Shown here: positions 1-33,891 of the stretch, piece by piece
Position numbering within the stretch: the stretch's first letter is position 1
Layout: each line of letters starts with the position of its first letter
Assembly (NCBI GenBank): GCA_021157415.1
Contig: JAGGWN010000094.1
Coordinates: 1 to 33,891 of the forward strand
Reading direction: 5' to 3'
DNA: 33,891 nt
From: Bacteroidales bacterium
GTDB lineage: Bacteria > Bacteroidota > Bacteroidia > Bacteroidales > VadinHA17
Made by a program: the position numbers and the translations under genes
The notes under the pieces: model-generated
What the model was told of the DNA's origin: nothing
Seen by the model: only the letters and a program-made list of their open reading frames with translations
Database searches by the model: none

Positions 1-1233
1 CTCACCAGCACACCCGGTCTTGCAGCAGCTATTGATGCCACACACTCTCCCCTGGCTTCCATCGGATACGGTATCGCATATCCTTTCGGCGTTTTAGGAG
101 TGATCCTTTTTGTCCGTCTTTACCCCGTTATTTTTAAGATAGATCTTAAAAAAGCAGAACAGGCGCTGGAAAATGAAAAAAGGGAACAATACCCGGAAGT
201 ACTTCGCCGGAATTTTGTAGTAGAAAACGAGAACGTCCTTGGAAAATCCATTGGAGAACTAAAAATCCGCTCTATGACCGGGGCCAATATTTCCCGTGTA
301 TTAAAAAGGAAAACGGCCATAACTCCCGGTGTAGATACCCACTTGGAGAAAGGAGACATTGTTCGGGCAGTGGGGTCGGCCGAGTCATTGGAAAAATTCC
401 GCCTGTTGATCGGCCCCCCGACAGAAAAAGAAATTCCTCTCGGAAAAGACTATGAAGTCCGCTCCGTGCTGGTCACCAACAAAAAGATTATCAACAAAAC
501 ACTGGCAGAACTAAATTTGTGGCACCACTTTCATGCTACGGTAACACGTATACGGAGAAGCGGTATTGACATCGTCCCTTCCCCGGACACTCATATCCGG
601 TTCGGAGATAAACTGATTGTGGCCTGCTCCCGGAGTCAGATGAAAAACATAATGTATTTGTTGGGAAACGAAGATAAAAAGCTTTCGGACACAGATTTTT
701 TCCCTGTTGCTGCAGGCATCGTGCTGGGTGTCTTGCTGGGAAAAATAAGCATTGGCTTTAGCAACAATTTCACCTTTCGCCTGGGCCTTACAGGAGGGAT
801 ATTAATTACCGCTATGCTCCTGGCAAGCATCGGAAAAACAGGCCCTGTAATTTGGACCATGTCGGGTGCTGCCACACAACTGCTAAAACAACTCGGATTG
901 CTGCTTTTCCTGGCTACCGTGGGGACACACGCAGGACAGCATCTTTCCGCTACTTTTCAGCAATATGGATTGAAGCTGTTTTTTATCGGAGCAGCCATTA
1001 CCCTGTTGCCGATGATTACAGGATCCTGGGTTGGCCAACAGCTTTTCAGGATCAACCCGCTAAAACTTATGGGAACCCTGACAGGAGGCATGACCAGCAC
1101 CCCCGGACTTGCAGCCGTGGATTCTCTGACCGTTTCCAATGCCCCGCACATCGCTTATGCTACCGTATATCCTTTTGCCATGGTGCTGATCATCATCTTG
1201 GTACAAATAACAGGCACCCTTCCTTTTTTATGA
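1..1233 (+). CDS. AspT/YidE/YbjL-family putative transporter, 3' part (5' end outside window)
   Basis: The frame is open from base 1, so the gene starts upstream of the window; a GTG at 100 is internal. Two hydrophobic modules flank a cytoplasmic region. The end of the first module is seen at codons 1-45 with the motif TSTPGLAA (codons 2-9). The same motif recurs at codons 365-372 in the second module (about 234-410), which shows the internal duplication typical of the AspT/YidE aspartate:alanine-exchanger family. Between them lie two TrkA-C/RCK_C-like domains (about codons 77-137 and 151-222), which in this family probably sense a ligand. Role: inner-membrane anion or amino-acid antiport; the substrate is not predictable from sequence. 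It is followed 84 nt later by rsgA, which has its own promoter box. Confidence 0.85.
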   Translation, partial: LTSTPGLAAAIDATHSPLASIGYGIAYPFGVLGVILFVRLYPVIFKIDLKKAEQALENEKREQYPEVLRRNFVVENENVLGKSIGELKIRSMTGANISRVLKRKTAITPGVDTHLEKGDIVRAVGSAESLEKFRLLIGPPTEKEIPLGKDYEVRSVLVTNKKIINKTLAELNLWHHFHATVTRIRRSGIDIVPSPDTHIRFGDKLIVACSRSQMKNIMYLLGNEDKKLSDTDFFPVAAGIVLGVLLGKISIGFSNNFTFRLGLTGGILITAMLLASIGKTGPVIWTMSGAATQLLKQLGLLLFLATVGTHAGQHLSATFQQYGLKLFFIGAAITLLPMITGSWVGQQLFRINPLKLMGTLTGGMTSTPGLAAVDSLTVSNAPHIAYATVYPFAMVLIIILVQITGTLPFL

Positions 1234-1294
1234 CAATCAGGCAAGTATAACCGATCATATTGCAGATCCGACTACAAGGGGACAACAAAATACC

Positions 1295-1302
1295 TACCTT
1301 TG
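1295..1302 (+). promoter_or_regulatory. Bacteroidota-type -7 box (TACCTTTG) before rsgA
   Basis: TACCTTTG matches the TAnnTTTG consensus exactly. It lies 15 nt before the GTG at 1318. It contains the TTG at 1300, so that TTG is unlikely to be the rsgA start. No good -33 TTTG is seen at the usual 19-21 nt spacing. Confidence 0.5.
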
Positions 1303-1317
1303 TGGAAATTTCCTATC

Positions 1318-2244
1318 GTGAAAACAGGAAGAGTTACAAAAGCTACCGGACGCTGGTACATTGTTGAAACGGAAGATCACAGAAAATTCCGCTGCGCTGT
1401 TAAGGGAAGTTTTCGGATCAAAGGAATCCGCCTCTCTAACCCAGTAGTGGTAGGGGATTATGTTACTTTCGAACCGGATCCTCCGGGGGAAACGGGACTG
1501 ATTACCCATGTCCGGAAACGAAAGAATTATATCATACGAAAATCAACCAATTTATCCTATGAAGCGCAAATCATCGCAGCTAATATTGATCAGGCTTTTC
1601 TGATCGCTTCCCTGGTAAAACCCAAAACCCTTTTACCCTTCATCGACCGTTTTCTGGTAGCGGCAGAAGCTTACCGTATTCCGGTAATTCTTATTTTTAA
1701 CAAGACAGATCTGCATGGGGAAACAGAAAACCTTGAACTGAAAAAACTGACGGACATCTATGAAAATATTGGTTACAAAGTCTTGCATACTTCTGTGCCC
1801 CAACGAAAAAATCTGGAAAAAGTTAAAGAGCTTTTGATAAACCGTACCACCCTGCTTTCAGGAAATTCGGGGGTAGGAAAAACATCTCTTATCAATGCGC
1901 TCGAACCCTCCCTGAACCTCAAGACAAAACCGGTATCCCGGTCACATCAAACCGGAAAACACACAACCACCTATGCGGAATTGTTTCCTTTAAGTTTCGG
2001 TGGGCATATCATAGATACCCCCGGAATCAGAGGCTTCGGGCTGGTGGATACTGATAAAAATGAAATCTATCATTTTTTCCCGGAGATCTTCAAAATGGCA
2101 AAAGAATGCAACTATTACAACTGTACACACACTCACGAACCTGGTTGTGCCGTGAGAGAAGCTGTAGAAAAAGGATCAATTGCCGAATCGAGATATAACA
2201 GTTACCTCGATTTGTATTTTGATAAAGAAAAAAAATACAGATAA
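1318..2244 (+). CDS. rsgA: Ribosome small-subunit-dependent GTPase A (RsgA/YjeQ)
   Basis: This late 30S-maturation GTPase couples GTP hydrolysis to release of assembly factors. The circularly permuted GTPase order is visible: G4 NKTD (residues 128-131), then the P-loop GNSGVGKTS (182-190), then G3 DTPG (233-236). An N-terminal OB-fold precedes them (about 1-70). The C-terminal zinc site C-x4-C-x-H-x5-C is complete (C264, C269, H271, C277). The length of 308 aa is normal. I chose GTG 1318 because translation from it begins MKTGRVTKATG, the usual N-terminus, whereas the longer TTG start at 1300 falls inside the promoter box. It stands alone between a transporter and a sensor kinase with no functional link visible. 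Confidence 0.95.
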   Translation: MKTGRVTKATGRWYIVETEDHRKFRCAVKGSFRIKGIRLSNPVVVGDYVTFEPDPPGETGLITHVRKRKNYIIRKSTNLSYEAQIIAANIDQAFLIASLVKPKTLLPFIDRFLVAAEAYRIPVILIFNKTDLHGETENLELKKLTDIYENIGYKVLHTSVPQRKNLEKVKELLINRTTLLSGNSGVGKTSLINALEPSLNLKTKPVSRSHQTGKHTTTYAELFPLSFGGHIIDTPGIRGFGLVDTDKNEIYHFFPEIFKMAKECNYYNCTHTHEPGCAVREAVEKGSIAESRYNSYLDLYFDKEKKYR

Positions 2245-2268
2245 AAGAACTATCATTTTTTTTATATT

Positions 2269-2294
2269 AGAGGCTAATTTAAAAAATAACCTCT
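2269..2294 (+). other. AT-rich hairpin between rsgA and the hybrid kinase gene
   Basis: Arms 2269-2280 and 2283-2294 pair at 10 of 12 positions (AGAGGCTAATTT against AAAATAACCTCT). It lies 24 nt after the rsgA stop and 12 nt before the kinase start. There is no trailing T-run, so it may be a weak attenuator or leader structure rather than a terminator. Confidence 0.3.
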
Positions 2295-2306
2295 CGGGTT
2301 CCGGAA

Positions 2307-5159
2307 ATGAAAAAAATATACATTCTAATACCGCTGATCATTGCTATTATTATCGCTTCGAATGTTTATTATTATCTGAATATCTACCATTTACAAGTAA
2401 ACTTTCAAAAAAATTTCCTTTTAAAACAAACCCAGATTTCCGGGTATGAAATCGAAAAAACCGGGCAGGATTTTTTAAGCGACCTGAATTTTATTCTGTT
2501 TTCCGAAAACATCAACAAGTTTTTTTCAGACCCGATTGCTAAAGAAGAGGTTTCGCGGAAGATGGAGATCTTCTATACAAAATATCAGAATCTGATCACC
2601 GGGATCAACCTTTATGACACTCACCGGAACAGTTTTACCTTCTACAAGGATAACACAAACAAACGTATCTCCAATATCTTCATTACCCGGGAACAGAAAG
2701 CATTGGTGTCCAAAGAAGAGATTCGTTATGAAAATGGGCATTATGCCTATTATCTGCCTGTTTTTTTTAATAACCAGGTAAATGGGAATATCGTTGTCAT
2801 GCTGAATTATCAAAAATATATCGGATCCGTTTTTGAAAAGTCCCACCTGGGGGATATACAATGGCAATGGTTATTAGATGAAAAAGGAAGGATATTGTTT
2901 AGCAACCTTCATACAGACAGCCTTCGGATTAGGGAGCTCGACAGGATCGCTGGGGATATCAAGAACGGACATCAGGGAACGTTACAACACAAAGTGATTA
3001 TCTCGGGCCATGAAACAAATATTATATCTGCATACTATCCTGCCCATTTTTTAAGCAGGGATTTTGGCATCGTCTTCTCTCTTCAGAACGATGTAATTCA
3101 GAAAACCATCATCAAAAATGCCATAATCATAGCAACCTTAACGTTGGTACTGATTATACTGATTATCATTCTTTTTGTGCTTTTTATCTCCCGCCAGAAA
3201 ACAGAAGAAAGAAAAGTTAAAAACTCAGAACAAAACCTGCAGAAAATCCTGGAGAATATCCCCATTGGAATCCTGATACTGAATAAGGACCGCCGCATCT
3301 TATTTTTGAACCACCGGGCCAGGGAGACTTTTTCCGAAACGGTAGAAGAACTGAAAGAAGGACAGGTAATTGGAAACTGGTTCTTTGAAGGAACCCGGAA
3401 TCAGATTAAGGAATCTCTGGGTTTGGGTATTGATATGAGAGATTTTCTTGTTTTGCGCAAGGATACTTCCGAATGGGTCCTGCTCAAAGAAGAAATTCCT
3501 ATTGTTTTCCACGACCAAGAGGCCACCCTACAGGCGTTAATAGATGTCACACCCCTGGAAAAAGCACGTCGTCAGGAAGCCGCTGCCGTAAAAGCCAAAA
3601 CTGAAATGCTGGTCAACATGAGTCAGGAAATAAGAATCCCCCTTGGGAATATCCTGGACAAAACCAGCTCCCTGTTGCATGCCCACAACAAACCGGACGA
3701 GTCCTTTTTAAAAGATATTAAATATTCAGCGGATCTCCTGATATCCATCGTGGACGACATCCTTGAATTCTCAAAAATCGAAGCCGGAAAGATGATGCTT
3801 GAAGAGATTCCTTTTAAGCTTCGCTCCGAAATTAAAATCGTATTTAATAAATTCAAACCAAAAGCCGAAGAAAAGGGAATCAAACTGATAACCATTTTTG
3901 ATGAAAATGTACGCAATAATTTTATTGGCGATCCTTTCAACATCCGTCAGATTCTGTCCCGGCTGGTGGAAAATGCCATCAACTATACGGATCAAGGGAT
4001 GGTAAAAATCTTCGTTTCGCAGACACCCGAAGTTTACGGAAAATTATATCTTCATTTTGAAATTTCAGATACGGGAGGTGGTTTATCCCCGGAACAACTC
4101 GACAAATTCAACCAGAAAGATATTCATTCAACCAACATTGCCGCCAACGGTAAAAAATACTGGACCGGGCTGGGGATTCCCATTACCATTCAACTTATTG
4201 ACATGTTGAACGGGGATATCAACTTCGTCAGTCCTTCCTCCCTGAGCAAGGAAATAGGGGAAGATAAAGCAACAGGACCAGGGACTACCGTCCAGGTGAA
4301 AATTCCCGTTTTTTCCAATGAGCATTTTCAAAAAGATATAGACATAAGCAACATTACACAATATTCTCAGATCCGTGCCTTAATCATTAAAAACAATGAT
4401 GATAATGACAACGCCATCCAGGAACAGCTAAAACAATTCGGGGTACATGCCATTATGAATTTTTATATGGAGAAAACCGTGCATTTACTGGAAAGCAACT
4501 CTTCCAACCCTGAACAACGATATCACCTTTTAATCATCAAAGATTCCCCCACTTTTGATGGTTTTGAGTTGCTCTATACATTAAATGAACGTAAGCTGAC
4601 CAACAAATATATTATCATCCTGACCAGCTCCAATGACAAAAAGGGGAATTACACCCGTGCACGCAAACTGGGAGCTGATTATTACCTGATTGAACCTGTT
4701 CAGGGTTCCGAGATTTTCAACATCATCCAGGACAATTTCACCTCGATTGAAATAGAGAGGACCGCTGCCAAGAACCTGGAAGAAATTCCCCGTTCCATGA
4801 AAATTCTTGTTGCCGAAGACAATACCATCAATCAGAAGGTCTTGCAGGTTTATTTTAAAAACCTGGGGTTCGAAATTGACATTGCCGACGATGGTTCCTC
4901 TGCAGTGGAAAAAGCAAAAAAGCAACAATACGATCTTATCCTGATGGATGTGATGATGCCCATCATGGATGGCTGGGAAGCTACAAGAGCTTTAAGAAAA
5001 CTTGGCATTGAGATTCCGATAATTGCTGTTACGGCGGATGTTTCCGAAGAAACAAAAAACCGTTCCATTGAAACCGGCATGAATGACTATATTCCCAAAC
5101 CGGTTAAAATAGATGATATAAAAAGAATCCTGGTAAAATGGTTTTCTATTAATTCATGA
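2307..5159 (+). CDS. Hybrid sensor histidine kinase / two-receiver protein lacking the phospho-acceptor His
   Basis: The order of parts is: TM1 (about 4-24), a periplasmic sensor region (25-270), TM2 (about 272-294), a PAS-like domain (about 305-425), a HisKA dimerization helix, HATPase_c, receiver 1 (about 688-805) and receiver 2 (about 832-945). The HATPase looks intact, with the N-box ENAINYTDQG, G1 DTGGGL and G2 TGLGI. In the H-box, however, the expected His is Gln440 (NMSQEIRIPL; codon cag at 3624-3626). Receiver 1 is degenerate: the N-terminal acidic pair is replaced by KNN (695-697) and the conserved Lys by Glu796, although Asp746 remains. Receiver 2 is canonical (AEDN, phospho-site Asp881 in LMDVMMP, KPV). 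It may therefore act as a kinase-dead scaffold, a phosphatase, or an acceptor of phosphate from a partner kinase. The adjacent mnmH offers no clue to the signal. Confidence 0.9.
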   Translation: MKKIYILIPLIIAIIIASNVYYYLNIYHLQVNFQKNFLLKQTQISGYEIEKTGQDFLSDLNFILFSENINKFFSDPIAKEEVSRKMEIFYTKYQNLITGINLYDTHRNSFTFYKDNTNKRISNIFITREQKALVSKEEIRYENGHYAYYLPVFFNNQVNGNIVVMLNYQKYIGSVFEKSHLGDIQWQWLLDEKGRILFSNLHTDSLRIRELDRIAGDIKNGHQGTLQHKVIISGHETNIISAYYPAHFLSRDFGIVFSLQNDVIQKTIIKNAIIIATLTLVLIILIIILFVLFISRQKTEERKVKNSEQNLQKILENIPIGILILNKDRRILFLNHRARETFSETVEELKEGQVIGNWFFEGTRNQIKESLGLGIDMRDFLVLRKDTSEWVLLKEEIPIVFHDQEATLQALIDVTPLEKARRQEAAAVKAKTEMLVNMSQEIRIPLGNILDKTSSLLHAHNKPDESFLKDIKYSADLLISIVDDILEFSKIEAGKMMLEEIPFKLRSEIKIVFNKFKPKAEEKGIKLITIFDENVRNNFIGDPFNIRQILSRLVENAINYTDQGMVKIFVSQTPEVYGKLYLHFEISDTGGGLSPEQLDKFNQKDIHSTNIAANGKKYWTGLGIPITIQLIDMLNGDINFVSPSSLSKEIGEDKATGPGTTVQVKIPVFSNEHFQKDIDISNITQYSQIRALIIKNNDDNDNAIQEQLKQFGVHAIMNFYMEKTVHLLESNSSNPEQRYHLLIIKDSPTFDGFELLYTLNERKLTNKYIIILTSSNDKKGNYTRARKLGADYYLIEPVQGSEIFNIIQDNFTSIEIERTAAKNLEEIPRSMKILVAEDNTINQKVLQVYFKNLGFEIDIADDGSSAVEKAKKQQYDLILMDVMMPIMDGWEATRALRKLGIEIPIIAVTADVSEETKNRSIETGMNDYIPKPVKIDDIKRILVKWFSINS

Positions 5160-5172
5160 TTAGAAAATCATG
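5155..5172 (+). terminator. Candidate hairpin terminator after the hybrid kinase
   Basis: CATGATT (5155-5161) and AATCATG (5166-5172) form a perfect 7-bp stem with loop AGAA. It overlaps the stop codon and is followed by CTCTTTTA. The T-run is short and the stem AT-rich, so termination would be weak. Confidence 0.35.
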
Positions 5173-5239
5173 CTCTTTTATGATCCGCATATTTCCCCGT
5201 GTTTCTGATAATAGACCTATATTCAAGACATAATCCGGG

Positions 5240-6280
5240 ATGCAAAAAACCATATCCATACAGGAGTTCCTTGAATTGGCCGGCCGTTACCCTGTTGTAG
5301 ATGTGCGGTCTCCGGCAGAATTTGATCATGGCCATTTCCCGGAAGCCTGTAACATCCCTTTGTTCAGTAATGAAGAAAGAGCCATTGTCGGAACGATCTT
5401 TACAAGGGAGAATCCGGAAAAGGCACTTAAAGAAGGATTGAAGATCGTGGGGCCCAAAATGGTTTCTTTCGTCGAGATGGCCCGGAATATTGCACGTCAC
5501 AACACCTTGCTGCTGTATTGCTGGCGGGGAGGGAAACGCAGCCACTCCTTGGCCTGGCTTTTTGAAACGGCAGGGATGAATGTCTATGTGCTGGAAGGAG
5601 GTTATCGCGCTTACCGCAGACACCTGAAAGCCTCTTTTTGTAAACCTCTCCCAATGATAATTGTCGGAGGGATGACCGGCTCGGGAAAGACAGAAATCCT
5701 ATATGCATTGCAGAAAAGAGGAGAACAGATCATCGACCTGGAGGGTCTTGCCAATCATAAAGGATCTGTTTTCGGCTCGCTGGGACAGGCAAAACAACCA
5801 ACCACCGAACAGTTTGAAAATAACCTTTTCCTGGTTTGGAACCGGCTCAACCCCCATAAAACAATCTGGATAGAAGACGAGAGCAAAGCCGTGGGCAGGG
5901 TGTATATTCCGGATGAATTGTTCAATCAGATGAAAACAGCACCTTTGGTTGATATCGCGTTGAATAGAAATTACAGAATTGAACGACTGGTAAGGGATTA
6001 TGCCGGATTTAACATAGAGGATTTAATTGTTTCCGTACAAAAGATTGAACGCCGGCTGGGGGGGCTGAATGCCAGTAGATGTATAGAAGCAATACGTAAC
6101 AAGGACTTCCCCAAAGCTGCAGATATCCTGCTCTATTATTATGATAAAACATACAGACATGCTATGTCGTCCCATCGCAGAGAAAAAATCATTCAGGTTG
6201 ATCTGACCGGAAATGATCCGGAGATTAATGCCGGAATCATCCTTTCCAAAACACGGGAGCTACAGGGTGATAACGCCTGA
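5240..6280 (+). CDS. mnmH: tRNA 2-selenouridine synthase (MnmH/SelU)
   Basis: The enzyme replaces sulfur by selenium in 2-thiouridine at the tRNA wobble position, by way of a geranylated intermediate, using selenophosphate. The N-terminal rhodanese domain has DVRSPAEFDHGH and the catalytic loop YCWRGGKRS with Cys94. The C-terminal P-loop domain has GGMTGSGKT at 143-151, followed by the family signature IDLEGLANHKGS and the motif EDESKAVG. The length of 346 aa is typical. The ATG at 5240 places the rhodanese domain at the correct distance. No selD (selenophosphate synthetase) lies in this window, so whether the product is seleno- or only geranyl-2-thiouridine cannot be judged here. Confidence 0.93.
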   Translation: MQKTISIQEFLELAGRYPVVDVRSPAEFDHGHFPEACNIPLFSNEERAIVGTIFTRENPEKALKEGLKIVGPKMVSFVEMARNIARHNTLLLYCWRGGKRSHSLAWLFETAGMNVYVLEGGYRAYRRHLKASFCKPLPMIIVGGMTGSGKTEILYALQKRGEQIIDLEGLANHKGSVFGSLGQAKQPTTEQFENNLFLVWNRLNPHKTIWIEDESKAVGRVYIPDELFNQMKTAPLVDIALNRNYRIERLVRDYAGFNIEDLIVSVQKIERRLGGLNASRCIEAIRNKDFPKAADILLYYYDKTYRHAMSSHRREKIIQVDLTGNDPEINAGIILSKTRELQGDNA

Positions 6281-6401
6281 TATTCCGCCCATTCGCTTAC
6301 TTCTCTTGGTTATTTGTTTTGGGGAACATGTTATAGAACATAATTTTATTGTATATTGCATTCACTAATTAAATCTTCTTAGGCCCATAAAAACCAAAAT
6401 C

Positions 6402-7097
6402 ATGATTGAAACATTCGGAACCATCACCAAAGAGGAAAAACTTCAGAGCCTGCAGTCCCATATCCTCGAAAACACATTTGTTTTGGAAAGTACGGCTCCT
6501 TTCCCTGGTTATCATGGAGAGAACCTCCCCGAACCCCAAAAACCGGGATATATTTTCCTGGTAACCCGGGTCAGGTACAACCTGGAAAAGATCATTCGTA
6601 CAGCCAAAGAGATCAGGAATTACTTCCAACCGCCTTTTGGTGCCCGGCCTGCAGAACTGCACATGTACAATATGGTATATCCTGTAATCCGTCTTAACCA
6701 TCTCGAAGAATATAAACATATTGCAGAATTACAACAATGGTTTGAAGACCTGGGCATCGGTTTTATGAAGAAAAAAAAATTCAATAAACCGGCTCTTATT
6801 ATGGTGACAAAGCATTTTGGTCTCGAACAAATCGAAGAGGGGGTTTTTAAGGACATAAATGATCCTCTTATGCATTATCTGGAAATCCCGGTGGCTCTTT
6901 CGTGGAAAGTTTTTGAAGCCATCACAAATAAGATCAAGAACAACCTTGAAAATAATAACTTTGATGCTGCACTCGGTGTTCTTTATATTCGGGATATTAT
7001 GGATATGATCCGGATTTACGAAAACAATCCCGGAATCGGGAAGCTTGTTTCCTTACGGAAAATGTATCTCGACAAAATACGCAAGACTCGTTCTTAA
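6402..7097 (+). CDS. Conserved-looking hypothetical protein, 231 aa
   Basis: I do not recognise a family. The protein is soluble, with no signal peptide and no membrane segment. It has mixed alpha/beta character: a beta-rich middle with the stretch PGYIFLVTRVRYNLEKI, an LHMYNMVYPVIRL segment, and a helical, lysine/asparagine-rich C-terminus (about 165-231). It contains only two conspicuous low-complexity bits, KKKK near residue 125 and LENNN near 186. The ATG at 6402 is the first in-frame start after a 121-nt gap from mnmH. The stop at 7097 is only 5 nt from the stop of the convergent U32 gene. Codon use looks like that of its neighbours, so the gene is probably real. Confidence 0.65.
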   Translation: MIETFGTITKEEKLQSLQSHILENTFVLESTAPFPGYHGENLPEPQKPGYIFLVTRVRYNLEKIIRTAKEIRNYFQPPFGARPAELHMYNMVYPVIRLNHLEEYKHIAELQQWFEDLGIGFMKKKKFNKPALIMVTKHFGLEQIEEGVFKDINDPLMHYLEIPVALSWKVFEAITNKIKNNLENNNFDAALGVLYIRDIMDMIRIYENNPGIGKLVSLRKMYLDKIRKTRS

Positions 7098-7102
7098 GCA
7101 TC

Positions 7103-8377
7103 TCATTCTTTCCCTCCTCTTACCAGACGATATAGTTTATCCGACCGTCTGACTTTTCTTTCCACGGCAAAGGAACATCGCGTCCCTTTGGAAACAGATT
7201 CAACCTTCCGGTCATCCACCCGTATCTCCTCAACGGTCAATTGTATGACTCCGGTAGTCGGACCCGTAATTACGACCTCATCCCCCGGGGACAATGTGCC
7301 CGCTTCTATTATAAATTCCGCAATTTTAAGCTTGCTGAAATAGTTGGTTCCTTTTCCGGTATAAATTTTCTTTTTGGTAGCATGAGTCCCATACCGGTCA
7401 CTCCAGGCTCCCATTTTCCGGCCCAGATAATATCCGTCCCAGAAGCCGCGGTTAAAAACAGTCGACAGGCGTTCTTTCCATTCCCTGATACGTTCTTGCG
7501 AATACGTTCCTTCCTCAAGGGCTTTCAGTGCTTCATTATAACAGAGCACCGTAGTATATACATATTCGGGAGACCTTGCCCTGCCTTCTATTTTCAAAAT
7601 ACGCACCCCCGCATCTACAATCAGATCCAGAAAGTCAATAGTAGCAAGGTCTTTGGGTGACATAATATACTCATTGTCTATTTCCAGTTCATAACCGGTT
7701 TCCTTGTCTGTCACCACATAAGCTTTCCGGCACGTCTGCAGGCATGTGCCCCGGTTAGCCGATGCATTTTGTTCATGCAAACTCAGATAACATTTCCCGG
7801 AAATCGCCATGCATAAAGCCCCATGGGCAAACAATTCAATGCGAATAAGCTCTCCGGAGGGGCCCCTGATATCTTCATTCCGGATAACGGCAATCATGTT
7901 TTTTACCTGTTTCAGGGTCAGTTCCCTCGCAAGCACTACAACATCTGCATAGCCGCTATAAAATTTCAAAGAAGCGGAATTGGAGATATTCACTTGCGTG
8001 GACAGATGCACTTCCATCTTTTTTTGCCTGGCATATTGCAAAGCAGCCTGATCGCTGATGATCAATGCATCCACGCCGGTTACCTGAGCTCTGTCCACTA
8101 TTTTTTGCATAACAGGCAATTCCTTGTCATACAGAATAGTATTAACAGTCAGATAAGCTTTTTTATTGTGCTTGTGCAAAACACGCACTACCTTTTCCAG
8201 ATCGCCCAAGGAGAAATTATGCGATGAACGGGCTCGCATATTCAACTGCTTCACTCCGAAATATACCGCATCCGCCCCACCCTGAATGGCGGCCATTAAT
8301 GACTCATAATCCCCTGCCGGAGCCAGAAGCTCAATATCTTTCCGGGAAAAATTCTTTACTTTCTTGATAGCAGGCAT
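7103..8377 (-). CDS. Peptidase U32 family protein (TrhP/YegQ-like, probable tRNA hydroxylation factor)
   Basis: The N-terminus ELLAPAGDYESLMAAIQGGA followed by GADAVYFG is diagnostic of U32 proteins. The U32 signature is present as ELFAHGALCMAISGKCYLS, followed by NRGTCLQTCRK; these four cysteines match those thought to bind an Fe-S cluster in tRNA-hydroxylating members. Characterised bacterial relatives (TrhP/YegQ, RlhA) hydroxylate tRNA U34 or 23S rRNA, using prephenate for the tRNA reaction; older names call them collagenase-like. The 424-aa length with a C-terminal beta-barrel-like region (about 330-424) fits TrhP better than the shorter UbiU/UbiV. It starts 9 nt after the sensor kinase stop (8387), so the two are very probably cotranscribed. 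Confidence 0.88.
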   Translation of the reverse strand: MPAIKKVKNFSRKDIELLAPAGDYESLMAAIQGGADAVYFGVKQLNMRARSSHNFSLGDLEKVVRVLHKHNKKAYLTVNTILYDKELPVMQKIVDRAQVTGVDALIISDQAALQYARQKKMEVHLSTQVNISNSASLKFYSGYADVVVLARELTLKQVKNMIAVIRNEDIRGPSGELIRIELFAHGALCMAISGKCYLSLHEQNASANRGTCLQTCRKAYVVTDKETGYELEIDNEYIMSPKDLATIDFLDLIVDAGVRILKIEGRARSPEYVYTTVLCYNEALKALEEGTYSQERIREWKERLSTVFNRGFWDGYYLGRKMGAWSDRYGTHATKKKIYTGKGTNYFSKLKIAEFIIEAGTLSPGDEVVITGPTTGVIQLTVEEIRVDDRKVESVSKGTRCSFAVERKVRRSDKLYRLVRGGKE

Positions 8378-8386
8378 GCTTCAATC

Positions 8387-9523
8387 TTATTTGGGTAGCA
8401 CAATCCGGAAAACGGTCCCCTTGCCCGCTTCTGAATAATTGATAAACAGCTTTCCCTTATGATATTCCTCAATAATCCTCCTGGATAATGTCAGACCCAA
8501 ACCCCATCCGCGATTTTTAGTGGTATATCCGGGTTTGAAAATGGTCTTGAATTTCGACTTTGGAATACCGCTTCCGTGATCCTCCACATCGACATAAACA
8601 AATTGCGTATTGTCTGTAATATGAATATCTATACTTCCCCGTCCCTTCATAGCATCAACAGCATTCTTGCAAAGGTTTTCGATCACCCATTCAAACAGTT
8701 CCGCATTCACAGGGACTAAAAACTCTTCCTCAGGATCGAAGTGCAAATTAAATTTAACTTTTTCCGAGGTCCTGCGAATCATATAATCCATCACGTTCCG
8801 GATGATTTTCTTCAGATCATCCTCTTTCATTACAGGCTTAGATCCTATTTTAGAGAATCTCTCCGTTATTTTGCCCAGTCTTTCTATGTCTTTCTCAAGC
8901 TCTTGCATCAGTTCCGGATCCGAATTTTTGTTTTTCATGATTTCCAGCCAGGCCATCAGCGACGAAGTGGGAGTACCAAGTTGATGAGCCGTCTCCCTGG
9001 ATAAGCCCAGCCACACCTGATCCTGCTCGGATTTTCTGGCAGCACTGAAGGCAAGATAGGCCACAAGAATAAATAAAACGATCACAAATAACTGGACATA
9101 CGGAAAATACTTTAACTTGGTAAGTACTGTCGAGTCTTTATAGTAGATAAAGTTTTTTATACTATTACCAACATCTATCTCAATGGGAGGGTGCTCTTTC
9201 CCCATCTTCCGTAATTGTCGGTAATAATATTCCTTGTTCTGCAATCTTTTCTCATCCATATTACGGCTGGACACAAGCGTTGAGTCTTCGTCAATCAACA
9301 ATACCGGCACTGTAGTGTTATTTTCTATGATGTCAGACAAAAAACTGAAGTCAACGCTGTTACTGGTCAGGTCAAGATCGACAAGCTGCTGTGTCGCTTT
9401 GGCCCATAATTCCACCTTCTTTTTTTCTTCGTTTTTCAGCTCCTTTACCAACTTATTGGTATAATACAAGGAAGAAAAGCCGATGGCTACAGCCAACAGA
9501 AAAAGTAAAAATTTCCAGCGCAT
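8387..9523 (-). CDS. Orphan membrane sensor histidine kinase
   Basis: The 378-aa protein has TM1 at about 4-21, a roughly 115-residue extracytoplasmic domain, TM2 at about 141-160, then a kinase core. The phospho-acceptor is His180 in SRETAHQLGTP, an H-box form common in Bacteroidota kinases. The N-box (ENLCKNAVDAM), G1 (DHGSGI), F-box (FKPGYTTK) and G2 (GWGLGL) are all present, so it should be catalytically competent. There is no receiver domain, and no response regulator is encoded nearby. The only close partner is the U32 gene 9 nt downstream. The extracytoplasmic domain (VPVLLIDEDSTLVSSRN) looks PAS-like/sCache. Confidence 0.9.
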   Translation of the reverse strand: MRWKFLLFLLAVAIGFSSLYYTNKLVKELKNEEKKKVELWAKATQQLVDLDLTSNSVDFSFLSDIIENNTTVPVLLIDEDSTLVSSRNMDEKRLQNKEYYYRQLRKMGKEHPPIEIDVGNSIKNFIYYKDSTVLTKLKYFPYVQLFVIVLFILVAYLAFSAARKSEQDQVWLGLSRETAHQLGTPTSSLMAWLEIMKNKNSDPELMQELEKDIERLGKITERFSKIGSKPVMKEDDLKKIIRNVMDYMIRRTSEKVKFNLHFDPEEEFLVPVNAELFEWVIENLCKNAVDAMKGRGSIDIHITDNTQFVYVDVEDHGSGIPKSKFKTIFKPGYTTKNRGWGLGLTLSRRIIEEYHKGKLFINYSEAGKGTVFRIVLPK

Positions 9524-9596
9524 AAAATTTTATTTATTTGTAGATATTCTCTCTCCTCAAAATTGAGAATAATTTCCCGGAATTGCGCAATCTGTC

Positions 9597-12266
9597 TCAT
9601 TTTTTTTGCACTGTATCCGGTTCTTCCTCCCAGATCACCTTAAACTTCCTTGTATGTGACGTATCCTGCTCCTTCCGGGGCGAGACGTTTTTTTCTTCTT
9701 CGGGCCAATCTACCCTAAAAATCTTCTTTCCAGGCATGCTGTCTTCTCCCTGTAAATAATCAATAGTGTCTTTATGGAACAAACCGGTCTCCTCCTGCAG
9801 GATCTTTTTCAACCGGCTTTTTTCCTCCCTGAGCTCCCTGGATATTTTCTCTTTCACCTTTTGCTTGTCATAATACACCCTTGATTCCTTACTGTTGCCT
9901 GTAAACCTAAGAAACAAGGTGGTTTTTCCCTCATCCTGATCTTCAACCACATTCCCGAATTCCGGATTATTTTGATTTCCCTTTTTGGCTTTCCTTGCTA
10001 AATAATCAGATAATACTACACCAATACGGTAGTCAAAATCCCCTTCAAAATGATGAATCCCCGAAACGGAAATGTCCAGGGCGGAAGACTTCACCTGCAT
10101 GTCCGGAATGACAACCTGTTGATCATGAATAAATATTTCGTTCTTAATCGTTGAAAACCGAATATCTTTCAATTCCGACAGCCGGATATATCTGGATAGT
10201 TTATACAAGGGTTCAAAACCAATCAATTCTCCCCGGGATATTTCCAGATAACTATCAGACAAAATACTTGGTTTAAGCACATTCCCGTTACTGTCCACCC
10301 TGGTTTGAAAAGCAATACTTCCAGAGACATAACCTTTCAGATTCTCTGCCCGAATAAAGTCCTGACCAAAATTATGAAACGAATAAAACAACTTCTTTAC
10401 ATTAATATGCTCAGGTTCCAGATAAGTCTTTATCTGATCCGACCCTTTTTCTTTCAGATTTAACTCCATTTGCCCCGAACAACTTCCTTCCATGGCAGTA
10501 CAAGTCACTTGTTTAAGCAAAATAACAGGATCATCATAATTCAAAAATCCTTTAACATCACCGGCCTTAAAATCTTTATAACGCAAGGTATCAACAACAA
10601 TGTTGCTTCTTATCAATGGAATCATGGTTTTTCTCTCTGCTCTCCCGGGTTTATTTGAAACATCTCCGATTAAGCGGAAAAAAGACAACATCTCTCCGAT
10701 ATCGAGCATTGTTCCTTTCAGATCGGTATTAAATACTGCCGGACCACTTCCCTCCAGATACTTCATCATATTCTTAACTTCCCCCCTGATCTGCCATGCA
10801 TTGCCGGTCCAGATAACATTGTTCCCCCAAAGTGCAATATCCTGCGCAGAAATTAATTTTGTATCAAGCTTTGTAACATAAAGCACACTGTCATTAAATA
10901 TTACGAGGTCCCTGAAACTTATTTGTCCCTGTACCCTCAGGTCTGATAATTTTTTATGTGTGCCGGATTTAAACATTGTGGAAGGAATTCCAACCTTTAC
11001 CTTTCCGATTATATTTCCGCTTTTAACGATCTTTGAAAAGTTTTCTCCGGTCCAGCCATGCAAATCCTTTATCTTCATTTCACCATTCAAATAAAAATTC
11101 ATGGGCGAAATCTTTTTATTCCTGATTTCCCAGAACATTTCCGTTGTAACGCCGGAATGGGCCAACCGCACTATGGATGGCAGAATATGGACCGAAACAA
11201 GGGATGACTTGCCTGAATGAAGGGTTATCTCTGCGTTCCATTTGTCTGCTTTTAATTCCTGTTTTTTTGTAGCCGGGACAAAAACAAAATGATCCCCCGT
11301 TACCTGTATTATTGTGTTTAATTGAAAAGGTCCGGACCCTTTCCCTGATAACTCCCCATCTACAGAAATATTACCTCTGACCCAACCCACTTCAGAATGT
11401 ATGACTTTTCTTTCTTTAAGATATTTTACGACCTCTCCGGCTTTTATTTTCTTTGCATGCAAGTGTATGCTTATCCCTTTGCTTTTCAAATTATTCCCGA
11501 TATCTCCCGTAAAATCAATGGGAAAACCTCCCATTACCAAGCTGCCTTTGTTCAGATGCATGGCGTTTTTGTCCGTTTGAACATGTGCGTTAAGGGCAAA
11601 CCCGTCAGGAATATTATACGTAACTCCCTTTTTATTTTTTATAACCAATTCTGCCTGTTTAATCTGCACATGTCCGGTACTTCCGGGCCACCATCCACCT
11701 TCCCCTTGGGCTTTTCTGATCTTTCCTGTGATCCTAAAACCTGAACCTTCCTCTTCATAGGAATATTGCGTATTCACAATCCTGATCAAATGTATTTCAA
11801 GCGTATTTGGTTTCTTCCCGGTATTTTCGGGATCTTTGTCTTTAAGAATATCCCAGTTTTTCTGTCCCTTTCTGTTTTTTATCAGATGTATATCTCCGTC
11901 CGTTACAACTATCCGATTAATGCGTATTTTTCTGAACAACAAGGCATCAATAATATTCATATCCAGTATTACTTCATCTGCCCTCAGGAAGGGTGTGTTT
12001 CTGTGTTCCCGTAACGGTAACGATCCGGAAATGGTAACCGATTGGAATGTGGCAGATAAATAAGGAAAGTGCTTTATCAATGAATACCGGATTTCCCCGA
12101 CGGCTGTCTTGGTATTCAACTGTTCGTTTAACTTTCCTATTATTACTTTTTGAATATCTGATGAATATGTACGAAGTAGAATACTGACAATCATCAAAAC
12201 TGCCAGCAACATACCCCCTATAATAAGAAAAACCCTGAAAATTCGTTTCATAACCCTTCGAATCAT
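9597..12266 (-). CDS. AsmA-family envelope protein
   Basis: The 889-aa protein begins with a cytoplasmic MIRRVMKR and a single TM (about 10-32). The AsmA N-terminal domain follows, with beta-rich repeats, SATFQSVTISG and ADEVILDMNIIDALLFRKIRI. The C-terminal AsmA-like part (about 640-790) ends in a highly charged tail rich in Glu, Lys and Arg (about 800-889). AsmA/TamB-like proteins form long beta-grooves spanning the periplasm and are implicated in phospholipid traffic to the outer membrane. A second ATG at 12251 (MKRIFRVFLI) is an equally good start and gives 884 aa. It lies 25 nt after dipeptidase E and may be cotranscribed with it. Confidence 0.85.
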   Translation of the reverse strand: MIRRVMKRIFRVFLIIGGMLLAVLMIVSILLRTYSSDIQKVIIGKLNEQLNTKTAVGEIRYSLIKHFPYLSATFQSVTISGSLPLREHRNTPFLRADEVILDMNIIDALLFRKIRINRIVVTDGDIHLIKNRKGQKNWDILKDKDPENTGKKPNTLEIHLIRIVNTQYSYEEEGSGFRITGKIRKAQGEGGWWPGSTGHVQIKQAELVIKNKKGVTYNIPDGFALNAHVQTDKNAMHLNKGSLVMGGFPIDFTGDIGNNLKSKGISIHLHAKKIKAGEVVKYLKERKVIHSEVGWVRGNISVDGELSGKGSGPFQLNTIIQVTGDHFVFVPATKKQELKADKWNAEITLHSGKSSLVSVHILPSIVRLAHSGVTTEMFWEIRNKKISPMNFYLNGEMKIKDLHGWTGENFSKIVKSGNIIGKVKVGIPSTMFKSGTHKKLSDLRVQGQISFRDLVIFNDSVLYVTKLDTKLISAQDIALWGNNVIWTGNAWQIRGEVKNMMKYLEGSGPAVFNTDLKGTMLDIGEMLSFFRLIGDVSNKPGRAERKTMIPLIRSNIVVDTLRYKDFKAGDVKGFLNYDDPVILLKQVTCTAMEGSCSGQMELNLKEKGSDQIKTYLEPEHINVKKLFYSFHNFGQDFIRAENLKGYVSGSIAFQTRVDSNGNVLKPSILSDSYLEISRGELIGFEPLYKLSRYIRLSELKDIRFSTIKNEIFIHDQQVVIPDMQVKSSALDISVSGIHHFEGDFDYRIGVVLSDYLARKAKKGNQNNPEFGNVVEDQDEGKTTLFLRFTGNSKESRVYYDKQKVKEKISRELREEKSRLKKILQEETGLFHKDTIDYLQGEDSMPGKKIFRVDWPEEEKNVSPRKEQDTSHTRKFKVIWEEEPDTVQKK

Positions 12267-12291
12267 TGCTGCTTACATTCTTCCTGGATTT

Positions 12292-13005
12292 TTATGGGGT
12301 AACCAATAAAAAGTCCAGTGTATCTTTCGGAGAAAGTTCAACCGGCTTCATCCCTTCCCGGAAAAGACGAAGGTTCTTCGGGCCCAAAAGCCTCACCTTC
12401 TTCCCTTCCACCCAGAGCATGGTTCCCTCCCTTAATCCTGCCACATAGATGCCCGGATTGACTTTCAGAAATTCGCGTATTCGCATTTCGCGAGTCTCGC
12501 CGGCATGCCCCTCCGGGTGGGCGTCCAGATAGTGAGGATTGATCTGAAACGGAATCAACCCGAGCGCTTCAAAACTTTTCGGTTGAATGATAGGCATATC
12601 GTTGGTCGTCTTTATGGTAGGACAAGCCAAGTTACTGCCGGCACTCCATCCAATATAGGGGATCCCCTCCATGATTCGTTCTGCGATATTTTCCATAAGG
12701 TCTTCGTTCTGCAACAGAGTCAGTAAATGCCACGTATTCCCCCCACCTACAACGATAGCTTCCGCATCACGAATAGCATGACGGGGATTTTCAGCATGAT
12801 GTATAGAATATATTTCATGACCTGTTTCCAGGAAACGCTTCTGTACCTTACGTTCGTATTCATCGTAGGAAAAAGTTACGGCCGCATAAGGAATAAACAG
12901 GGCCTTTACTTTCTCTTTTCCCAGAAACTCACCAATCTTTTGCAAAGCATATTCCAGATAATCCTCTCCCGCATTGGTTGAATTACTGATTAATAAGAGT
13001 TTCAT
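12292..13005 (-). CDS. pepE: Dipeptidase E / alpha-aspartyl dipeptidase (peptidase S51)
   Basis: This cytoplasmic enzyme hydrolyses Asp-Xaa dipeptides. The nucleophile Ser121 sits in GWSAGSN, with His158 in NPHYLDAHP; Asp136 corresponds to the third conserved residue. The glycine-rich turn VVGGGNTWHLL (85-95) and the N-terminal MKLLLISNST are family hallmarks. The 237-aa length is standard. The ATG at 13005 is preceded by an AT-rich leader with no clear Shine-Dalgarno sequence. Confidence 0.94.
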   Translation of the reverse strand: MKLLLISNSTNAGEDYLEYALQKIGEFLGKEKVKALFIPYAAVTFSYDEYERKVQKRFLETGHEIYSIHHAENPRHAIRDAEAIVVGGGNTWHLLTLLQNEDLMENIAERIMEGIPYIGWSAGSNLACPTIKTTNDMPIIQPKSFEALGLIPFQINPHYLDAHPEGHAGETREMRIREFLKVNPGIYVAGLREGTMLWVEGKKVRLLGPKNLRLFREGMKPVELSPKDTLDFLLVTP

Positions 13006-13102
13006 TTGTTTAAGCTTTTATAATTAACCGAATCATTATTTCAACATCTGAGAACGAATACTCACGCCTCGCCCTCTTATGACACTCATTTTTATCCCGG
13101 TT

Positions 13103-13138
13103 TGCACTATAGAGATTTCGCAAAAATCCTCTATTGCA
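13103..13138. repeat. Imperfect inverted repeat with CTCTATTGC core
   Basis: The arms TGCACTATAGAGATTT (13103-13118) and AAATCCTCTATTGCA (13124-13138) pair with small bulges around the loop CGCAA. The core CTCTATTGC recurs in the perfect inverted repeat at 27440-27478. Confidence 0.5.
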
Positions 13139-13258
13139 CACAGGCCGTAGTCCGTACCGGGTAAATCCTTTGCTCTGCCGAAGCAACGCGAAAGCAATGC
13201 CGTCTTAGGAATTCACTATTTTGGTGAAAAGCCAAAACAGAGGAAATCCTTTGTCGTC

Positions 13259-13293
13259 CCGCATTAGAAAGCATTTTGGGTTTTCTGTTGCGG
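13259..13293 (-). terminator. Hairpin downstream of the TPR-SpoIIE gene
   Basis: CCGCATTAGAAA (13259-13270) pairs with TTTCTGTTGCGG (13282-13293) at 10 of 12 positions. It begins 30 nt beyond the stop of the minus-strand gene. It lacks a T-run, so it could be an RNA-stabilising 3' structure instead of a terminator. Confidence 0.35.
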
Positions 13294-13322
13294 AATTTAC
13301 GTTTATATCATTCAAAGGCCGG

Positions 13323-15659
13323 TCATGTCCGTGTTACCTTAAATCCAATAACCAACATGTCATCCACTTGTTCCTGGTTTCCCATCCATTCCAGCATGGT
13401 TTGCTCCAGGATATCCTTTTGTTTTTTCAGATCCTCGTGGCTGATCCTTAAAAGCAATTCCTTCATTTTAGAGTATTTAAATTTTTTCCCGTCCGGACCG
13501 CCAAACTGATCGGCATACCCATCTGAAAAAAGATATATCACATCATTTGCTTCCAACACAACCGAATGATTGGTATAGCAAGTCTCCGGATTTTCCAGGT
13601 AGGACCCGACAGGAAACTTATCTCCCTTGATCACAATCATCTCATCGTTGCGCACAATCCACAATGGATTATAGGCCCCGGAATAGTTCAGGAGACCCTT
13701 TTCCATATCTATACTGCAAAGAGCCAGATCCATACTGTCGCGCAACGCCTTCTTCTGATATTCCTTGAACATCCTTTCACTAAAACCCTTATTTAACTCA
13801 TCCAAAATCTCATTGGGTTTGATTTCCGGATTCTCTTTCAGGATCATATTTAGCAGATTGTATCCCAGCAGTGAGAGAAAAGCTCCCGGCACCCCGTGTC
13901 CGGTGGCATCCACCGCAGCCACATAGGAATACCTGCCCGATTTCCCCAGCCAGTAGAAATCGCCGCTGACGATATCCTTGGGCCTGAAAAAAATAAAACT
14001 ATCCGGTAAAATCTCCTGAATATATTTTTCATGCGGCATAAAAGCCCGCTGAATATACCTTGCATACCTTATACTATCTGTAATTTCCTTGTTTTTAATC
14101 TCTATCTCTTCTTTCTGGCGGCTCAATATTTTATTGGCTTTTTGTTTTTGCCTGTAATTCCGGTACATCAGGGCAGCCAGTAACAACACAAAAGCCAGTC
14201 CTGCCAAGATCACATTGCGCTGAAGATTTTGTTTCTCTATCTCAAGATCTTTTCTGCGCAACTGCTCGTCCTTCAGTAACAGTTCTTTTTCTTTTTGCCG
14301 GGTCTGGTATTTTGTCTCCAGCTCGGCGATCTGCTTGTGTATCTGCTCATTCATCAGGGTATCCTTGATCTCCGAATATTTAAAGTAATAATTCAGTGCT
14401 TTTTTATAGTTCTTTTGTTGCTGATAGATCCTGGCAAGTCCAGCATAATCATCCTGGACGAGCCGCAGGATATTAAGATCCCGGGCTATGGCAAGACTTT
14501 TTAGATAATTGCTTTCCGCCTTCTTTTCATTTCCTTTTTTCCAATACGCTTCTCCGGTCTTGGAATAACAGGATGCCATTCCTTTCATGTCCTTTGTTTG
14601 GCTGTAAAGGGCCAAGGCCTTTTCAAAGAAACGCAGTGCGGAATCCAGCAGATTTTGTTTGAAATAAAGTTCTCCCATATTCTCAAAGGTTGCCGCCACC
14701 CCCGGAGTATTGTTGAGCTCCTGTTCAATAAGCAGGGATCGCGAAAAATTGGTATCTGCCGCTTCATGCCTTCCCAAAATAATAAAGACATTTCCCAGTT
14801 CGCGTAAGGTAACAGCCATATCACTTTTATCTCCGATCTTCTCCTGCAATTTCAATGCCTCCAGATAATATTCCTCCGCCTGGGAATAATTGTTTAATTC
14901 TTTATATATCTCGGCAATATTATGATACGCCCCTGCCATACCTTTCAGATTGTTGAGGTTTCTCCATAACGTCGATGCCTCAAGATAATATTTCAGGGCC
15001 TGTTGATAATCCCCCCAAATAGAATAAACCTCACCCAGATTATTCAGCGTATTGGCCATCCACTTTTTGTCTCCCAGCTCCTTTTTCAGGTCATATGACT
15101 CTCTGTAATTCCTGATAGCCTCGGGATACTCCCCCCTGAATTTGTGGATCTCTCCTATGTTGTTCAATGTATTGGCAATCCCCTGTTTATCCTTAAGAAT
15201 TTTCTTCAGTTCCAGTGATTTATTATAATAATCCAACGCTTTGCTGTAATCTCCTTCGCTGCGGTACAACACTCCCAGGTTATTCAGCGTATTGGCTATT
15301 CCTTTTTTATCACCCAGCTTCTGATAAATATTCAGGGACGCAAAATATTGCTTCTGGGCATTCGCATAATTTCCAAGGAAAAAATAAGCTTTGGCAATGT
15401 TTTGCAGAGCCAGGGCTTCCTCTTCAGGTTTTTTCATGGAACGGGCCACCCGGGCAGCTTCTTTGCCATAATCAATGGCCTCTTTGGGATCTGTTGCAAG
15501 ACTCAGGCGGGTTAATTGGTGTAATATCTCTAATTTTTCCCCTTTTTTTGAGGCCTTCAGCAGGGTTTTAAGACTGTCCGTCTGCGATTGTCCCGTACCG
15601 GAAGGAGTAAATAGTAACACACCCACACAGAGGCTGATAATTCCTATACATTTTTTCAT
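13323..15659 (-). CDS. TPR-repeat protein with C-terminal SpoIIE/PP2C phosphatase domain
   Basis: A signal-peptide-like N-terminus (MKKCIGIISLCVGVLLF) is followed by about ten TPR units (roughly residues 35-400, with repeated GDKKGIANTLNNLG-type helices). After these come a coiled coil, a TM (about 485-502), a second coiled coil and a PP2C/SpoIIE phosphatase domain (about 545-775). Metal-binding aspartates are visible in GDFYW, VDATGHGVPGAF, FSDGYADQFGG and QVDDMLV. The TPRs would sit in the periplasm and the phosphatase in the cytoplasm, probably acting on an anti-sigma-factor antagonist or other phosphoprotein. No such partner is adjacent. I start at ATG 15659; the upstream GTG 15665 adds only two residues. 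Confidence 0.92.
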   Translation of the reverse strand: MKKCIGIISLCVGVLLFTPSGTGQSQTDSLKTLLKASKKGEKLEILHQLTRLSLATDPKEAIDYGKEAARVARSMKKPEEEALALQNIAKAYFFLGNYANAQKQYFASLNIYQKLGDKKGIANTLNNLGVLYRSEGDYSKALDYYNKSLELKKILKDKQGIANTLNNIGEIHKFRGEYPEAIRNYRESYDLKKELGDKKWMANTLNNLGEVYSIWGDYQQALKYYLEASTLWRNLNNLKGMAGAYHNIAEIYKELNNYSQAEEYYLEALKLQEKIGDKSDMAVTLRELGNVFIILGRHEAADTNFSRSLLIEQELNNTPGVAATFENMGELYFKQNLLDSALRFFEKALALYSQTKDMKGMASCYSKTGEAYWKKGNEKKAESNYLKSLAIARDLNILRLVQDDYAGLARIYQQQKNYKKALNYYFKYSEIKDTLMNEQIHKQIAELETKYQTRQKEKELLLKDEQLRRKDLEIEKQNLQRNVILAGLAFVLLLAALMYRNYRQKQKANKILSRQKEEIEIKNKEITDSIRYARYIQRAFMPHEKYIQEILPDSFIFFRPKDIVSGDFYWLGKSGRYSYVAAVDATGHGVPGAFLSLLGYNLLNMILKENPEIKPNEILDELNKGFSERMFKEYQKKALRDSMDLALCSIDMEKGLLNYSGAYNPLWIVRNDEMIVIKGDKFPVGSYLENPETCYTNHSVVLEANDVIYLFSDGYADQFGGPDGKKFKYSKMKELLLRISHEDLKKQKDILEQTMLEWMGNQEQVDDMLVIGFKVTRT

Positions 15660-15698
15660 AGACACCCTTGCCTGATCCGGGGAACTTTCCCCATGGCC

Positions 15699-15706
15699 TA
15701 AAGATA
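15699..15706 (-). promoter_or_regulatory. Near-consensus -7 box (TATCTTTA) for the TPR-SpoIIE gene
   Basis: On the minus strand TATCTTTA matches TAnnTTTG at all but the last base and lies 39 nt upstream of the ATG at 15659. It immediately follows the terminator at 15708-15742. No clear -33 element is seen. Confidence 0.3.
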
Positions 15707-15707
15707 C

Positions 15708-15742
15708 AAAAAAAAGAAAGCTGTTAAATAAACAGCTCTTTC
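15708..15742 (-). terminator. Rho-independent terminator, minus strand
   Basis: The stem AGCTGTT/AACAGCT (15719-15725 and 15731-15737, loop AAATA) extends to GAAAG/CTTTC with a bulge. On the minus strand it is followed by eight T (plus-strand A8 at 15708-15715). It separates the lipoprotein gene (stop at 15962) from the TPR-SpoIIE gene. The plus side also has a T6 at 15745-15750, so it could work both ways. Confidence 0.65.
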
Positions 15743-15777
15743 CCTTTTTTCAAAATTCTTTACCGGACAATGAACAA

Positions 15778-15917
15778 CCCCGGGGCGGGCCCGCCCGCCT
15801 GAACGAATTCATTCGGGCAGAAACGGTTTTATCCCCGCAGGCCCCGTTGGCCGGTGGAAGCTTTGGCCGAGGTACAAGCGGCTTCGCGAAGGCACCGCTT
15901 TTCTTCGCCAGAAAAGC
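15778..15917. repeat. GC-rich palindromic cluster
   Basis: This stretch is much richer in GC than its surroundings. It contains CCCCGGGG (15778-15785), the perfect palindrome GGGCGGGCCCGCCC (15783-15796), a near-palindrome around GAATTC (about 15798-15819), nested arms AAGCGG/CCGCTT with CTTCGCGAAG inside (15876-15900), and GCTTTTCT/AGAAAAGC (15897-15917). No ORF is supported. It is probably a repetitive or REP-like element or a decayed insertion. Confidence 0.45.
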
Positions 15918-15961
15918 TTCGAAAGGCATCGTAGGAACCCATAGCGGAATGCGAAAGTGGA

Positions 15962-17029
15962 TTAAAAATCGACATTCAGCGCTTCAATAATAGCCGGAGC
16001 CCAAGGGTTTATATCACTCATATCTATAAATGAGGAAGTAAATTTTGCCGGGTCGGGATTGTCTGTATCGTTGGATACAAACCCCTGTTCTCCCATAAAA
16101 TAGGCAATCCCTTTTGCATCACTCACATAGGCATCTGCATCTTGTTCCAGTATGCTGGGGTAGAGTGTCATAAGCTGCCGTTTCAAAACCTGGTCCATGG
16201 AATAATCCGTCCATATTTTATCTACCGTATTGACGGTTAACACAGGCAACCCGCATAATGCAACCGCAATATCTTCCTTAACATTATTTTTAGCCTTGAA
16301 GCTCCAGCTTCTTCCCCGGGCCTCAATATTACTAAGGACATAGGCATAAGGCATATTAAAGTTTCCATACAGGGAAACCACATCCCCTTTCTTTCCGAAA
16401 AAGACTTTCATCCTTTTCACATATTTTACATCCGTTGAATCCAGTCTGATCGCACTAACGACCATCGTTTTATCATATTCCGGATTATCTTCTCCGTATT
16501 CAACTTTTATGAAAGCATCCCGCTGCTTCTCTGCGTTATAATTGTATGCCACCGGATGCAGAATAGCAATTACTCGTATAGGAGAAAGGTCCCACACCAT
16601 CAGGAATGCATTTCCCATTTTGGCGTCGGTGATCAACAACCCGTAATCCCATACCTCTTTCCGGTAAAGATAATGATCTGTGAACACAAGGGTCTTTTCC
16701 ATCTGGTCATCAGAACTTACATAAGAAAACGACACCGGCTTTGTAATAGACTGGGACCTCACAAAATTCAGTGCATTCTGAATCATTCCTGCAGAAAAAT
16801 CACTTATATATACCAACGCACGCAAATGTTGATAAAGATCTGTCCCTGTAATTATACTGTCTGATAAGATCATGCTCTTTTTCTTATCCAGGTCAGGAAA
16901 ACTAATAGCACTAGAAACATCCACTTTCAGGTTATCCGGGAAAACCGCAGGTTCTTCTTTCTTCTTGCAACCCCCCAGAATCAGTGAAAATATTGCCCCT
17001 GCAACTACAATATAACGTATTTCTTTCAT
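15962..17029 (-). CDS. Putative lipoprotein of unknown function
   Basis: A lipoprotein signal is clear: MKEIRYIVVAGAIFSLILGGC, with the lipobox LGGC followed by KKKEE. The mature part has mixed alpha/beta character and contains no motif I can name. It has repeated SDSTD/ISDFSAGMIQNAL-like segments and a C-terminal acidic stretch (NDTDNPDPAKF). I start at ATG 17029 because the longer start (ATG 17066-17068) adds the un-signal-like MCLYYNNFKN and overlaps a promoter-like element. The gene is isolated between two terminators (15708-15742 and 17184-17209), so it is probably monocistronic. Confidence 0.75.
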   Translation of the reverse strand: MKEIRYIVVAGAIFSLILGGCKKKEEPAVFPDNLKVDVSSAISFPDLDKKKSMILSDSIITGTDLYQHLRALVYISDFSAGMIQNALNFVRSQSITKPVSFSYVSSDDQMEKTLVFTDHYLYRKEVWDYGLLITDAKMGNAFLMVWDLSPIRVIAILHPVAYNYNAEKQRDAFIKVEYGEDNPEYDKTMVVSAIRLDSTDVKYVKRMKVFFGKKGDVVSLYGNFNMPYAYVLSNIEARGRSWSFKAKNNVKEDIAVALCGLPVLTVNTVDKIWTDYSMDQVLKRQLMTLYPSILEQDADAYVSDAKGIAYFMGEQGFVSNDTDNPDPAKFTSSFIDMSDINPWAPAIIEALNVDF

Positions 17030-17031
17030 GA

Positions 17032-17063
17032 TAAACATATTTTTAAAATTATTGTAATACAAA
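17032..17063 (-). promoter_or_regulatory. Promoter-like TTTG-N20-TATGTTTA abutting the lipoprotein ATG
   Basis: On the minus strand TTTG (17060-17063) and TATGTTTA (17032-17039) are spaced by 20 nt, which fits the Bacteroidota TTTG/TAnnTTTG promoter. The -7 box ends 2 nt before the ATG at 17029, so the mRNA would be nearly leaderless if this promoter is real. Confidence 0.35.
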
Positions 17064-17183
17064 CACATCTTGTCATACGAAAATCAACAGAATTTGTTTC
17101 TGCAATCCCTGTTTTCATTTGATTTTCCTGGCTATCATCTCCGCGCTTTCTGGTACAGGGGAAAACCCGCTCTTCCCCCACGA

Positions 17184-17209
17184 AAAGAAAAAGGCCTTTT
17201 CAGGCCTTT
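17184..17209 (-). terminator. Rho-independent terminator of the sigma/anti-sigma/barrel operon
   Basis: AAAGGCC (17190-17196) and GGCCTTT (17203-17209) form a perfect 7-bp stem. On the minus strand it is followed by TTCTTTT. It begins 40 nt past the stop of the barrel gene. Confidence 0.75.
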
Positions 17210-17248
17210 AATTCTAAATATCTTCAGGTGTAAATACATTCTGCCAAT

Positions 17249-18334
17249 CTAAAACCGAAAACCAACGCCAACTGCCAGCGGATACACTTCAGGTCCCTGG
17301 TCTTTTTTAAACAAAGGAACCAGACTGTAGTTGGCATAAATATCAAATCCGTTTACCCCTGCGCGTATGGTGGCTGCCGCATCCAACGGTGAAATATTAA
17401 AATCTCCTTTGCTTTTATTTTTGTATTTGTTCCCGTTCTCATACCATTTTACTTTGGTATAGGATCGCAGCTTCAGGCTTCCAATGACACCAAAACCCAT
17501 CCTGAACCCTTTGCTGTAATGCCCTGTATGAAACTCCAAAAGCAAGGGAACGGTAAAATAGTCAACATGCAATTTCGACATTTTCAGATTCTGCCCATAG
17601 GGTAAGCTGACAATATACCCCGTACCGTCTTCCGTAATGCTGTTGTTTCCTGTCAGTTTATAGTCATTCATGCGAAATCCGAGACCGGTCACTAATCCCA
17701 CCTTCCCCGAGCGTGAAAGACTCATGCTGTATTGTATCAGGTTGAAATTACGATTCCATGCTTTCCCGTCATAAACCTCCAAGAAATCTCCGGGAAACCG
17801 AAAGTCGGGGGTTAGGTAATTGTTCACTCCAACCTCAAAACCCTGCCAGCTACCTTTGAAATGTTTTCTTCTTTTTTTATTCTTTTTCGTCCAGTTTTCA
17901 TCTCTAACAACTTTTATCGTTGAACCATCAGGTGTCTCAATGATTTTTATTCCTTTTTTTCCCCATCTGACATAAATCGTATCATCTTTTTCAATATATT
18001 CCACGATCGGATTTTCCTCACTCCCCACTGTCACCGTATATTCATCTCCGTTGTCTTTTTCTTGATAAATAACCCTTCCGTTTTTCTCACCGGAAGACGA
18101 TTTACGCTTCGTATTCGTTCCTGACCGGTCTGTTACCGTAGCGTCTTCTGCATCTTCGGACAAAATGACGTTTTTCCCCCCAACTTTTATGACAATCGTA
18201 TCCCCTTTATCCCGGGTTACAAACTTTTTCTCCGTTGTTTTCTGCGTGGTATCCGGGACCACAACGCTTTCCTGTCCCCGGAGCGAGAAGGTCATTGCGA
18301 CCAGCAAGATGATGCACATATTGATTTTATACAT
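17249..18334 (-). CDS. Outer-membrane beta-barrel protein downstream of anti-sigma factor
   Basis: A signal peptide (MYKINMCIILLVAMTFSLRG, cut near Q21) precedes a soluble, charged region (22-148). This region has repeated beta-strand pairs such as GDTIVIKVGGKNVIL (44-58) and DDTIYVRWGKKGIKII (117-132). A very basic patch follows (149-160). The C-terminal half (about 163-361) has alternating amphipathic strands ending in GVGFRF, an aromatic terminus as expected for BAM-inserted barrels of the PorT/OMP_b-brl type. It is the third gene of an ECF sigma operon and probably part of the envelope response that sigma factor controls. The spacing from the anti-sigma gene is 63 nt. Confidence 0.8.
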   Translation of the reverse strand: MYKINMCIILLVAMTFSLRGQESVVVPDTTQKTTEKKFVTRDKGDTIVIKVGGKNVILSEDAEDATVTDRSGTNTKRKSSSGEKNGRVIYQEKDNGDEYTVTVGSEENPIVEYIEKDDTIYVRWGKKGIKIIETPDGSTIKVVRDENWTKKNKKRRKHFKGSWQGFEVGVNNYLTPDFRFPGDFLEVYDGKAWNRNFNLIQYSMSLSRSGKVGLVTGLGFRMNDYKLTGNNSITEDGTGYIVSLPYGQNLKMSKLHVDYFTVPLLLEFHTGHYSKGFRMGFGVIGSLKLRSYTKVKWYENGNKYKNKSKGDFNISPLDAAATIRAGVNGFDIYANYSLVPLFKKDQGPEVYPLAVGVGFRF

Positions 18335-18397
18335 TTCTTTTTGTTTTTATTGATTTCTGCACATAAGACGGCAGAACCTGAAAAAAGTTACAGAGGC

Positions 18398-19501
18398 TTA
18401 CTTTTCCCCTTTTTCAAACGGACGTACCCGCGTATAAGAGAAAACCCTTGAAGTGAACGCAAAATATTCTTTCTTTTCAACCGGATTTTCTTCCTTTTGT
18501 ACCTGCAGGTTCATCCCTGTCAGTTTATTGAACCCTTTGAATCCAAGCATCATTATATCCCGGGCATTCAACCTGGGAGTTCTCGCTGTATCTTCATCGA
18601 GCACGCGCCTTTTGATCTTTAAAACGACATATTCCCCCAGAGTAAGTACATTTTCCGGATTATTTTCCTGCAAATAACGATTTTCTAAAACGATATTATG
18701 TACAGGCTCCCGTACCGGAACCGAAAATTCACGGATTACGGGACAATACGCAATTTTTTCGGCGCCTGAATTTTTTACCCGGGAAGATTTTACACTCATT
18801 CTGCTCTCCGGTTGCCGGGGATACTTCCTTATTTGCCCATGCTCTCCGGATGGTCCTGAAGGTGATATGTTTTCCGCAGAAACAACCAAAGATTGTACCG
18901 GTCTGGAAGCACTGACAGGTTCCCTGATCTCCTCGGTAACAGGCAAAGTATTGTTTACTTCAGCAATCATGGGATCCACTACAGGCCGGTCTCGGAACAT
19001 GGTCTGCCAGAACAATAAAGCCATCAGAGCCAGGACTGCAGCAGCAACTCCTACCCGGTAAAGCCTGAAAAAGCCCCGGGTGTTTTTTCTGATAAGGCTT
19101 TTCTTTCCTTCAAAAGAAATATTCACAGGCTTCAGAAACAGTTTCCCATATAATTCAAAGTCTTTTTGGCGACCGGAATTTTGATAAATATATTCTTCCA
19201 AACGGTTCCTTTGTTCAACGGTAAGCACTCCTTCCCAGAAAGCGATCATTGCTTCTTCCGCATTGAAATCATCTATCCTTTTAAAGGAAAGATCTGCCTT
19301 TTTCAACTGTTCCTTCTCCCTGAAGGACATTTCTTCCGGAGATAGTGTAAATTCCTCATACTGTCCCAGTTCTTCCATGAGTCCGGGATGACCTTTCAGA
19401 AATAAAAACAGTTTTTCCCTCTCTTCCTTCGTAAGGTTCCCTTCCACATAATCCAGGAAGAAAGCTTCATAATTTTCCCTATTGATCATCCCGTTGCTCA
19501 T
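18398..19501 (-). CDS. Anti-sigma factor, single-pass membrane protein with duplicated N-terminal domain
   Basis: The ATG at 19501 overlaps the sigma factor's TGA in ATGA, so translation is probably coupled. The cytoplasmic part holds two similar units, residues about 12-69 and 82-139; each has a (Y/W)EG.LT.E-type helix pair and a tail of the form L.P...SF..K..L.K. A TM lies at about 150-169. The periplasmic part (170-367) has a Pro/Ser-rich stretch and then a helical C-terminus. No zinc-binding HxxxCxxC is seen, so it is not a ZAS-type anti-sigma. Its identity rests mainly on position and topology. Confidence 0.75.
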   Translation of the reverse strand: MSNGMINRENYEAFFLDYVEGNLTKEEREKLFLFLKGHPGLMEELGQYEEFTLSPEEMSFREKEQLKKADLSFKRIDDFNAEEAMIAFWEGVLTVEQRNRLEEYIYQNSGRQKDFELYGKLFLKPVNISFEGKKSLIRKNTRGFFRLYRVGVAAAVLALMALLFWQTMFRDRPVVDPMIAEVNNTLPVTEEIREPVSASRPVQSLVVSAENISPSGPSGEHGQIRKYPRQPESRMSVKSSRVKNSGAEKIAYCPVIREFSVPVREPVHNIVLENRYLQENNPENVLTLGEYVVLKIKRRVLDEDTARTPRLNARDIMMLGFKGFNKLTGMNLQVQKEENPVEKKEYFAFTSRVFSYTRVRPFEKGEK

Positions 19502-19983
19502 ATCAAAACCTCAATACTTCCTATATATTTTTTCAGGAATTTACGGCCTCTGAAAATATTTACTTTCACTTGTGATTCCGACTGCCCGGTAATCTCTCCT
19601 ATTTCTTTGTAAGAATACCCTTCATAATCCCTCAACAATATGACGGCTTTCTGATCGGGCGGTAGTTTGTTTAATATTTCATGAAGGACTTTATTCAGAT
19701 CGGGAGAGGTCATTTCAACCGAGTTTTCCGAGGCTCCCGTTTCCTCCATACTGATCATCCTTCTTTCTTTTCTCAGCCGGTCGATCATCGTATGATAGGC
19801 TGTCGTAAACAGGTAGGTTTTTACTTTTTCGTAAGAAACGGTTTCCCTTTTTACCCACAATTTCTCATAGGTATCCTGTACAATATCTTCCGCCATCTCT
19901 TTTTGTTTCAGGTTTCCCATAAGAAAACGGAAAATGTTGTCCGCATAGTCATCTACACTCCGGTTGTATTCACTGACCGTCAT
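19498..19983 (-). CDS. ECF-family RNA polymerase sigma factor
   Basis: The 161-aa protein has sigma region 2 at about 7-75 (AEDIVQDTYEKLWVKRE, then TYLFTTAYHTMIDRLRKE) and region 4 at about 98-152 (LPPDQKAVILLRDYEGYSYKEIGEITGQ before a helix-turn-helix). The length is typical of ECF factors. I start at ATG 19983: the upstream TTG 19998 would add five residues but lies inside the TATGTTTG promoter box. The operon order sigma, anti-sigma, barrel suggests envelope-stress or surface-signal control, with the anti-sigma holding this protein at the membrane. Confidence 0.92.
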   Translation of the reverse strand: MTVSEYNRSVDDYADNIFRFLMGNLKQKEMAEDIVQDTYEKLWVKRETVSYEKVKTYLFTTAYHTMIDRLRKERRMISMEETGASENSVEMTSPDLNKVLHEILNKLPPDQKAVILLRDYEGYSYKEIGEITGQSESQVKVNIFRGRKFLKKYIGSIEVLI

Positions 19984-19995
19984 AGGCTCTGTCGT

Positions 19996-20003
19996 CAAAC
20001 ATA
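19996..20003 (-). promoter_or_regulatory. -7 box TATGTTTG before the ECF sigma gene
   Basis: It matches TAnnTTTG exactly on the minus strand, 12 nt upstream of ATG 19983. A TTTG lies 16 nt further upstream, shorter than the usual spacing. A second consensus copy, TAACTTTG, lies about 32 nt further upstream. Confidence 0.4.
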
Positions 20004-20282
20004 AGACGTTCTATTTTCCCAAATGTTACAAAGTTACGTTTTTGGGTATATTTATTATTATATTCAGTTTGGTTTCCCGCAAGGTTAAGACACAGAGGAA
20101 GCATAAAACCAGAAGAAGCATCCAAACCGGATGTGGCAGAACCAATTTTCTTAATGATTTTTTTGTTGTTTTTTGGGCCTTGCTGGCCCCAAAAAAACCA
20201 GTCTGAAATGCATCCGGGCCAATACCAAGTACCTTTTATAAATCACGGGATCATTTTTTTAGCATAATTCCTTTTTTCTTTC
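20004..20282. other. Divergent intergenic region without a gene
   Basis: Apart from the terminator-like hairpin at 20169-20197 and the upstream -7 box copy of the sigma gene, I see no ORF with coding character. A short purine-rich stretch at 20089-20108 (GACACAGAGGAAGC) resembles one near 32178-32200. Confidence 0.45.
20169..20197. terminator. Bidirectional terminator-like hairpin
   Basis: T6 (20169-20174), stem GGGCC/GGCCC with loop TTGCT (20175-20189), then C and A7 (20191-20197): both strands read as stem plus T-run. It is odd here because the flanking genes diverge and no gene needs a terminator. Confidence 0.55.
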
Positions 20283-20290
20283 TACCTTTG
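20283..20290 (+). promoter_or_regulatory. -7 box TACCTTTG of the TetR/transport operon
   Basis: It matches TAnnTTTG exactly, 29 nt before the TetR ATG at 20320. Its last two bases overlap the palindromic operator-like site. No clear -33 TTTG is seen. Confidence 0.55.
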
Positions 20291-20306
20291 ACCGACCGTT
20301 CAGTCA
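20289..20306 (+). promoter_or_regulatory. TetR-type operator-like palindrome
   Basis: TGACCGACCGTTCAGTCA is symmetric at 14 of 18 positions. It sits on the end of the -7 box and the expected transcription start. The position and the GACCGA/TC.GTC half-sites are those expected of an autoregulating TetR repressor; that the adjacent TetR binds it is inferred. Confidence 0.6.
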
Positions 20307-20319
20307 TAAAAAGAAATAC

Positions 20320-20895
20320 ATGTCACCACGGACTTCGGATCAATGGAACGCAATACGCCAGGAAAAGCGACAGGTTATTTTGGATACGGCCCTGACATTG
20401 TTTGCACAGGGAGGATATCACGAAACCCCCATCAGTCTGATAGCCAAAGAAGCCGGGGTCTCCAAGGGATTGATATACAACTATTTCGAAAGCAAAGAAA
20501 GCCTCCTTAACGAGATTGTTTCACTCGGGTTAGATGAGTTAATCAAAGAGCTCAAAATGGAGGGAAATGCATGCTTTACAAAAGAGCAACTGGTTCGATA
20601 TATTGATATTACCTTTTTAAAATTGCAGGAAAACCCAAAATTTTATCAATTATTTCTTTCGTTATTTACACAGCCCCGGGTACTCAGTATTTTCCAGGAT
20701 AAATTCTTTAATCAGATTTTGCCGTTACTGATTCTTCTTGAAAAGTATTACGAGGCAAAAGGGAAAGAAGATCCCAAAGCCCAAGCATATCTCTTTATGG
20801 CTGTGCTTGACGGGGTAGGTATGGATTTTATAGCAAACCGGGAGCATTTCCCTTTGGCAGAGATAAAAAAACTTGTTATTGAAATATTCACGTAA
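20320..20895 (+). CDS. TetR/AcrR-family transcriptional regulator
   Basis: The N-terminal TetR DNA-binding domain is clear (about 12-58): ILDTALTLFAQGGYHETPIS, then the recognition helix VSKGLIYNYFESKESLL. The C-terminal ligand/dimer domain (60-191) is all helical and has no assignable ligand. The gene is first in an apparent operon with the LolA-like protein (11 nt downstream) and the ABC/barrel genes. It therefore probably represses its own operon through the site at 20289-20306 until a small hydrophobic ligand binds. Confidence 0.93.
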   Translation: MSPRTSDQWNAIRQEKRQVILDTALTLFAQGGYHETPISLIAKEAGVSKGLIYNYFESKESLLNEIVSLGLDELIKELKMEGNACFTKEQLVRYIDITFLKLQENPKFYQLFLSLFTQPRVLSIFQDKFFNQILPLLILLEKYYEAKGKEDPKAQAYLFMAVLDGVGMDFIANREHFPLAEIKKLVIEIFT

Positions 20896-20906
20896 AAATT
20901 TATACC

Positions 20907-21680
20907 ATGAAACTTTTCGACCATTCATATCTGAAAACACTGGGATTTTTCTTTACATTTTTTGTTTTTTCATATGCTGCACCGGCGCAAAAGCTTTCCG
21001 CCACAGAAATTGTCGATAAAGCCAACGACCTGATGCGGGGGAAATCGAGCTATTCGGAGGTAACCATGCGCATCGTCCGTCCAAAATGGGAAAGGACGCT
21101 TTCGTTCAAAGCGTGGTCAAAAGGGACCAAATATTCCATGCTCTACATCACGGCCCCGGCCAAAGAGAAAGGCCAGGTGTTCCTGAAAAGGGACAAGGAG
21201 ATGTGGAACTGGATCCCTTCCATAGGCCGCACCATTAAGATTCCGCCCTCCATGATGATGCAGTCGTGGATGGGATCGGATATGACCAATGATGACCTGG
21301 TCAAGGAGTCATCCATTGTGGAAGACTATGATCACAAGTTGATCGGTACCGAAAAGTTGGGCGGATACGATTGTTACAAAATAGAACTTATTCCCAAAGA
21401 AGAGGCTGCGGTAGTATGGGGAAAGATTTATACCTGGATCACCAAAGAAGGATTGCTGACCCTGAAAAACGAGTTTTATGATGAAGACGGTTATCTGGTC
21501 AATACGGAAAACCTGTCAAAAATAAAAAATGTGGGTGACCGTACCATCCCTACCTTTTTTGAGATGATCCCGGCTGACAAACCGGGGAATAAAACCACGA
21601 TGGAATTTACCCACATCAAATTCAATGTACCCCTTCAGGATGGTTTTTTCTCCCTGCAGAACATGAAAAGGGTTCATTAA
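20907..21680 (+). CDS. LolA-like outer-membrane lipoprotein-sorting family protein (COG2834 type)
   Basis: A signal peptide (about 1-27, ending SYAAPAQ) leads to a 230-residue domain typical of this family: LSATEIVDKANDLMRGKSSY, then TMRIVRPKWERTLSFKAWSKG, then FLKRDKEMWNWIPSIGRTIKIP, MMQSWMGSDMTNDDLV and a YKIELIPK strand. The fold is an open half-barrel that binds acyl chains in the periplasm. It differs from housekeeping LolA and matches the paralogs encoded next to membrane pumps. Its neighbours are two LolCE-type permeases, a LolD-type ATPase and a barrel. A carrier role between inner-membrane engine and outer membrane is inferred. Confidence 0.85.
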   Translation: MKLFDHSYLKTLGFFFTFFVFSYAAPAQKLSATEIVDKANDLMRGKSSYSEVTMRIVRPKWERTLSFKAWSKGTKYSMLYITAPAKEKGQVFLKRDKEMWNWIPSIGRTIKIPPSMMMQSWMGSDMTNDDLVKESSIVEDYDHKLIGTEKLGGYDCYKIELIPKEEAAVVWGKIYTWITKEGLLTLKNEFYDEDGYLVNTENLSKIKNVGDRTIPTFFEMIPADKPGNKTTMEFTHIKFNVPLQDGFFSLQNMKRVH

Positions 21681-21692
21681 AAACGCATGTAA

Positions 21693-21908
21693 ATGAAATT
21701 GTTCCGGATGGCATGGAAAAACTTGTGGCGTAACAGGCGCCGTGCGCTGATCAAGACCTCGTCAATTCTTTTCGGGGTGTTTTTTACCGCCATGATGTAT
21801 GCCCTGGAAAAAGGGTCTTACGAAAACATGATCGACAAACCCGTCCGCCACGCATCAGGCTGCCTGAACATGCAGCATACGGGAGACTTTTTTACAAATT
21901 GGATTTGA
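21693..21908 (+). pseudogene. Truncated N-terminal relic of an FtsX/LolCE-type permease
   Basis: These 71 codons align without gaps to the first 71 residues of the next gene: AWKNLWRNRRRALIKTSSIL against AWRNIWRNKRRTLITTASIF, with FGV, EGSY and MID also shared. The reading frame then stops at 21908, with more stops just behind it. The remaining roughly 330 residues (periplasmic domain, three TMs) are missing before the next start at 21984. It keeps the cytoplasmic lead and TM1. It could be a deletion remnant of a third permease or, less likely, a functional small membrane protein. Confidence 0.75.
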
Positions 21909-21983
21909 ACCTTATCCTGATTAGCATGAAACCTTACGCGTTTTACACCCCAGTTATCAATATTTAATTAAAAACAAACCATT

Positions 21984-23201
21984 ATGAATATTACCGTTAT
22001 TGCCTGGCGAAATATCTGGAGAAACAAACGAAGGACCCTGATCACTACAGCCTCTATTTTCTTCGGGGTGATTTTTGCCGCGGTCATGTCCTCCATGCAG
22101 GAAGGCAGTTACAGTAAGATGATCGACAATGTGGTCAAGTTCTATTCCGGATATCTCCAGATACAGCTGGAAGATTACTGGGAAAACAAGACGATCAACA
22201 ATACCTTCGTTCTCACCGATACTTTATTACAAAAAGTACATCAATCCAAAGAAATCACGGGCATTTCCCCCAGGCTGGAGTCTTTTGCCCTAGCTTCTTC
22301 GGATCAGCTTACCAAGGGTGCTGTGATTATCGGAATCGACCCGGAACGGGAGAACAAGATTACCAATCCGGAAAAATGGATCATCCGAGGCCGCTATATT
22401 CATCACGGGGATCAAGGAGTGATAATGGGAAACGAGCTGGCCGGTTATCTCCATCTGGACGTTGGGGACACTTTGGTTTTACTGGGAATGGGTTACCACG
22501 GAGTGAATGCTGCCGGTAAATATCCGATAACCGGGATCTTTAAAAATCCTTTGCCCCAGTTTAACAAAACATTCGTATATATGGACTTGCCCCTGGCCCA
22601 GGGCCTGTACTCTGCCCCGAATCGTATCACCTCACTGGTTCTCATGGTTAAAGATCACTATCATATGCCACCGGCAAGGAAAGCATTGAAATCTTTTATC
22701 CGTACTCCTTACCGCCTAATGAGCTGGGACGAGATGCAGCCCGAACTGGTGCAGATGATCGCCAGCGACCGCATGGGAGGAAAGATCATGAAAGCCATCC
22801 TTTACATTATTATCGCTTTCGGCATTCTGGGCACCGTCATCATGATGTTCTCCGAACGGAAAAGGGAACTGGGCGTCATGGTTTCCATCGGGATGCAAAA
22901 GACCCTGCTGGCCGGGATTCTTTTTATGGAAACATTCTATATCGGTCTGTTGGGTGTCGCAACAGGGATCCTGGCAACAATTCCCATCACCACCTGGTTT
23001 TATCACCATCCCATTCGAATTGCAGGCGAAGCGGCTAAGGCGTTTCTGGATATGGGTGTCGAACCGGTATTTGCTTTTTCCCTGATGCCTTCCGTCTTTT
23101 ACAACCAGGCGCTTACGGTTTTTATCCTGATCATAATCATCACTATATATCCGGTGGTGAAAACCTTCAGACTGGATATATCAAACGCACTAAGAACCTG
23201 A
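21984..23201 (+). CDS. ABC transporter permease, FtsX/LolCE/MacB type (first)
   Basis: The 405-aa protein has the four-TM FtsX topology: TM1 (about 20-42), a large periplasmic domain (about 45-265), then three C-terminal TMs (about 270-290, 315-345 and 375-395). The cytoplasmic coupling segment SERKRELGVMVSIGM after TM2 contacts the ATPase in relatives such as LolE. Proteins of this type do not form a channel; they pull lipids or lipoproteins out of the membrane or drive periplasmic work. Together with the second permease and the ATPase it would form a LolCDE-like heteromer. Confidence 0.9.
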   Translation: MNITVIAWRNIWRNKRRTLITTASIFFGVIFAAVMSSMQEGSYSKMIDNVVKFYSGYLQIQLEDYWENKTINNTFVLTDTLLQKVHQSKEITGISPRLESFALASSDQLTKGAVIIGIDPERENKITNPEKWIIRGRYIHHGDQGVIMGNELAGYLHLDVGDTLVLLGMGYHGVNAAGKYPITGIFKNPLPQFNKTFVYMDLPLAQGLYSAPNRITSLVLMVKDHYHMPPARKALKSFIRTPYRLMSWDEMQPELVQMIASDRMGGKIMKAILYIIIAFGILGTVIMMFSERKRELGVMVSIGMQKTLLAGILFMETFYIGLLGVATGILATIPITTWFYHHPIRIAGEAAKAFLDMGVEPVFAFSLMPSVFYNQALTVFILIIIITIYPVVKTFRLDISNALRT

Positions 23202-23260
23202 TCAATGTCGAATCAAAGGATGAATAACGAACCCTGTTTATTAAACTAAAAAAAGATATC

Positions 23261-24478
23261 ATGCTTATACAAGTTTCCTGGCGAAATATATGGAGAAGCA
23301 GGACCCGCAGCCTGGTGGTGCTCACCGCCATCACCCTGGGGATCATGGCCGGGGTTTTCTCAACGGCTTTCATGAAAGGGATGATGGACAAAAGAGTAGA
23401 AACAGCCATTCACACAGAACTGGCTCATATTCAAATCCATGATTCCTTGTTTCGCAAAACCGCCGAACTGAGATATTACATGCCCGGAGCAGATGTTCTT
23501 GCCCGAAAAATTGACACCCTGCCTCATGTAGAAGGGGTTACACAGAGAATTATTGTACAATCAATGATCTCTTCAGCCGAAACCGGCGCCGGGGTGAAGA
23601 TCATGGGGGTCCGTCCGGATGATGAAAGAAAAGTAACCGACATAGCTCAGCAAATGGTGAACGGAAAATATTTTGAGGGGATCAAAAGAAATCCTGTGGT
23701 AATCGGACAAAAACTGGCCCATAAGCTGAATGTCAGGGTCCGTTCAAAAGTGGTTATTACCCTTCAGGATATGGACAATAACCTTACAGCCGGGGCTTTC
23801 CGTGTGGCCGGCATTTACAAAACCAGCAACACGGCTTATGACGAATCCAATGTCTTTGTACGATATGAAGATCTGGCCCGGTTGACGGATCTGCCGGCAG
23901 GAGCCTGTCATGAGATTGCCATTCGCGTTGACAACGACCTCAACACAGTATCCGTACAGCAAAAAATCAAAAAAACAACAGGCTCCCTGGAAGTAATGAA
24001 CTGGAAAGAGATTAGTCCAGAACTGAGTTATATTACGGTAGTAATGGATCAATATATGTACATCTTTATTTTGATCATTCTTCTTGCCCTTCTCTTTGGG
24101 ATTATCAACACAATGCTTATGGTCATCCTGGAACGACACAAAGAGATCGGTATGCTGCTGGCCATTGGGATGAGCCGTCCCCGCATATTCTTTATGATTA
24201 TTATCGAAACGGTACTTCTCTCTCTTACCGGCGGGATTACCGGAATTATACTGGGAACGCTCATTTCCAAATATTTTGAGTCCCATTATATAAACCTTTC
24301 CATGTTCGGAAAAGGACTGGAACAACTTGGTTTCAGCTCACTCGTCAATACCAGCATTGATCCGGAAATGGTCATATCCGTAACCATACTGGTGATATTT
24401 ACCGGAATTATTGCTGCCGTTTACCCGGCACTAAAGGCCATTAAATATGATCCGGCCGAGGCATTGCGAATCGAATAA
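23261..24478 (+). CDS. ABC transporter permease, FtsX/LolCE/MacB type (second)
   Basis: It has the same length (405 aa) and topology as the preceding permease but clearly diverged sequence. It begins WRNIWRSRTRSLVVLTAITL. The periplasmic domain spans about 45-265, and the coupling segment after TM2 is LERHKEIGMLLAIGMSRPRI. The C-terminus DPAEALRIE is a usual MacB/LolC-type ending. The two permeases are separated by 59 nt and the ATPase follows 36 nt later. A heterodimer with the first permease is inferred. Confidence 0.9.
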   Translation: MLIQVSWRNIWRSRTRSLVVLTAITLGIMAGVFSTAFMKGMMDKRVETAIHTELAHIQIHDSLFRKTAELRYYMPGADVLARKIDTLPHVEGVTQRIIVQSMISSAETGAGVKIMGVRPDDERKVTDIAQQMVNGKYFEGIKRNPVVIGQKLAHKLNVRVRSKVVITLQDMDNNLTAGAFRVAGIYKTSNTAYDESNVFVRYEDLARLTDLPAGACHEIAIRVDNDLNTVSVQQKIKKTTGSLEVMNWKEISPELSYITVVMDQYMYIFILIILLALLFGIINTMLMVILERHKEIGMLLAIGMSRPRIFFMIIIETVLLSLTGGITGIILGTLISKYFESHYINLSMFGKGLEQLGFSSLVNTSIDPEMVISVTILVIFTGIIAAVYPALKAIKYDPAEALRIE

Positions 24479-24514
24479 ACCCTCTCATTGTGTAATCACA
24501 ATAAAACCAAACAT

Positions 24515-25198
24515 ATGAACATTATTGAAATTAAGGATCTTGTAAAAATTTATGACAGCACTGAGATTGAGGTGACTGCCGTAAACCACATTAATCTCAA
24601 CTTTGAGAAAGGAGAGTTTTCTGCCGTAGTAGGACCGTCCGGGTCCGGTAAAACAACCTTCCTGAACCTGTTGGGGGGTCTGGACCGGCCAACAGCCGGT
24701 CATATCATGATTGACGGGATAGACTTATGGTCCCTCAAACCCAGGCAGATCACAGACTTTCGCCTGCACAATATCGGTTTCGTTTTCCAGTCCTATAACC
24801 TCCTTCCTGTGCTTACGGCGAAAGAAAACGTAGAGTTTATCATGGACCTGCAGGGATGGCCCAAAGCAGAGCGAGAGAAAAGAGCAAAAGAGCTGCTAGA
24901 GGCTGTTGGTCTGGGTGACCGTATTCACAGCCGGCCCGGCAAACTTTCCGGCGGTCAGCAACAGCGGGTAGCCGTTGCACGGGCACTGGCCTCCAAACCT
25001 AAGTTTATTCTGGCTGACGAACCTACCGCCAACCTCGACTCCCACTCTACCGAAAACCTGCTTGACATCATGGAAAAACTGAACCGGGAAGAAGGCATTA
25101 CCTTCATCTTTTCCACACACGATGCCCGCGTGGTGAAAAAAGCCCACCGCGTGATCACCCTGGAAGATGGTAAAGTGTTGTCGGATGAGAAAAAGTAA
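24515..25198 (+). CDS. ABC transporter ATP-binding protein, LolD/MacB type
   Basis: The 227-aa nucleotide-binding domain is complete: Walker A GPSGSGKT (40-47), Q-loop FQSYNLLP (Q92), signature LSGGQQQR (144-151), Walker B FILADEP (164-170) and the H-loop His202 in STHD. The LDRPTAGHI and LLP motifs are typical of the LolD/MacB/FtsE branch. I use ATG 24515; the more upstream TTG at 24488 would add nine unconserved residues. It powers the two permeases upstream. Confidence 0.93.
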   Translation: MNIIEIKDLVKIYDSTEIEVTAVNHINLNFEKGEFSAVVGPSGSGKTTFLNLLGGLDRPTAGHIMIDGIDLWSLKPRQITDFRLHNIGFVFQSYNLLPVLTAKENVEFIMDLQGWPKAEREKRAKELLEAVGLGDRIHSRPGKLSGGQQQRVAVARALASKPKFILADEPTANLDSHSTENLLDIMEKLNREEGITFIFSTHDARVVKKAHRVITLEDGKVLSDEKK

Positions 25199-25253
25199 AA
25201 ATAACCTGACAAATCCTTTGTTTGCCCCTTTTCCTTCCGGGGGGAGATACAGC

Positions 25254-26408
25254 ATGGGGTTTCCCTTGCTCATTTCTTTTGTTCTTTTTTTTATGTTTTC
25301 CCCGGTCACCGCACAGACCGGGCAAAGCAACCTGTTGTTCCAGGGTTACCTGACCAATATGCAAAGTGTGATGTTCCAGCACACCGATGATTCCTGGATC
25401 ATTGACAACCTCCTCCACAACCGTCTGCAATTAAAATGGTATGCCAACGATCATATCACCACCGACATCGAGGTGCGCAACCGGTTCTCCTACGGCAAAT
25501 CCATGGAAATGCCCGGCTATAAAGATATCTACACCCGGGATCAGGGATGGGTGGATCTCTCCTTCACCCTGGCCAGCGGCACCTCCTATATCCTGGAAAG
25601 CACCATCGACAGAGCCTGGGCTAACTTCCGGTTCGGCAACTGGGAATTCAGGGCCGGACGGCAACGAATCAACTGGGGCAAAACCATGGTGTGGAATCCG
25701 AATGATATCTTTAATGCCTACTCTTTCTTCGATTTTGACTATCCGGAAAAACCGGGTTGTGATGCTCTCCGTATTCAGTATTATACCGGCGCCTTCTCCA
25801 ACCTTGAAGCAAGCGTAAAAGTAAATGGCGATAAGGAAATCACTGCAGCCGGCATGCTGCGTATCAACCCGGGGATGTACGATCTGCAGTTTTTCGGAGG
25901 AGTATTAAACAGCCAGGACCTTGTGGCTGGTACCGGATGGTCGGGGAATATTAAAAATGCCGGTTTCAGCGGGGAAGTGACCCTGTTCCAGCCCAAAGAT
26001 TCCTCTCTCGGAAAAGGGGGAGACATCATGTACTCGGTCAGTACGGATTACACTTTCAGAAATTCCTTGTTTGTACAGCTGGAATTCCTCTATTCCAGTG
26101 TAAATTATAATTACCTGAACTTTACCGAATTTTATTTCCTGCCCCTGACTGTAAAAGAAATCACTTTCACGGATTTTAATATCTTCGGACAGGTCTCTTA
26201 TCCTTTTACTCCGTTGTTTTCAGGAACTTTTTCCGGAATATACTATCCCTCCATCCAGGGGTTTTTCATGGGCCCCAGTCTCTCCTACAATATCCAGGAC
26301 AACCTGGATATTTCCTTCTTCATGCAATATTTCAACGGAGAATTTAACAAAGTGACAGGAAGACAAAAGCTCACGCTGGCATTTCTCCGGCTGAAGTGGA
26401 GCTTTTAA
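25254..26408 (+). CDS. Outer-membrane beta-barrel protein of the ABC/LolA operon (DUF1302-like features)
   Basis: From ATG 25254 there is a good signal peptide (MGFPLLISFVLFFMFSPVTA), then about 360 residues of alternating amphipathic strands ending in LRLKWSF, an aromatic terminus as in BAM-inserted barrels. The motif RAGRQRINWGKTMVWNPND followed by PEKPGCDALR resembles the GRQ..-WG..-P.D-PG.(D/E)A pattern of DUF1302-type porins, which in proteobacteria accompany LolA-fold DUF1329 proteins and MMPL pumps. Longer starts exist at 25185 (ATG) and 25167 (GTG, overlapping the ATPase end), but both put a charged stretch before the signal. Likely role: the outer-membrane end of the export path. Confidence 0.75.
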   Translation: MGFPLLISFVLFFMFSPVTAQTGQSNLLFQGYLTNMQSVMFQHTDDSWIIDNLLHNRLQLKWYANDHITTDIEVRNRFSYGKSMEMPGYKDIYTRDQGWVDLSFTLASGTSYILESTIDRAWANFRFGNWEFRAGRQRINWGKTMVWNPNDIFNAYSFFDFDYPEKPGCDALRIQYYTGAFSNLEASVKVNGDKEITAAGMLRINPGMYDLQFFGGVLNSQDLVAGTGWSGNIKNAGFSGEVTLFQPKDSSLGKGGDIMYSVSTDYTFRNSLFVQLEFLYSSVNYNYLNFTEFYFLPLTVKEITFTDFNIFGQVSYPFTPLFSGTFSGIYYPSIQGFFMGPSLSYNIQDNLDISFFMQYFNGEFNKVTGRQKLTLAFLRLKWSF

Positions 26409-26637
26409 AATGTAAAATAAAGAATTGCTTAATACGAAATCTGGGTTTATTACGCCTCACCCAAAACTTTTTCTGAAAGTTTTTACCTCTCCTCAAGGAG
26501 AGAATGCAGCAGCTTCCCGGGGCTTTCATCCTTCAGGATGGTCTGCCAGGACAGACACGGTTTGGCATCTTTTACCACAGACCGATGGATCCCTAAGCTT
26601 AGCTCGACATGACTGGATACATTTTCACCAGGATTGC
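26409..26637. other. Intergenic stretch with two hairpins, no gene
   Basis: A candidate terminator hairpin AAAACTTT/AAAGTTTT (26463-26483, loop TTCTG) follows the barrel gene by 54 nt. A second stem, CTCTCCT/AGGAGAG (26487-26502), follows directly. The rest (26503-26637) shows no coding character; one 76-codon open frame there lacks a plausible protein. Confidence 0.4.
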
Positions 26638-26645
26638 TATCTTTG
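26638..26645 (+). promoter_or_regulatory. -7 box TATCTTTG before the methyltransferase gene
   Basis: It is an exact match to TAnnTTTG, 31 nt upstream of ATG 26677. This suggests the methyltransferase has its own promoter and is not part of the ABC operon. Confidence 0.45.
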
Positions 26646-26676
26646 CAGCCTGTAATACGATCACAAAACCTGTCAT

Positions 26677-27396
26677 ATGGCTTTAATCGAAGAATGGGAG
26701 CAAACAGGACAGAAACTCTTCCGTTACCGGGGACAAATCCCGGTGCTTTTCCTGTTGATCGAGCTGGTTTTTCTGTATTTTCACCCCTACCGGGACGATC
26801 CTGCCTTTTATTACCGAAGCCTGGCATATTTCCTTGTAACCCTGTTGGGTTTTCTGATCCGCATCCAAAGCATCGGCCATGCGGGAGAAAGATCTTCAGG
26901 CAGAAACCGGAAACAACAGGTCGCTGAGGAGCTTAATACCAGTGGGTGGTACTCCATGGTCCGGCACCCCCTCTATCTGGGAAACTTCCTGATGTGGCTC
27001 GGACTGGGACTCTATACCGAATCGGTCTGGTTCATCCTCATTTTCTGCCTGGTTTACTGGCTTTATTATGAAAGGATCATGTTTACCGAAGAGAGTTTTC
27101 TGCGAAAAAAATTCGGCGCACAATATCTTAAATGGGCAGAAAACACCCCGGCCTTTCTGCCCCGTTTCAAAAACCACCGCAACCCGAAACATCCTTTTCA
27201 GACCCTCCGGGTCCTGAAATCCGAATATCACATGTTATTGGAAGTCCCCGGTCTTTTTCTCGTCCTGGACATCGTCCGGAATTATAATATTTACAACGCT
27301 TTTCACCCGGACATGCTTTGGGTCTGGCTGTTTGCCGCCTGTGCCTTGTTATGGGTCATTTTACGTATCCGGTTTAAGATGTTCCGGAAACACTGA
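26677..27396 (+). CDS. Integral-membrane methyltransferase, ICMT/PEMT-like family
   Basis: The 239-aa protein has about five membrane segments (near 22-37, 50-66, 102-112, 119-131 and 212-231). The SAM-binding signature of the ICMT/PEMT class is visible as SMVRHPLYLGNFLMWLG (about 94-110), followed by YYERIMFTEESFLRKKFG with the conserved acidic pair, and Y..W....PAFLPR. Relatives methylate lipids or isoprenyl-cysteine; in bacteria lipid or polar-lipid targets are likely. The substrate is unknown. It lies downstream of the lipid-export-like operon but has its own promoter box. Confidence 0.8.
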   Translation: MALIEEWEQTGQKLFRYRGQIPVLFLLIELVFLYFHPYRDDPAFYYRSLAYFLVTLLGFLIRIQSIGHAGERSSGRNRKQQVAEELNTSGWYSMVRHPLYLGNFLMWLGLGLYTESVWFILIFCLVYWLYYERIMFTEESFLRKKFGAQYLKWAENTPAFLPRFKNHRNPKHPFQTLRVLKSEYHMLLEVPGLFLVLDIVRNYNIYNAFHPDMLWVWLFAACALLWVILRIRFKMFRKH

Positions 27397-27439
27397 CTCT
27401 GTCATTTTCGGTATAATGTTTGCTGGATGTTTAACTCAA

Positions 27440-27478
27440 TTGCGCAATAGAGTTATTGTAAATGGCTCTATTGCGCAA
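27440..27478. repeat. Perfect 13-bp inverted repeat with TTGCGCAATAGAG arms
   Basis: TTGCGCAATAGAG (27440-27452) and CTCTATTGCGCAA (27466-27478) are exact reverse complements around a 13-nt loop. It sits 43 nt after the methyltransferase stop, between convergent genes. The arm core recurs at 13130-13138. Confidence 0.7.
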
Positions 27479-27497
27479 ACCAGATTTAACGGTCAGA

Positions 27498-27575
27498 AAA
27501 GGACATTAATAATATACATATTTAAATACATATTTAAATAATTATTTAAATATGTATTTAAAAAGTTCGTCCTTT
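27498..27575. terminator. Large AT-rich palindrome between convergent genes
   Basis: Outer arms AAAGGAC/GTCCTTT (27498-27504, 27569-27575) enclose a perfect 42-bp palindrome (27521-27562). The inner part is also a 12-bp-period near-tandem repeat (27516-27563) with ATTTAAAT in three of the four units. It lies 15 nt beyond the stop of the minus-strand peptidase gene and 101 nt beyond that of the methyltransferase. A bidirectional termination or RNA-end-protection role is plausible, but the missing GC stem makes it unlike a standard terminator. Confidence 0.55.
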
Positions 27576-27590
27576 CTTATCTGACATTCC

Positions 27591-28868
27591 TCATTCTTTC
27601 AGCCATTTCTCCAACGAGTCAATCACTGTTTTCTTTTGCATTTCCGGCAGGTTGCCAATACGTGTAAAGTGCGATCCTTGCGGTTTAAAGATCTGAAGGG
27701 CATGGGCTTTGCCATAAAGGCGTACGGCTGTAGCCGACCAGGTATCCGTACCCCCATAGATATAAATAAAATGATTCCCCTGATTCTGCAGAAAAGTATC
27801 TATCTCTGGCATGATCCGGTCGTCATACTTCAACCGGACATGCCGGGGAGCCGCAAATCTGAAGGTTGTATCCCTGACATGGCGTATTTCTCCCTGATAC
27901 CGGGAAGGACGGTATCCATAATATCCCAGTTGTGTCATCGCCTGATAAAAAAACGGTTCAAAAAATCTTATTCCTAAATCCGAAAAATAATCGAAGATGT
28001 TTGCCTTTCTGAAAAAATCAAACAAAGCCTTTGACGAAGTGTTCGCCACAGGGATATCCCGGCATTTTAATCCCCACTGCCAGAATGCAAATGGGAATTC
28101 CAAAACAGAATATTCATAAGCGGCACTGTCTCCGCCGGCTCTCTTCCAGGTATATCCCTTTTCTTCAGCATATTTTTCAAACAAGGGAAAGATCTTTTTT
28201 CTCTCTTTCAGCAGTCGCATCTGGTAGGAATAGATTCTTGCCCTGCAGGAATCGCTACCGACCGTATCCAAAAAAGTAAATATCCGCGGATCCACCACGG
28301 CAAAGTTCAGTGGACCCACATAAGGCACACAGATATCTGCATCTTTCGGATAAAAATATTTGAAATACATGGTAGTTTGTCCTCCCTTGCTGATACCGGT
28401 ACTGATCCATTTTCCGGGCCAGACCTGCTTAAACAGGGTATAGATATAATGATGGTCAGCAGCCGCCTGCTGTATGGTCAGATAACGCCAGTCAAGCGTA
28501 TCTGGCACCGATTTCCCGAAATAACGGTGTTCCACAATGATCTGGTTGGCATGGGTAAGGCGGGCCAACTCCGTTACATAGTTCCGGCCGGCGGAATATC
28601 CTTCGGTGACAAACACTACCGGCTGCAACGAATCCAGATACGACACCCAGATACGCTGCTTGAAATGGCCTTTCCATTTATGTTTGTGATCGAGCGGTTG
28701 TGAAATCATCACCTCCCAAGCTGCCTTATACAAAGAATCCGGCGTAATCGCCCTCACCTCTGCGCCCGGGATTTTCTTCAGCAGATCATATATGGAAACC
28801 TGCTGGGACAGAATTGGAAAGGAAATAGCCCAGTATAAAAACAGGAAAATACTGTATCTTTTTATCAT
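27591..28868 (-). CDS. Secreted serine peptidase, PS-10/S37 family (tripeptidyl-aminopeptidase-like)
   Basis: A signal peptide (MIKRYSIFLFLYWAISFPIL, cut before SQQ) leads to a roughly 405-residue alpha/beta-hydrolase. FVTEGYSAGRNYVTELA and IIVEHRYFGKS are typical of S37 and the related S28 peptidases. The nucleophile is Ser160 in GISKGGQT; the likely acid Asp375 is in YGGTDTWSA and His400 in GSHFTRI. S37 enzymes cut short peptides from N-termini. I chose ATG 28868; longer frames back to 28904 only add MLVFARLSNLMQ. It is the last gene of the minus-strand esterase/GH2 run, though its tie to polysaccharide use is unclear. Confidence 0.85.
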   Translation of the reverse strand: MIKRYSIFLFLYWAISFPILSQQVSIYDLLKKIPGAEVRAITPDSLYKAAWEVMISQPLDHKHKWKGHFKQRIWVSYLDSLQPVVFVTEGYSAGRNYVTELARLTHANQIIVEHRYFGKSVPDTLDWRYLTIQQAAADHHYIYTLFKQVWPGKWISTGISKGGQTTMYFKYFYPKDADICVPYVGPLNFAVVDPRIFTFLDTVGSDSCRARIYSYQMRLLKERKKIFPLFEKYAEEKGYTWKRAGGDSAAYEYSVLEFPFAFWQWGLKCRDIPVANTSSKALFDFFRKANIFDYFSDLGIRFFEPFFYQAMTQLGYYGYRPSRYQGEIRHVRDTTFRFAAPRHVRLKYDDRIMPEIDTFLQNQGNHFIYIYGGTDTWSATAVRLYGKAHALQIFKPQGSHFTRIGNLPEMQKKTVIDSLEKWLKE

Positions 28869-28942
28869 CTGCATAAGGTTGGAAAGACGAGCAAAAACCA
28901 ACATACCATAGGATTAATAAATAATTTCAGCTAACGGTCACT

Positions 28943-29836
28943 CTATCTGTGAAAGCTTTTACCGATAAACTGCAGTCCGTTTTTCAGGCCGGTGCGCCAG
29001 TATACCCACGCATGTTTCCCGTCTCTGACCCGGTATTCATGAGTCAGCCCCATATCCCTCATCTTCACATGCAGAGCTGAGTTTCCTTTGTATAAAAAAT
29101 CATCATCCCCGATATCCAGGTACCACCGCACCGTCTTCAGCTTATCGAACGGCTGTGTCTCAAGCAAATGTAATGGGCTGAAAGACTTCCAGGCATCCGT
29201 AATCCTGTCTTTGCCTTCCAGTCCTTCGCCAAATAAAAATCCGAAAACATGTTTGTAGGACTTACTGTCCATTTTAATCAACTGTTCATCCGTATAGGTT
29301 CCTGAACTAAAAGCCACACTGGCAGCAAACATATCGGGGTTTCGCATGGCTGTGTGCAGGGCCCCATAGCCCCCCATGGAAAGACCTGCGATCCCACGGA
29401 ATTGTTTCTCCGGCCGGGTACGATACGTTTTATCAACATAAGGGATAAACTCTTTAATGAACATATCCGCCCAAGGCTTTTTCCCCTTATAATCATTGAC
29501 ATACCAAGTCACTCCTCCGTCGGGCATCACCAGGATCATCGGAGGGATCTCACCTTTGATAATGGCATCACCGGCAATCCGGTCGGCTTCTCCGAACTGA
29601 AGCCATCCCGTATCATCATCGGTATATCCGTGCAGCAGGTAAACCACAGGATATTTACGGGCGTCGGTTTCATAGCCGGGCGGCAAATAAATAGTATATC
29701 TGACATCCCCCATCAGGCTGCTGTGAAAAACCAGACCTTCCATTACTTTTCCCCGGTCAGCAGACTGAGCATAACCGGAATGTCCCTGAAACAACAATCC
29801 GGCAACCAGAAAATACATTAAATACATTTTTTTCAT
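28943..29836 (-). CDS. Secreted CE1-type esterase (putative feruloyl/acetyl esterase, esterase D family)
   Basis: The signal peptide (about 1-24, ending GYAQ) is followed by an esterase-D/feruloyl-esterase domain. Visible are YTIYLPPGY, YPVVYLLHGYTDDDTGW, the nucleophile Ser153 in GLSMGG, an acidic GDDDF loop (244-246) supplying the catalytic Asp, and His275 in GKHAWVYW. Enzymes of this family remove feruloyl or acetyl groups from hemicellulose side chains. The 150-nt gap upstream to the BD-FAE-type gene holds no ORF and no obvious terminator, so cotranscription is possible. Confidence 0.87.
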   Translation of the reverse strand: MKKMYLMYFLVAGLLFQGHSGYAQSADRGKVMEGLVFHSSLMGDVRYTIYLPPGYETDARKYPVVYLLHGYTDDDTGWLQFGEADRIAGDAIIKGEIPPMILVMPDGGVTWYVNDYKGKKPWADMFIKEFIPYVDKTYRTRPEKQFRGIAGLSMGGYGALHTAMRNPDMFAASVAFSSGTYTDEQLIKMDSKSYKHVFGFLFGEGLEGKDRITDAWKSFSPLHLLETQPFDKLKTVRWYLDIGDDDFLYKGNSALHVKMRDMGLTHEYRVRDGKHAWVYWRTGLKNGLQFIGKSFHR

Positions 29837-29986
29837 GACTTTTTATTTTTAGTTATTCTGAATTTCCCCCGGACTGGCCGGGGTTAGTGCCATCATCATT
29901 ATCTTTTTCTCTTATTATCCTTACAAAAAAAACCAGCCCTGTTTCCTATACTTTCCTTAATTCACCGAAGCTTCAGCGATGGTGGA

Positions 29987-30925
29987 TTACTTCTTTTTTT
30001 CCACATTTATCCACCTCAACCACGCCGCACAGTCTTCTGTCCACCTGTTCAGATGAGCATCATGAGTGGCCAAAGAAAAACCATGACCTCCTGCCGGATA
30101 AATATGCATTTCTACAGGCACCCCATGATTTTTAAGAGCTTCGAAGAATGACAGACTGTTTTCAGGGGGTACTGCTTTATCATCTGCAGCCAGGAAAAGA
30201 AAGGTGGGTGGGGTTTTTTTTGTCACCTGCAGTTCATTGGAAAACTCCACTACCCTTTCCGGGGATGAATCGCTGCGCAACAAAGCTTTTTGGGAGCCCC
30301 TGTGCGTAATGGAATCAACCATGGAAATAACAGGATAGCCCAGGATCATAAAATCGGGACGGCAACTTAAACGCTCGACAGGATCCTTTGCACCGGTCTT
30401 TCCTGCATCAAAATGTGTCCCTGTCGTAGAGGCCAGATGGCCTCCTGCAGAGAAGCCCATGATCCCCACCTTATGCGGATTGATATTCCACTCTGTGGCA
30501 TGATAACGCACCAGCCGGATGGCACGTTGCGCATCCATCAGCGGCGACTTATAACTGATGATATTGCTTTCATCCACCGGCAACCGGTATTTCAGTACAA
30601 TCCCTGCAATCCCCAAAGAGTTGAGCCATTTGGCCATATCCGTTCCTTCCCAGTCGTATGCCAGGATATGATATCCTCCCCCGGGACAGATCACTACCGC
30701 CTGCCTGGTGGCATTGGCTCCCGAAGGCAGAAATACGGCAATATCCGGATCCTGCACGTCGGAGATACGGGTGATCCCTCCACTTGTCACTGCTTTTTCT
30801 GTCTTACCCAGATCTTTCATCCCCGGCACCTTCCCTTCGGGCCACAACGGGATCTTGTAATCCTGTGAATAAAGCACAATGCTGAACAATACTAATGTTC
30901 CTGTTAAGATCATTCTGTTTTTCAT
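29987..30925 (-). CDS. Secreted alpha/beta-hydrolase, BD-FAE/acetyl-xylan-esterase type
   Basis: The signal sequence MKNRMILTGTLVLFSIVLYS precedes a 290-residue hydrolase. It shows the oxyanion-loop motif CPGGGYHILAYDWEG, the nucleophile Ser159 in GFSAGGHLAS, Asp249 in AADDKAVP and His281 in GGHGFSLA. Members deacetylate or deferuloylate xylan/mannan oligosaccharides. The start is ATG 30925; a GTG one codon upstream is less likely. It follows the CE2-type gene after 15 nt, so the two are almost certainly cotranscribed. Confidence 0.87.
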   Translation of the reverse strand: MKNRMILTGTLVLFSIVLYSQDYKIPLWPEGKVPGMKDLGKTEKAVTSGGITRISDVQDPDIAVFLPSGANATRQAVVICPGGGYHILAYDWEGTDMAKWLNSLGIAGIVLKYRLPVDESNIISYKSPLMDAQRAIRLVRYHATEWNINPHKVGIMGFSAGGHLASTTGTHFDAGKTGAKDPVERLSCRPDFMILGYPVISMVDSITHRGSQKALLRSDSSPERVVEFSNELQVTKKTPPTFLFLAADDKAVPPENSLSFFEALKNHGVPVEMHIYPAGGHGFSLATHDAHLNRWTEDCAAWLRWINVEKKK

Positions 30926-30940
30926 CACTATATCTGTTAA

Positions 30941-32050
30941 TTACCAATTTATATTCCGGTCAATAAAGTGGATGAGCGTATCGGCCATCACACGATGATC
31001 TTCCACCCTTGGATGTCCGTCTTTTTGTATATACGGAAAAAACAAGGTATAGATTTGCGGGTCATTCATTTCCTCCACTGCCTGTCTGACGTAGCCCGGC
31101 CAGGGAGATCCTTCTTTAGTAGCATCCATACTCCCCAAAGCACAGATAATATGGGTTTTTGGATAAACTTTCCGGATTTTCCTCACAAAATCTTTATACC
31201 CACTTATGATTTGTCTGTCAGTAGGTGGTGTATCCCCGAAACGGTGTTTGAACTCAAGGTATTCAGGCATGTTTACCAGCCACGAATCATTCTGAAATAA
31301 ATTGATAACCACAATACCAGGCTGAAATCCGGAAAAATCCCATTTGCTGTCCGGGTCTTCCGGGTCCAGGCGGTCGTACATTTCCGGCATGATCATCGGG
31401 AACCAACTGATTAAAATGCCGATGCCGCTTCGGGCAATGCAGGAATATTCCGCTCCGTAATGGCGGGCCGTCATAGCAGCATAGGTAACATAATTGTCTG
31501 TAAGTGTGCTGTCCGGATGATCGCCTATCGTATCGTGAACCGCATAACCGGCAGTGATGGAGTTGCCGTAAAACTCAATTCCTCGTCCCGCAGAAGCCGG
31601 AAATTCCTGAATAGCGGCATCTCCTGTAATCTGAAACCCGAAAAATTTCGTATGACCACGGGTCCATTCAGACCTTTTGAACAACTCCAGCATATGCTCT
31701 CCCGGTGACAGAGAGTCTGCCAGCACATACCATTGGTCCAGACTGTCCATACGCATCAGCACCGGCTCTTTTCCGTCTATAACAACATCATAATAGTTCT
31801 TCCCTCTTTCATCTTTCAGGTGAACTTCTGCTTTGGTCCCCTGAAAAAGAATAGTCATCGAGGTCCCGGGCCAGTATAGCACTGCGCAGTCAGGCCCCTG
31901 CCTGTTAATACGTCCCATCGTATGAATATGAGGATCGTTCCAGGCAACACGTACCGTATCATGCAGACCGGATTGTGTGCCCGGTTGATGCTGCCGGCAG
32001 GATGACAGAAAAAGGAACAAAGAAAGAGATAAGAAAATAATTCTTTTCAT
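30941..32050 (-). CDS. SGNH-hydrolase lipoprotein, CE2-like acetyl esterase
   Basis: The lipoprotein signal MKRIIFLSLSLFLFLSSC has lipobox Cys18. An N-terminal jelly-roll domain (about 30-145) is followed by an SGNH domain: nucleophile Ser164 in FYGNSITAGY, the N-block FQND (252-255) and the catalytic pair Asp344/His346 in KDGHPRVEDH. The two-domain order matches CE2 esterases, which remove acetyl groups from xylan and glucomannan. I chose ATG 32050 because it yields a perfect lipoprotein signal; the longer frame to 32134 adds 28 unlikely residues. Anchoring fits a role on the cell envelope next to the GH2 enzyme. Confidence 0.88.
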   Translation of the reverse strand: MKRIIFLSLSLFLFLSSCRQHQPGTQSGLHDTVRVAWNDPHIHTMGRINRQGPDCAVLYWPGTSMTILFQGTKAEVHLKDERGKNYYDVVIDGKEPVLMRMDSLDQWYVLADSLSPGEHMLELFKRSEWTRGHTKFFGFQITGDAAIQEFPASAGRGIEFYGNSITAGYAVHDTIGDHPDSTLTDNYVTYAAMTARHYGAEYSCIARSGIGILISWFPMIMPEMYDRLDPEDPDSKWDFSGFQPGIVVINLFQNDSWLVNMPEYLEFKHRFGDTPPTDRQIISGYKDFVRKIRKVYPKTHIICALGSMDATKEGSPWPGYVRQAVEEMNDPQIYTLFFPYIQKDGHPRVEDHRVMADTLIHFIDRNINW

Positions 32051-32279
32051 TTGCTTACAGAAAACGTTTGTGAAACGAAGGTAATATTTTTTCAGACAAG
32101 GTTTTAAAAGGGGACAAGATTTTAGCTGATCCAACAGATTTTGATCATGTCGAATCGTTAAAAAACTTTACTGTCAAAGAGAAGCACAGGGGGCACAGAA
32201 ACTTCTTTCCCTAAAGAATGATCCTCCCGGATCGAAAATTCATAGCCAAAACCTGTTTAGTTCTTTTAAACAGCTGGGA
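32051..32279. other. Intergenic region upstream of the CE2-type gene
   Basis: No gene is seen in these 229 nt. On the minus strand TACCTTCG (one off TAnnTTTG) lies about 30 nt before the CE2 ATG and could be a weak -7 box. The purine-rich run GAAGCACAGGGGGCACAGAA (32181-32200) and the hairpin at 32253-32273 are the only other structures noticed. Confidence 0.35.
32253..32273 (-). terminator. Candidate hairpin after the GH2 gene
   Basis: CTGTTTA (32253-32259) and TAAACAG (32267-32273) form a 7-bp stem, 6 nt past the GH2 stop, followed on the minus strand by GTTTTGG. The T-run is short, so termination would be partial at best. Confidence 0.35.
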
Positions 32280-33891
32280 TTAATCCTTCCGAAGGGTCAC
32301 CGGGATTTCCTCAGGTTCGACATTCCATCCGGAAAGAACAAACGCCGACGTGAGGTTTCGGGTTTTCATGCTTTTATTCTGTACGCTGACAACAACATCT
32401 TTCGACTCTCCCGGTAACAATGAAAAATAATTGTCACTGTAAAAAGCAAATACCGAATCGGGATCATTTTTCATACGGATCCGTATGAAAAAGGCGATAT
32501 GATCCGTAGGATTGGTAAGTCTCATATGCACAGAACCTTCTTCTTTTTCCCCCATCACAATCGTTTGGTTCCTGAGATCAGCCTGCAGGTTTGTTGCGGG
32601 CAGATCATTCATCTCATTAAAAATGCCCGTATAGTATTTCTTATAATAATTCACCAGGTCCTGCCAGTTTTTTACGTTCTCTTCCTTAAGTGTTTTCAGC
32701 GGTCGTTTGCCGACAGCCAACGGATACACCTCTTCCGAAACCCGCACTCCCTTTTTATCTTTCAGCCATACCGACAACAGGACGGTTTTCCCTTTGAAAG
32801 CTTCGGGAATCAGCCACCGCAAGTCTCCGACTTTCTCAGAACGATTGGCCTCTACGGACGCCAGGCCTGTCTTTTCTGCAAGCAACCTTCCATTAACTTC
32901 ATAAAGCGCCACGTGGTATGTAAGAGTGTCAAAAGCCCTGTAATCATCATTCAATACAAACACATCCGCCGACAGAGTATCTCCCGCTTTCCACAGGTAG
33001 GTCTTGTACAAAGCTGATACTGCAAGAGGCTGGCTGGCCCGTTTCATGGTATAGTAAGAAGGCTTCGGGGTCCCATACCAGTCTACGACAGACCAGGAAA
33101 GAGTAGGCCAGGAATCATTGAACTGCCAGACCAGGAACCCGCTGTTTTGGAACTTGTTGGCACGACAGAACTCCATATTGAACTCATTGGCCAACGCCTG
33201 ATATACCTGACTTTTCATAACAAACTCCTCAAGGGAAGAAGAAATCCCGAATTCATTGGCATACCGTTCCAGCTTGGTCAAATGTGCAAAGCGCGGATTT
33301 CTTTCTCCGTGATATTCGATATAAGTTTCATCGAGGGGCCACCAATATTTTTCAGGTGTAAATTTCCTGTAGTTTTCAATTACCGGAAAAGTATTTATGC
33401 CTGCTTCACTGCGGAATGGTCTGACCACTCCATACCCGGTATAAGGCTGTAGCCCATGCCATACCATCCATTGGTGGTCGTCTCCCATATAAGGAGATGC
33501 CCGGTGAAACTCACGGGAAGGATCAAGCTCACCAAGTACTTCTGCCAGGGTATCAATCACCGCCTTACTTCCCGTATCGTCAGGATTGAACTCATTTCCA
33601 CCGCACCAAAAAGTAAGACTCGGATGGTTTCTTATCCTATAAACAGTTGCTTTGGCCCCTTCAATAAAATTATTCTTGTCAATGTGCGAAAAATTCCGGT
33701 TGCTAAGAAATTCCTGCCAGGTCAGGATCCCATATTCATCACACAGATTGTAAAATTCATCTGTTTCATAAAGACCTCCTCCCCAAACACGCAGCAAATT
33801 AAAATGAGCTTCTCTGACCAGTTTCAGCAAATGTTCATATTTATCACTATCGAGTCTTAACAACGAATTTATGGGGATCCAGTTTCCACCC
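32280..33891 (-). CDS. Glycoside hydrolase family 2 beta-mannosidase, N-terminus cut by window edge
   Basis: The frame stays open to the right edge; the last codons read GGNWIPINSL, a standard GH2 mannosidase motif, so the true start is outside and the TTG at 33863 is internal. The TIM barrel shows LLRVWGGGLYETDEFY, the acid/base Glu in WCGGNEFNP, the nucleophile Glu in FRSEAGI, and GFLVWQFNDSWPTLSWS. Beta-sandwich domains follow (last roughly 250 residues). The enzyme releases mannose from the non-reducing ends of beta-mannan or gluco-/galactomannan oligosaccharides. Its neighbours are three esterases, which points to acetylated mannan or mixed hemicellulose. Confidence 0.9.
   Translation of the reverse strand, partial: GGNWIPINSLLRLDSDKYEHLLKLVREAHFNLLRVWGGGLYETDEFYNLCDEYGILTWQEFLSNRNFSHIDKNNFIEGAKATVYRIRNHPSLTFWCGGNEFNPDDTGSKAVIDTLAEVLGELDPSREFHRASPYMGDDHQWMVWHGLQPYTGYGVVRPFRSEAGINTFPVIENYRKFTPEKYWWPLDETYIEYHGERNPRFAHLTKLERYANEFGISSSLEEFVMKSQVYQALANEFNMEFCRANKFQNSGFLVWQFNDSWPTLSWSVVDWYGTPKPSYYTMKRASQPLAVSALYKTYLWKAGDTLSADVFVLNDDYRAFDTLTYHVALYEVNGRLLAEKTGLASVEANRSEKVGDLRWLIPEAFKGKTVLLSVWLKDKKGVRVSEEVYPLAVGKRPLKTLKEENVKNWQDLVNYYKKYYTGIFNEMNDLPATNLQADLRNQTIVMGEKEEGSVHMRLTNPTDHIAFFIRIRMKNDPDSVFAFYSDNYFSLLPGESKDVVVSVQNKSMKTRNLTSAFVLSGWNVEPEEIPVTLRKD

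Follow-up and report, generated by a model that had tools for sequence, protein, structure and literature searches.

A recurrently histidine-less hybrid kinase beside rsgA in VadinHA17: a predicted pseudokinase with a conserved second receiver

The locus and the hybrid kinase

The window, meaning the whole stretch of DNA that was analysed (33,891 nucleotides, contig JAGGWN010000094.1 of a Bacteroidales bacterium, lineage VadinHA17), carries the gene for a hybrid kinase of 950 amino acids between two conserved neighbours. Pfam searches of this protein matched PAS_8, HisKA, HATPase_c and two Response_reg stretches. The gene starts at position 2307, and its sensor and PAS regions precede the range 3600-5159 that was given in an earlier sequence-only reading. 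The following features are referred to below:

1300-2244, + strand: rsgA (TIGR00157), conserved upstream neighbour, directly followed by the hybrid kinase gene in 102 of 106 family genomes with room to tell
2307-5159, + strand: hybrid kinase gene, 950 aa, with sensor, PAS, HisKA, HATPase, REC1 and REC2 (open reading frame; Pfam)
2307-3221, + strand: putative N-terminal membrane sensor, residues 1-305 (AlphaFold2 model; membrane placement presumed)
3237-3353, + strand: PAS domain, residues 311-349 (Pfam PAS_8, E 1.6e-5)
3594-3788, + strand: HisKA (DHp) domain, residues 430-494 (PF00512, 36.4 bits, above cut-off)
3624-3626, + strand: Gln440 (CAG) at the catalytic His position (EnvZ alignment; codon)
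3636-3638, + strand: Ile444 at the phosphatase Thr position, EnvZ T247 (EnvZ alignment)
3927-4310, + strand: HATPase_c (CA) domain, residues 541-668 (Pfam E 2.3e-13)
3960-3962, + strand: Arg552 at the first N-box Asn position, EnvZ N343 (EnvZ and orthologue alignments)
4383-4727, + strand: REC1, degenerate receiver with Asn696/697, Asp746 and Glu796 (PF00072, 26.4 bits, below cut-off)
4692-4694, + strand: Glu796 at the receiver Lys position of REC1 (alignment)
4803-5129, + strand: REC2, canonical receiver (PF00072, 101.5 bits)
4947-4949, + strand: Asp881, the REC2 residue predicted to be phosphorylated (found in all 105 readable family rows)
5240-6280, + strand: mnmH (selU; TIGR03167), conserved downstream neighbour, at most 1.2 kb away in 94 of 105 testable family genomes
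8387-9523, - strand: His-bearing sensor kinase, 378 aa, without receiver, candidate partner only (sequence search)

The sensor was modelled by AlphaFold2 as an alpha/beta domain between two long helices, and a dCache_1 match was obtained in the sensor of three of 20 orthologues. Alignment with EnvZ of E. coli K-12 placed Q440 on H243, I444 on T247, R552 on N343 and N556 on N347. The Gln that had been noticed in the H-box (NMSQEIRIPL) does occupy the position of the catalytic His. The accompanying claims that the ATP-binding boxes are intact and that the phospho-acceptor was lost selectively did not hold. Asn556, Asp588, Gly590, Gly592, Gly621 and Gly623 are present in the ATP site, but the first N-box Asn is replaced by Arg552, residues 597-603 read QLDKFNQ (KIGKIFD, for example, in His-bearing relatives), and Thr444 is replaced by Ile. 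The protein is thus changed at all three positions equivalent to H243, T247 and N343 of EnvZ. According to the published EnvZ work, H243A abolishes kinase and T247A phosphatase activity (PMC5727384), N343K knocks out kinase activity, and N343K/A was used to eliminate both ATP binding and kinase activity (PMC8971529). Because His440 is absent and the N-box Asn552 is lost, self-phosphorylation is not expected of the window protein, and canonical transmitter phosphatase activity is not expected either, because Thr444 is lost. With neither the catalytic His nor an intact N-box it lacks the canonical features of a hybrid kinase, and with Q440 and R552 it shows one mark of the pseudo-histidine kinases, the absence of the His or of ATP-site residues. 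All 18 other HisKA domains found in the window's genome carry the His; in a published survey as described, only 722 of 76,471 HisKA domains (0.9%) were His-less (PMC12632262). An EnvZ variant with four mutations that removed all activity was described as still lowering OmpR output, possibly via sequestration (PMC8971529).

The two receivers differ as had been described from the sequence. REC1 carries Asn696/Asn697 in place of the acidic pair and Glu796 in place of the Lys, keeps its own Asp746, and scored 26.4 bits in the genome scan against a Pfam cut-off of 30.2. All five canonical residues (Glu837, Asp838, Asp881, Thr909 and Lys931) are found in REC2. The degeneration of REC1 is not tied to the loss of His, because His-bearing orthologues are degenerate too (Glu, Gln, Ser, Leu, Met, His or Lys at the Lys position) and some His-less ones carry the Lys (45 of 57 His-less g8 rows); on these grounds, an explanation of REC1 decay by the loss of His was rejected.

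Orthologues and the order of losses

The gene was found in 111 of the 117 genomes of its family and was without match in six at a cut-off of 1e-60. The family alignment comprised 110 rows, one per genome; left out were one sequence with only the first 200 residues (G005) and the second fragments L040, L115 and L117. In one genome (G017), where another contig holds a further, partial match, the gene may not be strictly single-copy. Residue 440 is Tyr in 58 rows, Phe in 23, His in 19, Gln in six, Arg in three and a gap in one, and His is therefore replaced in 90 of 109 readable rows. Tyrosine phosphorylation as a general mechanism was rejected, as Phe, Gln and Arg also occur at this position. 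The rows of the window's genus have Gln (four) or Arg (two), and the neighbouring genus g5 has Gln; the Gln, Arg and Tyr codons are each one nucleotide away from the His codon.

When 247 genomes of the order were scanned, 47 had a match at 1e-110, most order genomes being without match at that level. Among the matches listed in the contig search, L128 and L129 were orthologues, the latter containing L010. Twenty-four loci of the scan together with L128 made up 25 further order rows; residue 440 is His in 24 of these and Lys in one (L248, family f15), although four of the 25 (L253, L256, L257 and L258) are so distant that their orthology is uncertain. The rsgA gene adjoins 20 of the 25. As 24 of them keep the His, it is likely the ancestral state at position 440. 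The proposal of an evolved pseudokinase thus stands, since most of the family lacks the His and Gln is common to rows of the genus and g5; the opposite case, in which all orthologues would have His and this strain alone Gln, was looked for and is not what the alignment contains. The non-His state is widespread, but neither Gln440 itself nor Glu796 is fixed. As judged from these alignments, the window protein belongs to a group of orthologous hybrid kinases in which the pseudokinase state is real, under selection and recurrent. A literature search covering open-licence papers found no paper on this gene.

The state of the ATP site was scored at residues 552, 556, 588, 590, 592 and 623 in 133 of 138 rows, five being dropped for gaps. 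His together with all six residues, the canonical state with intact N-box, was found in 34 of the 133 rows, His with at least one lesion in 10 (out of 44 His-bearing rows), no His with a lesion in 89, and no His with all six residues in none; these rows are related and not independent trials. Position 552 was added to the set only after Arg552 had been seen, and leaving it out gave seven His-less rows with intact ATP motifs. An intact ATP site in the window's lineage, to which these seven rows belong, was dropped as an interpretation once Asn552 was counted. The 13-row clade that contains the window protein has lost Asn552 throughout (Arg in six rows, Lys in one, and Gln, Ser and His in two each), while two of its rows still have His440; in g2 and g7 it is Asn556 that is lost and the His that is kept. 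Since none of the 89 His-less rows is intact and 10 His-bearing rows are already lesioned, damage to the ATP site probably came before the loss of His. Two forms of the His-less state are seen. In the Tyr/Phe clade (g8+g11+g15+g9), all 79 rows readable at position 440 have an aromatic residue there; the ATP motifs are eroded (Gly592 kept in five of 79), and Glu441 (79 of 79 readable rows) and Thr444 (79 of 80) are kept. The g1+g5 rows, with the window protein, keep Asn556 and the Gly motifs and have lost Thr444 (Ile, Leu or Val in seven of seven rows).

The number of losses depends on whether regain of the His is allowed. A quick tree of 53 rows required five changes between His and not-His and 11 residue changes, and a careful tree of 30 rows required four changes by His/not-His parsimony, which prefers one loss and two regains (L009 and L016) within the 13-row clade. 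If no regain is allowed, the family accounts for six losses (g1+g5; L008; L018; L010+L011; g9; g8+g11+g15) and, with L248 outside it, seven. A Sankoff count with the real residues gave 11 steps for His at the base of the 13-row clade and 12 for not-His, so that losses are favoured over regain by one step. With g9 set aside, the other 11 of the 12 His-less rows do not form a single clade in the 30-row tree according to an AU test (p-AU 0.000165, difference in log-likelihood 580); this grouping was chosen after the tree had been seen, and one loss with two regains would break the clade too. The reconstruction thus stands at four losses if regain is allowed and seven if it is not. A statement of at least six or seven independent losses was dropped, given that one loss with two regains is possible in the 13-row clade. 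Two regains of His in this clade would be odd if the His were useless.

Conservation continues where the His is missing. Glu441 is retained by all 112 readable rows, and the REC2 residues Asp881 (87 of 87 readable), Asp838 (87 of 87) and Lys931 (86 of 86) are found in every His-less family row. Pairwise dN/dS (Nei-Gojobori with Jukes-Cantor, a simple method applied to few pairs) was pooled over 12 independent His-less pairs and amounted to 0.060 for HisKA, the lowest of the six domains, 0.084 for REC2, 0.094 for HATPase, 0.107 for REC1, 0.134 for the sensor, 0.139 for PAS and 0.121 for the whole protein; five His-bearing pairs gave 0.159 for HisKA and 0.205 for the whole. Purifying selection on HisKA is strong even where the His has been lost. 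The opposite pattern, with the His kept and the REC2 Asp changed to Asn, occurs in family f7 (L035 and L249, one genome) and speaks against REC2 as the part that is always kept.

Structural relatives and possible phosphate donors

The AlphaFold2 model of the monomer was built with 33 sequences and reached a mean pLDDT of 81.1 and a pTM of 0.49, so the folds of single domains are usable and the domain arrangement is not. Its best matches among solved folds were ShkA (6qrj), GacS (7z8n), RetS (6dk7) and DivL (4q20; TM 0.71 by target length), and RetS with the GacS DHp domain (7n0e) was also among the matches. The kinase core matched RetS with a TM of 0.82 by target length and an rmsd of 3.3. RetS, a hybrid sensor kinase of Pseudomonas, has the same order of membrane sensor, HisKA, degenerate HATPase and two receivers, and the window protein shares this HisKA-HATPase-REC-REC arrangement with intact REC2. 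The sensor of RetS is of a different type from the putative one of the window protein. RetS was described to bind GacS and inhibit its autophosphorylation, and its REC2 to accept phosphate from both GacS and HptB; its HExxT phosphatase motif is kept (T428) and thus, by that notation, includes the His, whereas the window protein has Ile444 (PMC5992135).

DivL of Caulobacter resembles the window protein by predicted silence: its core is described as catalytically silent and as binding a phosphorylated receiver, DivK~P, without kinase or phosphatase activity, and its non-His residue at the phospho-acceptor site is conserved across many species with one exception in its group (PMC4211667). That residue is Tyr nearly throughout, whereas Tyr, Phe, Gln, Arg and His all occur in the window's orthologue group, where Tyr is not fixed. 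DivL is also described with several PAS domains and a histidine kinase module but no receiver (PMC4211667), while the window protein adds REC1 and an invariant REC2. ShkA, likewise from Caulobacter, has the same order of HisKA, HATPase, pseudo-receiver and receiver, and 6qrj is the best match of the whole model, but ShkA is described as an active kinase under c-di-GMP control via its own pseudo-receiver (PMC12632262). A ChrS pseudokinase variant of Corynebacterium is described as inactive, yet signalling through another kinase depends on it; this variant differs in being a laboratory frameshift in the ATP-binding domain with no receivers in the described protein and no natural orthologue group (PMC9491836).

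Possible donors of phosphate were searched in the window's genome. At an E-value of 0.01, one Hpt gene was found, coding for a stand-alone protein of 136 amino acids, and an Hpt match was obtained in 33 of 36 sampled family genomes. The gene next to it carries what we take from its sequence to be a STAS domain. The search for a partner that had been suggested thus yielded one Hpt and the 18 His-bearing HisKA domains as candidates, and no partner was assigned among them. The adjacent His-bearing kinase (8387-9523) was found in 54 of 60 relatives, among them 11 of 13 order genomes without match to the hybrid kinase at 1e-30; its role as a dedicated partner is unsupported, and it is a candidate only.

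Competing explanations and the proposed function

On balance, we favour the view that this is an evolved hybrid pseudo-histidine kinase of the DivL/RetS kind whose REC2 would be phosphorylated in trans. The window protein would then probably read the signal of another kinase or act as a sink for it, and reception of phosphate from another kinase, as the sequence-only reading had suggested, is the leading reading of the alignments and of these likenesses. Its other suggestion, signalling by ATP-dependent conformation, would mean that the HATPase still binds ATP and that the bound state is the signal, no phosphotransfer being involved. The retention of Asn556, Asp588, Gly590, Gly592 and Gly623 in seven of seven g1+g5 rows (Gly621 in five), and with it the DxGxG and GLG motifs, fits such a switch, which is weakened by Arg or Lys at position 552 in the same seven rows, the site of EnvZ N343K/A (PMC8971529). 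As the ATP motifs are eroded in the larger Tyr/Phe clade, it is not a family-wide mechanism, and we regard it as improbable. A dedicated transmitter phosphatase, in which the His-less HisKA dephosphorylates REC2 or a partner's receiver via the ExxT motif, finds its evidence in that Tyr/Phe clade with its nearly invariant Glu441 and Thr444; moreover, the conserved His is described as contributing to HisKA phosphatase activity without being essential (PMC12632262), and RetS as acting in this way with a degenerate HATPase (PMC5992135). The loss of Thr in all seven g1+g5 rows leaves the window's own member unexplained, and DivL, with Tyr, is described as showing no such activity (PMC4211667), which makes a phosphatase unlikely as the general explanation. 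Members of the Tyr/Phe clade, the older of the two, may, given their ExxT motif, also be transmitter phosphatases.

Pairing through HisKA with a paralogous His-bearing kinase whose activity is altered, REC2 being incidental, would agree with HisKA as the most constrained domain and with RetS, which binds the GacS DHp domain (7n0e) and inhibits autophosphorylation (PMC5992135). The invariance of the REC2 phosphorylation residues in the family goes beyond the needs of an incidental domain and the adjacent kinase occurs where the hybrid kinase has no match, and we hold this account to be very unlikely. REC2 could also be kept for binding its own HisKA or another protein in the unphosphorylated state. 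Plain decay, with catalysis lost as the gene is on its way out, might be read from the repeated loss of catalysis-relevant residues and from reading frames broken inside contigs in three family members (L030, L112 and L116); it was rejected as highly improbable on gene presence (111 of 117 genomes, mostly open) and on the dN/dS of His-less as against His-bearing pairs (0.121 versus 0.205). All genomes are assemblies, many in many contigs, which would be the ground for suspecting a sequencing error or private point mutation. The same CAG codon in five separate genomes with 64-95% protein identity and the non-His residues of the family rows refute this, and its probability is negligible.

According to the favoured view of a pseudokinase with a trans-phosphorylated REC2, the extracellular sensor would determine which conformation a catalytically silent dimer of the HisKA/HATPase core adopts. 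REC2 would be phosphorylated by another kinase or by the cell's Hpt, comparable to RetS REC2 with GacS and HptB, and the HisKA surface would, like that of DivL, bind but not modify a receiver, which may be its own REC2 or that of a partner. The output would be a changed activity of the partner kinase or a drain on its phosphate. Evolution would have proceeded by damage to the ATP site that removed the autokinase, after which the His was free to be replaced. A broader proposal is put forward tentatively: on four to seven occasions, an rsgA-linked, vertically inherited sensor may have ceased to be an active hybrid kinase and become a catalytically silent protein that serves, under control of its sensor, as a sink for phosphate or a reader of phospho-receivers, always with the ATP site lost first, the His afterwards and REC2 never.

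Knowledge of pseudo-histidine kinases comes from isolated examples, with their origin still to be explained. If the proposal is true, the family would hold a natural series with all steps in the birth of a pseudokinase still extant and with two end states, one keeping ExxT with an eroded ATP site (Tyr/Phe) and one keeping the ATP motifs without the Thr (Gln/Arg, the window's own). Because one genomic position holds close orthologues from complete to fully silent, the order of loss and the surviving function could be tested by comparison among natural neighbours. What that function may be is suggested by the invariance of REC2, and the constraint on a HisKA without its His implies that the fold would do something besides carrying phosphate.

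Genes and sequence identity around the kinase gene

The following neighbouring genes were recorded in the window:

6402-7094, (+): conserved protein of 231 aa
8387-9523, (-): small sensor kinase beside a U32-family gene, conserved (54 of 60 relatives have it)
13323-15665, (-): fusion protein of TPR repeats with a SpoIIE-type phosphatase domain

The 231-aa protein, for which searches yielded no match in Pfam at 1e-5 and none in NCBIfam at 0.001, adjoins the kinase gene in other families as well. Upstream of the kinase gene, positions 1-2286 of the window are near-identical to a second genome, G006 (locus L119), with 3 differences in the aligned part to about 2285, and from about 2286 onward the identity falls to roughly 76-97% per 250 bases. 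This break, located right at the 5' side of the kinase gene, marks either the edge of a recent recombination or an assembly that is mixed.

The Hpt locus

The sole Hpt found in the window's genome is encoded at the following locus:

L228 3581-4351 (G000:C51): Hpt locus

The gene is followed by that of a small protein, which we take to be STAS-like from its sequence; close by lie the genes for a His-bearing kinase and for a protein with a single receiver.

Residue patterns in families f7 and f15 and in the sensor domain

The pattern is reversed in the orthologue L035/L249 (G041, family f7), which retains the His (NHEISANS) and carries Asn at the position of the REC2 Asp. Two orthologues of about 813-815 aa from family f15 (L039 and L254) are devoid of REC1 and possess the His together with lesioned ATP-site residues, and L248 of the same family has Lys at the His site. 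Sensor residues 186-188 were found to be invariantly Trp-Gln-Trp in the 20 aligned orthologues. This motif is possibly a ligand site common to His-bearing and His-less forms.
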